A DNA stretch of 49,815 nt from a virus. The position numbers were made by a program, and so were the translations under genes. The first letter of the stretch is position 1, and each line of letters begins with the position of its first letter. Below the pieces are notes generated by a model, which had not been told where the DNA came from, made no database searches, and saw nothing but the letters and a program-made list of their open reading frames with translations. Location of the stretch: IMG/VR virus record IMGVR_UViG_3300031951_000246, positions 1 through 49,815 of that record, one strand, 5' to 3'. Below, one piece after another: positions 1-49,815 of the stretch.

Positions 1-166
1 TACTCTGTTTATTGTTGCTCATTGTTTTTTCTTTTTCCATAAGTTCTTTAAGTTCTTTTTTTCTTTGTTCTCTTCGTTGTTCTCGGTTTTCAATACGCCA
101 TTTGTTTATTGCTATTGCATCAGATTGCTCGGCATTTTCAAGGAGTTTTTTTATTTTGTCGTTCAT
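1..166 (-). CDS. Partial charged coiled-coil hypothetical protein (3' end outside window)
   Basis: The start codon at 166 overlaps the stop of the gene before it (ATGA), so the two are probably translationally coupled. The visible 55 residues begin MNDKIKKLLENAEQSDAIAI and continue into a strongly charged Arg/Glu/Lys helix (NREQRREQRKKELKELMEKE), which looks like coiled coil. There is no stop codon before base 1, so the C-terminus is missing from the window. It is the most downstream visible gene of the long minus-strand operon. I recognise no family, and function is unknown. Confidence 0.7.
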   Translation of the reverse strand, partial: MNDKIKKLLENAEQSDAIAINKWRIENREQRREQRKKELKELMEKEKTMSNNKQS

Positions 167-399
167 TGCTCACCTCCTTGTATTTTATTACGCATCCAAA
201 TAGCACCACCCAAGTATGCTAAATCATAAGGGTCAAATTCATCTACATCAAATTCTTTTTTTATCTCCTCATCACTTGGTAGTTCGATGGGGATTAACAA
301 TTCAACTTCATCACTACATTTCCCCTCAATATGAAGTCTACCATTATGTACCCCTTTAAAATATATCTCTTTAACCTGTTCTTCTGTGTATAGTTTCAT
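163..399 (-). CDS. Small acidic hypothetical protein, 78 aa
   Basis: Reads MKLYTEEQVKEIYFKGVHNG and ends WMRNKIQGGEQ. It is acidic in the middle (PSDEEIKKEFDVDEFDPYD) with no signal peptide or membrane segment. Both ends overlap neighbours by the ATGA type, and a purine-rich GGAGG-like stretch lies just upstream of the start. This supports a real gene in a coupled operon. Proteins starting with this kind of 'YTEEQVKEIYFKG' helix are common small phage proteins, but no function can be given. Confidence 0.75.
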   Translation of the reverse strand: MKLYTEEQVKEIYFKGVHNGRLHIEGKCSDEVELLIPIELPSDEEIKKEFDVDEFDPYDLAYLGGAIWMRNKIQGGEQ

Positions 400-752
400 T
401 TGTTACCTCCGTATGTTTTTTCGTAGTATTGTTCACCAGTTAATGGTAGTGCACTTTCAGGATAATCAATTCCATGAACTGTTCCTTTGTTGTATGCAGT
501 TTCAATTCTTTCTTTCTCCGTTTCTAAATACATATCCCAATTTACATTCATTCCTCTTGATTTGCATTCAATGTCCAAGGCTTGAATAATTAGTTGTACT
601 GCCGTTTGTTCTTTATTATCTGTCATCTCAATAGGTTCTGCCAAAGTTCTTTTTCTATTTTGACATCCGTTTTCATCACAATAATTCATTGTACATTTTT
701 GTTCTGGGGTTTCACAAAACCCGTGTGGTGTTTGTTGTTTATTGTTTGTCAT
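396..752 (-). CDS. Hypothetical protein with N-terminal Cys cluster, 118 aa
   Basis: The N-terminus carries four cysteines in about 20 residues (CETPEQKCTMNYCDENGC), spaced in a way that could bind a metal. The rest is a helical acidic segment, 'ETEKERIETAYNKGTVHG', near the C-terminus. It overlaps the genes on both sides by four bases. The Cys cluster could be a small zinc site or chance; no family is recognised. Confidence 0.7.
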   Translation of the reverse strand: MTNNKQQTPHGFCETPEQKCTMNYCDENGCQNRKRTLAEPIEMTDNKEQTAVQLIIQALDIECKSRGMNVNWDMYLETEKERIETAYNKGTVHGIDYPESALPLTGEQYYEKTYGGNK

Positions 753-1033
753 AGTCTGTATTTCTTATCAATTAGTTCTACTACATTCCAAACGAACAGC
801 GTTACGCCACACAGTGTCCACATCCAATGTCTGAAGCCCCAATGTGTAGTAGGCATGTGTTCTAGAGCTTCTCCATAGGAACATCCTTGTATTTCATAAT
901 ATCCTTTTTTGACCCCAACAATTTTACCCCCTTGACAAACCCAGTCTCCGAAGAAGTCTGGGAATGTCTCTGGAATGAATGAGAATAGGATTACAATTAC
1001 AAAGATTGCTATTAGTCTTAGTTTAAGTTTCAT
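749..1033 (-). CDS. Small membrane protein with two hydrophobic segments, 94 aa
   Basis: A hydrophobic segment at about residues 7-24 (LIAIFVIVILFSFIPE) is followed by a Gly/Cys/Trp-rich middle with two Cys (WVCQGG, GCSYGEALEH) and a second membrane segment near the C-terminus (MWTLCGVTLFVWNVVELI). The His/Trp-rich stretch PTTHWGFRHW sits just before the second segment. Both junctions are four-base overlaps. It is probably an inner-membrane protein with the central loop outside the cytoplasm. Function is unknown. Confidence 0.75.
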   Translation of the reverse strand: MKLKLRLIAIFVIVILFSFIPETFPDFFGDWVCQGGKIVGVKKGYYEIQGCSYGEALEHMPTTHWGFRHWMWTLCGVTLFVWNVVELIDKKYRL

Positions 1034-1491
1034 GGTTTAGACATTACATTAATAGCGTTAGTAGAACCACTCATTGTAAACTTATATATATCAGTAGTGC
1101 AGTGGCTTTCGTTAACTCTTACTATAGCAGAAGAGCATTTCTTAAAGTCAGCTAAGAACTCTTGTTGAACTAGACTAAGAATGTCATCTACTAAAAATAC
1201 AGTGGTGTTGTCACTTGACTTTGAAGATAAAAAATGATAGCGTTTAGATTCTCCGTTAACAATTAGGGCTACATCTACTGAAAGTTCTTCGTCACAGAAA
1301 TAACTACCAGTTATGTAAAAGGCTAGTTCTGTACCTACCAGTTCAAGTTTAAGAATTGCTTTCTTATCTGTTGATGGACAGTAAGCTATCTTATAAGGCT
1401 CATCTAAGTTGTTGTTGATTGTTTTGGCTACCCATTGTCCGTAACTTAAGTTAGAGACAAGTAAAAAGGCGATAATTAATAAGTTTTTCAT
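1030..1491 (-). CDS. Secreted hypothetical protein, 153 aa
   Basis: It has a clear signal peptide at residues 1-18 (MKNLLIIAFLLVSNLSYG) followed by QW, a typical Bacteroidota signal peptidase I site. The mature part is beta-rich with four Cys that could form disulfides (YCPST, YFCDEE, KKCSS, SHCTT). It should act in the periplasm or at the outer membrane. It lies between a small membrane protein gene and a conserved phage hypothetical in the same operon. No family is recognised. Confidence 0.75.
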   Translation of the reverse strand: MKNLLIIAFLLVSNLSYGQWVAKTINNNLDEPYKIAYCPSTDKKAILKLELVGTELAFYITGSYFCDEELSVDVALIVNGESKRYHFLSSKSSDNTTVFLVDDILSLVQQEFLADFKKCSSAIVRVNESHCTTDIYKFTMSGSTNAINVMSKP

Positions 1492-1500
1492 AATTGGTTT

Positions 1501-1836
1501 TTATATTGAGTTTCTAAATTGATCTACTTTTCTTAAGTCTGACTTAACTTCACTTTGTTTCTGGTGTCTTTCCTTCCACTTGGTTCCTCTTAGTTCTGGG
1601 TTATGCTCCTGCAACTTTCTTCTTGTGCGGGTAATTAAATCAGAGGAAACCAATCTACCTTCTGCCATAGCTTTTATGAAGTCTAGTGCTGAACGTTTAG
1701 CTAGATTAGGGTAATACTTATAGTAGTAGGTAGCTACCAAAAACATGTCATCATCTTTAGTTTTTGGATACTTTGTAAGAAGTGTAGTTACATTGGCTGT
1801 AACATCGTGGTCGAAAAATTCTAATTCCTCGTTCAT
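1501..1836 (-). CDS. Conserved phage-type hypothetical protein, 111 aa
   Basis: All-helical and basic at the C-terminus. The segment LITRTRRKLQEHNPELRGTK resembles a short motif (ITRARRKLQEENPELRG-like) that I have seen in small phage proteins of unknown role. There is no membrane segment. Its start overlaps the thioesterase stop by four bases. The basic helix would fit nucleic-acid binding, but this is only inference. Confidence 0.75.
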   Translation of the reverse strand: MNEELEFFDHDVTANVTTLLTKYPKTKDDDMFLVATYYYKYYPNLAKRSALDFIKAMAEGRLVSSDLITRTRRKLQEHNPELRGTKWKERHQKQSEVKSDLRKVDQFRNSI

Positions 1837-2234
1837 AGTTTTGAATCTGGTGGGTTAAAGGTTTCTTTTACTTGCTTAGAAATAGGAATAGGCTCTCCTT
1901 CTTCATCTACTCTTACAAAAGTCATACAGGTCTGCAAAAGAATAACTTCGTCTTCTCTAAATACATTGTATGCTCTTGCTTCTACTCGAAAAGTAGCTGA
2001 AGTGTTACCTATTTTAATCATTTGGGCGTAAATCTTAACCAGGTGTTTCTCTTTGGCTGGTTTCTTGAATACGCACTGATCTAGTGAAATTGTAATCATG
2101 TTTTGAGTATGGCATTTCTCCATTGCATAGGCGGCTAATGCTGCGTCTACCCATGCAAGGAGTTTACCACCAAAAAGATTACCGTGGAAGCCTAAATCAG
2201 ACTTCTTTACTGGGTGTGTTACTAATAAATCCAT
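1833..2234 (-). CDS. Hot-dog fold acyl-CoA thioesterase
   Basis: It is predicted to hydrolyse fatty acyl-CoA to free fatty acid and CoA in the cytoplasm. The N-terminal part contains the family signature HGNLFGGKLLAWVDAALAAY (residues about 16-35), as in YciA/BACH-type thioesterases, followed by beta strands typical of a single hot-dog domain. The length (133 aa) fits the family. I chose the ATG at 2234 because it forms a TAATG junction with the upstream gene; an in-frame ATG at 2261 would add nine residues. A lipid-metabolism enzyme inside a phage operon is unusual; possible roles are host lipid remodelling or acyl-CoA/acyl-chain scavenging. Confidence 0.85.
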   Translation of the reverse strand: MDLLVTHPVKKSDLGFHGNLFGGKLLAWVDAALAAYAMEKCHTQNMITISLDQCVFKKPAKEKHLVKIYAQMIKIGNTSATFRVEARAYNVFREDEVILLQTCMTFVRVDEEGEPIPISKQVKETFNPPDSKL

Positions 2235-3115
2235 TAGAATATGTATCTTATTGTGTTCCAAGGAATGAACTGGTCGTGTAACTCAGTCCATTGTTTGATG
2301 TACTTAGCCTTTAAGTCGTGTCGGTAACGAATGTTCTTACCTCCGTATTGACTTATCTTGTTTTCTTGTATCTCAGGTTGCCACAAGAGATACTCTCCTT
2401 TAGTTCCATACATAAGGTTGTGCTGATGTTTACCCTCATTGTGTGTGAGGAAGATAACCTCAGCTTTAACTAAATCTTTGTACTTTACATGCTCTTCTAC
2501 TTGTTTGAATAGATACTCGTAGTGTTCTAACCATCTATCGTGTACTATAATTGGAGAAAAGTTGATGTGAACGTCATAACCTGCTTCTATAAATCGGTCT
2601 ATCGCTTTTATCCGATCAAGTATAGGACTGGTATTTGGCTCTAAAAGATCTGCATAGTACTGAGGCATCAAAGAAAACCTAACTCTAACTTTACCTTCAG
2701 GGTTGAACTCAAGTAGTTTATTGTTTACATACTTGGTAGCAAATGAAGCCATAGCTTTAGGATGTTCTTTGAAGAACTGTAGAATGTACTGCCAAGGATA
2801 ATACCTAAGATGTAACGCAAAATCTTCATTACAAGAGATGTCATACGTTATATACTCATCATGTGTTTGGTTAGGCTTATCTACTACGGCAAAAGTGCAG
2901 TGGTTGTTTATCTCTGTTAGTATATCATTGATATTGGTTGCCACTGTTAATCCATCAGGCTGGTGTCTTTTCATGTAGCAGTAGGAACAGTTGAACAAAC
3001 AGCCATAGCCGAAAGAAGGACTAATGAAGTCAGTCGATCTTCCGCTAGGCCGTATGTCAAATGTTTTTCTTACAACTTCACGAATTGGTTGCCTTGCAAT
3101 GTCCAATCTATCCAT
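2234..3115 (-). CDS. Radical SAM enzyme, spore photoproduct lyase-like
   Basis: The cluster motif C39-x3-C43-x2-C46 (GCLFNCSYCYMKRH) binds a 4Fe-4S cluster that cleaves S-adenosylmethionine. The CYM context and the SPL-like layout (FGYGC.FNC.YCY) suggest the spore photoproduct lyase/DNA repair branch of the superfamily. The 293 aa form one domain, slightly shorter than bacterial SPL (about 340 aa). Its start overlaps the helicase gene by 46 bases. The neighbouring helicase makes a nucleic-acid substrate plausible. An alternative is a radical SAM enzyme with another substrate; I cannot identify the substrate-binding Cys/Tyr of true SPL with certainty. Confidence 0.8.
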   Translation of the reverse strand: MDRLDIARQPIREVVRKTFDIRPSGRSTDFISPSFGYGCLFNCSYCYMKRHQPDGLTVATNINDILTEINNHCTFAVVDKPNQTHDEYITYDISCNEDFALHLRYYPWQYILQFFKEHPKAMASFATKYVNNKLLEFNPEGKVRVRFSLMPQYYADLLEPNTSPILDRIKAIDRFIEAGYDVHINFSPIIVHDRWLEHYEYLFKQVEEHVKYKDLVKAEVIFLTHNEGKHQHNLMYGTKGEYLLWQPEIQENKISQYGGKNIRYRHDLKAKYIKQWTELHDQFIPWNTIRYIF

Positions 3116-4197
3116 TTTATTTTACTTATGTCAAAGTCCTCTAATGATTTTGCTACCCAGGTTTCGTCTACCGTGTTCTTGAAGCACAATACATGTACTG
3201 CTGCTACTTCATCTTTGTTTAGACGAAGTGCACGGCCGATTTTCTGGGAAGCTTTCTTCTCGTTACCATAAGAGTGCATGATAACAATGTGTTTTAGATT
3301 AGGTACAGTAACACCCTCACTGAGTTGTTCTACTGCACTTAATCTAGTTACTTCACCACTAGCAAACTTCTGTAGGTTAATCTCATTAACTGTTTTAGAG
3401 TTCTTGGAGTGGTGAGAATACTGACAGATAGCATCAGCTTGTTCTGTAGTATTGGCAAATAGTAAGCACTTTTCAGTGGGAGGTACTCGTTTAGATATGA
3501 AATCGGTAAAGAACAACTTAGTCTTGAACTGTTTAAGGGCATTTAGAAGGAAGATACGCTTCATAAACACTTGCTTGTCGCTTACTGCAGATTGAATCTG
3601 ACTCTGCAACCAGCTATAGTTCTTAGCTTCACTTGTAAGAAAAGTTTTATTTCCCTTCCCTACTTGTATGTTGTTTGCTGTACCTAAAGGTAATGTATGA
3701 ACAAAGATTCTATAGTCGTTTAGAATCTCTTCACCTACAGCCTCGTCTACACCATAAGTATACTTAATGGGATAGTACTGCTCCATCATCTGTCCTTTCT
3801 CTCCATAGGTGTACTTTGGAGGTGTACCTGTAAGTCCTAGTATTCTTCCTGTAAAGTTACCTAAGAACTCATCGTGAGAACTCTTGGTATTGTGTGCTTC
3901 GTCTAGAATTACAATGTCATAATCTTTTGGATTATGTTTTGTTAAGGAGATATAACTTGTAAAGGTTATACTTTGTAACAAGTACTCTAATCCAAACTTT
4001 GCTGCATCGTTCTTCCACGACTCAAAGATTGTAAGCTTGGGAGCCGCTACTAATACCTTACCACCAAATTTGTTGATGTACTGTAGACCTATATAAGTCT
4101 TACCTACACCCATACTAACATGCAGTCCTGCCCTTCTTGATGACAAGACTGCATCTAGTGCTTCTTTCTGAATTCTTTCTCTAATTTCCTGACTCAT
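3070..4197 (-). CDS. SF2 DEAH-box helicase
   Basis: An ATP-dependent nucleic-acid helicase or translocase of superfamily 2. Visible motifs in order: Walker A GVGKT (residues 30-34), motif Ia-like VLVAAPKLT, motif II DEAH (99-102), motif III-like GLTGTPP (121-127), and motif VI QKIGRALRLN near residue 325. At 375 aa it is a compact two-RecA-domain enzyme without obvious extra domains. It overlaps the endolysin gene upstream and the radical SAM gene downstream. A role in phage DNA replication, recombination or repair is likely. Confidence 0.9.
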   Translation of the reverse strand: MSQEIRERIQKEALDAVLSSRRAGLHVSMGVGKTYIGLQYINKFGGKVLVAAPKLTIFESWKNDAAKFGLEYLLQSITFTSYISLTKHNPKDYDIVILDEAHNTKSSHDEFLGNFTGRILGLTGTPPKYTYGEKGQMMEQYYPIKYTYGVDEAVGEEILNDYRIFVHTLPLGTANNIQVGKGNKTFLTSEAKNYSWLQSQIQSAVSDKQVFMKRIFLLNALKQFKTKLFFTDFISKRVPPTEKCLLFANTTEQADAICQYSHHSKNSKTVNEINLQKFASGEVTRLSAVEQLSEGVTVPNLKHIVIMHSYGNEKKASQKIGRALRLNKDEVAAVHVLCFKNTVDETWVAKSLEDFDISKIKWIDWTLQGNQFVKL

Positions 4198-4705
4198 GTT
4201 TGGTCATTCCTTTTAAGATAGCTACGTAATTACCTGCTTCAGCGTATCTACCATCTATATTACGAAGATAACGATTTTGTATGTGAATATAACATCTAAT
4301 GTTATCTTTAAAGGACTTATAACTTGCATGGTTAAGATGCTCTCCTGCTACAAACTCACACTTGTGCCACTTGATACCAAACAGATTTTTGTTTTGCTTA
4401 CAAACCTGTGATTTGTAGTTGCCTGACTCAATTCTAGCTTGAGCTATGGCAATAGAAGGTAAGACACACTTGTGTTTTACCAGTTCTTTTAGAATAGAAC
4501 TGTCAGTCATTGATACATCTCCGATAGTGATTGTGTCGGTAGTGTGTGTATGTATTTTACGAATGCTTGGTTCTTTTGCAATTAATACACAAATAATAAT
4601 TACAAATACAAAATTTAGTAGCAAGGAAAATTTAGCTACAATGCCGAGATTACTGACTTTCTTTAACTTAAGGTCATCAGTTAGTTTAAAATATGTGTTT
4701 TTCAT
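4181..4705 (-). CDS. Membrane-anchored muramidase/glucosaminidase-like endolysin
   Basis: Residues about 22-45 form one transmembrane segment (KFSLLLNFVFVIIICVLIAK) acting as a signal anchor. The downstream domain has the glucosaminidase-type motif AIAQARIESGNYKS followed by NKNLFGIKWH (about 88-120), with the Glu of RIESG as the likely catalytic acid. It should cut peptidoglycan from the periplasmic side. It is the first gene of the minus operon, about 60 nt downstream of the hairpin/T-rich element at 4738-4784. Lysis by an early-side gene, separate from the plus-arm lysis cassette, is notable. Confidence 0.8.
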   Translation of the reverse strand: MKNTYFKLTDDLKLKKVSNLGIVAKFSLLLNFVFVIIICVLIAKEPSIRKIHTHTTDTITIGDVSMTDSSILKELVKHKCVLPSIAIAQARIESGNYKSQVCKQNKNLFGIKWHKCEFVAGEHLNHASYKSFKDNIRCYIHIQNRYLRNIDGRYAEAGNYVAILKGMTKHESGN

Positions 4706-4737
4706 AGTACTATTTTTAATGTTTTAGATTACTAATA

Positions 4738-4784
4738 TAGTATATTAAAGGGAAAAGAAAAAAAGGGAAGTACAATGACTTCCC
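4738..4784 (-). terminator. Hairpin terminator plus T-rich boundary motif
   Basis: On the minus strand GGGAAGT-N6-ACTTCCC (7 bp) is followed by seven T and then CTTTTCCCTTTAATAT. It ends the ParB-like gene and opens the long operon that starts at 4705. This is one copy of the repeated boundary element described in the findings. Confidence 0.8.
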
Positions 4785-4791
4785 TGTAGGT

Positions 4792-5679
4792 TTAATCAAA
4801 AGCTTTTAATAGGAATTGCTTAAGTTCAGTTACATTGTTTAATGCAAACCTTAAGGTGTCCTTATTAGCTATAACAAAACGCATCAGTTTTCTATGATGA
4901 GTTCTAGTGTAATTAACCTCATGGAACAAGTTTACGAGTGACATAACAAAATATCTATTAGCTGCACGATCCATACGTGGCAGTTGGTTTAATATTTCGT
5001 TGATATCAGACATCTTTTGTTCACTTGATGCTAAGTTTTTGATTCTAAACTTACCTGTTTTGATGCTGTTAGCCCCTGGAGTACCTGCTTTTAAGTCTAA
5101 ACCTGCACAGATAGCAGCAATCATGCTATACTCTAGGTCATACTTTTTCTGTAGTTCTAGTAGAGTTACGTAGTCACTGTGTATGTTTGACCAAGCTACG
5201 ATGTAATCTTTCAACTGCCATGCCTTAGAAGAGGAGTTAAGCAAAGCAATTTTCTCTACCAAAGAAGGCAAAGAATCAATACAGATTTCTACAACAGGTA
5301 TCTCTGTAACTTTTAAACTCAAGAGTGCAGTGTACAAATGCTGACCATCTAAGATGTAGTAATGAGCAGTTTTTGACTTATACTTCAGCTTAACTACAAC
5401 GATGGCTCTTAGATTACCCATCTTAAGCATAGACTTGCTTAATTTGTTGGCTTGTGAGGCAGCAACTTCTCTGTTTAGACTCTCAAATTGATAGAGAGGA
5501 ACATCAGAAGAGATAAATTTAAGATTCTTAAGAGGATAATTGATGTCTTTACCAATCAATTGTTCATACTCTAGTTGAATCTTTTCGTCAGTTGTTAGAA
5601 ACTTACTAGTTTCGGATGTGTCTAGTACCGCCTTAAGCATTTTAGCTGTATTGGCGATGTTCTCTGGAAATGTTTTCAT
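4792..5679 (-). CDS. ParB/Sulfiredoxin-like nuclease-domain protein
   Basis: The N-terminal half matches the ParB/Srx fold: a conserved hydrophobic strand (RAIVVVKLKY, 91-100) followed by YYILDGQHLYTALLSL (about 107-122), where DGQH corresponds to the DGQHR-type motif of ParB-like and DndB-like domains. The final Arg is replaced by Leu-Tyr. The C-terminal half is helical with basic patches (RTHHRKLMRF). Such phage proteins bind DNA, hydrolyse nucleotides or modify/regulate DNA. There is no centromere-like repeat array next to it. Specific function is unknown. Confidence 0.75.
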   Translation of the reverse strand: MKTFPENIANTAKMLKAVLDTSETSKFLTTDEKIQLEYEQLIGKDINYPLKNLKFISSDVPLYQFESLNREVAASQANKLSKSMLKMGNLRAIVVVKLKYKSKTAHYYILDGQHLYTALLSLKVTEIPVVEICIDSLPSLVEKIALLNSSSKAWQLKDYIVAWSNIHSDYVTLLELQKKYDLEYSMIAAICAGLDLKAGTPGANSIKTGKFRIKNLASSEQKMSDINEILNQLPRMDRAANRYFVMSLVNLFHEVNYTRTHHRKLMRFVIANKDTLRFALNNVTELKQFLLKAFD

Positions 5680-5703
5680 ATATTTTTTTTGTTAAGTTCA
5701 GTT

Positions 5704-5732
5704 AAAAAAAGCCTCCTGATTTCTCAAGAGGC
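5704..5732 (-). terminator. Intrinsic terminator of the 126-aa gene
   Basis: Minus-strand stem GCCTC-N12-GAGGC followed by seven T. The sequence after it (AACTGAACTTAAC) lacks the usual T-rich boundary motif, so the ParB-like gene downstream may use another signal. Confidence 0.75.
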
Positions 5733-5739
5733 TTCATGG

Positions 5740-6120
5740 CTAATCAATCCATCCCACAGTAGGTATTATTTCTCTAACCATACGTAGTTGCTCTATAAAG
5801 TTACAGGGTGTGAACTTGGGATACCCAAATCCCAAATCACCTGTTTCTCTATAACTAGTAGGAACAGTAGTTTTCACAGGAATTGTTACTTCCTGCTCTA
5901 CTGCTAACCTATAGGTAAGGTTAACACGTGCTTCACGCTTATCAGCCAATATGGTATCGACTGTTAAACTTCTGAACATGTCACGAACTTCCCGTGTGTG
6001 GATGAATTCAAGTTTGTCTAGTGCTTTCTTAATAGAACGCGCTTTAACTCTGAAGAAACGACTGGTATCAACTCTCTCGTAAGTTTTACCGTCAACTGTT
6101 TTAGATAATCTTTTTCTCAT
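5740..6120 (-). CDS. Basic hypothetical protein, 126 aa
   Basis: The N-terminus is rich in Arg/Lys (MRKRLSKTVDGKTYERVDTS, then RFFRVKARSIKKALDKLEF), which would suit nucleic-acid binding. The C-terminal third holds a Gly/Pro stretch (GDLGFGYPKFTPCNF). The start codon follows a boundary motif (TTTTTTCTTTCCCTTTCTAC) at 6131-6153. There are no membrane segments and no recognised family. Confidence 0.7.
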   Translation of the reverse strand: MRKRLSKTVDGKTYERVDTSRFFRVKARSIKKALDKLEFIHTREVRDMFRSLTVDTILADKREARVNLTYRLAVEQEVTIPVKTTVPTSYRETGDLGFGYPKFTPCNFIEQLRMVREIIPTVGWID

Positions 6121-6130
6121 AGGTCAGATA

Positions 6131-6171
6131 TTAGTAGAAAGGGAAAGAAAAAATCCGACCGAAGGGAGGAA
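6131..6171 (-). terminator. Hairpin plus T-rich boundary motif before the 126-aa gene
   Basis: Minus-strand TCC-TC-CC / GG-TC-GGA hairpin around CTTC (6154-6170) with tandem TC mismatches, then TTTTTTCTTTCCC. It is the last of three stacked hairpins behind the RNA gene cluster. Confidence 0.6.
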
Positions 6172-6173
6172 TA

Positions 6174-6209
6174 AGAAAAGAAAATAGTCAGTCGGTTAAG
6201 ACTGACTAT
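6174..6209 (-). terminator. Second terminator behind the RNA cluster
   Basis: A perfect 10-bp minus-strand stem ATAGTCAGTC / GACTGACTAT with a six-base loop, followed by TTTTCTTTTCTTATT. It lies just below another hairpin. Confidence 0.85.
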
Positions 6210-6212
6210 CTA

Positions 6213-6248
6213 TGAAAACCACATAAGACTAGACAATCCCATGTGGTT
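6213..6248 (-). terminator. First terminator behind the structured RNA
   Basis: A perfect 8-bp minus-strand stem AACCACAT / ATGTGGTT with a 16-base loop and a TTTTC tail, 14 bases after the closing helix of the structured RNA. Confidence 0.8.
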
Positions 6249-6262
6249 CTTCTTAATAACTA

Positions 6263-6456
6263 AAACAAACTCTCTTCTACGATTACCGTAGTTGTGGATT
6301 TTACTTATGGTTTGTTCCCCATAACCTGTTGACGTGCACATCAGAGCAGGATCCATTACAGCTATCCTTGAGTCATTAATGCTTATGGGTAGCTACTTCC
6401 CATAAGTCAAGTCTTCTTTCAATAGTGCTAACCTATATTCTGTAAGAGAGTTTGTT
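6263..6456 (-). ncRNA. Candidate multibranched structured RNA, about 194 nt
   Basis: A 13-14 bp perfect helix closes the element: AAACAAACTCTCTT (6263-6276 in plus sense) pairs with 6444-6457. Inside are at least four more hairpins: 6277-6291 (CTACG/CGTAG), 6305-6324 (TTATGG/CCATAA), 6325-6350 (CCTG/CAGG around TGACG/CATCA), and 6367-6411 (CTTGA/TCAAG continuing into an 8-bp CTTATGGG/CCCATAAG). An alternative helix AGGAT/ATCCT (6349-6368) competes. There is no plausible ORF. It begins right at the encoded CCA of tRNA-Glu, so tRNA 3' processing could free its 5' end, and two strong terminators follow. I recognise no known RNA family. Confidence 0.7.
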
Positions 6457-6531
6457 TGGTAGCCCGTAGAGGAGTTGAACCTCTGTTTCTAGGATGAAAT
6501 CCTATTGTCCTAACCGCTAGACGAACGGGCC
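6457..6531 (-). tRNA. tRNA-Glu(UUC), CCA encoded
   Basis: Minus-strand cloverleaf with acceptor GGCCCGT / ACGGGCT (one G-U pair), D-arm GTCTAGCGGTTAGGAC, anticodon loop ATTTCAT giving anticodon UUC with U33, T-arm CAGAGGTTCAACTCCTCTA, discriminator A and an encoded CCA at 6457-6459. This is close to standard bacterial tRNA-Glu. It lies inside an RNA gene cluster, directly followed by the structured RNA. Confidence 0.95.
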
Positions 6532-6537
6532 ATAAAT

Positions 6538-6561
6538 GTTTCCCCTATTGCTAAGGGAAAC
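6538..6561 (-). other. Short hairpin upstream of tRNA-Glu
   Basis: GTTTCCC / GGGAAAC, 7 bp perfect with a ten-base loop. It is six bases upstream of the mature tRNA 5' end, so it may be a processing or spacing structure. There is no T-tract, so it is not a terminator. Confidence 0.6.
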
Positions 6562-6575
6562 AGATATATGAACTT

Positions 6576-6643
6576 CAAAAACTCTGACGCTATGAGAACA
6601 TTACCAGATAACCAGTAAAGTCAGAGTATAAAGGAAAAGAAAA
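6576..6643 (-). ncRNA. Short stem-loop RNA or leader at head of RNA cluster
   Basis: The boundary motif TTTTTTCTTTTCCTTTAT (about 6628-6645, minus) is directly followed by an 8-bp stem ACTCTGAC / GTCAGAGT (6620-6627 with 6581-6588) with a 31-base loop containing a 4-bp TTAC/GTAA helix, then TTTTT. It could be a separate, very short terminated RNA or an attenuator in the leader of the tRNA-Glu transcript. No start codon follows the motif here. Confidence 0.5.
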
Positions 6644-6668
6644 AAGAAGGATTACTTAGAATCCTTCT
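6641..6668 (-). terminator. Terminator behind the tRNA-like RNA
   Basis: A perfect 9-bp minus-strand stem AGAAGGATT / AATCCTTCT with a six-base loop, then TTTTTTCTTTTCC. It is 14 bases beyond the tRNA-like acceptor and carries the boundary motif into the next RNA. Confidence 0.85.
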
Positions 6669-6681
6669 AGTGTCTTATTAG

Positions 6682-6806
6682 TAGTCAGGACAGGAATCGA
6701 ACCTGTAATTAATCTGTTTCGTTAGTGCTTTGCAGAATAACTATTCTGATTAATCCCCACCTTTCGGCTGTTATCTGGGTAGCGTTTACCATTCCGCCAC
6801 CTGACT
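6682..6806 (-). tRNA. tRNA-like RNA with expanded core (possible tRNA-Leu)
   Basis: Acceptor AGTCAGG pairs with CCTGACT (7 bp, 8 if flanking T-A is counted). A consensus T-arm ACAGG-TTCGATT-CCTGT abuts it, and the D-arm region TGGCGGAATGGTAAACGC is leucine-type. The total is 125 nt, about 40 nt longer than a class II tRNA, with no encoded CCA (CTA instead). The core has a GCC-GAAA-GGT hairpin, CAGAAT/ATTCTG and ATTAATC/GATTAAT helices. The only canonical 5+7+5 anticodon arm I find gives loop ATCAGAA, anticodon CAG (Leu), but its stem is weak. Alternatives are a decayed or intron-bearing tRNA, or a tRNA mimic. Confidence 0.55.
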
Positions 6807-6810
6807 ATGA

Positions 6811-6868
6811 AAAAGTCCCACGAGCAGATCTAAGAGCGTAGCTTCTTAACGGTATGCAGGTGGGAACT
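6811..6868 (-). terminator. Large hairpin with T-tail upstream of tRNA-like RNA
   Basis: Minus-strand AGT(T)CCCAC / GTGGGACT pairs over 8 bp with one bulged T, an inner TAAGA/TCTTA helix sits in the loop, and TTTTTC follows. It may be a terminator or a small structured RNA. Between it and the upstream gene are two further perfect small hairpins at 6878-6890 (GGGATA/TATCCC) and 6906-6921 (CAAAGA/TCTTTG). Confidence 0.6.
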
Positions 6869-6924
6869 TTCGGTTAAGGGATACTATCCCAAAAGGGGTT
6901 CAGCACAAAGATAATTCTTTGTAG

Positions 6925-7197
6925 TTAATCCTGACCAACTTGCTTAGCCATAGAGTACAGCATGGCTTTTTGGAAAAGGTCCCTTAAGTCTCTGTCGCTA
7001 TCTAAAGCTGCAGCTAATGTTTGTACAAGTTGACCTTTTTTTCCTTGGATAGTCGCACGAACAGATGTTTGCTCACCAAGGTCTACATAACCAATAGCAA
7101 TCAATCCTTCTCTTTCACCGTTAAGGTCTAGTTGTTTAATAGTTTCAAATACACTGTCTAGTTGAAACTCTTCTGGGTTTTCATTTTGTTCTGACAT
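6925..7197 (-). CDS. Acidic hypothetical protein, 90 aa
   Basis: The N-terminus is acidic and disordered (MSEQNENPEEFQLDSVFETI), followed by a mixed alpha/beta part (GLIAIGYVDLGEQTSVRATI) and a C-terminal helix (DLRDLFQKAMLYSMAKQ). The start follows a boundary motif (CTTTTTTCTTTCCTATCCTA) at 7214-7240. It lies between the large structured RNA and the tRNA cluster. No family is recognised. Confidence 0.7.
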   Translation of the reverse strand: MSEQNENPEEFQLDSVFETIKQLDLNGEREGLIAIGYVDLGEQTSVRATIQGKKGQLVQTLAAALDSDRDLRDLFQKAMLYSMAKQVGQD

Positions 7198-7213
7198 AGG
7201 TTTCTAATATTAG

Positions 7214-7246
7214 TAGGATAGGAAAGAAAAAAGAAAGGCCTATAAG
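7214..7246 (-). promoter_or_regulatory. T-rich boundary motif before the 90-aa gene
   Basis: Minus-strand CTTTCTTTTTTCTTTCCTAT followed by CCTACTAATATTAG before the ATG at 7197. The hairpin part is weak here (CCTTATAGG), unlike most other copies. The tail CTACTAATAT also occurs before the gene at 6120. Confidence 0.55.
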
Positions 7247-7251
7247 GAAGA

Positions 7252-7280
7252 GATTAGTTAGCCCGTAAGATTGTATAGCC
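7252..7280. repeat. Copy 1 of dispersed 25-nt repeat
   Basis: TTAGcCCGTAAGATTGTATAG, one of five related copies (7252, 7667, 8599, 8687, 9957) with consensus TTAGnnCkTAAGATtgtAG. It lies just upstream, in minus-strand sense, of a boundary motif. Confidence 0.5.
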
Positions 7281-7323
7281 GCTTAAATTGATTAATCGCA
7301 CACCATGGCTACTGTTACCCTAC

Positions 7324-7747
7324 TCCCCTATATAGAACAACTAACAGTAGAGAGAGAGAGAGAGTAATACCCGTAGATATAGAGAGAGGTATAGTAATGT
7401 CCTATAGAACCGTATATAACCCTATCTGTAGTTTATCTATATTAAGTCGTTGTCAGTTATCTTAACCTAATGCAATTTAGAGTGAAGAGATAAAACTATG
7501 GGGGGATGAGTCCCCATCTCTCTAATGCATTCATTATCAATTAGTTATGAGAATCAATTCTTTGCTTTTTGCTGTAGTTTAGTGCACAAATATGCAATTC
7601 TCAGGCACTTTATTTGGTGTAAAATAGCGATAAATTGCATGAATTAGCTTCAAATAAGTGGCTTATGATTAGAACGTAAGATGTTAGAGCAGTTGCTTTT
7701 TTACTCTCTTTGGTTCCTACTGTTATTGTCTCTCTCTATATAGGGGA
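7324..7747 (-). ncRNA. Candidate large structured RNA, about 424 nt
   Basis: A 588-base gap has no credible ORF but a nested structure. The outer 12-bp helix TCCCCTATATAG (7324-7335) pairs with 7736-7747. A second 9-bp helix TAACAGTAG (7342-7350) pairs with CTACTGTTA (7717-7725). A 6-bp GA/CT helix (within 7351-7364 with 7704-7709) can extend it. Inside are ATGCAATTTA (7470-7479) with TAAATTGCAT (7631-7640), AGAGA/TCTCT around a GGGGA/TCCCC hairpin (7486-7523), and TGAGAAT/ATTCTCA (7548-7603). Transcription from the minus strand is inferred from the terminator/boundary motif immediately before it at 7741-7772. Alternatives are a replication origin or a regulatory repeat region. Confidence 0.55.
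7667..7692. repeat. Copy 2 of dispersed 25-nt repeat
   Basis: GATTAGAACGTAAGATGTTA followed by GAGCAG. It lies inside the candidate large RNA. Confidence 0.45.
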
Positions 7748-7772
7748 AAACAAAAGCACCCCGAAGGGTGCT
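7741..7772 (-). terminator. Terminator of SSB-like gene plus boundary motif
   Basis: Minus-strand AGCACCC-TTCG-GGGTGCT then TTTGTTTTCCCCTATATAG. The T-rich part both fits the boundary motif and supplies the first strand of the large RNA's closing helix. Confidence 0.8.
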
Positions 7773-7784
7773 CTTGGTTAACTG

Positions 7785-8366
7785 TTAGAAGGGAACATCG
7801 TCCGCATTCGCAGTTTCTTCTGCGGGAACATTCTCTGTAAGTGAAGAGAGGTCCGCTGTAGTACGCTGTGCGACAACCATTACTTTGTCAGCGTAGTCCT
7901 TGGTATCAGGGCGCAAGAAGCACTTACGATACACAAAGTTGCCGTGTCCGTCAGTAACACGCTGTTTGGTTTCTCTGTCCAATTTGAAGGCAGATTCACG
8001 AACAATGTAGTTACCGTTAGCGTCCTTTTCATTGATGATTTTGTAACTAACGGCTTCGTTAAAGTCAGCAGTTTCAATGATTTGGATACGCACAGCACGA
8101 CCGAAAACAGATTCCAAGTTTACAGGGCTGATGCCGTTGTCTTGGAATTTGTAGGGTTCGCTAGAAGAGGTATGCGAAATTTCGTCGGCTTTAATGCCAA
8201 AGGCTTTTTCGAATACATCCATAGAGAATGTGTGAATAGCGGTACGCAATAAACGAGATTGCAAACCGAGTGAGAAGGCGGATAGTGAGTCGGATTCTAC
8301 GCCACATAGAACGCTAACGGAACCTTTTCCGTTAACCCAAGCCGAATAAGCGTTAACTGTGCTCAT
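7785..8366 (-). CDS. Putative single-stranded DNA-binding protein
   Basis: 193 aa. The decisive feature is the C-terminus: a Pro/Glu/Ala linker ending ETANADDVPF, the acidic tip used by bacterial and phage SSBs to recruit partners. The first 150 residues are mixed beta/alpha without clear motifs, so an OB fold is inferred, not seen. Codon and GC content look richer in G/C than in neighbouring genes, as expected for high expression. It sits next to repeat-rich non-coding DNA on both sides. The start at 8366 follows a strong hairpin and boundary motif. It could instead be another DNA-metabolism protein with an SSB-like tail. Confidence 0.6.
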   Translation of the reverse strand: MSTVNAYSAWVNGKGSVSVLCGVESDSLSAFSLGLQSRLLRTAIHTFSMDVFEKAFGIKADEISHTSSSEPYKFQDNGISPVNLESVFGRAVRIQIIETADFNEAVSYKIINEKDANGNYIVRESAFKLDRETKQRVTDGHGNFVYRKCFLRPDTKDYADKVMVVAQRTTADLSSLTENVPAEETANADDVPF

Positions 8367-8375
8367 ACTGAATAG

Positions 8376-8415
8376 TAATTAGGCAAAAAGGAAAAGAAAA
8401 AACCCCCGTAGGGGG
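8376..8415 (-). terminator. Terminator plus boundary motif before SSB-like gene
   Basis: Minus-strand CCCCC-TAC-GGGGG, then TTTTTTCTTTTCCTTTTTGC. It ends whatever is transcribed from the 8416-8676 region and opens the SSB-like gene. Confidence 0.85.
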
Positions 8416-8480
8416 GATATCGGCCGTTAGGCGTAAGACCGTTAAACGCAAATGACCGAGCGAAGCGAGGTCTTATTGGC

Positions 8481-8554
8481 TTTGTTTAACTTTTATTTGT
8501 CTCAACACGGGGAATTTTTTGACTAGCCCTGTTTTGTTTAACTTTTTGTTTAAC
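8481..8554. repeat. Iteron-like TTTGTTTAAC repeats
   Basis: Three exact copies of TTTGTTTAAC in plus sense at 8481, 8533 and 8545; the last two are spaced 12 bp, about one helical turn. This spacing suggests a cooperative protein-binding site. Confidence 0.65.
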
Positions 8555-8598
8555 GTTTGGCTTACAAACTTACACAAACTTGTACCTGTTAAGCCGTA

Positions 8599-8625
8599 AT
8601 TAGGACGTAAGATTGTAGTGTAGGC
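8599..8625. repeat. Copy 3 of dispersed 25-nt repeat
   Basis: TTAGGACGTAAGATTGTAG followed by TGTAGGC. Nearly identical to copy 4 at 8687. Confidence 0.6.
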
Positions 8626-8651
8626 TTATCTTTTTTAGAGAAGAGGTGGTA

Positions 8652-8676
8652 ATAGTAGGAAGGAAAAGAAAAAACG
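8652..8676 (-). promoter_or_regulatory. T-rich boundary motif not followed by a protein gene
   Basis: Minus-strand TTTTTTCTTTTCCTTCCTAC. The next 230 bases downstream contain no ORF. This supports a role in transcription rather than translation. Confidence 0.6.
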
Positions 8677-8686
8677 GAGGACGGTG

Positions 8687-8714
8687 ATTAGGACTTAAGA
8701 TGGTAGTGTAGGAT
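8687..8714. repeat. Copy 4 of dispersed 25-nt repeat
   Basis: TTAGGACTTAAGATGGTAG followed by TGTAGGA, immediately next to a boundary motif. Confidence 0.6.
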
Positions 8715-8725
8715 GTCCTAGAGTA

Positions 8726-8752
8726 CCAAAGGAGTCAGTCAGACTCCCTTGG
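8726..8752 (-). terminator. Hairpin over the stop codon of the 95-aa lipoprotein gene
   Basis: An 11-bp stem (one G-U) CCAAGGGAGTC / GACTCCTTTGG with a five-base loop. The TGA stop spans the loop and the 3' arm. No long T-tract follows, so its strength as a terminator is uncertain. Confidence 0.6.
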
Positions 8753-9022
8753 ATACACTATGAGACCTTTAGGTGTTAGTTCCGCTAGATCTTCCACAAA
8801 GCCGTCAACAAGTGTCTCTATTAGAGTGTACTTGTCAAAGACCATTACTAGAACTACACCGTGGTGAGTTTTAGTTGCTGTGTAGGATATGGGATGCATG
8901 TCTTTTACGACATTACTTACGAAGGTTGAGTCATCTGATGTCATCTTCAATGAATCATTGACTTGTTGTCCACATGCTGTACAAGCCATGGACAAGAATA
9001 GGATTACGAATAATGTTCTCAT
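8735..9022 (-). CDS. Predicted lipoprotein, 95 aa
   Basis: The N-terminal signal (MRTLFVILFLSMACTACGQQ) has two possible lipobox cysteines, at residues 14 and 17. The mature part is a small alpha/beta domain with a run of hydrophobic strands (HHGVVLVMVFDKYTLIETLV). It should be lipid-anchored in the envelope. The start at 9022 follows a CCCCC-TTCG-GGGGG hairpin and boundary motif. No family is recognised; superinfection exclusion is one common role of such small phage lipoproteins, but nothing here shows it. Confidence 0.7.
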   Translation of the reverse strand: MRTLFVILFLSMACTACGQQVNDSLKMTSDDSTFVSNVVKDMHPISYTATKTHHGVVLVMVFDKYTLIETLVDGFVEDLAELTPKGLIVYPRESD

Positions 9023-9023
9023 A

Positions 9024-9055
9024 GGATAAGAAAGAATAAACCCCCCGAAGGGGGT
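9024..9055 (-). terminator. Terminator plus boundary motif before the lipoprotein gene
   Basis: Minus-strand CCCCC-TTC-GGGGGG then TTTATTCTTTCTTATCCT directly before ATG. Confidence 0.85.
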
Positions 9056-9060
9056 TATTG

Positions 9061-9408
9061 TTAGTCTTTACGTGGTCTACCCCGTTTGCCTTTAGGCTTG
9101 TCACTCTCTTCAGGTTCTACTGCTACTTCAGGTTCCACGTAATCCCAAGGCTTACCGAAGTACTCGAGATATGTTCTCTCCATTTCACGCAAGGTAGCAC
9201 CGATGCTTTCTTGGTATTTGAACTGTTGAGTGAGTGTGAACTCTGACTGAAGGTTGCCGAGCATTTTAGACACGGTTCTTTCTTTGGTCAATTTGTAGAA
9301 ATCTAATTGACGTTCGATAGTGTAGCGCATTTCCATTTCTAGATTCTCTGCGTGTTTTTGAAGCATGTCGTTAATCAACGATTTAGCTTCGGGTGAGTTG
9401 GCTCTCAT
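9061..9408 (-). CDS. Coiled-coil protein with C-terminal AT-hook, 115 aa
   Basis: The first 80 residues are a long charged helix (KHAENLEMEMRYTIERQLDF ...), then a short acidic linker (EVAVEPEESDKPKG) and a terminal KRGRPRKD. The GRP core flanked by basic residues is the AT-hook motif that binds the minor groove of A/T-rich DNA. Together they suggest an oligomeric DNA-binding protein, for instance a nucleoid or transcription factor. The start is 3 bases after a boundary motif. Confidence 0.75.
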   Translation of the reverse strand: MRANSPEAKSLINDMLQKHAENLEMEMRYTIERQLDFYKLTKERTVSKMLGNLQSEFTLTQQFKYQESIGATLREMERTYLEYFGKPWDYVEPEVAVEPEESDKPKGKRGRPRKD

Positions 9409-9411
9409 AGC

Positions 9412-9445
9412 AGTAGGGAAAAGAAAAAAGAAGTCGTTAGACTTC
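9412..9445 (-). terminator. Terminator with stop codon in its loop, plus boundary motif
   Basis: Minus-strand GGAAGTC-TAAC-GACTTC, then TTTTTTCTTTTCCCTAC. The TAA stop of the 92-aa gene is the first three bases of the tetraloop. Confidence 0.85.
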
Positions 9446-9715
9446 CTTAAACTTTTTTAGTTGGTTAGTAAGAGTAGTCCATTCTATTCTTACTGTTGCC
9501 ATCACCATCCTTAATGCTTTACTTTGTCTTTCGTTTCTTTCTTTCTCTTCTTGATTTAGTCCGATGAGTGGATTTTTACCTACTCTTTCCCTTCTTCTGT
9601 TTTCCACCTCAATCCTGTAAGTTTCCTTTTCTACCTTTGCTAATTGTCTACCTAACTTACCCAGAATGTCTTCCACAATCTGTAGCCGTAGTTCTAACAT
9701 TATTTTTGATTCCAT
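9437..9715 (-). CDS. Coiled-coil hypothetical protein, 92 aa
   Basis: Almost entirely helical with heptad-like spacing (LRLQIVEDILGKLGRQLAKV) and a basic centre (VENRRRERVGKN). The C-terminal codons GAA GTC TAA form the 5' arm and loop of its own terminator. The start at 9715 is directly preceded by TTTTTTCTTTCCTATTAT. No family is recognised. Confidence 0.7.
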   Translation of the reverse strand: MESKIMLELRLQIVEDILGKLGRQLAKVEKETYRIEVENRRRERVGKNPLIGLNQEEKERNERQSKALRMVMATVRIEWTTLTNQLKKFKEV

Positions 9716-9717
9716 AT

Positions 9718-9745
9718 AATAGGAAAGAAAAAAGGTCTTACGACC
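9718..9745 (-). terminator. Terminator with stop codon in its loop, plus boundary motif
   Basis: Minus-strand GGTC-GTAA-GACC then TTTTTTCTTTCCTATTAT. The tetraloop GTAA contains the TAA stop of the 62-aa gene. Confidence 0.8.
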
Positions 9746-9926
9746 CTTTCTCTATCAACTCACGGTATTTCCTAGCCTCATGCAGTAGATCTACTACATT
9801 GGATAGGAACGACCGTTCAAGTCGAGCCAACGCTTTGTGTGAGTCATTCTCTGACTCATTAAGTTCTAATTGGATATCTACCACGATAGACTCCAACGCA
9901 TCGAATACATATTCATATTTCTCCAT
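9738..9926 (-). CDS. Helical hypothetical protein, 62 aa
   Basis: I start at ATG 9926 (MEKYEYVFDALESIVVDIQL) because the boundary motif TTTTTTCTTTCTCATTGT ends exactly there. The longer reading frame up to 9986 would run through the motif and a copy of the 25-nt repeat. The protein is helical and acidic (LNESENDSHKALARLERS). No family is recognised. Confidence 0.65.
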   Translation of the reverse strand: MEKYEYVFDALESIVVDIQLELNESENDSHKALARLERSFLSNVVDLLHEARKYRELIEKGS

Positions 9927-9956
9927 ACAATGAGAAAGAAAAAACTCTCTATCGTA
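9927..9956 (-). promoter_or_regulatory. Boundary motif before the 62-aa gene
   Basis: Minus-strand GAGAGTTTTTTCTTTCTCAT ending at the ATG. Only weak pairing (AACT/AGTT) precedes the T-tract; instead a 25-nt repeat copy lies next to it. Confidence 0.55.
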
Positions 9957-9982
9957 GTTAGTTCTTAAGATTACAGTGCAGC
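9957..9982. repeat. Copy 5 of dispersed 25-nt repeat
   Basis: AGTTAGTTCTTAAGATTACA followed by GTGCAG, immediately upstream (minus sense) of a boundary motif. Confidence 0.5.
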
Positions 9983-9994
9983 CCAATCCAAGTT

Positions 9995-10012
9995 AAAAGG
10001 GGCTTTCGCCCC
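9995..10012 (-). terminator. Terminator of the 39-aa lipoprotein gene
   Basis: Minus-strand GGGGC-GAAA-GCCCC then TTTTAAC; a GNRA-type loop. It is six bases after the stop codon. Confidence 0.85.
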
Positions 10013-10017
10013 TGATG

Positions 10018-10137
10018 TTAGAATTTGTTGAACTCGTTGTGCCAGTAATTCTTGTTTGACTTGCTACAACTGTGACCACGACCTGATGCGCAGGACATCA
10101 GTCCCACAATCACCACTGCTACTATTAGATATCTCAT
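10018..10137 (-). CDS. Very small predicted lipoprotein, 39 aa
   Basis: The start (ATG at 10137) follows a hairpin and boundary motif, which supports a gene despite its size. Residues 1-15 are a lipoprotein signal (MRYLIVAVVIVGLMSC) with lipobox LMSC, leaving a mature peptide of about 24 residues rich in Ser, Asn and His (SGRGHSCSKSNKNYWHNEFN). A terminator lies six bases after the stop. It should be anchored in a membrane facing the periplasm. Function is unknown; an entericidin-like or spanin-like role is possible. Confidence 0.65.
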   Translation of the reverse strand: MRYLIVAVVIVGLMSCASGRGHSCSKSNKNYWHNEFNKF

Positions 10138-10176
10138 ACAATAGAAAAGAAAAAACTACCCTGATATGCAGGGTAG
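10138..10176 (-). terminator. Terminator of the 10156-10278 RNA plus boundary motif
   Basis: Minus-strand CTACCCTG-CATAT-CAGGGTAG (8 bp perfect), then TTTTTTCTTTTCTATTGT before ATG 10137. Confidence 0.85.
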
Positions 10177-10278
10177 TTGTAAGGGCGCTACCCCATGTTG
10201 TGGTCTTACGTGAACTAGCTTTACGTTCACCGCACTTTGGCAGATGAGTACATAATAGTAGGATATCCCTACTACTAT
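10156..10278 (-). ncRNA. Candidate small RNA of three hairpins, about 120 nt
   Basis: Between one boundary motif (10275-10291) and the next lies no ORF longer than eight codons with ATG. On the minus strand three hairpins follow each other: ATAGTA/TACTAT with an inner GTAGG/CCTAC option (10255-10278), GTGAAC/GTTCAC (10210-10230) and the terminator CTACCCTG/CAGGGTAG (10156-10176); GTAAG/CTTAC may close a further helix between them. A frame with a non-ATG start would give at most about 40 residues. An RNA gene is the better reading. Confidence 0.5.
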
Positions 10279-10306
10279 AAGAAAGAAAAAAAGCCCGTGA
10301 GGGCTT
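10275..10306 (-). terminator. Terminator of the 57-aa gene plus boundary motif
   Basis: Minus-strand AAGCCC-TCAC-GGGCTT then TTTTTTTCTTTCTTATAG. It opens the three-hairpin RNA. Confidence 0.85.
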
Positions 10307-10310
10307 TCTT

Positions 10311-10484
10311 CTAGGCTTTCTTTCGAGGCCAACTCAATAGTGCAAGTGCCCAGTAACCTAGTGCAATACATGCACTGAAGTACTGAATAGGACTACCAAT
10401 AGGACACGCTGTCAAGGCAACCCATGCAGCCATCAAGCCCAATCCTATCAGGAACAAGCTTGGAATCTCTCTGTATTTACTCAT
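10311..10484 (-). CDS. Two-pass membrane protein, 57 aa
   Basis: Reads MSKYREIPSLFLIGLGLMAA ... SWPRKKA. Two hydrophobic segments (about 9-27 and 35-51) are joined by a short CPIGSPIQ loop, with a basic C-terminal tail. ATG 10484 follows the boundary motif TTTATTCTTTCTCATAGTGC, and the TAG stop is six bases before a terminator. It could be a small holin-like or envelope protein; no family is recognised. Confidence 0.65.
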   Translation of the reverse strand: MSKYREIPSLFLIGLGLMAAWVALTACPIGSPIQYFSACIALGYWALALLSWPRKKA

Positions 10485-10485
10485 A

Positions 10486-10521
10486 GCACTATGAGAAAGA
10501 ATAAACCGTCGTTAGACGGTT
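10486..10521 (-). terminator. Terminator with stop codon in its loop, plus boundary motif
   Basis: Minus-strand AACCGTC-TAAC-GACGGTT then TATTCTTTCTCATAGTGC. The TAA stop of the 76-aa gene forms the loop. Confidence 0.85.
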
Positions 10522-10742
10522 CTTCTTCTCTTTGTGTGTGCCATATCAATCCAGGTCAGCACTGCAATTGGCACCATCCATCCGAAGGCGAAGACCCACT
10601 CTACGACCTTGGTGAACTCTTCGCCCCAATCCGCGACCATTCCTGCTCTGAAATACACAGTCATGAAGCCACTTGCTACTACCCAAACCAAACCACTGAT
10701 TGCCGCAATGGCAATCAATGTACTCTTTATTATTCTATTCAT
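10512..10742 (-). CDS. Small membrane protein, 76 aa
   Basis: I start at ATG 10742 (MNRIIKSTLIAIAAISGLVW), at the end of the boundary motif, instead of an upstream ATG at 10763 that lies inside the motif. Two hydrophobic segments (about 5-27 and 48-66) and a basic C-terminus (HTKRRRTV) suggest both ends in the cytoplasm. The last coding bases build its own terminator. Function is unknown. Confidence 0.65.
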   Translation of the reverse strand: MNRIIKSTLIAIAAISGLVWVVASGFMTVYFRAGMVADWGEEFTKVVEWVFAFGWMVPIAVLTWIDMAHTKRRRTV

Positions 10743-10743
10743 A

Positions 10744-10782
10744 GAATAAGAAAGAAAAAACAATAGGACTAATGTCCTATTG
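10744..10782 (-). terminator. Terminator overlapping the stop codon, plus boundary motif
   Basis: A perfect 9-bp minus-strand stem CAATAGGAC-ATTA-GTCCTATTG then TTTTTTCTTTCTTATTCT. The TAG stop of the 60-aa gene spans loop and 3' arm. Confidence 0.85.
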
Positions 10783-10951
10783 CTTTTGACTTACAATAAT
10801 AGTAGGCATCCATAGCATCGGATGTTGTTTCATCCCATTCTACTCTTGTCTCTAGTTTAGGGTTCTTCTCGCAGAACTCATTGTAAGTCATTCCTTCTGT
10901 GTAGACCAATGTCTCATCATTGTACGCTACTTGCGTGATTGTTATCTTCAT
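10769..10951 (-). CDS. Small hypothetical protein, 60 aa
   Basis: Reads MKITITQVAYNDETLVYTEG ... SKAIGH. A beta hairpin-like start and a helical centre; acidic; two Cys. Its final codons AAA GCA ATA GGA CAT TAG form the left arm of the terminator. The start follows TTTATTCTGTTCCATAGT. No family is recognised. Confidence 0.65.
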   Translation of the reverse strand: MKITITQVAYNDETLVYTEGMTYNEFCEKNPKLETRVEWDETTSDAMDAYYYCKSKAIGH

Positions 10952-10952
10952 A

Positions 10953-10987
10953 CTATGGAACAGAATAAACCTGCCCCGAAGGGCAGG
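10953..10987 (-). terminator. Terminator plus boundary motif (GTT variant)
   Basis: Minus-strand CCTGCCC-TTCG-GGGCAGG then TTTATTCTGTTCCATAGT. The motif has CTGTT where most copies have CTTTT, as does the copy at 11314. Confidence 0.85.
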
Positions 10988-10997
10988 CTCTCTCTCT

Positions 10998-11312
10998 CTA
11001 GAACGGCAGCTCGTCGACCTCTTCTTCTCTTGCCTCGAATGGACTTGCTGCTTCTACTATCATTGGCTCGTCCTTCATCCACCCACCATCTATCCAAGTA
11101 TAGTAGTAGGTAGTGTAATCCATACAGTACTCAGGCATGTGTTGGTTCTCGTCTGGATGATATACAGCATACTCTCTCCATGTCCCAACTCGCACGATGC
11201 CTCCGTGTCCTTCCACCTGAACTTCCATCCCACTGACATCAAGACCCATCTCGTTCCACGAAGTTGCCATCTCTTCCGCGACAGCAACTAACTTTTTAAA
11301 TTTATCTATCAT
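10998..11312 (-). CDS. Hypothetical protein with SSB-like acidic tip, 104 aa
   Basis: The N-terminal helix (MIDKFKKLVAVAEEMATSWN) is followed by a beta-rich middle with many aromatics (YCMDYTTYYYTWIDGGW) and a C-terminal tail REEEVDELPF. An acidic tail ending in hydrophobic-Pro-Phe matches the tip of SSB proteins, which binds partner enzymes. It may be a second single-stranded nucleic-acid binder, or a mimic that competes for SSB partners. It is the first gene of the mini-cistron series after the divergence region. Confidence 0.6.
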   Translation of the reverse strand: MIDKFKKLVAVAEEMATSWNEMGLDVSGMEVQVEGHGGIVRVGTWREYAVYHPDENQHMPEYCMDYTTYYYTWIDGGWMKDEPMIVEAASPFEAREEEVDELPF

Positions 11313-11492
11313 AGCAGGATAGAACAGAATAAACTCCTCTGAAATGACGGGGGGTACCCCGACACTCTATCGGAAGATGGGGGGATCTAATCTAACATCC
11401 CCCACCCTCGTATAGACATCCTAAAATTGTGGGGGTTGAAAATTTTGGGGGTGATTTGGCTGTTGAGGTGCTTGGGACCGAAATAGGTAAGA
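11313..11492. other. G/C-run intergenic segment with hairpins
   Basis: No ORF is seen. In plus sense it has several runs of five to six G, a hairpin GGGGGAT/ATCCCCC (about 11384-11406) and CGGGG/CCCCG-type pairing around 11350, plus near-repeats GGGGG-TTGAAAATTTT and TTTTGGGGGTG. These may terminate transcription from the gene at 12110 or form a leader structure. Confidence 0.45.
11314..11335 (-). promoter_or_regulatory. Boundary motif before the 104-aa gene
   Basis: Minus-strand GAGTTTATTCTGTTCTATCC ending just before ATG 11312. It is the rightmost copy of the element. Confidence 0.6.
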
Positions 11493-12110
11493 TTAGTTAC
11501 CAGGAACTACATCGTAGTAGTAGCTATCGGTATCTTCTGATACCCATCTGTCTGATTGGTTCTCTACACTTGGGTGTTCTGTGTCTACTTTTATAGCAGT
11601 AGGACTTACAGGGAAGGGTTTAGTTACCCAGTTAGAATCTTTCCAGAATATGCGGTTATTGGGCATGCATAGTAGGTATCCCTCATCTGCTACTAGTATA
11701 TGCCCTGCCTTATAGTCGGAAGGCTCATCACTGTATGGGTTATTGTACCAGTCTACTGTGAACAGGTAATTGGCCCAAATCAAACTTTTGTCTTTAAGGA
11801 TTACCTGGCATCTATGCTCGCTTAGGAAATCATAATGAACTATGCTTACGTTTTCACTAAAGCAGTCCCACAGTTGTTTGAAGTGATAGGGAATGTCATT
11901 TTCAGTTTCTTTTAAGTAGAGTTCACTTATAGGTACTCTAGATCTAAGCATTCCGTAGTCTGTAATAACGTGAAAGGTAAGGATTTTACCTGCTACACTC
12001 TGTATGGCAAAGGCATATACGTTGTCGTATTCTAAATCTTCAGAGTTTTTAGTAAAGTAAGAACGTTTGACTAGAGCCTTAAAGTGTGGGATGTTGGAGT
12101 TTAGTTGCAT
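11493..12110 (-). CDS. Hypothetical protein, 205 aa
   Basis: I use ATG 12110 (MQLNSNIPHFKALVKRSYFT); a TTG at 12119 is possible but lies within the promoter -7 element. The protein is a soluble beta-rich single domain with many Tyr/Trp (FTVDWYNNPYSDEP, SDRWVSEDTDSYYYD). It is the first minus gene at the divergence point, with a TAACTTTG element only 7 bases upstream, so its mRNA may be almost leaderless. No family is recognised. Confidence 0.7.
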   Translation of the reverse strand: MQLNSNIPHFKALVKRSYFTKNSEDLEYDNVYAFAIQSVAGKILTFHVITDYGMLRSRVPISELYLKETENDIPYHFKQLWDCFSENVSIVHYDFLSEHRCQVILKDKSLIWANYLFTVDWYNNPYSDEPSDYKAGHILVADEGYLLCMPNNRIFWKDSNWVTKPFPVSPTAIKVDTEHPSVENQSDRWVSEDTDSYYYDVVPGN

Positions 12111-12116
12111 TGTATA

Positions 12117-12124
12117 CAAAGTTA
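12117..12124 (-). promoter_or_regulatory. Candidate Bacteroidota -7 element for the 205-aa gene
   Basis: Minus-strand TAACTTTG fits TAnnTTTG. No TTG is seen at the expected -33 distance, so support is partial. Confidence 0.4.
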
Positions 12125-12397
12125 GTAAATATTTATTTGGTGGATTTCTTTATAGGGTAGTTACGATGGAAGTAGAAGTGGTCTTATTTTATCGGTAAAA
12201 TGCGGTTCCCTGCGGGGTTCCCTCTATCCTTAGGTGTGAATAACTTCTTCTTTCCTTTCTCTTGATTTTCTACTTACCTTTGGGGGACTACAGGGGGTTA
12301 GGGTGACATACCAAGTAAACTGTAGTTAAATCCTTGGGTCCTACTAGTAGTTGAGTTTTCCTTATTAAGGGGTAGTGTGCCTTGTTGGTTTTACCTC
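12125..12397. other. Divergent intergenic region
   Basis: No ORF or RNA gene is seen. It separates the minus and plus arms and has G runs (TTTGGGGGACTACAGGGGG) and a CCTTATTAAGG palindrome near 12360. It probably carries regulator sites for both arms. Confidence 0.5.
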
Positions 12398-12427
12398 TTG
12401 ACTTTAATCTGTAAAGTGATATATTTG
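12398..12427 (+). promoter_or_regulatory. Late-arm promoter, host type
   Basis: TTGAC (12398) - N17 - TATATTTG (12420-12427), matching the Bacteroidota -33/-7 consensus. The start codon is 18 bases beyond it. Confidence 0.8.
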
Positions 12428-12445
12428 TAGTAAGTATCTTTAACT

Positions 12446-12784
12446 ATGAGAGAAAGGCTTCACTTAATGGGTAATGGCTATGCTGGTGAGCTGGTTAGTC
12501 TTATAAAAAGTAAGAGAAGCGAGAATGTAATGATGAGTCCTTATGACTTTAATGTAATTAGAGCTAAGGTTCACTTACTGGATGGGGTTAGTTTGAGTGG
12601 AAAGGAATTGTACATTGAGTCGGTTGATGGGAACTATACAACGTATATTGGAATTAGTTCTACAATGCCGAATGGCAGTATGTACTTTAGCGATCCATAC
12701 AGAACAGTAGCCTATCTGCTTTATGACGGCATAGACGAGAATGGATACTTAGTCACAGAAAATGACGAAAGGCTTTTGATATAA
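12446..12784 (+). CDS. Hypothetical protein, 112 aa, first late-arm gene
   Basis: Reads MRERLHLMGNGYAGELVSLI and ends NDERLLI. Mixed alpha/beta with no signal or membrane segment. It shares a TAATG junction with the fibre gene that follows, so it may be a fibre chaperone or attachment protein; this is inference from position only. Confidence 0.7.
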   Translation: MRERLHLMGNGYAGELVSLIKSKRSENVMMSPYDFNVIRAKVHLLDGVSLSGKELYIESVDGNYTTYIGISSTMPNGSMYFSDPYRTVAYLLYDGIDENGYLVTENDERLLI

Positions 12785-14085
12785 TGGCAACCAAAGAAAC
12801 AAGAGTATCCCAATTACCTCAAGCAGGGTCTTTAGCAAGTACTGATAAAGTAGTTGTGTTGAAGGCTGGTATTACGTCAATTGCTGATGTGGGTACAGTT
12901 ACCTCTGCTGCTTTCTTGGGAAAGACTACTGATGCATTGCCTGAAGGAGGAAATCTTTACTTTACAAACAGTAGAGTTAAAGCTAAGGTCTTCCAAATGA
13001 TTCAAGCTGGTACTGGTGTTTCTTTTGCAATCAACGATACAGCCGAGACCATTACAATCAGTGCACTAGGAGATGTAAGAAGCGTCAATACCAAAACAGG
13101 ATTTGTAAGTTTGAATACAGACGATATCCCTGAGGGCACTACTAATAAATACATTACCAATCCAAGAATTGATGCTAGAGTAGCAGACTTGTTAAAAGCA
13201 GGTGCCAATGTTACTCTGAACTATAACCCAGGATTGGGGACATTGACCATTAATAGTACGGGTAATGTAAGAAGTGTAAACACGTTAACAGGAGATGTTA
13301 TACTCACTACTGATACTATAACTCAGGGAGTTAGTAATTTCTATTATACAGAAACAAAGTTTGATGCTTCGTTAGCTACCAAAACAACAACCAATTTAGC
13401 TGAAGGCACTAACCAATACTTTACTCCAGCTAGAGTTCGCACTACTGTCCTTACGGGATTTAGCAGTGGAGCCGATGCTCAGGTAGAAGGAACTGATACT
13501 GTATTACAGGGTTTTGGTAAACTACAGACTCAAGTTAGTTCTGCTAAAAACACAACAAACGCACACATAGCAAATACGTCTAATCCTCACAACGTTACTA
13601 AGGCACAGGTAGGATTGGATAACGTACCTAACGTAAATGCTACTGTTGCTTCAAACATAACAAGTGGATTACTTCCAGATGCGAGACTATCGGCAAACGT
13701 AACCCAACAAGGAAATACGTTTAATGGAGTAAACCAATTAGTTAGATTAGACGGATCAGGAAAGCTTCCTGCAATTGATGGTTCTCAGTTGACAGGATTG
13801 ATTTCTCAAATCGCTAATCTTTCTGACGTTCAACTTACTAGTTTACAGATAGGACAAAGCTTATCTTATAACGGAACAAAGTGGGTCAACTCTGCTGTGA
13901 CGGCAACTGTACGACACGATTATCAAGGAGTGTATTCTTACGTAGGAAGAGCACCTCAGTTAAGTTCTGAAGGAGCAAACGTTTGGAAAATAACAAGAAT
14001 TCAAGTCCTAACAGATGGTAACGTACTAATCACCCAAGCATTGAGTGTGTCTTGGAGTGGCAGATTAACACATACATATTCATAA
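12784..14085 (+). CDS. Tail fibre/appendage protein with repeats
   Basis: 433 aa. Four degenerate repeats of the type (T/D)xxxEGxNxYFTxxRVxAxV occur at about residues 52-75, 116-140, 177-195 and 200-222 (for example LPEGGNLYFTNSRVKAKV, IPEGTTNKYITNPRIDAR). They are followed by the common fibre motif NPHNVTKAQVGLDNVPNVN (about 268-286). The C-terminal 70 residues form a different, probably receptor-facing, beta domain. These repeats are typical of trimeric phage fibres. It sits before other surface-binding proteins. Confidence 0.8.
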   Translation: MATKETRVSQLPQAGSLASTDKVVVLKAGITSIADVGTVTSAAFLGKTTDALPEGGNLYFTNSRVKAKVFQMIQAGTGVSFAINDTAETITISALGDVRSVNTKTGFVSLNTDDIPEGTTNKYITNPRIDARVADLLKAGANVTLNYNPGLGTLTINSTGNVRSVNTLTGDVILTTDTITQGVSNFYYTETKFDASLATKTTTNLAEGTNQYFTPARVRTTVLTGFSSGADAQVEGTDTVLQGFGKLQTQVSSAKNTTNAHIANTSNPHNVTKAQVGLDNVPNVNATVASNITSGLLPDARLSANVTQQGNTFNGVNQLVRLDGSGKLPAIDGSQLTGLISQIANLSDVQLTSLQIGQSLSYNGTKWVNSAVTATVRHDYQGVYSYVGRAPQLSSEGANVWKITRIQVLTDGNVLITQALSVSWSGRLTHTYS

Positions 14086-14104
14086 ATTATAAAATTAGAA
14101 ACTT

Positions 14105-14401
14105 ATGGCAATCATATCAACCAAACCAACCATTGTAGACGGGGTAGAGTATCCTCTACTTCTAGTTAACTTAGCCATATCTCCACTTGTTCAAGAAGGA
14201 GGAATCATCGGAGCATCAGTTGCTATGCGTTTGACTCCTTACAGAGACTTGGGAGGAAACATCGAACAACTTCCTGACTACGCTAAGGCTGTTTCTTACT
14301 TTGATGTTTTTAAAGAAGCTGAGTCTGACCCTGAAATCGCATCTGCGGTAGGAAAGATCATGACAGGTCTTCAAGAGTTTATTACTGATAAAGGACTTTA
14401 A
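14105..14401 (+). CDS. Hypothetical protein between fibre genes, 98 aa
   Basis: Reads MAIISTKPTIVDGVEYPLLL, with a small beta domain followed by a C-terminal helix (DPEIASAVGKIMTGLQEFIT). The stop overlaps the next start (TAATG). Small proteins like this between fibre genes can be fibre-joining or assembly factors. No family is recognised. Confidence 0.7.
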   Translation: MAIISTKPTIVDGVEYPLLLVNLAISPLVQEGGIIGASVAMRLTPYRDLGGNIEQLPDYAKAVSYFDVFKEAESDPEIASAVGKIMTGLQEFITDKGL

Positions 14402-16191
14402 TGGCACAAAGGGCTGCAATAGCATCTGGTAACTGGAGTAATCCAGCTATTTGGAACGGGGGAGTACTTCCTGAACCTGGAGATGTTGTTGCTTCTAACG
14501 GCTTTACAGTTACTATTGACCAGAATATTAACGTAGATTCAATTACAAATGCGGCAACTACGGTAGGAACCGAAGTTCCTTTAATGACTTCTAATACCGC
14601 ACCTAGTGGTATTGCTTCTAATAATGGTACAGGAGGTTTTGCAAGTTTTTCTGCTTATTTGTCTTTTGATCGTAGTTTTGGTCTTTGTTATTATCCAGGA
14701 CCAGTTACAGGGGATTGGATTGCATACGAATTTGCTACTGCTAAAAAAATAGGAAGATTCGGTGTATCTTTTAATGGAGGTTCAAATACTGTTAGTTATA
14801 GCTTAGAAGCATGGAATGGTTCTACTTGGATTGTTATTGGAACTCATACAGCAAATGGTAGTTTTACCAGTCCATATTTTGTAAATACAACTGCATATCT
14901 TAAGTATAGAATAGTACTTTCTGGCACTAATACAGGAGCTCAAATAACTGAGTTTTATTTGTACGATGCCTTGTCTGTAGCTGCAACAGCAGGAGGAGGA
15001 TTTATTGTAGACGCAACTAGAACTTTAACTTTTACAAGTAGTGTCTATAGTATTTCAGCAGGAACGGTAACTTGTTTAACTTACTCTGGAAATTCAAGTA
15101 CTACATTAACTATAAGTGCAGGAGTTGGGGGTATCAGTAGTGTATCTGCTACGAATCGGGGCTGTATTGAGGTTACGGGAGGTGGGAATGTAAATATTAC
15201 TGCTAATTTAAATTACTTGCAGGTTTGGGCAACAAATAATTCAAGACTAAGACTTGTAAGTGCAGGCACTGTAAATATAACAGGAGCTTTATTAGCAGGA
15301 GGACAGGGAGGATATGCTGTACATGTAGTAGGTAATAATATAACACTTAATGTAGTAGGTAATTTGTTTGGAGGAGGAGATAATGATGCCTATGCTATTT
15401 CAGCTTCTGGTTTAAATAATACTATTACTGTTGTAGGGAATCTTTATCCTAGTGGAGCTAACAGAGCAGGAGGAATTAATATGGCTAGTACAGGAACTTT
15501 AAATGTTACAGGTAATGTTTATGGAGGATATAATCCTGGACAACCTGGTTACGGCATCCTACTAGCAGCTGTTTGTACTTGTAATATTACAGGAAATATT
15601 ACCTTAGAAGGTACACAAAGCGCTCCTGCTTTTTATTCTAACGTAGCTTCTTATGTAAATCATATTGGAGCTATAAGTTCCAGCGTAACAACTTCTACAT
15701 CACAAATTTTTATATCACTTAATGCCTCAGCTATTAATATTTTAACAGGGCCTTTTATTTCTTCTCCTACAGGAGGTCAACCTCTTTATGTATCTCGTAT
15801 GCACTACAGGAGAACAATGGGTTCTTATTTTGAGTTTAGAAATAACAGTACAAATGGAGCTTTACCTCCAGCTGCTCCTGCTCCTGCTACTAGATTGGTA
15901 AGTCCAGATACAGTAGCAGACTCTCCTATTCCTGCAAATGTACGACAAGGAACAGTTTATTCATTAGGTTCTCAAACAGGCACAATGATAGTACCTTCTC
16001 CGTCTAACGTAGCCAACAATGTACCTGTAGACAACACAGTAGGAACAGCAGTCCTTGACCCTAACGCTATATGGGCTGTCCCACTAACTTCCATCAATAC
16101 CTTAAATAGTATAGGAAGAAGAGTTAAAAACGCTGCTACAGTAGAAACTACTGGAGCACAAATTCAAACCACATTAAATAATAACGAGTAA
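14401..16191 (+). CDS. Adhesin-like beta-solenoid protein, copy A
   Basis: 596 aa. The N-terminus (ASGNWSNPAIWNGGVLPEPG) is the 'G.W..p..W.gg..P..gd' segment seen in beta-solenoid surface proteins. Residues about 60-190 (VPLMTSNTAPSGIAS ... KYRIVLSG ... YLYD) look like a discoidin/F5-8C-type carbohydrate-binding domain. Residues about 200-460 are Asn/Thr/Gly-rich with repeated 'NxTGNxYGG'-type turns, typical of a parallel beta-helix. The C-terminal 130 residues (ATRLVSPDTVADSPIPANVR ...) are shared with the next gene. Likely a virion receptor-binding or depolymerase-like appendage. Confidence 0.7.
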   Translation: MAQRAAIASGNWSNPAIWNGGVLPEPGDVVASNGFTVTIDQNINVDSITNAATTVGTEVPLMTSNTAPSGIASNNGTGGFASFSAYLSFDRSFGLCYYPGPVTGDWIAYEFATAKKIGRFGVSFNGGSNTVSYSLEAWNGSTWIVIGTHTANGSFTSPYFVNTTAYLKYRIVLSGTNTGAQITEFYLYDALSVAATAGGGFIVDATRTLTFTSSVYSISAGTVTCLTYSGNSSTTLTISAGVGGISSVSATNRGCIEVTGGGNVNITANLNYLQVWATNNSRLRLVSAGTVNITGALLAGGQGGYAVHVVGNNITLNVVGNLFGGGDNDAYAISASGLNNTITVVGNLYPSGANRAGGINMASTGTLNVTGNVYGGYNPGQPGYGILLAAVCTCNITGNITLEGTQSAPAFYSNVASYVNHIGAISSSVTTSTSQIFISLNASAINILTGPFISSPTGGQPLYVSRMHYRRTMGSYFEFRNNSTNGALPPAAPAPATRLVSPDTVADSPIPANVRQGTVYSLGSQTGTMIVPSPSNVANNVPVDNTVGTAVLDPNAIWAVPLTSINTLNSIGRRVKNAATVETTGAQIQTTLNNNE

Positions 16192-17957
16192 TGGCACTAA
16201 GAGCAGCAATAGCATCTGGTAACTGGTCAAACCCAGCAACGTGGAATGGAGGAGTTCTTCCTGGCCCAGGAGATATAGTAGCGTCAAATAACTTCACAGT
16301 TACAATAGATCAAAATATTAATGTTGATACTTTAACAAACACAGCACAAAGTCTAATTACAGCTGTTCCTTTAATGACTTCTAATACAACACCAAGTGGT
16401 ATTGTCACAGGGTTAGGAGGAACAAGTGCTTACATTGCTTTTAATGGGTCAGTCTCACAAAACAGTTTTACCAATGCGAATCCAGGTGACTTTTTTGGAT
16501 ATGAATTTACTTCACCAAAAGCAATTGACATGTTTACTTTTGTTTTGGGAGGAAGTATCACAACTAATATCTCTTTCCAAAGTTGGGATGGTTCTGCTTG
16601 GATTACTTTATATACTGCTGTACTTGCAGGTGTAAACACATTTACCAGTCCTCTTATAGGCAATAGTGTTGCTTACATAAAATACAGGTTTTTAATAAAT
16701 ACCACTGCTACTTTACAAATGAGGGAAACTTATTTGTATGAGTATTTATCAACTACTGCAGCAGTAGCTGGCGGTGGATTTATTTTAAATAGTGGAATCA
16801 CAGTAACTACTACAGGGGAAACAGGACTATCTGCTGGGTCTACTGACTTAATTACTTTTTCAAGTAGTGGCACGGCAACAATAAATTGTGGTACTGGAAA
16901 TATACTAAGACCGACATCTGCTTCAGCTATTTCTACAATAAAGGTAACAGGAGGAGGTACGTTAAGTATTACAGGAAATTTAGAACCAGGTTCAACGAAT
17001 GGTACTAGCAGGATCCTACATATTACAACAACAGCAGGAGCAGTTGTTAACGTGACAGGAAGAGTATATGGTGGAAATTCAAACGGTATTTTAACAGACG
17101 TAAGTTGTACATTAAATGTCATTGGCAATGTACTTGGAACTAATACTAACGGACCAGTAGCAAGTATTTGGTTTGGTGCAGGAGGCACATTGAATGTTAC
17201 AGGAAATATTTATGGAAGCGAAGGATTTAACAACAATGGTTACGGAATTTATTTTAATATAGGCAATCTTAATATTACTGGAAACGTATATGGTGGTGAA
17301 AACCAAGGAGTGAATGATTGGGGAATACAAATAGTAGGGATTGCAACTGTCTATATTACAGGTAATCTTTTTTCAGGAAACTCTCCTAGCACAAATAATT
17401 TTCCAGCAATAAACTGTACTACCGCCTCTTACATAAATCAAGTAGGAGCTATCTATGCAGGAAGAAACTCTGTCGGTTTTGTCTCTTCAAGTAGTACTGC
17501 TATAAACCTATTAACAGGACCTTTTGTATGTAATGAGTATGGATTCTTTCCTTACCAAGTTGTAAGAATGCATTTAATACCTAGTACAAGTTCTTATTTT
17601 GAATTTAGAGACGAGACAACCAATGGTGCAATACAACCTGGCGCTATTGCACCTGCTACTCGTTTAGTATCTCCTGCAACTTTAGTAGATAACTTAGCAG
17701 TTTCTGATGTGCGGTTTGGTACTACCTACGCTTTAGGTACATTGACTGGGACTTTGAGAATGCCTAGTGCAAACCAAGTAACCTTTGGAATTCCTGTAGA
17801 TAATACTTTTGGAAACGCAGTATTGACCGCTGCTTCTGTTTGGGATTATCTAGTATCAAACATTACAGTAGAGAACAGTATAGGAATGAGACTAAAGAAC
17901 GTAGCTACTCCTCAAAGTGTTGGAGAACAGCTAGAAGCTTTTCTAAGATTAGATTAA
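16191..17957 (+). CDS. Adhesin-like beta-solenoid protein, copy B
   Basis: 588 aa, a tandem paralogue of the preceding protein. The first 50 residues are nearly the same (ASGNWSNPATWNGGVLPGPG), the discoidin-like and beta-helix parts are diverged, and the end (ATRLVSPATLVDNLAVSDVR) again matches. It starts with a TAATG junction. Having two diverged copies suggests recognition of two glycans or two receptors. Confidence 0.7.
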   Translation: MALRAAIASGNWSNPATWNGGVLPGPGDIVASNNFTVTIDQNINVDTLTNTAQSLITAVPLMTSNTTPSGIVTGLGGTSAYIAFNGSVSQNSFTNANPGDFFGYEFTSPKAIDMFTFVLGGSITTNISFQSWDGSAWITLYTAVLAGVNTFTSPLIGNSVAYIKYRFLINTTATLQMRETYLYEYLSTTAAVAGGGFILNSGITVTTTGETGLSAGSTDLITFSSSGTATINCGTGNILRPTSASAISTIKVTGGGTLSITGNLEPGSTNGTSRILHITTTAGAVVNVTGRVYGGNSNGILTDVSCTLNVIGNVLGTNTNGPVASIWFGAGGTLNVTGNIYGSEGFNNNGYGIYFNIGNLNITGNVYGGENQGVNDWGIQIVGIATVYITGNLFSGNSPSTNNFPAINCTTASYINQVGAIYAGRNSVGFVSSSSTAINLLTGPFVCNEYGFFPYQVVRMHLIPSTSSYFEFRDETTNGAIQPGAIAPATRLVSPATLVDNLAVSDVRFGTTYALGTLTGTLRMPSANQVTFGIPVDNTFGNAVLTAASVWDYLVSNITVENSIGMRLKNVATPQSVGEQLEAFLRLD

Positions 17958-17980
17958 TTTAAAGTAAGTAGTAAAAGTAC

Positions 17981-18010
17981 TTGACTTATTTTTTCAATAG
18001 TTTATTTTTG
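17981..18010 (+). promoter_or_regulatory. Late promoter before the lysis/envelope cassette
   Basis: TTGAC (17981) - N17 - TATTTTTG (18003-18010), 22 bases before the next ATG. Confidence 0.75.
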
Positions 18011-18032
18011 TTGTCAAACAAACTATTGACCT

Positions 18033-18287
18033 ATGAAATTTGTAAACTTTATTGGAGGACTTTTCAAAGACGAAAAGGGTAACGTCTCCATGAAACGTTT
18101 GTGCGGCTTATTTTGCACATTGACTTTGTGCGCTACTTTGTACGCCAATTCTTTTACCGAAGCACACTTTGCTCCTTCTACTCCTTTGGTAGATGCTGTA
18201 GCTTTGTTGGCTTTTGGTTGTTTGGGTTTGACTTCTGTTGAGAAGATCATGAAAAAACCTGAATCTAACTCTACTTCAGCTGAATAA
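18033..18287 (+). CDS. Holin-like small membrane protein, 84 aa
   Basis: The N-terminus MKFVNFIGGLFKDEKGNVSM is followed by a membrane segment (LCGLFCTLTLCATLYA, about 23-40), a short loop and a second segment (VDAVALLAFGCLGLTSVEKI, about 54-70), then a hydrophilic tail. Size, two-pass topology and position directly before a cell-wall enzyme fit a holin. No specific family is confirmed. Confidence 0.6.
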   Translation: MKFVNFIGGLFKDEKGNVSMKRLCGLFCTLTLCATLYANSFTEAHFAPSTPLVDAVALLAFGCLGLTSVEKIMKKPESNSTSAE

Positions 18288-18295
18288 TTAATCTT

Positions 18296-18934
18296 ATGAA
18301 CTATACAAGAGAACAAATTGAAGCCGCAGTAAAAGCCAAGGGCTATGCTTACTTTGATGGCACAAAAGACTACGATGTAAATATCATCGGAGTACGTAAC
18401 TCTTCTACTGGTAACGATGTTACTAACTTGTTTGATGACACTATGACTGTTGCTTACAAAGTAGGAGGCAAATGGGTATTTCACCAATGGATGGCTACCA
18501 CAGATCCAGGTACTAAAGGTGTTAGAGAATTTCACAATGCTGGTGGAGTAGCAAGACTAGTTCCAGGTCAGTACAGAGGTTCACACGGTATTGGTCTACA
18601 CCAAGGTAAGTACGAAGCTTTGAAGCAAGCTAAACCAGTGAAGGTTTATCGTGATGCTAACAAAGACATGACTTACGATGAGAATACCATCACTGAGGGT
18701 ATCTACGGTATCAACATCCACAAAGCTGGTGCAGATTCTACTTTTGTAGAAAACTGGAGCGAAGGATGCCAAGTGTTTAAGCGTGAGAAAGATTTTAACC
18801 AATTTATGGAAATCTGTAAACAAGCTCGTGGCATTCATGGTAACTCTTTCACTTACACCTTGATTGAGTCTGGTGACTTTATTGTTGCTGACAAAGTAAA
18901 AGGCGAAGCTAAAAGAGCTGCTAAGAAAAAATAA
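18296..18934 (+). CDS. L,D-transpeptidase/YkuD-like cell-wall enzyme (endolysin)
   Basis: 212 aa, no signal peptide. The catalytic-type motif is GINIHKAG (H142) then WSEGCQVF (C158): His-x15-Cys in an S-x-G-C context, as in YkuD-type enzymes that act on peptidoglycan tetrapeptides. It lacks a separate binding domain. Between a holin-like gene and a peptidase lipoprotein, it most likely cuts or remodels peptidoglycan at lysis. The length fits a single-domain phage enzyme. Confidence 0.65.
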   Translation: MNYTREQIEAAVKAKGYAYFDGTKDYDVNIIGVRNSSTGNDVTNLFDDTMTVAYKVGGKWVFHQWMATTDPGTKGVREFHNAGGVARLVPGQYRGSHGIGLHQGKYEALKQAKPVKVYRDANKDMTYDENTITEGIYGINIHKAGADSTFVENWSEGCQVFKREKDFNQFMEICKQARGIHGNSFTYTLIESGDFIVADKVKGEAKRAAKKK

Positions 18935-19389
18935 TGAAAAGACTACTCGTTAGTCTTTTAATATTCTTGACTATCTCCTGCAAAGCACAAACTATTGCTA
19001 AGGCAGGAGATGGTTGGGATTTAAAGATTGACTCAGCCATACAACTTATAAAGACCATTGACCCTGAAAAGTACAAAGTCTTTACAGATGTATGTCAAAG
19101 AGTTGATTTTTGGAAAAGTTCTTTTTCTTCCACAGGTGTAGTCGAAGGAGACTATACCATACTAGTAGCAGACGCAGACATTAAGTTAAAGTCTATCAAT
19201 AACTTAGCGGCTGTGTTAGTTCACGAAAGTATGCATTTAGTATTTGTTTTACAAGATGCAGTCATGAGTGAAAAGGAAGAAGAGTATAAGTGCTATTTGT
19301 ATGAATTATCCTTTATTAAAAACATCCCAACCCCCGAGCCTTGGTTACTGGCAAACCTTTATGAAAAATTGCAAAAATATAAACCATGA
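18934..19389 (+). CDS. HExxH metallopeptidase-like lipoprotein
   Basis: 151 aa. The lipobox ISC (Cys16) follows a signal peptide (MKRLLVSLLIFLTISCKAQ). The zinc-binding motif HESMH lies at 97-101, with candidate third-ligand Glu residues in EKEEEYKCYLYEL (113-125). The domain is at the small end for a gluzincin-type peptidase. It should work at the periplasmic face of a membrane. It may cut envelope proteins during lysis or mature the secreted proteins encoded next to it. Confidence 0.65.
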   Translation: MKRLLVSLLIFLTISCKAQTIAKAGDGWDLKIDSAIQLIKTIDPEKYKVFTDVCQRVDFWKSSFSSTGVVEGDYTILVADADIKLKSINNLAAVLVHESMHLVFVLQDAVMSEKEEEYKCYLYELSFIKNIPTPEPWLLANLYEKLQKYKP

Positions 19390-21275
19390 AAAAAATACTT
19401 TTGTTTGCGTTGGGATTGTTTATCCTCACTACTAACTTATTTGCACAAAGTGCAAACACTTCTCCTGGAACTGGGCATTGGGTTGTTATCGACTCAGGTT
19501 ATCAAGTAGCTACAACTACTGTAGGTAAAACTGTTGCTCCGTTACATTTCTACAACACTTCTACTAGTGAAAAAATTACAGGTATGCAGTTTCGTGTATT
19601 TTACGATAACACTGCATTTACTGGTGTTGTACCTTCTTTGAAGATTTCTACTTCAGATCAGTATCTTCAGTATGTAGATAGTAATTTACAAGGATTTTTA
19701 ACTGTAACTCTAGCTTACACAGGTTCTAGTTCTACTTTTAACTATTCTGACGGTGCTACATTTGATTTAACTTTTACTCACGCTGCCGAAGCTATATTTA
19801 ACAACTTAGATTCTATCAAGACTTTGAAAGTTGCAGGTGTGAAATCATTTGCAAATAGAGCTGCTACTAACTGGGGTAACGATACCACTTTGGTTGTCTA
19901 CTCTTATGGTGGTCGTTTCAACCAAAAGGTTCTTCGCTTTGCTGCTAAGTTTAAAAACGTTACGGGTTCTGATGCTAAGAATCTTTGGGTATCTTTAGAA
20001 AAGAAAGCTCCTACAGGTTCTTGGACACATGTAGAGTCAAAATCAACTAACTCATTGGGCCACGTAGTATTTAAGAAATTTATTGATACTACCTACTGGG
20101 ATGTAAGAATGGTTGTTAAAGGCGATACAATGACTCCTGGTAACGTATTCTCTACTGCTGATGCACAAAAGATTAACCAAGCAATCCTTGCACAATATAC
20201 TCCAACAGGATTTGACTACTACACTATGGATGTAAACGGAACTAGCGGAGACATTTCTATTGCTGACGTTTACTCTGTATACGGACGTTTGGCAGGAAGA
20301 TTCTCTTCTTGGCCCAACTCTAAAAAAGACGTAATGTTCTTTACAGTAGCTGAGTATAATGCTATCAACGGTGCTACTGCTAATCCAACCTCTACTTACG
20401 CAACTGTTAACAACTTCAACTATTCTATTGACGGTAAAGACTCTATTACTTACTACGTAGCAGTTAAAGGAGACGCAAACTCTACAGGATTTAAAATGGC
20501 TCGTTTGACTCCTATTAAAATTGTTAACCAAGCAAATGCTAAGAACTACATCATTGACAAAACAGTAAGCTATGATGATCCTTCTTTGGAGACAGTAGAA
20601 ATCAATATGCCCAAAGTAAAAGTAGAGGATGGCAATTTGGTGAGCGTACCAGTTAAAGTTTTAACTAACGGTAAAGACCTTACTGCTCTTCAGTTAGACC
20701 TTAAATATGATACTGCTTACTTGTCTTTCAAACAGATTGAAGTAACAGAAAAAATCATGAAGTGGACTGCCTACACAAACCCTTCTAATGGAGTTGTGTC
20801 TTGGGGAGGAGCTGACCTTACAAATGACAATCTGTTAAAAGACGGAGAACAAGTATTTACTCTTCAGTTCATTGCTAAGAAACCACAGGATTCTTGGGCT
20901 ACAGCAGCCATCTGGACAGCAGAAAAGTACGTAGGTGATAACAAGGCTAAGGATATGAACATTAGACCTACTATGGGCATTGTTGAGGTTCGTAGAAAAG
21001 GATTGGTATCTATCAACCAAGTAAGTGACCTAATAGCATTTCCAAATCCTTCAGAAGGTGCTATCCAAGTACAATTCAAGATAGCCGAAGAGTCTGATGT
21101 AAACTTGTCTTTGTACAATGAGGTAGGTCAGTTAGTCCAAAATATTCTAGACAAGCACATGCCTGTAGGAAACTATAAGTATAGTGTAGATTTAGAAAGA
21201 TTACCTGACGGAGTTTATATCTTAACTCTTAAAACAGAAAAACAATTCCTAGATTCTAAACTATTAATCATATGA
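19386..21275 (+). CDS. T9SS-sorted protein with cohesin-like and dockerin-like modules
   Basis: 629 aa. The signal peptide (MKKILLFALGLFILTTNLFA) is followed by Q. Residues about 30-155 (KITGMQFRVFYDNTAFTG) and about 395-530 (LTALQLDLKYDTAYLSFKQI) look like two cohesin-like beta-sandwiches. Residues about 245-305 carry a dockerin-like pair: NVFSTADAQKINQAILAQY then MDVNGTSGDISIADVYSVYG. The last 85 residues (FPNPSEGAIQVQFKIAEESD ... LPDGVYILTLKTEKQ ... SKLLII) are a type A type IX secretion sorting domain. It should be exported to and anchored on the host surface. This is not a usual virion protein. Confidence 0.8.
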   Translation: MKKILLFALGLFILTTNLFAQSANTSPGTGHWVVIDSGYQVATTTVGKTVAPLHFYNTSTSEKITGMQFRVFYDNTAFTGVVPSLKISTSDQYLQYVDSNLQGFLTVTLAYTGSSSTFNYSDGATFDLTFTHAAEAIFNNLDSIKTLKVAGVKSFANRAATNWGNDTTLVVYSYGGRFNQKVLRFAAKFKNVTGSDAKNLWVSLEKKAPTGSWTHVESKSTNSLGHVVFKKFIDTTYWDVRMVVKGDTMTPGNVFSTADAQKINQAILAQYTPTGFDYYTMDVNGTSGDISIADVYSVYGRLAGRFSSWPNSKKDVMFFTVAEYNAINGATANPTSTYATVNNFNYSIDGKDSITYYVAVKGDANSTGFKMARLTPIKIVNQANAKNYIIDKTVSYDDPSLETVEINMPKVKVEDGNLVSVPVKVLTNGKDLTALQLDLKYDTAYLSFKQIEVTEKIMKWTAYTNPSNGVVSWGGADLTNDNLLKDGEQVFTLQFIAKKPQDSWATAAIWTAEKYVGDNKAKDMNIRPTMGIVEVRRKGLVSINQVSDLIAFPNPSEGAIQVQFKIAEESDVNLSLYNEVGQLVQNILDKHMPVGNYKYSVDLERLPDGVYILTLKTEKQFLDSKLLII

Positions 21276-21622
21276 AACTAAAAGAAAAATTAGGTTTTGG
21301 CCAAGCAGAACCCGTAGCAGTAGCAGACAACAATCGTTTCTACTACATGTTGCAACAAATGCAAGCCAATCGTTGGAAAATTACAGCTATTGTATTGGGG
21401 TTGTTTACCTTAATCATAGTTGGTATTAATGCTGCTGTCTTTGTAGGAGCTTCTATTGGAGAAGACTGGAAAGAAATGTTACTTATCCTCTTAGGAGCTT
21501 TTGTAGGTAACTTGAACAAAGTAGTTGACTACTGGTTCAACTCTGAAGATAGAGACAAAATGTTAATACAGAAGGTGGATGAGGAGGATGGTGTATCTTT
21601 GTCAAACACAACTAATCCATAA
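21272..21622 (+). CDS. Holin-like two-pass membrane protein, 116 aa
   Basis: Two membrane segments, KITAIVLGLFTLIIVGINAA (about 36-56) and MLLILLGAFVGNLNKVVDYW (about 70-90), follow a cytoplasmic N-terminus and precede an acidic tail. The LLGAFVGNLNKVVDYWF end is like phage holins. The start overlaps the previous stop (ATGA). Confidence 0.6.
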   Translation: MKLKEKLGFGQAEPVAVADNNRFYYMLQQMQANRWKITAIVLGLFTLIIVGINAAVFVGASIGEDWKEMLLILLGAFVGNLNKVVDYWFNSEDRDKMLIQKVDEEDGVSLSNTTNP

Positions 21623-21626
21623 TATT

Positions 21627-21950
21627 ATGTCAGAAGAACAAGAAGAAGGCGGAATGTCTGGTGTAAAGAAGGCAATCATCGGAGCAATTACCACAGCGGT
21701 AACTGCAGGTGGTGCTTGGTTTGCTACTCACTTAGGTGGTGGCGAAGATGAAAAACCAGAAACTCCAGCAGCTGTAGCTGCTCCCGCACCTGTGATTAAC
21801 ATCACTACGAACAACGAACAGAAGCAACAGGCAAACACTGGTGGCGGTAATACCGTCATCATTAAGGAAAAGGTAGCACCTGCTGCATCTACTCCTGCCC
21901 CTGCTGCTCCTGCATCTAAACCCCAAGCAGATGAAGAAGATCCTTGGTAG
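21627..21950 (+). CDS. Single-pass, Ala/Pro-rich protein (spanin-like candidate), 107 aa
   Basis: I start at ATG 21627 (MSEEQEEGGMSGVKKAIIGA), since an earlier frame start lies inside the previous gene. A weak membrane segment (AIIGAITTAVTAGGAWFATH) is followed by an Ala/Pro-rich flexible stretch ending in acidic DEEDPW. Location after a holin-like gene suggests an inner-membrane spanin-type subunit, but this is inference. Confidence 0.55.
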   Translation: MSEEQEEGGMSGVKKAIIGAITTAVTAGGAWFATHLGGGEDEKPETPAAVAAPAPVINITTNNEQKQQANTGGGNTVIIKEKVAPAASTPAPAAPASKPQADEEDPW

Positions 21951-22620
21951 CCTACTGTTAATAATCCTTATCTATGGTTGTGGTTCTATGAAGACCACAA
22001 CCGAGGATGAGGTTATTGAGAAAAAAGATATTTCTAGCGTGTCTGGATATACTGATTCTATTAAGAAGAACGTACAAGTAATTAGCATGGACATGACTAA
22101 AGTGTTGGCTATGTACCCAAGTCTTCAAGAGAAAAATGTAGGTTTAGGTTTTGCAGAATCCGTATTAGATTATTTAGATGAAACAAATCGTTTTGTATTT
22201 ACTGAAGAGAAGGGTGAAATCAAGGAAAGGATGGTAACTCAATTCAAAGCTTCTAAAAAAGGAGTCTTTGAAGAACCTATTGACGGCAAAGGAAAAATTA
22301 AAGCTGCCCACTACTTTGTTTATGTAACCGTTGCTGATTTTGCAGTAGACGAGGACGAGACTGTACAAGGTGGAAAAGCTAAAGTAGTGGTAACTACTTT
22401 TATCCGTTTGCAAGTTCGATTTGTAGACGCTAAAACAGGACAAATTTACATTGGTTCTGGTGAAGGCGAATCTATAAAAGTAGGAGAGTCGTTCTTAAAA
22501 TCTCTAGACGATATGAAGTTTTCTCAAAGTACCGTAGGTAAGGCAACACGAAAGTCGCTTGAAACAGCAACTACCAAAGTGATTGAAAACCTTATTAGAA
22601 ACGGTGTCTTTAAGAGCTAA
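21931..22620 (+). CDS. CsgG-like outer-membrane lipoprotein
   Basis: 229 aa. The lipoprotein signal ends at Cys17 (LLLIILIYGCGS). The mature part follows the CsgG-type pattern: a helix before TNRFVFTEEKGEIKERM, then the strand set KAAHYFVYVTVADFAVDEDE and a long strand pair (VVVTTFIRLQVRFVDAKTGQ ... IYIGSGEGES) before two C-terminal helices ending in ETATTKVIENLI. CsgG family proteins make outer-membrane secretion channels for curli-like fibres. It overlaps the previous gene by 20 bases and is followed by a predicted barrel protein. Confidence 0.65.
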   Translation: MKKILGSLLLIILIYGCGSMKTTTEDEVIEKKDISSVSGYTDSIKKNVQVISMDMTKVLAMYPSLQEKNVGLGFAESVLDYLDETNRFVFTEEKGEIKERMVTQFKASKKGVFEEPIDGKGKIKAAHYFVYVTVADFAVDEDETVQGGKAKVVVTTFIRLQVRFVDAKTGQIYIGSGEGESIKVGESFLKSLDDMKFSQSTVGKATRKSLETATTKVIENLIRNGVFKS

Positions 22621-24046
22621 CATATTAATCTTACTATTGAGTATAGGACTGAGTTTAAAAGCTCAGTCCTTTACTTACTCGTACAAAGATCCGTGTACAA
22701 AAGAATTAAAGTTCATTCTTGCTGATATGAACTCTCCGATAGTAATAAGTTACTACGGACAAGTAAAAAACTTCAGTTACACAGAATTGCAGGACGGTAC
22801 ATTTGACGCTTGGTTAAATTATACTTATGCCAATTACAAAACAACAACCCCATGTCAAGGAGTTTTTGCAACAACTACTACAACTACAAGCACAGCAACT
22901 ATAACTTCTTTAGTAAATAATGTGATGAATCTTAACTCTTTAACGAGTTTAGATTTATCTTCGACTTCGCTAGGATCAAGTACTTCAGTAGGAAGTACAA
23001 CATCTTCTGGCACAAATGTAAAAAATGACTCTAAAAATGGAAGCTCGAATAACAAAGTTGGTAGTAATGGAAACAATAGTACTACTGATAATTCTGGGAA
23101 TAATTCTAGTAACAGTGACCAGTCATCTGGACAAGGGTCCAATACGTCGTCGGAAGGACAAGTAGGCAATGGAAGCAACTCAGGTAATAATTCTAATGGC
23201 TCTAATGATGCTGGGGGTAACTCTGGGAGTGGCTCTAGTTCTTCTTCTAGTGGTGGTGGTAATGGTTCTGGTGGAGGTGGTGGTTCAGGCACCGCAGGTG
23301 ATAAGAAACCTGAAGAAAAAACTCCTGAAAAGATAGAAGAACAAAAGAGTGAAACTCAACAAGCAGGTGGAAGTTCGTCTGCAAAAGCCGCTGCTAAAGG
23401 GAAAGTAGAAACTCAAAAACCAGCTATTCTAGTTACAGGAGATATAGTTGGAGTCCAAACAGTGCAAGATAAAGCACAAGACGCTAGGGCAACAATGTCC
23501 TTTACTAGAGTTAAAGGAGACGGTACTGCCTCTGTTGGACTTGCAGCTGACTATATGGTCAATGCTAAAATAGGAAACTTTAACGGCGTGCGTTCTTGGA
23601 TGGGCGTTAACAAGAAAGGCAACAAACATATCAATGTTCTTTCGGCAGGAATTAACCTCATGCCAAAGTCTTACAACGGTTCTTTGTTGTTTGTAAGGGT
23701 AAACTCGCTGAAGAACTTTACAGCGCTCTACGGAGCCGCCGCATCGTATGGCGAGTTATTTCAAGAAGAAGTTATATCTACCCTACTGATAGGCGGTTTT
23801 ATGTATAAGGGACAACTTACTAAACACATAGATGCTACTATTATTGCCGCTAGTGTTTACGCTCCTTATACAAAGTATTACACAGAATCTTTATTTGAAT
23901 CTCAACCAATTATAGTTCCTTTTCTAAACATCAACTACTCACTTACAAAAACTTTTAAGTTCGGACTTACAGGAGGAGGCACGTACATCGCCAATCAGGA
24001 TGTCGTCAATTATCAAATCTTAATGGGAGGTAAGTTAAAGATATGA
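22604..24046 (+). CDS. Secreted low-complexity/outer-membrane barrel protein
   Basis: About 480 aa. No ATG is available. I use GTG 22604, giving MSLRANILILLLSIGLSLKA as signal peptide; TTG 22583 would add seven residues. Residues 1-100 form a small domain with two Cys. Residues about 110-260 are Ser/Asn/Gly linker (GGNGSGGGGGSGTAG). The last 200 residues alternate hydrophobic strands ending in LMGGKLKI, as in outer-membrane beta-barrels. It probably spans the outer membrane with an exposed or periplasmic linker, and may partner with the CsgG-like protein. Confidence 0.6.
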   Translation: MSLRANILILLLSIGLSLKAQSFTYSYKDPCTKELKFILADMNSPIVISYYGQVKNFSYTELQDGTFDAWLNYTYANYKTTTPCQGVFATTTTTTSTATITSLVNNVMNLNSLTSLDLSSTSLGSSTSVGSTTSSGTNVKNDSKNGSSNNKVGSNGNNSTTDNSGNNSSNSDQSSGQGSNTSSEGQVGNGSNSGNNSNGSNDAGGNSGSGSSSSSSGGGNGSGGGGGSGTAGDKKPEEKTPEKIEEQKSETQQAGGSSSAKAAAKGKVETQKPAILVTGDIVGVQTVQDKAQDARATMSFTRVKGDGTASVGLAADYMVNAKIGNFNGVRSWMGVNKKGNKHINVLSAGINLMPKSYNGSLLFVRVNSLKNFTALYGAAASYGELFQEEVISTLLIGGFMYKGQLTKHIDATIIAASVYAPYTKYYTESLFESQPIIVPFLNINYSLTKTFKFGLTGGGTYIANQDVVNYQILMGGKLKI

Positions 24047-25245
24047 GATGGCTAGTCATTCTACTCTTGTTTGCAAGTCCTCTGAAGGCTCAATTTACTT
24101 ATTCTGGATACTTGTACAATGCAAACGGTTCGGGCGCCTCTAACGTTCCCGTAAAAATATACAAGAGTACAGCAGGTGCTACTACTAAGTCAGGTACTTT
24201 TGCTAAGATAACTTCAGGTATTCCTTCAGATAGAGGACGAGGAACTTCAGTACTTCACTCAACTGCTAACACAGATGAAAAGTCTGTGGCTATTACATTT
24301 CCTTCTGGCTTTAGTCCTTCTTACGCAGGAACTAGCTATTCTTCAGGCCACGTTAACGCTAACTCTTGGTTTACTTTTGGAACAAGTTCTAGTACTGGAT
24401 ACAACGGAAATGCTACTAGTCCTAATCAACCTACTATCCATATTGGGTCGGTGGATAATGGCTCAACAGATAACAACGTTTCTTATGTATCAACTGAAAG
24501 TTACACTGATGGAACTTACGGTGATGTGTTTAGAGTAAGATACGAGGGTAACTGTAAGTACAACCAAACGGGAATCAATTATGTTTGGGATTTATACTTT
24601 ATTAAAAACCAAGCCTCAAAGCAGATAGTGGTTTGGAGAACATTCACCGCAGACGGTTCCAACCAAGAAATAATGGGTATATCTACAGGTAGTGCTTGGA
24701 TGGCAAGTACTCTCGTTACTACTGGTTCTTTTTCTGGCACTAGTTGGGAGATAAACACAACCTCAACCACTACAACAAGTTCTAATGTACTTGACGCTAC
24801 TGCATATACTAACTCATCGGGATACTACTCTTTCTCAAGAACTACAGTAGCAGGTAATCAATTCACTATTCAAGTCGATGCTCCAACTAGGATTCAAGCC
24901 TACACAAACTCAGACATCCAAGCAATATCAGACCTCATCCTCAATAAAGTGGTTAAGACTGGGTTGACTTTTCAGATGTTTGACGTAAACGATGACTCTA
25001 AAATAACTGTAGCAGATAAATACTACGTAGCGGCAAGAAAGGCTGGAAGATTTTCTAAGTGGAGAATAGCACCTGATGTCCGTATCTTTACAACAGCACA
25101 ATATGATGCTATCAAAGCTGCCACAACAAATGTAAGAGGAACTTATCCTGGAGTCAGTACTTATACTACTTCTACTCTTACTTCTGGAGGAAGTTTAAGT
25201 CTTTACCTAATAGCACCTGGTTATGCAGGACAAGTAACATACTAA
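24043..25245 (+). CDS. Secreted protein with dockerin-like C-terminal module
   Basis: 400 aa. The signal peptide (MRWLVILLLFASPLKAQ) is followed by a CarboxypepD_reg-like start (YSGYLYNANGSGASNVPVKI), a beta-rich Ser/Thr-rich middle, then YTNSDIQAISDLILNKVVK and FDVNDDSKITVADKYYVAAR (about 290-330), a dockerin-like Ca-binding pair. The next 70 residues (KAGRFSKW ... RIFTTAQYDAI) match the same region of the 629-aa T9SS protein. It has no T9SS sorting domain of its own, so it may attach to the cohesin-like partner. Confidence 0.7.
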   Translation: MRWLVILLLFASPLKAQFTYSGYLYNANGSGASNVPVKIYKSTAGATTKSGTFAKITSGIPSDRGRGTSVLHSTANTDEKSVAITFPSGFSPSYAGTSYSSGHVNANSWFTFGTSSSTGYNGNATSPNQPTIHIGSVDNGSTDNNVSYVSTESYTDGTYGDVFRVRYEGNCKYNQTGINYVWDLYFIKNQASKQIVVWRTFTADGSNQEIMGISTGSAWMASTLVTTGSFSGTSWEINTTSTTTTSSNVLDATAYTNSSGYYSFSRTTVAGNQFTIQVDAPTRIQAYTNSDIQAISDLILNKVVKTGLTFQMFDVNDDSKITVADKYYVAARKAGRFSKWRIAPDVRIFTTAQYDAIKAATTNVRGTYPGVSTYTTSTLTSGGSLSLYLIAPGYAGQVTY

Positions 25246-25246
25246 C

Positions 25247-25687
25247 ATGAAAAAACTAATCATACTCTTAATCCTAGCATTTGCAGGTTCGTTGAATGCA
25301 CAATGCTACAAAATTGACACCGTTAGAAACCACACACAACTAAGAACTATTGCAGGTAGGCCTGTAGACTTTGGTATAGTGGCAACGGCTGAACAACTTA
25401 TCTCTGCCAAGTATTCGCTGTGCGATACAGGCATTGGAGTTGACCTTGCAATTAACACAATTGCTATGCCTCAAAGACTAATTAACATTGCAGGGTTGCA
25501 GTTTTTAAAGAGGGACTATGTAGTCAATATGTCCATCACAGCTAATAACATTACACATTATTCTAGGAACGTAAAGACCGTTTATGTCAATGCTATGTTC
25601 CTAACTGTAGAGGACATTCCTCACAACAAAAAAGCATACTCTAGGGCAGTAGAGAAGTGCTTAATAGATTTAGTTAAGGAGTTGTAG
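25247..25687 (+). CDS. Secreted hypothetical protein, 146 aa
   Basis: The signal peptide (MKKLIILLILAFAGSLNAQ) is followed by Cys two residues on (QCYKID), which may be a plain signal peptidase I site. The mature part is beta-rich and ends in a helix (AYSRAVEKCLIDLVKEL). Last gene of the envelope cassette, with only one base between it and the previous stop. Possibly a periplasmic accessory of the CsgG-like/barrel pair; no family is recognised. Confidence 0.65.
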   Translation: MKKLIILLILAFAGSLNAQCYKIDTVRNHTQLRTIAGRPVDFGIVATAEQLISAKYSLCDTGIGVDLAINTIAMPQRLINIAGLQFLKRDYVVNMSITANNITHYSRNVKTVYVNAMFLTVEDIPHNKKAYSRAVEKCLIDLVKEL

Positions 25688-25722
25688 CCCGTATTTACTG
25701 GGGTTTCCAGTTATAATCTTAT

Positions 25723-25746
25723 CTTAACTTTAGTTGTTAAGTTTTT
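25723..25746 (+). terminator. Terminator of the envelope cassette
   Basis: CTTAAC / GTTAAG, 6 bp with a seven-base loop, then TTTTT. The low GC makes it a moderate call. Confidence 0.55.
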
Positions 25747-25776
25747 AGCTTAACTTACTTAGTTATAACTTTAGAC

Positions 25777-25806
25777 TTGACTTTTTATATTAGGATAGTA
25801 TATTTG
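25777..25806 (+). promoter_or_regulatory. Late promoter before packaging genes
   Basis: TTGAC (25777) - N17 - TATATTTG (25799-25806), 30 bases before the ATG at 25837. Confidence 0.8.
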
Positions 25807-25836
25807 CATTAGTTGTAACAGACAACCAACCATATT

Positions 25837-26217
25837 ATGAAAAAACTTTTGCGAAAGTACCCTGACCCTATTTTAATTCACAGGGATTACATTGATGTCT
25901 TGCTGAGGCTAGCAGGTTATCGCTTATCTGATTTATCAGTAACAATTTTAGCATACTCTAGTTACAGAAAAGCATTGACCTCTGAGACTAAGAAAGAGAT
26001 TGCGGAAAAGTTTAACACAAGCATCCAAGTAATTTCTAACACAATCACCAAGTTAAGAAAACAACAGTTATTGTTGAAGAACAACTTGAATCCTAAATTG
26101 AAACCAGAAAACGACAACCAATCAGCATTAACCATTTATTTTACTCTAGAGCCTAAAACTAAAATAAGAAAAACTGTATTGTCAGAAAGTAACATAACGG
26201 AACAGACTCCTGCATGA
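25837..26217 (+). CDS. Winged-helix DNA-binding protein, 126 aa
   Basis: The core has a MarR-like HTH pattern: LAYSSYRKALTSETKKEIA, then FNTSIQVISNTITKLRKQQL, i.e. a recognition helix and wing start (about 48-88). The C-terminal 40 residues are charged and likely disordered. It lies first in the packaging operon, so it may regulate late genes or serve in packaging. A similarly placed small HTH gene is known in crAss-like genomes. Confidence 0.65.
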   Translation: MKKLLRKYPDPILIHRDYIDVLLRLAGYRLSDLSVTILAYSSYRKALTSETKKEIAEKFNTSIQVISNTITKLRKQQLLLKNNLNPKLKPENDNQSALTIYFTLEPKTKIRKTVLSESNITEQTPA

Positions 26218-26774
26218 GAAAAGACCTTCAAATAGAACTCAAGGTATTTGGATTGTATAGTACGGCAGCCAAAGAGTTAAAGTGCACTAGCTCAGAGGTA
26301 GATGAAGTTTATTCTTGGTATTTAGGAGAAATCGTAGAATCCCTAAAGAAGACCGAGACCAAACAAGTCTACCTCAAAGGCTTAGGACGCTTAAGAGCTA
26401 ATCCTGCATGCATACCAAATATCCTATACTATAATATTGTAAGGTACATAGACATGGCTGGGTTTATGGTAAAGTTCCCAAAATACCACACCAAAAGTAG
26501 AGCAAACTTTATGACTGTTATCTACGAGAACTACAAAAAACTATACGAAGAGGGTTTGAAGAAGATGGACATTCTTATAAATGAACCTATATTTGATAAG
26601 CCTATGTATCACAAACAAAGACAAAGGCTAGTTAACTTTAACCAAGACAGATTAGAAAAACTATATGAATCCATTTGCAGACTACATGAAGCTGCTGAAG
26701 CAGGGAGTAAAGAACGCGGACAAGATAATCGAGGGGATCAGCAACAAGACATTGAAAGAATTCAATTTACTTAA
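26214..26774 (+). CDS. IHF/HU-like DNA-binding protein, 186 aa
   Basis: Residues about 28-65 (EVDEVYSWYLGEIVESLKKT, then KQVYLKGLGRLRANP) follow the N-terminal IHF/HU pattern: a helix, then the 'V.L.GfG.f' strand. The DNA-binding arms are not clear, and the C-terminal 90 residues are helical. crAss-like phages encode IHF-type subunits, and this window has a second candidate at 42839. Its last 110 coding bases overlap the next gene in another frame. Confidence 0.55.
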   Translation: MRKDLQIELKVFGLYSTAAKELKCTSSEVDEVYSWYLGEIVESLKKTETKQVYLKGLGRLRANPACIPNILYYNIVRYIDMAGFMVKFPKYHTKSRANFMTVIYENYKKLYEEGLKKMDILINEPIFDKPMYHKQRQRLVNFNQDRLEKLYESICRLHEAAEAGSKERGQDNRGDQQQDIERIQFT

Positions 26775-27039
26775 TGAAGATGATCAGAACCGTATCTCAA
26801 ACCGAATGGACATATGTAACGCTTGTCCCTTCAACTCTACTAATGCTAGAGTATCTCCAGAGTACATGGCACTCACGGGTGTCCCATACGCTACTGGAAG
26901 AACCGAATCACACTGTGCGTTATGTGGTTGTGTAATTGAATTTAAAACATCTTGTTTGAGTTGTAACTGTGGAATAGAAACTTGGAACCAAAGACATCCA
27001 GAAAAGAAACAAGAACTAAAGTGGACCAAAAAACCTTAA
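26665..27039 (+). CDS. Zinc-ribbon-like protein, 124 aa
   Basis: Cys residues occur as CNAC (51-54) and CALCGC / SCLSCNCG (about 83-104), giving a pattern of zinc-binding knuckles. The N-terminal 50 residues are a helical region (MKLLKQGVKNADKIIEGISN). The first ATG overlaps the upstream gene by 110 bases; the in-frame ATG at 26686 is an alternative. It may bind nucleic acid or a partner in packaging. Confidence 0.65.
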   Translation: MNPFADYMKLLKQGVKNADKIIEGISNKTLKEFNLLNEDDQNRISNRMDICNACPFNSTNARVSPEYMALTGVPYATGRTESHCALCGCVIEFKTSCLSCNCGIETWNQRHPEKKQELKWTKKP

Positions 27040-27050
27040 CACCTACTAAT

Positions 27051-27209
27051 ATGAAAAAACCATCAATCAAATCAAGAGCTAACAAGGTAGAAAACCTTAA
27101 GAAAGCTTTCCGTATCCTTAACGGTTGCGGAGGAAACAAAGGCACTAAGTGCGGAGTTGAAGTTTACTATATGCCAGCAGATAGTAAGCTACAAGAGATT
27201 AAAGCTTAA
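27051..27209 (+). CDS. Small basic protein, 52 aa
   Basis: I start at ATG 27051 (MKKPSIKSRANKVENLKKAF), 11 bases after the previous stop; earlier in-frame starts lie inside that gene. The Gly/Cys pair region NGCGGNKGTKCGVEVYY could bind metal. Basic. Function is unknown. Confidence 0.6.
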   Translation: MKKPSIKSRANKVENLKKAFRILNGCGGNKGTKCGVEVYYMPADSKLQEIKA

Positions 27210-27212
27210 CCA

Positions 27213-27416
27213 ATGACAAAACAACCAACCAACCGTTTAAAACCTGAGAGTAAACCTACTTTCCAAGACAAGTTATTTCTAGTAACTAAAGTCTTTTGGA
27301 AAGCAGGTTACTCCTATGGTAAAACAGGAAGGAATGAAGATTTTTATGCTCGTGTACTGGAAGACTTTGCAGTCATGCCTGAAGACGAGTTTATAGAAAA
27401 ATACGAATCGCTTTAG
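27213..27416 (+). CDS. Small hypothetical protein, 67 aa
   Basis: Reads MTKQPTNRLKPESKPTFQDK and ends EDEFIEKYESL. A disordered basic start and helical acidic end; no membrane segment. It is packed between small genes just ahead of TerL. Function is unknown. Confidence 0.6.
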   Translation: MTKQPTNRLKPESKPTFQDKLFLVTKVFWKAGYSYGKTGRNEDFYARVLEDFAVMPEDEFIEKYESL

Positions 27417-27417
27417 T

Positions 27418-27735
27418 ATGGCACAGAAAAAACAATCTTACATCTCAGCTGAACTAGAGTGGGCAGAGGAGAAACTTAGAGAATGGAGACAGTATGTGGA
27501 TTCAAATCCACTACATTCTTTAAAAGACCGAGTAGAATGGAAACCAACTTCTAAAGGTGGTTCTATTCCTATGGTAATTGCTTCTATTGAACAACAGATT
27601 AAATCAATACGTGATACCATGAAAGAGTATCTTGCTCTTTTAGATGTGGTAGATAAACTTCGTGAGAAAGAAGAAGCCAAACTTGAGATACGTGGTTCTC
27701 AAGAAGTTAATGGCAAGATGAGTAAATTTATGTAA
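27418..27735 (+). CDS. Coiled-coil protein before TerL (possible small terminase)
   Basis: 105 aa, mostly helical (ELEWAEEKLREWRQYVDSNP, then IASIEQQIKSIRDTMKEYLA ... EEAKLEIRG), and immediately upstream of TerL with a one-base gap. Position and coiled-coil nature fit a small terminase subunit, but no HTH motif is visible, so this is inference. It may also be a scaffold-type packaging factor. Confidence 0.5.
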   Translation: MAQKKQSYISAELEWAEEKLREWRQYVDSNPLHSLKDRVEWKPTSKGGSIPMVIASIEQQIKSIRDTMKEYLALLDVVDKLREKEEAKLEIRGSQEVNGKMSKFM

Positions 27736-27736
27736 T

Positions 27737-29737
27737 ATGCATTTAGATAGTCCAGAGTTTTTTGTCAATATGAAGTCTGTTCCTGATAAGGAATCGTCAG
27801 AATATGTTTCTTTTTGGGAAGCAGAAGATAAAAAGATTACAGAGGGTATTACCATTAATGGGTTTCACTTTTCTCCTTTTATCTATTGGCATTTAAATTA
27901 CTGGTCTATTTATGTAGATACAATGGTAGGCAAAAGACAAGTTCGTAAGTTAGATCGCCCTCAGTTATGGGATACTTACTTGGCTGTCGATGAAACTATC
28001 AATAGAGCAGAAAATCATCCTGACGGAAAGAAGGGAGTTGTGATGGTAGGTTCACGACGTATCTCTAAGTCAGTATTGACTTCCTCGTATATGACCCATA
28101 AAGCAGTAACCCAAAAAGGTAGCGACAATCTTATCTCTGCTTTGAATGGGCCTGACTTAAAAATTATAACAGAGTACGTAGACTTAGGTTTACGTAATCT
28201 TCCAGAATACTTTAAGTTTCCCCGTATTGAAGATGATTGGAAGAGACAAGTAACTCTTGGATACAAAGACAAACAAAACGTAAGACATGAATGGTCTAAA
28301 TTTCACATCCGAAACTTTGACGAAGGCAACAATACGGAAGCAGCTGCTGGTCTTACTCTATCTTCTTTTATGTTGGAAGAAGGAGGAAAAGGAAAGATTC
28401 TCAATTGTTTGGCGGCAACTACTCCTTGTTTTGACAGTCCATATGGATGGCGTTGTTCTCCTTTTGTCATTGGGACTTCGGGAGATATGACAAAGGCAGG
28501 GGATTTGGAAGAGCTTTTCAATAACCCTGAAGCATACAATTTTCTTCCTGTAGAGTCACTTGACTCTGGTAAATCCTATGGTTTGTTTATCCCAGGAACT
28601 AAATCTTTGAAGGTACCAAAAGAACCAAAATCTCTTGGACTTTACTTAGAGAATGCGGAACCATCGGAATTAGACGATATAACAATTTGGGTATCTGATG
28701 AAGACAAAGGAAAAGAATTAATCTTAAAGTCTAGAGAACAAATTAAGAAATCTAGTGGTCTAGAAGCATACTTGAAGGAGGTAATGTATTATCCTCTGAC
28801 ACACGAAGAATGTTTCCTAGAACTTTCGCAAAACATCTTTCCTGTGGATCTTCTTCAGGAACAATTGCAAAAGATTACATCACTAGATGCAAATCCAGAT
28901 TACGTAGAACTAGTGCAGAAGTCAGATGGAAGCATTGGTCATAAGTTTACAGATAAGAAACCAGTTCAAAACTTTCCTTCTAAACCAACAGATAACTTAG
29001 AAGGTGCAGTTCAGATTTGGGAGTATCCTATACTAGGGGCACCCTATGGTCTTTATACGGCAGGAACTGACCCATATAAACAGTCACAAGCTAAATACTC
29101 AACCTCTTTAGGCTCTACTTATATTTACAAACGTGTGCATGATATTGCAGGGGAAGGGTGGCAGAACATAGTAGTAGCAGCGTACACAGGTCGTCCTAAA
29201 AAGATTGAACAGTGGTATGAGATGACAAAGATGTTATTGAAGTACTATAACGCTAAGACACTTTGTGAAAACATGGATATGGGATTTATTCAGCATTGTA
29301 TTGAAAAGAACGAATCTGCTTTTTTCTTAGAACGCACACCCTCATTCTTAAATGACATCCACCCTAGTAGTGCAGTAAATCGTGAGTATGGAATACATAT
29401 GACCAGTGATATTAAAGATTACTTGAACTCACTGATTATAGAATACATCACAGAAGTTATAGAAAGAGAGACAGATGCAGAGGGTAACGTCGTAAAAGAA
29501 AGATTAGGAGTTACTAGAATACTTGACCCTCTACTGCTTAAAGAATTAATTAAGTTTACTCCCAAATTAAACGTCGACCGAGTTATTTCTTTTGGCCTTA
29601 CTCTTGCTATGGCAAAATCCTTAAACAGCAAATCAGTAATAGTATCTTCTACACAGGATTCTCGCATGCAAGAGTACTTTAAATCCATGAAATCAAAACA
29701 ACTTTTCAGGACAACAAGAAGCCCTTTTAGGTATTAA
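27737..29737 (+). CDS. terL: Terminase large subunit (packaging ATPase/nuclease)
   Basis: 666 aa. It drives ATP-dependent DNA packaging and cuts genome ends. The ATPase part has an atypical Walker A, GSRRISKS (105-112), and a Walker B-like hydrophobic strand with acidic pair (LSSFMLEEGGKG, about 210). The nuclease part has a first acidic residue in YTAGTDPYKQSQAKYSTSLG (about 435), a second candidate region LCENMDMGF, and a late Asp in the C-terminal helix region. Size and order before the portal match crAss-like TerL. Confidence 0.9.
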   Translation: MHLDSPEFFVNMKSVPDKESSEYVSFWEAEDKKITEGITINGFHFSPFIYWHLNYWSIYVDTMVGKRQVRKLDRPQLWDTYLAVDETINRAENHPDGKKGVVMVGSRRISKSVLTSSYMTHKAVTQKGSDNLISALNGPDLKIITEYVDLGLRNLPEYFKFPRIEDDWKRQVTLGYKDKQNVRHEWSKFHIRNFDEGNNTEAAAGLTLSSFMLEEGGKGKILNCLAATTPCFDSPYGWRCSPFVIGTSGDMTKAGDLEELFNNPEAYNFLPVESLDSGKSYGLFIPGTKSLKVPKEPKSLGLYLENAEPSELDDITIWVSDEDKGKELILKSREQIKKSSGLEAYLKEVMYYPLTHEECFLELSQNIFPVDLLQEQLQKITSLDANPDYVELVQKSDGSIGHKFTDKKPVQNFPSKPTDNLEGAVQIWEYPILGAPYGLYTAGTDPYKQSQAKYSTSLGSTYIYKRVHDIAGEGWQNIVVAAYTGRPKKIEQWYEMTKMLLKYYNAKTLCENMDMGFIQHCIEKNESAFFLERTPSFLNDIHPSSAVNREYGIHMTSDIKDYLNSLIIEYITEVIERETDAEGNVVKERLGVTRILDPLLLKELIKFTPKLNVDRVISFGLTLAMAKSLNSKSVIVSSTQDSRMQEYFKSMKSKQLFRTTRSPFRY

Positions 29738-29776
29738 ACTACACTTATTTTAAAATTTTGGGTATCAAAATTAAGA

Positions 29777-29808
29777 TTTGGTATTATTTTTACCGCTAGT
29801 TATACTTT
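29777..29808 (+). promoter_or_regulatory. Possible weak promoter before portal
   Basis: TTTG (29777) - N20 - TATACTTT (29801-29808) resembles, with mismatches, the late promoter pattern in the 99-base gap between TerL and portal. Confidence 0.35.
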
Positions 29809-29836
29809 ATAAGTTAATACATTAACATCCATTGTT

Positions 29837-32287
29837 ATGATCATAGAAGCACTCAAAGAGTACACTGATGCACTGAATCACGCATACTTTTATCCAGAGC
29901 AATTTGTTTCTGCAGCCAAGAAACAAAAGCCTCAGTGGATTAAATCTACCCTTGACTACTTTGCAAATATTGCATTTGCCCAGTACCGACAAAACATAAA
30001 ATTCAGAAAAAACTACCGTCTATTTAACGGAGAGTTTAACTTTGATGATTACACCAATGAGCCCCAGATACAAGAAATTATTAGTTACCTTTCAGATACT
30101 CCTGATCAAGAGCCAGAAATTCCTCAGCATCTTAAGCATTATCCAATAGTCAACCCACCTATCAATCAATTAAAGGGTGAGTTAATTAACAGACCATTTA
30201 AGTATAAGGTCAAAGCTGTTGACGATGCGAGTGTAGATGAGAACATTGACTTCCGTACTGACTTAATTAAAGAGTTCTTCATGAATAAAATGATGGCTCG
30301 TTTAGAAGGAGTACCTGAAGAACAGTTACAGCAGATTCAAGAAGAGATGATGGCTGAGATTCAAAACAAAATCTTGGACTACACTTCTACTGCCGAAGAG
30401 TGGGGCAACAAAGTACTTAATGCACTTAAGTATAGTTTCCGTTTAAAAGAAAAGTCTAGTCAAGGTTTCTTAGATTTCTTGATTACAGGACAAGAGTTTC
30501 ACCACTTCTACCCAGACAATTCAAGAATCGGATTTAACTACAAAGTAGAAAACCCATCTAACGTATGGTACTTAGCTAATCGTAATGCTATGTATACTAC
30601 TGATTGTTGGGCTTTAGGTACTATTGAAGTTCTTTCTATGTCTGAAATAGTAGAGAGATATAATCTTTCTGGTGAAGAAGTTAAGCACTTGAATAGTCGT
30701 TCTTTACAGAATCTTCGTAACAACGAATATTCTCCATTGTCTCCTGCACTTCCAGACCCTAATGACCCATTGTGGCAGTTGACATTTGAGAACGTGGGTG
30801 ACTTTGCCAATGGAGGTATTGACCACAACGTATTCTCGTTCAACTCTCAACACGCCTACACAGTAGTTACTTGTTACTGGCAGTCTAAAAAGAAGATATA
30901 TAAGCGTCAGTACATAGACGAACAAGGATACCTTCAAGAACAATTTGTAAGTGAAGACTACAAGTACGATAAAACTATGGGCGATATTGCTCTAGATGAG
31001 TTGTGGATTAACGAATGGTGGAAGGGTATTAAGATTGGTGCTGACATCTACATTGATGTAGAGCCTCTAGAGTATAGCCAAACTCCTCCAATTGTAGGTA
31101 TTGTAAACACTACTCGTAATACGCAAGGCAAATCCTTGCTTGATCTTCTTAAGCCTTACCAAGTTCTTTACAACATTTGTATGAACCAGTTGTGGGAGTT
31201 ACTTGAGAAAGAGATTGGTGTGGTATTCTTGGGTGACTTAAAAGTAGTGCCTAAGAAAGATTCTCAAGATCCAATTGAGACAATGCTTTGGAATGCCAAG
31301 AATCGTGGTACTTTGTTTATTGATACATCTCCAGAGAATACTGGTGGAGCTGTTCAGTTCAACCAAATGTCTCGTGTAGACTTGACTAGAACTGCAGAAA
31401 TTCAATCTCGTATCCAATTGGCACAAGCTCTCCGTACAGAGGCATACGAACTTATTGGTGTAACTCGCCAGCGTCTAGGTTCAGTAACTCCCTCTGAGAC
31501 GGCTACTGCTACTAAAGAAGGACTTACTCAATCATTCTCTCAAACAGAAACATGGTTTGCTTGGCATGATAACGTAATGCAACAAGTATATCAAACAATG
31601 TTGGAGATGGCTCAGTATACAGAATTGCAAAAGCCTACCTCTACTTTGAACTACTTAAACTCAGAATTGGAAACTGTATTCTTACGTATAACTAAGAATG
31701 AGTTACTCCGTGAGTTGTTTGTATTTGTGACATCATACGCTGAGGATAGAGTAACACTTGAACAGTTGCGTTCGTTGGCTCAACCCGCACTTCAGAATGG
31801 TGCAGAGTTGATTGAGATTTTTGACCTGTACACCGCTGCCTCAGAACGTTCACTTCGTCACGTATTAGAAGGCGTACAAGAACGTAAAGCTCAATTGCAA
31901 CAACAGCAAATGGCACAACAGCAACAACAGATGGAAATGCAACAACAACAATTCCAAACTAAACTTGCTGCAGATGCTGAACAAAAACAACAAGATGCAC
32001 AACGTGAGGATATGAACAAAGAACTCGACCGTCAGAACAGACTTGACGTAGAGCGTCTGCGTGGTATTGCTAACGAATCTTCTTTCTCACAAGACAAAGA
32101 TTTGACTCCTCTATTGATACAACAAGCTAACTTGGCTAAGGAACAATCTAAGATGCGATTTGAGCAACTTAAGAATGCTGACCAAGTTAGTCTTAAGAGT
32201 AGAGAGTTAGATTTAAAGGAAAAAGACATCGATACTAAGCTGCAAATAGCTAAGCAAAACAAGAATAAATACGATAAGAAGAAATAA
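29837..32287 (+). CDS. Portal protein
   Basis: 816 aa. It forms the dodecameric ring through which DNA enters and leaves. Typical portal features: IVNPPINQLKGELINRPFKY near residue 110 (clip/wing start), a long central beta/alpha part, LRTEAYELIGVTRQRLGSVT (about 535-555) as in portal 'tunnel' helices, and a Gln-rich C-terminal coiled coil (about 680-816; QQQMAQQQQQMEMQQQQF). It follows TerL and precedes the head assembly genes. Confidence 0.85.
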   Translation: MIIEALKEYTDALNHAYFYPEQFVSAAKKQKPQWIKSTLDYFANIAFAQYRQNIKFRKNYRLFNGEFNFDDYTNEPQIQEIISYLSDTPDQEPEIPQHLKHYPIVNPPINQLKGELINRPFKYKVKAVDDASVDENIDFRTDLIKEFFMNKMMARLEGVPEEQLQQIQEEMMAEIQNKILDYTSTAEEWGNKVLNALKYSFRLKEKSSQGFLDFLITGQEFHHFYPDNSRIGFNYKVENPSNVWYLANRNAMYTTDCWALGTIEVLSMSEIVERYNLSGEEVKHLNSRSLQNLRNNEYSPLSPALPDPNDPLWQLTFENVGDFANGGIDHNVFSFNSQHAYTVVTCYWQSKKKIYKRQYIDEQGYLQEQFVSEDYKYDKTMGDIALDELWINEWWKGIKIGADIYIDVEPLEYSQTPPIVGIVNTTRNTQGKSLLDLLKPYQVLYNICMNQLWELLEKEIGVVFLGDLKVVPKKDSQDPIETMLWNAKNRGTLFIDTSPENTGGAVQFNQMSRVDLTRTAEIQSRIQLAQALRTEAYELIGVTRQRLGSVTPSETATATKEGLTQSFSQTETWFAWHDNVMQQVYQTMLEMAQYTELQKPTSTLNYLNSELETVFLRITKNELLRELFVFVTSYAEDRVTLEQLRSLAQPALQNGAELIEIFDLYTAASERSLRHVLEGVQERKAQLQQQQMAQQQQQMEMQQQQFQTKLAADAEQKQQDAQREDMNKELDRQNRLDVERLRGIANESSFSQDKDLTPLLIQQANLAKEQSKMRFEQLKNADQVSLKSRELDLKEKDIDTKLQIAKQNKNKYDKKK

Positions 32288-32332
32288 GAATTTCACTTTA
32301 TCTATATTTACACACTCACTTTTTTTAACCTA

Positions 32333-32362
32333 TTGTGTTAATTTTTTAATAGGTTAACTTTG
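32333..32362 (+). promoter_or_regulatory. Promoter before the head assembly genes
   Basis: TTGTG (32333) - N17 - TAACTTTG (32355-32362), 30 bases before ATG 32392. Confidence 0.65.
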
Positions 32363-32391
32363 AAAACAGACAAACCAACCAACTAATTGTC

Positions 32392-33603
32392 ATGAATAAC
32401 AACCCAAACGACGACCAATTAGGTTTAGACAACCTAGAGTTCTTTGAAAATTTTGCTACTGATGATCCCCTAGAGGATCCCCAGTTTGATCCCAACGCTA
32501 ATCTTGCCCCTGATATTTTGGGTGGCGAGAAGATGGACTTAGAAGACGATGACCTTCCTATGGGAGGACAAGGTAAAAAACCAACGGCTCCTGCAACTCC
32601 TGCCACTCCTCCAGCCTCTACTCCTAATGAAGAAGAAGAGGAAGAAGAAGACGATGACAACAAGTCTGCAGGCAACCAAGAGCTAGAAGATGATGACTTA
32701 GAAGATGATTCTGACGACATTAACTACTACGAAGCTTTTGGTAAAGGATTGCTGAAGTCAGGACATTTTGATTTAGGTGAGGAAATTGATCCTGACCAAG
32801 TAGAATGGACTGAAGAAAGTTTCCTTGAAATGATGTCTGCTACCGTTGAGAACAAAGCGTGGAAACAACTAGAGGAAATTGCTACTGAGGCTTATGGTCC
32901 AGAAGGACTTGAATTGGTGAAAGACCTTTTCATTAATAAAGTCCCTGTACAACAATACCTTTCTAAGTTCAACGAACAAGTTGCACTTGAAAATGTTGAC
33001 TTGACTAATCCTCAGAACCAAGAAGCTATCTTCCGTGAGTATCTTTCTCGCACTGGTTTAGACCAAGATGAGATTGATGAACAACTTGAATATGCTGTCA
33101 AGACTAATAAACTTGAGAACTTCTCAGAAAAGTACTACGTAAAATTACTTGAACGTAGTAGACAAGAGAGAGAAGTGTTAGCAGAACAAAGTGCTCAGAA
33201 ACAAAGAGAAGCACAAGAAAGAGAAAATGCAAGACAAGAATCTTACATTAAAACTTTGGAAGGTGCAATCAAGACAGGAGATATTAACGGCTTCCCTATC
33301 AATCAGAATGAAGCAGCTAACTTATTTGACTATGTAACTAACAAAAGTTATCAGTTACCTAACGGTCAAAAGATTAGCGAGTTTGAGTTTACCTTGGCAA
33401 AGATGCGTCAAGAAGATCCTCAAAAGTTTCTAGCAGTAGCAAGGTTAGTTCAATCTAACTTAGACCTAGCTCCAGTTAAGAAGAAAGGTGTAAGTGAGGA
33501 GACTAACTCAATTTTCCAAGAACTGCAAAAAAAGTCTAAAAAAGGACCTAAAGGAGAACCTAGAAAAGAGACCCAACTCTTTAGTAATTTCTTCGGTAGA
33601 TAA
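32392..33603 (+). CDS. Acidic head/scaffold-like protein
   Basis: 403 aa. A strongly acidic N-terminal third (NEEEEEEEDDDNKS, then ELEDDDLEDDSDD) is followed by helical and coiled-coil segments (LLERSRQEREVLAEQSAQKQ). Placement between portal and major capsid protein, high acidity and coiled coil fit a scaffolding or internal head protein. No protease domain is seen. Confidence 0.6.
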   Translation: MNNNPNDDQLGLDNLEFFENFATDDPLEDPQFDPNANLAPDILGGEKMDLEDDDLPMGGQGKKPTAPATPATPPASTPNEEEEEEEDDDNKSAGNQELEDDDLEDDSDDINYYEAFGKGLLKSGHFDLGEEIDPDQVEWTEESFLEMMSATVENKAWKQLEEIATEAYGPEGLELVKDLFINKVPVQQYLSKFNEQVALENVDLTNPQNQEAIFREYLSRTGLDQDEIDEQLEYAVKTNKLENFSEKYYVKLLERSRQEREVLAEQSAQKQREAQERENARQESYIKTLEGAIKTGDINGFPINQNEAANLFDYVTNKSYQLPNGQKISEFEFTLAKMRQEDPQKFLAVARLVQSNLDLAPVKKKGVSEETNSIFQELQKKSKKGPKGEPRKETQLFSNFFGR

Positions 33604-33632
33604 AATATAAGCACACATAAACTAAAAATAAA

Positions 33633-35162
33633 ATGCCTAATCAATCCATTACCAGAGTTAACGGTCGCGTTATAGCTAATGCGCACGTTACCAGCTCTTA
33701 CTATTCTAAGAATAGTTTGGGTAAGTTGACCGACAAAAACTTTGTCGAGTCAATGTTGAAAACTAAACCAGACCAGTATGACAAAGTTATGTTGCGTCTG
33801 TTCACTGACACTCGCTTGTATTCTAACGATTTGTTGGATCTTGTGATGAAGAACGGTAAGCCATTTATGGTTAACGACCCTAATGGTGTCTTCACTTACA
33901 AAATCAAGAAGCGTGCTGAACTTCCAAAAATCATTGCCAACTTTGCTACAACTGTTGCAAAACCTGGTATTGATGGTCAAGAGTTCGAAATCGTATTTGA
34001 CAAACAAGGTTTTGTTGTAAACGATATCATCAGCGCACACCGTTATGAGCAAGAGACTTTGGTACAAATCGTATCTGAGCCTGAGCGTTACCAAAATGGT
34101 TTCAAATACCGTTGCCGTGCCGTTGCCGCTAGTAGCACTGACTTCGTTAACCAACGTTTCTTGGTTGTAGGTACTGAGTACTTCAAAGTAGGTAACGTAT
34201 TGGGTGAGTACACCACTTCATTCTCTAGCTTGGGATTGTTCGATGGTCACTTGGAAGTTATGGCTGACGTATTGAGTCAATATGGTGTTGAACACACTAT
34301 CACTGACTGGGCTGATGCTACTAAACTTGGTATGCAAACTGACGCTACTGGTAATCCTATGGACTTGACTTACTACACTTTGACTGATCCTACTGCTGAA
34401 GCAGAGAAGACAAAGATCGTAGGTTGGGAACCAACTGTATCTCGTTTGTTGCGTATGGAAATGATGCGCATGAAAGCAAACATGTTGATGTGGGGTCGCC
34501 AAGGTCAAGCTAAAGACGAAAGAGGTCGCTCTACTCGTATGAAGCAAGGTTTGTGGCAGCAATTGCACTTGGGTAACATTATCCAATACGATCGTGGTCA
34601 ATTCTCTTTGAACTTGATTCGTACTGCAATTGGTGACTTGTTCTACAACCGTGTATTGATTGCTGATCGTAAAGTAAAAGTTTACACCAACCGTGCAGGT
34701 ATGGAGTTGGCTTCTTCTGCTATCAAAAAAGACTTCAACAGTGCGAACTTTATGGTTAACGCTGATAAGTTCATGGATGGTAAAGATCGCTTGAAGCAAG
34801 GTTATGCTTTCCAATTTGACCACTACATGACTACCGAAACTGGTCCTGTTGAGTTCGTAGAATTGGAACAGTTGAACATGCATGCTACTTTCTTGGAATT
34901 GGGACCTAATAAGAAAACTCCTCCAATCTTTATCGTACTTGACGTATCTGGTCAAGAAGATTCAGGTATCCGTGAGGTTAAGTTGTCTACTCGTCCTAAC
35001 ATGTACTACCAGTACATCCCAGGTTCAGTAGGATTCGGAAGCCAACAAACCGTAATTGCTAACAAAGATCCTTATAGCACTTACATCATGAAAGACTTCT
35101 GTGGTGTCTTCTTGGAAGATCCAACCAGAACTGTAATCATTAAAGAATACCCACGCCTCTAA
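33633..35162 (+). CDS. Major capsid protein (HK97 fold expected)
   Basis: 509 aa. Position after the scaffold-like gene, strong codon bias (frequent CGT, GGT) and length match the crAss-like major capsid protein. The sequence is a mixed alpha/beta protein with long loops, e.g. an N-arm (MPNQSITRVNGRVIANAHVT) and a late strand region (TPPIFIVLDVSGQEDSGIRE). The fold itself is inferred from context. It should be among the most expressed late genes. Confidence 0.8.
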   Translation: MPNQSITRVNGRVIANAHVTSSYYSKNSLGKLTDKNFVESMLKTKPDQYDKVMLRLFTDTRLYSNDLLDLVMKNGKPFMVNDPNGVFTYKIKKRAELPKIIANFATTVAKPGIDGQEFEIVFDKQGFVVNDIISAHRYEQETLVQIVSEPERYQNGFKYRCRAVAASSTDFVNQRFLVVGTEYFKVGNVLGEYTTSFSSLGLFDGHLEVMADVLSQYGVEHTITDWADATKLGMQTDATGNPMDLTYYTLTDPTAEAEKTKIVGWEPTVSRLLRMEMMRMKANMLMWGRQGQAKDERGRSTRMKQGLWQQLHLGNIIQYDRGQFSLNLIRTAIGDLFYNRVLIADRKVKVYTNRAGMELASSAIKKDFNSANFMVNADKFMDGKDRLKQGYAFQFDHYMTTETGPVEFVELEQLNMHATFLELGPNKKTPPIFIVLDVSGQEDSGIREVKLSTRPNMYYQYIPGSVGFGSQQTVIANKDPYSTYIMKDFCGVFLEDPTRTVIIKEYPRL

Positions 35163-35180
35163 TCTAGGCGGTCTTTAGAG

Positions 35181-35204
35181 GGGGAGGGTTCTCGGACTCT
35201 CCCC
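35181..35204 (+). terminator. Hairpin after the major capsid gene
   Basis: GGGGAG / CTCCCC, 6 bp with a 12-base loop, 18 bases after the stop. It lacks a T-tract, so it may protect mRNA ends or only weakly terminate. Confidence 0.45.
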
Positions 35205-35245
35205 TGATAAAGATATTAGATTAACCAAAACAATCAACCAAAATA

Positions 35246-36187
35246 ATGAAAGGACAAGAAATCGCACGCGGAACAAAGGTTATTAAACCTTACCGCAAAG
35301 AACCTGCAAACTCTAGGAGTTTAGAAGGATCACTGTACAGGGAGGGATTTAATTTCATCCCAGGTACATCAAAAAAGTTTTACCCTCGTGTTGATTCACG
35401 TGGAGTAATACGAACAGGACTAGATGAAAACGCAATGAAGTTGCGAGCAATCGAAGACCCTGAAGTAAGAGAGCAAGAGATGAACCGTATTAAGACTTTA
35501 AAAACTTACTACGAATCTATTTTAGATGAATCTCTTGACCCTACTAGTACGTTCTATGACGAAATAAAAGAGAATGGGTACACCCTAGAAGATGGAGACA
35601 ATATCTTTAACTTGGAGAATCCCCGTGATGCAATTAACTTCTTTTGGTTACTTGAAACGGATATGGTTGCTCACAGTATAGACGATATTGAAACTGGAAA
35701 AGCTGACGGATCTATTGTACGTTTTTATGTACACGATGGTGAAGTAGAATCTAAATCCGCTTTTGAACGTAAAAAGCGAATTAACAGTGCGATTGCAGAG
35801 TTAGATAGAATGACTGCAGTTAAACGTAAGAAGATTCAAAAGCTTTTAGGTTTAGGATTGGCTGGAGATGCAAGTGAGGAAGAAGTATACAATGCTCTAG
35901 ACGAGTATTTGCGTATTCCTGCTACTGCTCTTGACCAAGACCCAATCGCTGCGTTTACGAAAATCACTAAGTACAGTGAAGAGACCTTGGCTATCAAGTC
36001 TCTAATCCGTGAGTTGATTGACTACAACGTTATAAGAGTTAAAGGTTCTGTAGTTTATGAAGGAGAGCACGTATGGGCTAGATCAGTAGAAGAGTTAGAA
36101 TTAACTTTGGCTGACCCTAAGAACTCCGACATTTACGATGCCTTTAAAGACAAAGTAAAAAACAAAATGAAACTATCCGTTATCTAA
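35246..36187 (+). CDS. Structural protein after capsid gene, 313 aa
   Basis: Soluble, helical, with a basic N-terminal arm (MKGQEIARGTKVIKPYRKEP) and a long central helix region (RKKRINSAIAELDRMTAVKR). In crAss-like genomes this slot holds a conserved virion protein. It may be an auxiliary head or portal-vertex protein; no motif gives a mechanism. Confidence 0.6.
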   Translation: MKGQEIARGTKVIKPYRKEPANSRSLEGSLYREGFNFIPGTSKKFYPRVDSRGVIRTGLDENAMKLRAIEDPEVREQEMNRIKTLKTYYESILDESLDPTSTFYDEIKENGYTLEDGDNIFNLENPRDAINFFWLLETDMVAHSIDDIETGKADGSIVRFYVHDGEVESKSAFERKKRINSAIAELDRMTAVKRKKIQKLLGLGLAGDASEEEVYNALDEYLRIPATALDQDPIAAFTKITKYSEETLAIKSLIRELIDYNVIRVKGSVVYEGEHVWARSVEELELTLADPKNSDIYDAFKDKVKNKMKLSVI

Positions 36188-36196
36188 TAACCGAAG

Positions 36197-36913
36197 ATGA
36201 TACCAGTACAAGAGTTGATATACGAGTTTAAGTTAAGCTTAAATAAGATGGACAGGCAAGACAACGTGCAAGTCCCTCTAGAAGATATTTTGGTTTTCTT
36301 AAATCAGGCTCAATTATCTTGGGTAGAATCTAAAGTAGGAGAAAACAACATTTTCAGACACGGATACGAAGGGACAAGAAAGAGAATTGAAGACTTGCAA
36401 GTATTGAAAGTTGACGATGTTTCTTTGACACTAGTAAAAACAACAGACGTTCTTTATAAAGGCTACAAAGCCAGTTTGAAATCTCTCCCTAACTACATGA
36501 TGTATGTAATGTCGCATGTAGGTGCAAGGAAAGAAGATTGTAAAGCAGGTTTAACAGTAGATTTAATTAGACAAAACGATCTGTCAACATTATACTTTGA
36601 TGCAAACTTCAGCCCCTCCTTTGAATGGAGAAACACATTTGCAACAATCGGCCAAGATAACATCACTGTATACACTGACGAAAGTTTTGAAATTGAGAAT
36701 CTTTACCTTACTTACTTAAGATATCCAAAGCCAATAGATTCAGAAGGCTACATCAACTTAGATGGATTGGATTCAGTAAATATGGACTGTGAACTTCCTT
36801 ACTATGCTAAATCAGATATTCTGAATTTAGCTATTAAGTTTGCCGCACAATCAGTAGACAACCAAGGCCAAGCAGCTTTTGCAGAGGACAGAAGTGTTAA
36901 AAACTCAGAATAA
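36197..36913 (+). CDS. Head-tail connector/ring-like protein, 238 aa
   Basis: An N-terminal helical part (LIYEFKLSLNKMDRQDNVQV) and a beta-rich centre and end (ENLYLTYLRYPKPIDSEGYI) match the shape of small connector 'ring' proteins. Its place after the capsid genes and its PLEDILVFLNQAQLSWVESK segment fit the crAss-like ring proteins. Confidence 0.6.
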   Translation: MIPVQELIYEFKLSLNKMDRQDNVQVPLEDILVFLNQAQLSWVESKVGENNIFRHGYEGTRKRIEDLQVLKVDDVSLTLVKTTDVLYKGYKASLKSLPNYMMYVMSHVGARKEDCKAGLTVDLIRQNDLSTLYFDANFSPSFEWRNTFATIGQDNITVYTDESFEIENLYLTYLRYPKPIDSEGYINLDGLDSVNMDCELPYYAKSDILNLAIKFAAQSVDNQGQAAFAEDRSVKNSE

Positions 36914-36930
36914 ACTAATAATATAAAAAA

Positions 36931-38349
36931 ATGAACTACGATTTCACCCAAGTATTTGTTCCGACTAACAAATACACTACAACTGGAAACGGATTCGATG
37001 CACTAGGTGCTCGTATCTTCGGCGTATTTACTCCTACCTATGTCGCTAACACCGATCAGTTGGTAGGCTTTCAATCTGTTAACTACACTACTGGTGCTCC
37101 AACTCCTTCTACTACACAACCTTTCAAAGAGATTGTGTTGGCTATGGGTACAGGTACTTCTTACCCTGCCAATAAGTTTGGTAGCTTTAAGTCTCCTGTA
37201 ATCAGAAAAGGTAAGTTGACTCAAGTTTCTTACGTGCCTGCTGATGCAAGTGCTGCTAAACAACAAATTACTTATCTTGGTTATGATGAGGTTAACGATT
37301 TCAAATCACCTAGTTTTTCTTGTGATGAGGAATACGTTGTAACCATCAAAATCGATGAGTACTGGTCTAAAGGTGTATTCCAACCAATGATTCAAGAGTC
37401 AGTTCGTGTTAAAACTGTAAACTGCTCAGAGTGCGGTGGTGGTTGTGATGCATTGGATTGCTATGATATTATGGCTTCTGTAGCTAGTAAGATCAATGCT
37501 AATCCTTTGTTGAGCAAGTACGTAAATGCTACTCACGTATTCAAAGGTTCTGCACCTTCTTACAAGTACACTTTGACTTTGCCTGATGCTGGTAACTCTA
37601 CTGCAGAAAACGCTGTGTTGACTGCTTTGCAAGCTTACTACCCATCTGCTACTTACGGTACTATTGCTATCACAACTACTGATACTGATGGTGACACTGA
37701 TGCTGATGCATTGGGTAACATCTTGTACGAAATTGCAACTCCTTTGATTGCAAACGTAGCTGATATGCCTACTTACTTAGGTGTAGCTTGGGAGTCAGTT
37801 AAGTCAAGTGCTGGTTCAGTAACTGCTTGTGGTGTTAAATTGGAAGGTAAAGCATTGGATGCTTTCGGAAACGCTTGTGTTCCTGATGCTGTTCCTTACG
37901 TATTCAACTTGGTTCGTTTCCAAGTAGTTGCGGCTAAAGGTCCTTTCACTACCCAAGACTTCGATATCAACGACTTGACTGGTCCTTGGTATGTTACTAA
38001 AACTCAAGATGTTAAGTATGCAATTGGTGCTGGTTCTGCTATGGCTGAATTGGAGCGTCACTTCTTCCGTAACAACTTGCCTAACGTAGCTGAGTCTGTG
38101 TACTACTGGAATCCTATCTACAACGAGGATGTAAACCAGTTCTTGTATGTAAACAGCACTTTGTTGTACAACGTACTTTCTGTTAAATTCTTGGATGATT
38201 CTCCAGTAGGATTTGAAAAGAAATCAGTAAATAGCCATGAGGTATTGATTATGGTAGACACAACTAACGAAGCTGCTAATAGTGTTATTAGTAGTGCAGG
38301 TAGTGTTTCTGCAAACATTCTTGCCTTCTTTAACTATTTCGCTGCCTAA
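36931..38349 (+). CDS. Virion protein with Cys cluster, 472 aa
   Basis: Beta-rich with frequent Thr/Ala and strong codon bias like the capsid gene, suggesting high copy number. A compact cluster NCSECGGGCDALDC (about 165-178) has four Cys in 14 residues and could bind zinc or form disulfides. A strong terminator follows. It may be a capsid-associated or tail sheath-like protein of crAss-like virions; role not certain. Confidence 0.55.
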   Translation: MNYDFTQVFVPTNKYTTTGNGFDALGARIFGVFTPTYVANTDQLVGFQSVNYTTGAPTPSTTQPFKEIVLAMGTGTSYPANKFGSFKSPVIRKGKLTQVSYVPADASAAKQQITYLGYDEVNDFKSPSFSCDEEYVVTIKIDEYWSKGVFQPMIQESVRVKTVNCSECGGGCDALDCYDIMASVASKINANPLLSKYVNATHVFKGSAPSYKYTLTLPDAGNSTAENAVLTALQAYYPSATYGTIAITTTDTDGDTDADALGNILYEIATPLIANVADMPTYLGVAWESVKSSAGSVTACGVKLEGKALDAFGNACVPDAVPYVFNLVRFQVVAAKGPFTTQDFDINDLTGPWYVTKTQDVKYAIGAGSAMAELERHFFRNNLPNVAESVYYWNPIYNEDVNQFLYVNSTLLYNVLSVKFLDDSPVGFEKKSVNSHEVLIMVDTTNEAANSVISSAGSVSANILAFFNYFAA

Positions 38350-38362
38350 TTAGACGAATAAT

Positions 38363-38387
38363 GGGGGGACTGAACTCCCCCCTTTTT
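38363..38387 (+). terminator. Intrinsic terminator
   Basis: GGGGGGA / TCCCCCC (7 bp, six-base loop) then TTTTTC, 14 bases after the stop of the 472-aa gene. Confidence 0.9.
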
Positions 38388-38411
38388 CTAACTTTTAAAA
38401 AATAAAAAATC

Positions 38412-38861
38412 ATGGCAAAAGATATTATTCTTAAACTCGGCACCTACATGACCACTGTTAATAACAAAGACATTGCTGCAGGTGCTATCCCAGGAGCTTC
38501 TTTAGAGAAGTTTGTTGTTAACCTTTTAAAGAGCCCTACTTGCTGCGTTAAGTATGTAACGTTAAGCAAAGGAACTGTAACACAGTCAGGTAGTATTACT
38601 ACTGCAGTTACATTGAACCAGCCTGCTGGTGAGATTACAACTGTAAGTGCTACTATTGCTGCAGGTGCAATGTCCTCTTTTACACTTAACAATAGTTTTA
38701 TTAAAGCTGATTCTGTAATTATGGCTACAGTTAACGACACTACTGGTACTGGTCTATTGGCCGTACAAGTTGATGGTATTGTTGCAGGTTCTTGCACAGT
38801 ATCTCTTGGAGGTGTTGTTGCGAATACTGGAGTTGTAATCGTTGGATTTGCAATTATGTAA
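38412..38861 (+). CDS. Small beta-rich virion protein (decoration-like), 149 aa
   Basis: An N-terminal segment LEKFVVNLLKSPTCCVKYVT with adjacent Cys is followed by alternating Thr/Val strands (SGSITTAVTLNQPAGEITTV), an Ig-like beta-sandwich pattern. It is set between two strong terminators, so its level can differ from its neighbours. Head decoration is the most likely role. Confidence 0.6.
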   Translation: MAKDIILKLGTYMTTVNNKDIAAGAIPGASLEKFVVNLLKSPTCCVKYVTLSKGTVTQSGSITTAVTLNQPAGEITTVSATIAAGAMSSFTLNNSFIKADSVIMATVNDTTGTGLLAVQVDGIVAGSCTVSLGGVVANTGVVIVGFAIM

Positions 38862-38867
38862 TTAACA

Positions 38868-38889
38868 GGGGAGAGAAATCTCCCCTTTT
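38868..38889 (+). terminator. Intrinsic terminator
   Basis: GGGGAG / CTCCCC (6 bp, six-base loop) then TTTT, seven bases after the stop. Confidence 0.85.
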
Positions 38890-38901
38890 AAAATGAATTA
38901 A

Positions 38902-39411
38902 ATGGCTAACTTACAAAGAAATATAGAAGTTTTAAAAGCTAAGGATTGTGCTTACTTATCAATCCTAGATACCTCGTACTATCCTGAAACTTTAGACGAG
39001 GCAAACATTCAAATCACTGCACCTGGTTATGATATTCCATTTGAATTTGCTTTTACTTTAAATGAAGTAAACGTATACAATTCATACACTTTTGGATTCA
39101 CTACCAATGCAACGGCAGATTTTGTAGAATTGCCAGATGGTTTATATACTTTGAACTTAACTACTTGCCCTGACACAGGAGTATGTACTAGATATCACCT
39201 ACGCACTTGTAGGATTGATTGTAGACTTGCTGTACAATGGGCTAAGTATGCACAAGATTGTGAGGATGAAAAAATCCTTTACTATCTAGATAAGATTGAG
39301 TTTCTGCTACGGGGAGGAGAAGCTAACGCAGATTTATGTAACCCCGAAAAAGCAATTGAATTATACAGAAAAGCAGATGACTTACTTAGACGATTTGAAC
39401 TTGACTGTTAA
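38902..39411 (+). CDS. Structural hypothetical protein, 169 aa
   Basis: A beta-rich N-terminal 95 residues (ITAPGYDIPFEFAFTLNEVN) is followed by CPDTGVCTRYHLRTCRIDC (four Cys) and a helical C-terminus (EKILYYLDKIEFLLRGGEAN). The two-domain layout suggests a virion adaptor. No family is recognised. Confidence 0.6.
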   Translation: MANLQRNIEVLKAKDCAYLSILDTSYYPETLDEANIQITAPGYDIPFEFAFTLNEVNVYNSYTFGFTTNATADFVELPDGLYTLNLTTCPDTGVCTRYHLRTCRIDCRLAVQWAKYAQDCEDEKILYYLDKIEFLLRGGEANADLCNPEKAIELYRKADDLLRRFELDC

Positions 39412-39565
39412 AGAAAAACTTGCTAAGGCGGCAGTAAAAGAAATGCAGCATATCAAGTACTTAACAAAACCATACTACAAAAAATCTAGGAAGTATATGC
39501 GTTTCTTGAAACTAGCACATTGCTTAGATTGTGTAGACACAAACAACCTTAAAATTAAACTATAA
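39377..39565 (+). CDS. Small basic helical protein, 62 aa
   Basis: I start at ATG 39377 (MTYLDDLNLTVKEKLAKAAV), overlapping the previous stop by 35 bases; earlier in-frame starts lie deeper inside that gene. It is lysine-rich (KPYYKKSRKYMRFLKLAHCL). Function is unknown. Confidence 0.55.
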   Translation: MTYLDDLNLTVKEKLAKAAVKEMQHIKYLTKPYYKKSRKYMRFLKLAHCLDCVDTNNLKIKL

Positions 39566-39577
39566 CTACGAAAAATA

Positions 39578-40141
39578 ATGGCAAACAAAGCATACAAACC
39601 TTGCTGCGAACCTAACAACTGTGGAGAGATTATTCCTTCAAAGTGTGTTAAGTATACTGGAACTCCTACTACGGATGGTCCTATTGATAAAGAGTTTACT
39701 TGTACTCCTTATCTGAATGACGTTATTCATTTATTTGATGATAATCTTAAAGACATTATTGGAAAAATCGGTATTAGCAAAACTGCGCTTGATGGTGCTA
39801 ACTCATCTTGTGGTCTTAATTTGGTTAATACTGGTTCTCTTACTACATATGAAGTTAATGATACTAGGTATGTTCAAAGTGAGGTAGTTGTACAACTGTT
39901 GAATGTTGTATGTGCTTTACAAAAACAAGTTAATTACTTGAAGAATGAGAATGTTACTACAGATAGTGGTAATGTATTCTGGCTTGATTTGCCTTTAGAC
40001 CAAGATTTTAAAACATGGTTAAGTATAAACGGACAATGCGTTTTAACGGAACCTTGTGTACCTGCTGGTGGTATTACTACTTTACGTGGTTTACTTCAAG
40101 CTATGATAACTAAACTTTGTGACTGTTGCCCAAATCCATAA
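39578..40141 (+). CDS. Cys-rich fibre-type virion protein, 187 aa
   Basis: An N-terminal CCEPNNCGE and a C-terminal CDCCPNP frame a helical middle with a YVQSEVVVQLLNVVCALQKQ coiled coil. The N-terminal KCVKYTGTP matches KCVTYSGTG of the next gene, so both are likely to dock to the same site. In crAss-like phages this position holds head-fibre proteins. Confidence 0.6.
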   Translation: MANKAYKPCCEPNNCGEIIPSKCVKYTGTPTTDGPIDKEFTCTPYLNDVIHLFDDNLKDIIGKIGISKTALDGANSSCGLNLVNTGSLTTYEVNDTRYVQSEVVVQLLNVVCALQKQVNYLKNENVTTDSGNVFWLDLPLDQDFKTWLSINGQCVLTEPCVPAGGITTLRGLLQAMITKLCDCCPNP

Positions 40142-40152
40142 TCTAAAATATA

Positions 40153-42078
40153 ATGAGTACTTGTCTTGACTGCTACGGAACCAACACAATAGAACCATGT
40201 GCTGAAATTGGATGCCTTTCCACAAATTTTGGAAAGTGCGTTACTTACTCAGGCACAGGTTTGTATTGTTCTCTAGGTCCAATTAATACCTTTACCTATT
40301 CGGGTACTGCTGTTGCTATAGTTTCTGAAGTTACCGTGGTAGTTGGTGCTACTGGCGGTTCTGGTTCAGGTGCTACTTTTAGTGTAACTAGAGGACCATC
40401 TTCTACATCATACACAATCTCTATTGTAAATAAAGGTAGCGGATATGCAATAGGAGAAACTCTTACCATTGCTGGTACAGCTGTAGGTGGTACGGCTCCT
40501 GCGAATAACATTTCAATTGTAGTAACTACACTATCAGCTATTATTGATAGCACCTATACAATGGATGCGGCTATCAAGAATTTGCATGATCGTATCTGTA
40601 ACTTAACTCCAACTGGTCTTTTATACAGTGGATTTAACTATGCTTGTCTTCGTCAAGGAGGTAACTTAGAGTCAGTAGGTGCGTCTATTACTACTGCACA
40701 AGGATTTGCTGAATCTTCTTCTGCTGCGTTGTGTGCGTTAAACACACGTTTAAAAGCAGTAGAGACTCCAACCTTTACTGTGCCTGGTTGTGTAACAGGA
40801 TTAACTTCTGGTGTTTCTACTCTAGGAGCAATCTTAACTGAGTATGGTAACAAACTTTGTGCTATTGCAGGAGGAACAGGAGGTATTACCATCACTGGAG
40901 TAACAGTTCCAGGTAGTTGTACAATGACTACTATCCCCTCATCAACTGCCCCTATTGGTACTTGGTTTGATTGGGTAGTAGACAATATGTGCTCAATCAC
41001 CACGGGATTGAATGCGGCAATTACTTCAACTAACTCAACCGTAAGTACTATAACTACTTTCTTGGGTAGTACCACGAAATTTAATAACAGTGCAAACTGT
41101 TTGACTGCCTTGGGAGGTACAGCAACTGATTCTGCTCATGCTACTATTGGTTATCTTACCACTAAGGTATGTGCAGTAGACACAACCGTTAACGCTATTC
41201 CTTCTTATATTAAGACTGATAGTGTTGCTCTTAACTGGGTAGGTTGTTTTGGTTCTGCACCATATAGTTACGCTAACACTGCAACTACAATTCAAACTCA
41301 ATTACAAAGAATTGTAGCCGTATTGAATGCTGAGAAAACTGCATACTCTGCAGACTTTGTACTAACTACAGCAGGTTGTGGTTCCAAGATTGTGTCTTTG
41401 GCTCCTACTGCTGCTTTCTCTTGTAGTTCACTTTCTACTTGTTCCATCAATTCTCTTGGAGATGTAATAGTAACCACTCCTGTGAATCCTGATGTACTTT
41501 ACTATAACGGAACTAACTGGGTTAATAAAAATATTAACGCATTGGTTACTATGTCAAGTACTGACGGCACAGTGGCAATTACTCCAACTACAACTGCAGG
41601 TAACGTAAACTACGATTTGAGTGTTACTGGTTTGACAGCTACTAGAGCAAACCTTACTGCAATAGCAGTAACTGGAGCAAACAACACATTCCCTGCAGCT
41701 TACCCAACTAGTCCTGGTACTGGATACGCTCAAGTAACTAAACAAGGTAGTATTGTGACTTTAGCAGGTAGTATTGAGTTGGTGGTGACAAGTGGACTTA
41801 CATTAGCTTTTGGTACACCTGTACCTATCGCAACTGTGCCTGCTGGATTTAGACCTATAACAGGGCCTATCAGTTTCTACTCAAGAGCATTTAAAAAGGG
41901 AACTGCTCCATACAATGATCCTGATGGTTCTTTTGATGCAAGAATTACCATTGACATAGCAGGTACTGTAAATATAATTCCTTATCCTACATACCCTGCA
42001 GCAAGTTTAGTGCTTGCTACTGCTGGTAGTAAGGTAGAAATATTGTTAGGAGCACACTCCTATAGTATCCTACCATAA
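40153..42078 (+). CDS. Large head/tail fibre protein, 641 aa
   Basis: It begins with Cys-rich CLDCYGTNTIEPCAEIGC and KCVTYSGTG, as in the preceding gene. It continues with many short repeats each carrying a Cys (CNLTPTGL, CLRQGG, CALNTRLKA, CAIAGGTGG, CVTGLTSG). The last 100 residues are a compact beta domain (PVPIATVPAGFRPITGPISF) typical of a fibre tip. A terminator follows. Likely a trimeric fibre. Confidence 0.65.
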   Translation: MSTCLDCYGTNTIEPCAEIGCLSTNFGKCVTYSGTGLYCSLGPINTFTYSGTAVAIVSEVTVVVGATGGSGSGATFSVTRGPSSTSYTISIVNKGSGYAIGETLTIAGTAVGGTAPANNISIVVTTLSAIIDSTYTMDAAIKNLHDRICNLTPTGLLYSGFNYACLRQGGNLESVGASITTAQGFAESSSAALCALNTRLKAVETPTFTVPGCVTGLTSGVSTLGAILTEYGNKLCAIAGGTGGITITGVTVPGSCTMTTIPSSTAPIGTWFDWVVDNMCSITTGLNAAITSTNSTVSTITTFLGSTTKFNNSANCLTALGGTATDSAHATIGYLTTKVCAVDTTVNAIPSYIKTDSVALNWVGCFGSAPYSYANTATTIQTQLQRIVAVLNAEKTAYSADFVLTTAGCGSKIVSLAPTAAFSCSSLSTCSINSLGDVIVTTPVNPDVLYYNGTNWVNKNINALVTMSSTDGTVAITPTTTAGNVNYDLSVTGLTATRANLTAIAVTGANNTFPAAYPTSPGTGYAQVTKQGSIVTLAGSIELVVTSGLTLAFGTPVPIATVPAGFRPITGPISFYSRAFKKGTAPYNDPDGSFDARITIDIAGTVNIIPYPTYPAASLVLATAGSKVEILLGAHSYSILP

Positions 42079-42082
42079 GATC

Positions 42083-42149
42083 TTGACAGTTTACTAGGGT
42101 TGGTTGTCTGTCAAAACCCCGAATAGAGCCTAGGCAACTAGGCTCTTTT
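42083..42149 (+). terminator. Terminator region after the fibre gene
   Basis: GAGCCTAG-GCAA-CTAGGCTC (8 bp, 42126-42145) then TTTT. Just upstream a 7-bp inverted repeat TTGACAG / CTGTCAA (42083-42114) can form a second hairpin. Confidence 0.85.
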
Positions 42150-42166
42150 GGTTTAATTAAAAGTAA

Positions 42167-42197
42167 TTGACATTAGTAACAGTTTAAATTATATTTG
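42167..42197 (+). promoter_or_regulatory. Late promoter before tail genes
   Basis: TTGAC (42167) - N18 - TATATTTG (42190-42197), 25 bases before ATG 42223. Confidence 0.8.
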
Positions 42198-42222
42198 TAC
42201 AAAAACTAACTTCAAGTAAATT

Positions 42223-42852
42223 ATGACAATATCAGATGTAATATCCAGAGTTAGGATTTCTAATAAGTTCATTAGCGATGATGATTTCATGTCTGATAGA
42301 TTTATTTACAATACCTTAAAAACTAAGGCAAGTGCAATTCTTAGAAGAGAAATTAATCTTCGTAAGTTATTAAATTCAGACAATGTATACAGTGCGTATG
42401 AATGCATTGAGTTAATACTAGCCCCAGGTGCTGAGTGTGATTTGAATTGTGACATTCGTCGTAGTAAGAAAAAGCTGCCTAAAATAGAAGAAGGGCTATA
42501 TTCTTATTTTATTCAAGGGGTATTCAATACATCTAACTCAGAAGAACTCTTCCCTACTACTATCAGGGATTTTATTAACCACACTAGACTTAGAGTTAAG
42601 ACTAACCGTTCTTATTACACAATAAGAAACGGCTACTTGTATGTGTTGAATCCAGATGTAGAGGCAGTCAATATGTACGCTTACTTTACAGAACCTTTAA
42701 ATCCTAAACCTTGTTCAAGTATGTATGAGCAAGATTTTAAATTCCCTGAGTACTTGTTGGATAGTTTATTAGAAATGACTAACCAAAGTTTAGTTAACTT
42801 CCATAAACTTCCTCAAGAACCATTTAGTGATAATAAGGATGACGCAATCTAA
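42223..42852 (+). CDS. Tail ring/adaptor-like protein, 209 aa
   Basis: Helical N-terminal half (FMSDRFIYNTLKTKASAILR), a beta centre with CDLNCDIRRS, and a helical C-terminus (EYLLDSLLEMTNQSLVNFHK). First gene of the tail operon, before IHF-like and P22 gp4-like genes; this is where crAss-like genomes place ring proteins of the head-tail interface. Confidence 0.6.
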   Translation: MTISDVISRVRISNKFISDDDFMSDRFIYNTLKTKASAILRREINLRKLLNSDNVYSAYECIELILAPGAECDLNCDIRRSKKKLPKIEEGLYSYFIQGVFNTSNSEELFPTTIRDFINHTRLRVKTNRSYYTIRNGYLYVLNPDVEAVNMYAYFTEPLNPKPCSSMYEQDFKFPEYLLDSLLEMTNQSLVNFHKLPQEPFSDNKDDAI

Positions 42853-43279
42853 GGAAAAACTCTCTTTGAAGTCGGATGTCAATCCTTCTTCAATACAGGC
42901 TTATAAGAAGTTTGTAAAGGAGACAGGTCGCTCTGACATTTCCTATGACAAGTTCCGAAACATTATTCTAAAAGTAAACGAGAAAGTTCTTGAAAAAGTA
43001 ATGACAGGTAGATACAAAATTAGATTTCCTAAGATTGGACTACTGTCACTCATCAAGGTAACTCCTACTAAATTATTAAAGAAGATAGACTGGGGACGTT
43101 ATCACAAAGATGGAGTGTACACAACATTTAAAAACTACCATACAGATGGTATGATGTATAGAATTTTCTTTTACTTGTACGAAAGAAAGTATCCTTACTT
43201 TGGTTTTTATAATTTTAGGTTAAGCAAACCTAACCAAGTAATGTTAGGTCAAAAAATTAAAAACAATGAAATACGATAA
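42839..43279 (+). CDS. IHF/HU-like protein of the tail gene block, 146 aa
   Basis: I start at ATG 42839 (MTQSKEKLSLKSDVNPSSIQ), 14 bases inside the previous gene. The sequence FRNIILKVNEKVLEKVMTGR then YKIRFPKIGLLSLIKV follows the IHF-type helix and 'V..P.iG.l' strand. In crAss-like phages an IHF-family subunit lies just here, before the tail tube gene. It may bend packaged or host DNA; a structural role is also possible. Confidence 0.65.
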   Translation: MTQSKEKLSLKSDVNPSSIQAYKKFVKETGRSDISYDKFRNIILKVNEKVLEKVMTGRYKIRFPKIGLLSLIKVTPTKLLKKIDWGRYHKDGVYTTFKNYHTDGMMYRIFFYLYERKYPYFGFYNFRLSKPNQVMLGQKIKNNEIR

Positions 43280-44099
43280 CATTAACTATATAACCTCTGA
43301 GCCTTTGATTGCTGAAGTTAAGCAAGAGTTAAAGACTTACTTTGAAGCTGGTGCTGTAAGTGAGGTTTTAATACCTTCGTTTATAGATCAAGCCCTGAGA
43401 AAACTTAAGGTACTTGCTCTTAAGCCTGAAGAGGCAGTTATTCGTTTTGAGGATTATAAGTCAGAGTTGCCTTATGATTTTTATTTATTAGACTATGCTC
43501 TTTCGTATTCATCAGATGTTTACTGGGACAATGCAGTGAACTCTCTGACAGGTTCTTGGTATAAAAGTATACAAGCTGATGGCTGTGTTACTGATGCTAC
43601 TAGCATAGAAATGTACGAAGCAATTACAGTACCCATGCCTGGCTTTAGAATCTCTCTTAAACAACCTAGATGGGTTAGAGTTTATGCTGACTCTACTTCT
43701 TTGTGTGTGGATGGATGTCCTAACTTAAAAGCATCTAGTACTGATATCATTAAAATTAATCAACATAAGAAAGCAAGTGCCACCTTCCAAGAGGGTTGTG
43801 TATATCTTAAATACTTTTCAAGACCTGTAGATGACTACGGTATTCCAATGATTCCAGAAATTTTGGAAGTAGAAGAGTATATTAAAGCTTACTTAAAGTA
43901 TAAATTCTTTGAACAAATGTGGCATTCAGTAATGGATGAGTCCACAAAACAAGTAACTGATAAATTAACCTACTACAAAAGAGAGCAGTTAGAGAAACTT
44001 CAAGCTGCATTTAACTATCTAATGACTAAATCTAAGCAACAGATAGCAGACTCAATTGTACGTACTCGTAATCGTTTTAGTAAATTCCACATTAGATAA
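43266..44099 (+). CDS. Tail tube/connector protein, P22 gp4-like
   Basis: 277 aa. The N-terminal helical region (LIAEVKQELKTYFEAGAVSE, then SFIDQALRKLKVLALK) and a later helix-rich part (YIKAYLKYKFFEQMWHSVMD) fit the gp4-type tail adaptor fold named in crAss-like annotations. The start overlaps the previous stop. It should bind the portal ring and carry the tail. Confidence 0.65.
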   Translation: MKYDNINYITSEPLIAEVKQELKTYFEAGAVSEVLIPSFIDQALRKLKVLALKPEEAVIRFEDYKSELPYDFYLLDYALSYSSDVYWDNAVNSLTGSWYKSIQADGCVTDATSIEMYEAITVPMPGFRISLKQPRWVRVYADSTSLCVDGCPNLKASSTDIIKINQHKKASATFQEGCVYLKYFSRPVDDYGIPMIPEILEVEEYIKAYLKYKFFEQMWHSVMDESTKQVTDKLTYYKREQLEKLQAAFNYLMTKSKQQIADSIVRTRNRFSKFHIR

Positions 44100-47000
44100 T
44101 GGAAATTAAAGGTAATCAAAATACCAAAGGTCTTAACCTAGACTCTTTAAACTGGCAAGTAGAAGGTAGCCAGTTGACATGGGCATTGAACGCAAATATC
44201 ATGTCCCATGATGGTAATACATTTACCTATACAAACGAGATGTCCAACCAAGTTTGTGTGGATTTTAGCTCGTTTAAGAACGGATACAAAATTAACGGCC
44301 TACTAAATATAATAGAACAGAATAAAGTAGTTGTGTTCTTAGTAGGTCCAGATGGAAAAGGAGAGATAGGAGTAATTACAAATAACGGTTTAGATTGTGT
44401 TGAGTTAGATTCAATAGAAACTGACTGTGGTTGTGTAGGCGGTAAAGTAATTAAAGACACAGTTGTCAAAGCAACAACTACAGTTACAGCAAACTCAACT
44501 ACTTGTTTCTATGGTATTATTAACGAGACTATAGATGATGGTTCTGGTAACTACGTAAATAACTATGCATTTCACTATGTAGACTGTAATGGAAATAGAG
44601 TAAGTGGCAATACAAGTAGCCTCGTATTTAAAACAACACAAGAGTGGTATGCCGACTTAGGTTATACCAGTTTTGATGCCAACATGAGTCCTACTTATTT
44701 GTCTAAAGTAGTATCTATGATATGCTATGATTCTGTAGCAACTATAGACTACATTAATGAACTAGGCACTTCAAGTAATGTGACCCCAATGCAGCATCCT
44801 CAACCGTTGTTGTATGATACATTTCCCTGTGAAGCTACAGTTGTAGAAAAGACTTGTTGCGATTACGAACCTGTGTTAATTGATGAGTGTTGTCAAGATT
44901 GTTGTCAAGATTGTTATACTGTTACCTTGCAAACAGTAAATCCATCAATACCTTCTGGAGGATCTACAGGTCAAGTAGTAATTGAATATACAGACTGTAA
45001 TGGTATAGTTAGAGGCATAGAAGTACCTGAAAATACATTTGAAGGGTACGGTTCATTTAACATGATTAAGGACTCTTGGAGAGTAATCCAAAGAGGAAAA
45101 CCTGGTGTTGATGTAGTAGTTGCAGTAGAACAAGTTTACTCTACAGGAAACTGCAATCCTTGTTTGAATCCTTCTCCTGAGAATTGCTGTTTGAACTTCG
45201 ATATTGACTATCCTATTTATGCGACTTATAGAGTAGATCAGTGTGAAACTAGAGTATACTTTGTACAGAAGAATAATCCTCCTAGATACTTATCATTGGA
45301 GTTTCCTCTAAATAGAGATTCCTGTGGTGAGTCACAAGATTGTGGAGGCAAGAAACTTGTAACAAAGAAGACTTGTAAAGAGTTAAATATTTTTCCTGAT
45401 ACCTGCCATCCTAAAGTAACTCCAACCAATGTTTCTAATGGAGGTCAACTTAAAGCAGGTAACTATCAGTTTGCTATTGCATATACAGATGAAGAAGGGG
45501 CTGAGTTAACTGATTACTTTGACTTTAGTCAGCCTATTCCAATTTTTGAAAAGAAACTTACCAACCTTACTGACTACGTTACTAACTATTCTATTACAGT
45601 TCAGATAGACCATAAGGTTAATATCTTTGACTATTTTAATTTAGTAGTAGCGGAGACAATCCAAGGGGCCACTACAAACTATCATTTGATTGGCAACTAT
45701 AGAGTACAAAAACAGTACTTGATGGATTCTATTGTTTACACAGGAGAATACAAATCTACCTTTAGTTCTATTTCTCCTTTGATTAGAACTCCGCACTATA
45801 AGAATGCAGGTATCATTGAGAATCAGAATGATATCTTGATGATTGCAGATTTGGAAAGAGAGTATCAGTATAACTTCCAGCCTTTTGCAAACAAACTTAA
45901 ATTGCAGTGGGAAACAGTAAAGATGCCCCACGGAGACAAGTGGGACTACTCTAATCCTGAGATAGTACACATGTTCCGTACTTATCAAAGGGACGAGGTA
46001 TATGCTTTCGGTATTAAGTTTAAACTAAAGACAGGTAAGTATACTGAAGTATTCCATATTCCTGGCAGAGCAAAGAACGCTGCACTTGGAGATACCACTT
46101 CGGTTCCTACTTCTAGTACCGATTACTTTATAGAAGAAGGAGACTGTTCTGATGTAGCAGCACCTAAAGAAAAGTGGGAAGTATACAACACAGCAGGTAA
46201 CGGTCAGGTATTTGTATCAAACAATCCTACTGAACTAGAGAAACAATTCTCTTGTGCAATTTTTAACGACAAACGTGGAGAGTTTGCTTATTGGGAATCA
46301 AAAGAACTCTATCCATGTAATGAAGAGATTTGGGATACTGATGCTTATGGTAATCCTTTGGCAGGACAACCGATTCGTTTTCACAAGTTTCCTGATTCTT
46401 TGATATCTCACATTCATGATGGTTTATTTAGTACGGGTAATGTTTTTCCTGCTTTTGATAACCAATCTAATATCTATCCTATAGGAGTAAGAGTAGACGC
46501 AGATGCATTCAACAATCTACTCAACACTTTAACTATTGCTAATCCTGGAGATCCTGCTAACCCTTTCTATGCCAAAGACCTTATCTGCGGATTTGAGTTA
46601 GTGTTTGCTTCTCGTGTAGGACATAAATCTGTAGTAGCAAAAGGACTTCTTTATGACGTAGGACACTATACCACAGATGACGGTAGTAAAGAATACTACT
46701 ATCCTAACTATCCTTTCAACGATATTAACTGGAGAGGAAGTAGTTCTGTAACAGATCCTTACTTGAGAACATCTGCAGATTGGTACAAACGTCAAGATAG
46801 AAGACGTGCTTTTAGCGGAGACCTAGGAGAGTTTGCACACAATGGTTTTGTAGACAACAACATTATTAACTACAAGCATAATAGATTTACATTCCATTCT
46901 CCTGACACACACTTCTCATATCCTAAAATCGGTTCAGAACTTAAGTTAGAGACACTTGAGATTGGTTCTGTATTGGGACACTTTGTAGAAGTAGAAGAAC

Positions 47001-49696
47001 ATAGTAAGATTAAGTTGTACACGGATAAAGTACAGACTATATCTAATCTACTGTCTATGATACTCAACATCAAAGACTATCGTATCATGACTGAGAACTA
47101 CTTCCAAGACAAGGAAATGTTTGCTCAGTTGATAGAAAGATTTACTCCTAAAGTAAACCTTGCTTGGCAGTATAATGGTGTCGCTAAGTATAACGGATAC
47201 TTAACTATTCCAAACTCAGGACATAAACGTAGGTCTGTTAAATTTGGTAATTACGCTCCTAGTGAAATCCTAAACTTTGGGCAAGGAGAAAAACCATTCC
47301 ACAACAGATACAGAGAGTCAAGTGTATATCTTTCACTGAATAGTTCTTTCGATCATCACCACCCTACTCTTTTAGACAACTCTAGATACCTAGCATCTGA
47401 ACACAACAAGTCTAATCCAACTGATATAGATGATAGTAGAACTACTAGAGCATACTACGGTTCAGTAAAAGTTTATCGTCCAAACCAATATGGACCACTA
47501 ACTAATTTGCGTTACCTATCTACAGGGTACTCTGTTGATATTGAAATAAATCCGAATAATGGTTTAGGTCAAGTAGTACAAACTTACTACCCTGCATTTG
47601 GTGGTGACACGTTTATTAACGCATTTGCCCTCAAACGTAAGCATGCTTTCTTCCGTCAGAATCTTGCAGGTAAGCCAGACGACATTCCATTTAACTATTA
47701 CCTATTCCCCAACTTAGGATATCCAAGTCATTTCTATGGATTCAATGCTGCAGCTCAAGACGTAGAAGCAGTTTTACAAAGTAGGATTGATCTTATGGTT
47801 GCTGCTATAGCAATTGTTGCAGCTGCAGCTCTTCTTAATTCTGCATTTGGTGATGGTATTGCATTTGGAGAAACAACTACTGCTTTAGCTACAACTGCAG
47901 GAAAAATTCTTGTGCTTGATATAGTCAATGATTTGTTAGCGTCTACTAAACCTTACATATTCCTAGATAAGGATGAGACGTTTGACAATACTTGGTTAGG
48001 AGTAGGTGTAGGGGGAACATATTTCTACTACAAGGGAATGGTGTATCTGTTTTCTTATGGACTTCCTATCTTTTTTGTTGAGTCTGATGTAAACGTAGAT
48101 TTCCGTCATGGCAGAAATGACCGTGAGGAAAACTTCTACGGAGCAAAAGAACTAGGAGAGATTCCTGACCAGTGGTTACAAGAAGTAAACGTACCAATTA
48201 AGTACGATAACTTTTACCACTACAATCCTACTTATTCTGCTCAGAACGTAATCAATCCAAACTTTGTATATAATGAAGATTGGCCAGAGTTGTATTGCGA
48301 AACTGATTTGTATAACCGAGTAGTATACTCAGATCCAGCAGGTAAATACGGCAAAGGAGATCCTTGGTTAAACTACAGAAGAGGTAACTACTATGACTTT
48401 CCTAAAACTCATGGTAAGTTAATTGCTTTGAATGGTGTGGAGAATAGCAAAGTGTATGCTCGTTTTGAGAATAACACTAAAGTATACAACGCTATCATTA
48501 CACTCGACAGCACTAATCCTATTGCAATGGAGATTGGTGATGCCAGTATGTTTAAAAGCAAGCCTTTGGAAATGTCTACTGCAGACATTGGATACTTGGG
48601 AAGCCAACACAAAGCGTTTATTAAAACAACTCATGGTGGGTTCTGGGTAGACGCACGTAGAGGTCACGTATACCAAGTAACTAGTGGAGGTGTAGATGAA
48701 ATTTCTTTAAGAGGTTCTATGCAATGGTTTAAAGAAAATCTACCATTTAAGATTCTTAAGGACTTCCCTGACTTCCCTGTAGACAATAACTTCAAAGGTA
48801 TTGGTATTGCATTGGGATGGGATGAACGTTTCCACCGTGTGTTCTTAACTAAACTGGACTTCAGAGTTAAAGAACAATACAGAGGTTTTGTTACTTACGA
48901 GAACAAGAAGTTCTATTACAATGATACTGAGATTGCATTTGCAGATTTGACTTACTTTGAGAATCATTCATTTACAATCTCTTATAGCGTTCTTCTTAAA
49001 GCATGGATTTCATTCCACTCTTTCTTGCCAAACGCTTACATATCTTTTATAGACCATTTCCAAACAACAACACAGACTGGAACATGGAACCACAACTTGT
49101 CTCCACTCACTTACCAAACTTATTACAATCGTTTCTATCCTTACATTATTGAATATACTGTAAATAATCTACCTAACACACACGTAGTTAATTCAATTAC
49201 TTACAATCAAGATATTCATAAGTACTACAATAGAAACGACTATTACTCTTTGGGTTCTTACAACGATAAGAATACTCCAAACTTTACTAAGGCTATTGTT
49301 TATAACAAAGAGCAAACATCAGGATTGGTTAATCTAATACCTCAACTTCCTAATGACGCTCGCCAACGTTTGTTGTATCCTAGAGTAACTAGATTTGGTA
49401 TGGAAGTATTAGTAGGCAAGAGAGACAATAAGAATACCTTTAACGGATTCTGGGACGCTACTAATAACAAAGAAAACTTCCAAACACTATTCAGTACTAA
49501 GTGGGACGATCTAAGCGCTGACTATCCAATCGATAAAGTAGTAAATCCAAAAGCAATTATCACAACTACTAGACTAGGAGGAAAGCAAAAGATTCGTGCA
49601 CCATTCTGTAAGGTTCGTCTTATTCAAGATAAATTTAACAGATACAAATTCATCAACAACCTACAACTAACACAAACCACTAACTCAGCAATATGA
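44099..49696 (+). CDS. Tail stabilization protein, P22 gp10-like, very large
   Basis: 1865 aa, several times the length of P22 gp10 (about 470 aa), as is usual for crAss-like phages. It starts with MEIKGNQNTKGLNLDSLNWQ. A Cys-rich segment follows at about 255-285 (KTCCDYEPVLIDECC, QDCCQDC), then a long beta-rich body. A hydrophobic stretch at about 1235-1260 (LMVAAIAIVAAAALLNSAFG) could insert in a membrane or be buried. The C-terminal 600 residues are Tyr/Asn-rich beta. The start makes a TAATG junction. It forms the outer tail hub. Confidence 0.75.
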   Translation: MEIKGNQNTKGLNLDSLNWQVEGSQLTWALNANIMSHDGNTFTYTNEMSNQVCVDFSSFKNGYKINGLLNIIEQNKVVVFLVGPDGKGEIGVITNNGLDCVELDSIETDCGCVGGKVIKDTVVKATTTVTANSTTCFYGIINETIDDGSGNYVNNYAFHYVDCNGNRVSGNTSSLVFKTTQEWYADLGYTSFDANMSPTYLSKVVSMICYDSVATIDYINELGTSSNVTPMQHPQPLLYDTFPCEATVVEKTCCDYEPVLIDECCQDCCQDCYTVTLQTVNPSIPSGGSTGQVVIEYTDCNGIVRGIEVPENTFEGYGSFNMIKDSWRVIQRGKPGVDVVVAVEQVYSTGNCNPCLNPSPENCCLNFDIDYPIYATYRVDQCETRVYFVQKNNPPRYLSLEFPLNRDSCGESQDCGGKKLVTKKTCKELNIFPDTCHPKVTPTNVSNGGQLKAGNYQFAIAYTDEEGAELTDYFDFSQPIPIFEKKLTNLTDYVTNYSITVQIDHKVNIFDYFNLVVAETIQGATTNYHLIGNYRVQKQYLMDSIVYTGEYKSTFSSISPLIRTPHYKNAGIIENQNDILMIADLEREYQYNFQPFANKLKLQWETVKMPHGDKWDYSNPEIVHMFRTYQRDEVYAFGIKFKLKTGKYTEVFHIPGRAKNAALGDTTSVPTSSTDYFIEEGDCSDVAAPKEKWEVYNTAGNGQVFVSNNPTELEKQFSCAIFNDKRGEFAYWESKELYPCNEEIWDTDAYGNPLAGQPIRFHKFPDSLISHIHDGLFSTGNVFPAFDNQSNIYPIGVRVDADAFNNLLNTLTIANPGDPANPFYAKDLICGFELVFASRVGHKSVVAKGLLYDVGHYTTDDGSKEYYYPNYPFNDINWRGSSSVTDPYLRTSADWYKRQDRRRAFSGDLGEFAHNGFVDNNIINYKHNRFTFHSPDTHFSYPKIGSELKLETLEIGSVLGHFVEVEEHSKIKLYTDKVQTISNLLSMILNIKDYRIMTENYFQDKEMFAQLIERFTPKVNLAWQYNGVAKYNGYLTIPNSGHKRRSVKFGNYAPSEILNFGQGEKPFHNRYRESSVYLSLNSSFDHHHPTLLDNSRYLASEHNKSNPTDIDDSRTTRAYYGSVKVYRPNQYGPLTNLRYLSTGYSVDIEINPNNGLGQVVQTYYPAFGGDTFINAFALKRKHAFFRQNLAGKPDDIPFNYYLFPNLGYPSHFYGFNAAAQDVEAVLQSRIDLMVAAIAIVAAAALLNSAFGDGIAFGETTTALATTAGKILVLDIVNDLLASTKPYIFLDKDETFDNTWLGVGVGGTYFYYKGMVYLFSYGLPIFFVESDVNVDFRHGRNDREENFYGAKELGEIPDQWLQEVNVPIKYDNFYHYNPTYSAQNVINPNFVYNEDWPELYCETDLYNRVVYSDPAGKYGKGDPWLNYRRGNYYDFPKTHGKLIALNGVENSKVYARFENNTKVYNAIITLDSTNPIAMEIGDASMFKSKPLEMSTADIGYLGSQHKAFIKTTHGGFWVDARRGHVYQVTSGGVDEISLRGSMQWFKENLPFKILKDFPDFPVDNNFKGIGIALGWDERFHRVFLTKLDFRVKEQYRGFVTYENKKFYYNDTEIAFADLTYFENHSFTISYSVLLKAWISFHSFLPNAYISFIDHFQTTTQTGTWNHNLSPLTYQTYYNRFYPYIIEYTVNNLPNTHVVNSITYNQDIHKYYNRNDYYSLGSYNDKNTPNFTKAIVYNKEQTSGLVNLIPQLPNDARQRLLYPRVTRFGMEVLVGKRDNKNTFNGFWDATNNKENFQTLFSTKWDDLSADYPIDKVVNPKAIITTTRLGGKQKIRAPFCKVRLIQDKFNRYKFINNLQLTQTTNSAI

Positions 49697-49815
49697 CACC
49701 AGAAGTAATTAGCTCTATGAGACCTGAAGTGTACTTAGGGCAATTTTTCCAATCGAGAGATATCATACACCTTGCACATCTCCAAACAACTTCATACTCA
49801 GAGCATGAAGCTTTA
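49693..49815 (+). CDS. Partial helical protein after stabilization gene
   Basis: 41 codons are visible (MTPEVISSMRPEVYLGQFFQ ... HLAHLQTTSYSEHEAL), with an ATGA overlap to the previous gene, and run off the window. The HLAHLQTTSYSEHEAL segment looks like the start of a ferritin/Dps-type four-helix protein known in many phages, but too little is visible to be sure. Confidence 0.5.
   Translation, partial: MTPEVISSMRPEVYLGQFFQSRDIIHLAHLQTTSYSEHEAL

Follow-up and report, generated by a model that had tools for sequence, protein, structure and literature searches.

A conserved gene block of crAss-like and T4-like phages encodes a T9SS-tagged cohesin-like scaffold and points to export of a swappable lectin-type partner

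In this study, a window of 49,815 nucleotides, the whole of one IMG/VR virus record, was found to encode a phage protein (629 aa) carrying a type IX secretion system (T9SS) type A sorting domain behind cohesin-like modules, among other genes for exported proteins. The data point to an export block of several genes that is conserved and includes a swappable lectin-type partner. Overall, the best explanation, to which we give a probability of about 0.55, is that a T9SS-exported scaffold presents a swappable lectin on infected cells, or releases it. This suggests that these viruses change what is displayed on the surface of infected cells. The scaffold and its parts are as follows.

19386..21275, + strand: T9SS-tagged scaffold, 629 aa, ATG start; in order, signal peptide, cohesin-like 1, CNA-B-like, dockerin-like, cohesin 2, T9SS type A sorting domain
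19386..19448, + strand: signal peptide, residues 1-21, with Q21 after a small residue (Q-rule); sequence MKKILLFALGLFILTTNLFAQ, recognised by eye
20121..20333, + strand: degenerate dockerin-like segment, residues 246-316, 37-40% identical to the adhesin module, Pfam dockerin below cut-off
20598..20963, + strand: cohesin 2, residues 405-526; PF00963; Foldseek matches to solved cohesins, E from 1.8e-9
21039..21269, + strand: T9SS type A sorting domain; PF18962, TIGR04183; the family-tag profile matches solved T9SS tags

The initial annotation had recognised the C-terminus as a type A tag, and the HMM searches bear this out. Residues 552-628 match both PF18962 Por_Secre_tail (E 2.3e-11, 44.2 bits for a cut-off of 27) and the type A model TIGR04183 (E 1.1e-8, 35 bits for a cut-off of 23), and the motifs it had named are present, with FPNP near residue 552, LPDGVY, and SKLLII at the end. 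The window tag thus has no basic residue at its very end (LLII), where many relatives have K. A profile built from 22 family tags matched two solved T9SS tags, 8glk (E 1e-5) and 8glj (E 2.5e-4), as well as the uncharacterised protein 5jvk (E 6e-6); its match to the gingipain tag 5hfs was weaker (E 0.0035).

A scan of IMG/VR matched 101 stretches, 98 of which encode a relative of the scaffold, most aligning end to end; 80 were kept. The tag was first counted in 28 of these 80 loci, mostly on long contigs, together with Flavobacterium phage immuto and a Leptolyngbya phage. It occurs exactly once per record in all 28 IMG/VR family records and in immuto, and is missing from the Leptolyngbya phage, the 30th record, which had been chosen for its terminase, so that 29/30 are over cut-off. 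A second count, on 21 of 33 later loci, again gave exactly one tag in each of these further family records (one an immuto phage). All these records except the Leptolyngbya phage were chosen for encoding the family, and presence of the tag is therefore by construction; the information lies in its single copy. Among 17 other crAss-like or related phages picked by hand (gut, Cellulophaga, F. psychrophilum and others, the Leptolyngbya phage included; 16 of them drawn from 148 records with a related terminase), none had a tag over cut-off and 2 had weak sub-cut-off matches. The respective numbers for control genomes were 0 and 3 of 14. Sub-cut-off tag matches were seen in csAssE-Sib (L103, E 0.001) and in Cellulophaga phage phi4:1 (L104, E 0.007). 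By tblastn, the window tag alone had no match among 'phages' and the tag of another family record, L055, matched immuto alone, at E 5, both queries being too short to show absence.

The tag is under purifying selection, with a dN/dS of about 0.18 (150 non-independent pairs of proteins 80-98.5% identical). Elsewhere in the scaffold, the ratio was 0.07-0.17 for the other folded parts, 0.22 for the linker and 0.39 for the signal peptide. Columns invariant in 33 rows include PNP, G581, G595, G609, Y611 and K625. The tag is more diverged than the cohesins, which we counted against the scaffold explanation.

Signal peptides were called by a hydrophobic core followed by [AGSC]Q, a pattern that corresponds to the Bacteroidetes Q-rule in the available part of PMC5837995. 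The survey covered N-termini with an upstream stop, outside immuto, and adhesin rows of up to 450 aa, longer ones being the scaffold itself. The signal peptide proposed earlier for the scaffold is visible by eye, and a hydrophobic core, a small residue and then Q were found in all 39 distinct scaffold N-termini; Q21, directly after the signal peptide, is invariant (33/33 rows). The same pattern holds for two neighbouring gene products, a protein with an HExxH motif (41/41 N-termini) and the adhesin discussed below (38/38). It holds as well for 45 of 50 N-termini of the barrel-like protein 22583-24046, whose five exceptions look mostly like mis-picked starts, and just 22/37 N-termini of protein 25247-25687 have a signal peptide with Q. 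A lipobox was present in 44/44 N-termini of lipoprotein 21931-22620. These phages thus bear a series of exported proteins with Bacteroidota-type signals. The claim that the phage protein uses the host T9SS is well supported in silico, by both tag models, selection, the Q-rule and the occurrence of the tag once per family record.

It might be argued that the scaffold is a virion part, either head decoration or fibre, with adhesive beta-domains, and that its signal peptide and tag are relics. In the window, the gene indeed has tail-like genes to one side and head genes to the other, BACON proteins encoded close to crAss-like head genes have been proposed to decorate the capsid (PMC6949934), and a literature search, covering some sources in part, returned no virion proteome of a relative, which could exclude such a role. 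Relics would have to be reconciled with the retention of the signal peptide in 39/39 distinct N-termini and of the tag by selection, and one block would have to serve both crAss-like and T4-like virions, which have no detectable common terminase. We therefore hold a virion role to be improbable.

The genes around the scaffold are listed below, with the number of loci in which each is linked to it. For each gene, only loci with enough flank were considered, the window's own locus and that of immuto being counted in.

18934..19389, + strand: exported protein with HExxH motif; Q-rule signal peptide 41/41; linked in 63/67 loci with room
21272..21622, + strand: small membrane protein (by eye); linked in 71/78 loci; weak Pfam matches only
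21579..21950, + strand: small protein with a single hydrophobic stretch and a tail of low complexity; linked in 76/76 loci
21931..22620, + strand: lipoprotein, weakly CsgG-like; lipobox 44/44; linked in 72/72
22583..24046, + strand: exported protein with a low-complexity middle and an outer-membrane-barrel-like C-terminus (by eye); signal peptide 45/50; linked in 61/61
24043..25245, + strand: exported adhesin, a CNA-B-like shell holding a swappable insert and followed by an EF-hand/dockerin-like module; linked in 59/59
25247..25687, + strand: small block protein, exported in part of the family; signal peptide with Q 22/37; linked in 57/57

Upstream of the block, the tail-like genes were found in 9/48 and 9/52 loci; the terminase was found in 27/45. 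The motif of the HExxH protein, which adjoins the scaffold in 63/67 loci, reads HESMH and is zinc-peptidase-like. Database searches with 22583-24046 gave no informative match. For lipoprotein 21931-22620, Pfam CsgG matched weakly in 4/15 family members (E 0.024), a PDB sequence search had no match, and the top Foldseek match was CsgG (E 4e-3), on a poor model (mean pLDDT 47.5). VIA returned a mixture of Rad52, PelC, LptE and CsgG at Z 6-7.5. With weak Pfam matches, no PDB sequence match and mixed folds, we take its CsgG identity as suggestive only.

Alternatively, the block, with the tagged protein as one component, may weaken the outer membrane and thereby aid lysis. An endolysin-like gene, 18296-18934, lies immediately upstream of the block in the window (phrog_33083, E 4.4e-12), and matches to the chitinase and holin of immuto are found just downstream in many T4-like loci. 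In immuto itself, however, the chitinase and holin genes are about 30 kb from the block, and a component of lysis would not be expected to have exchangeable lectin, PA14 and GEVED inserts. Both points make this role very unlikely.

We next turn to the modules that would link scaffold and adhesin. The initial annotation had placed cohesin/dockerin-like modules between the signal peptide and the tag. Its cohesin part held: PF00963 matches two stretches, both N-terminal of the tag (E 7.2e-11), and is over cut-off in 29/30 records. The AlphaFold model of the whole scaffold has a mean pLDDT of 49.5 and is usable for cohesin 2 alone. Its best Foldseek matches are nevertheless solved cohesins (E from 1.8e-9, TM up to 0.83 on target length), among them cohesin modules outside cellulosome scaffoldins (2jh2, 2xdh). 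None of the PHROGs families matches the scaffold at E 0.1. The dockerin assignment is less secure, PF00404 being over cut-off in 0/30 records. PDB dockerins were matched at E 0.14-0.15, behind unrelated chains, and the dockerin-like loop of immuto gene 14 has no leading Asp; both points were counted against the scaffold reading, as were the lack of a T9SS tag on adhesin 24043-25245 and the poor quality of the structure models.

In immuto, the scaffold is encoded by two genes. The first product, of 363 aa, has a signal peptide, a cohesin-like and a dockerin-like part and no tag; the second, of 243 aa, combines a separate signal peptide with a cohesin and the T9SS tag. We found this second protein in 27 loci, as the 243-aa form in 20 (immuto included) and as the fused form in 7 (one cut off). 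The partner gene is directly upstream of the 243-aa form in 18/20 loci, the remaining two loci starting too close. The split is therefore no isolated frameshift. Since the two halves are separately exported and only one of them is tagged, this organisation suggests cooperation in trans, in which one half would be the anchor, the other the adaptor and the lectin the effector.

These observations bear on a rival account, in which the T9SS-exported scaffold acts alone as a released or surface adhesin, its cohesin folds are plain beta-domains and the neighbouring adhesin is independent. Type A tags are compatible with release (PMC12618676, in the part available), the Foldseek matches extend to cohesins outside cellulosome scaffoldins, and the dockerin matches are weak both in Pfam and in the PDB. 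Independence fits poorly with the linkage of the adhesin gene in 59/59 loci with room, and action of a single protein with the adjoining halves in 18/20 loci of the split lineage. We consider this account unlikely.

The neighbouring adhesin contains two parts of note.

24163..24792, + strand: swappable insert, window type, no Pfam family; once in 10/30 records, always at this gene's position
24865..25077, + strand: EF-hand/dockerin-like module of the adhesin; loop D, N, D invariant in 26 rows; one calcium-loop motif

Pfam searches on 31 adhesin members gave C-type lectin in 16, PA14 in 2, GEVED in 1 and weak dockerin in 10. The adhesin was located in 54 of 81 loci, the other 27 being those in which the contig ends too early or the pattern missed the gene. 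Motif typing of these 54 gave 22 C-type lectins, 20 inserts of the window type, 9 PA14 and 3 GEVED or GEVED-like, two of the latter three being assigned by eye. On the scaffold tree of 51 rows, insert type switches at least 10 times, and two loci (L001 and L003) have scaffolds 97% identical and different inserts. The window insert was also found in five records labelled T4-like, at 91-92% identity in four and at 77% in the fifth (L062). The scaffolds of those four are 70-74% identical to that of the window, and the insert therefore moved more recently than the scaffold.

Two inserts were searched for in 30 records. They were present once in 10/30 and once in 14/30 records, never together in one record, and had no second match in any of the 30 at E 1e-4. 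Because of this, there is no sequence-level support for the proposal that the adhesin masks a receptor by copying the receptor-binding module of the phage itself. In one locus (L117), exported proteins of 422 and 334 aa are encoded upstream of a split scaffold, the second being lectin-like; this block possibly has two adhesins.

The block is found in two kinds of virus. The window itself comes from a crAss-like phage, as judged from its terminase (phrog_6681, E 1e-93), portal (phrog_6547, E 4.7e-96), capsid (PF23898, E 3.5e-28) and muzzle (PF25731, E 5.8e-36), and in immuto the head and baseplate genes are T4-like. Two records, L055 and L080, whose scaffolds share 72 and 74% identity with that of the window, have an immuto-type terminase, at 64 and 59% identity respectively, and immuto backbone genes flank the block in further records. 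Records were labelled T4-like when flank genes matched immuto; some labels rest on two genes (e.g. L041, L042, L044), and three loci with one match each (L012, L024, L032) were left unlabelled. No shared terminase was detectable between the crAss-like and T4-like carriers. In a 50-row tree of scaffolds, all 22 T4-like rows lie to one side of a branch, and three crAss-like rows whose terminase is divergent are interspersed among the others. Given the two backbones and this tree, transfer of the block between virus types, followed by its retention, is the simplest reading.

How the presentation of a lectin by the scaffold might work can be outlined from the signals and modules of its parts. The scaffold would be exported by Sec, signal peptidase I would expose its N-terminal glutamine, and the C-terminal tag would direct passage across the outer membrane by the host T9SS translocon with PorV, after which it would be anchored on the surface or released. 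We regard this route as highly probable. Outside the cell, the cohesins would then grip the untagged adhesin 24043-25245, with its lectin-type insert, by the EF-hand/dockerin-like module, a step to which we give even odds. The layout would be that of a small scaffoldin, with cohesin 2 and the tag as anchor, cohesin 1 and the dockerin-like segment as adaptor, and the lectin with its dockerin-like module as effector. As for the crossing of the outer membrane by the adhesin, it could ride with the scaffold, or else pass via lipoprotein 21931-22620, which may be of the CsgG/PelC kind (weak matches). The purpose may be a remodelling of the infected cell surface, whether for adhesion, aggregation or exclusion of rival phages, taken jointly; we put this forward tentatively.

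In cellulosome scaffoldins, cohesin and dockerin are arranged in an anchor/adaptor/effector layout. The phage block resembles them in its cohesin fold and in this layout, and differs in being viral, in having a T9SS tag as anchor and a lectin-type effector, and in the weak similarity of its dockerin-like module to known dockerins. It is possible, though somewhat less likely than not, that unrelated phages of Bacteroidota, crAss-like and T4-like, share a mobile, cellulosome-like display unit that rewrites surface binding of the host cell during infection. Its anchor would be a cohesin protein with the T9SS tag, its adaptor a cohesin/dockerin-like part, either fused to the anchor or separate, and its effector a dockerin-like lectin whose binding heads can be exchanged.

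Phage T9SS cargo as such is already known, from Cryophage and from the crAss-BACON contigs, both papers being cited here from the parts available. Cryophage has T9SS cargo genes with type A tags, termed a unique occurrence, for which superinfection exclusion was suggested (PMC7468147). It shares with the present block tagged phage proteins, presumed use of the host system, variable cargo and a PA14-domain gene. It differs, as compared by description, in having three variable tagged genes (an endoglucanase, a glycoside hydrolase and the PA14 gene) in one 76-kb phage (PMC7468147), whereas the present phages, which are many and of two kinds, each encode one conserved cohesin-like tagged scaffold and, as a second protein without a tag, a swappable adhesin. 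The crAss-BACON contigs are likewise crAss-like, with T9SS-tagged proteins upstream of head genes (PMC6949934); they are gut contigs, and the tags are mentioned in passing beside BACON proteins, in a text that does not contain the words 'cohesin' and 'lectin'. On the bacterial side, the type A tag of F. johnsoniae supports static anchoring or release, and RemA of Flavobacterium johnsoniae is also a lectin-domain adhesin delivered by such a tag (both from the available part of PMC12618676). RemA is a host protein involved in gliding, with lectin and tag on one chain; the proteins described here are viral and on separate chains. In the open-access literature, partly available as excerpts and without most subscription papers or preprints, we found no phage T9SS block described that is cohesin/dockerin-like and presents a lectin. 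If the display reading is true, lytic phages of a major aquatic phylum hijack host outer-membrane export to reprogram the surface of infected cells, a lectin head is traded between virus types, and the remarks of two earlier papers become a conserved, testable system.

A restriction of hosts to T9SS-bearing Bacteroidota, as first annotated, fits these data as a candidate. The only cultured relatives are the immuto phages, infecting Flavobacterium sp. LMO8; phages and host being isolated, display, superinfection and adhesion are directly assayable. A scan of bacterial genomes with two peptide patterns, which could miss distant bacterial relatives, returned one scaffold relative, on a 16.5-kb contig (RFPL01000028.1) of a MAG labelled Sphingomonadaceae. 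This contig is probably misbinned phage DNA, and the host was therefore not named from that MAG. The closest annotated terminase (38.5%) is that of a phage filed under the cyanobacterium Leptolyngbya (PP438436.1); other terminase matches are mostly from phages of Bacteroidota, and the Leptolyngbya host label may be wrong.

Elsewhere in the window, two genes on the minus strand encode a thioesterase-superfamily protein (1833-2261, PF03061, E 1.4e-15) and a spore photoproduct lyase-like protein (2234-3115, PF20903, E 4.1e-27), the latter an observation in a crAss-like phage. Finally, the adjoining proteins 14401-16191 and 16191-17957 have nearly alike N-termini and look like a duplication; the product of the first matches a tail family.
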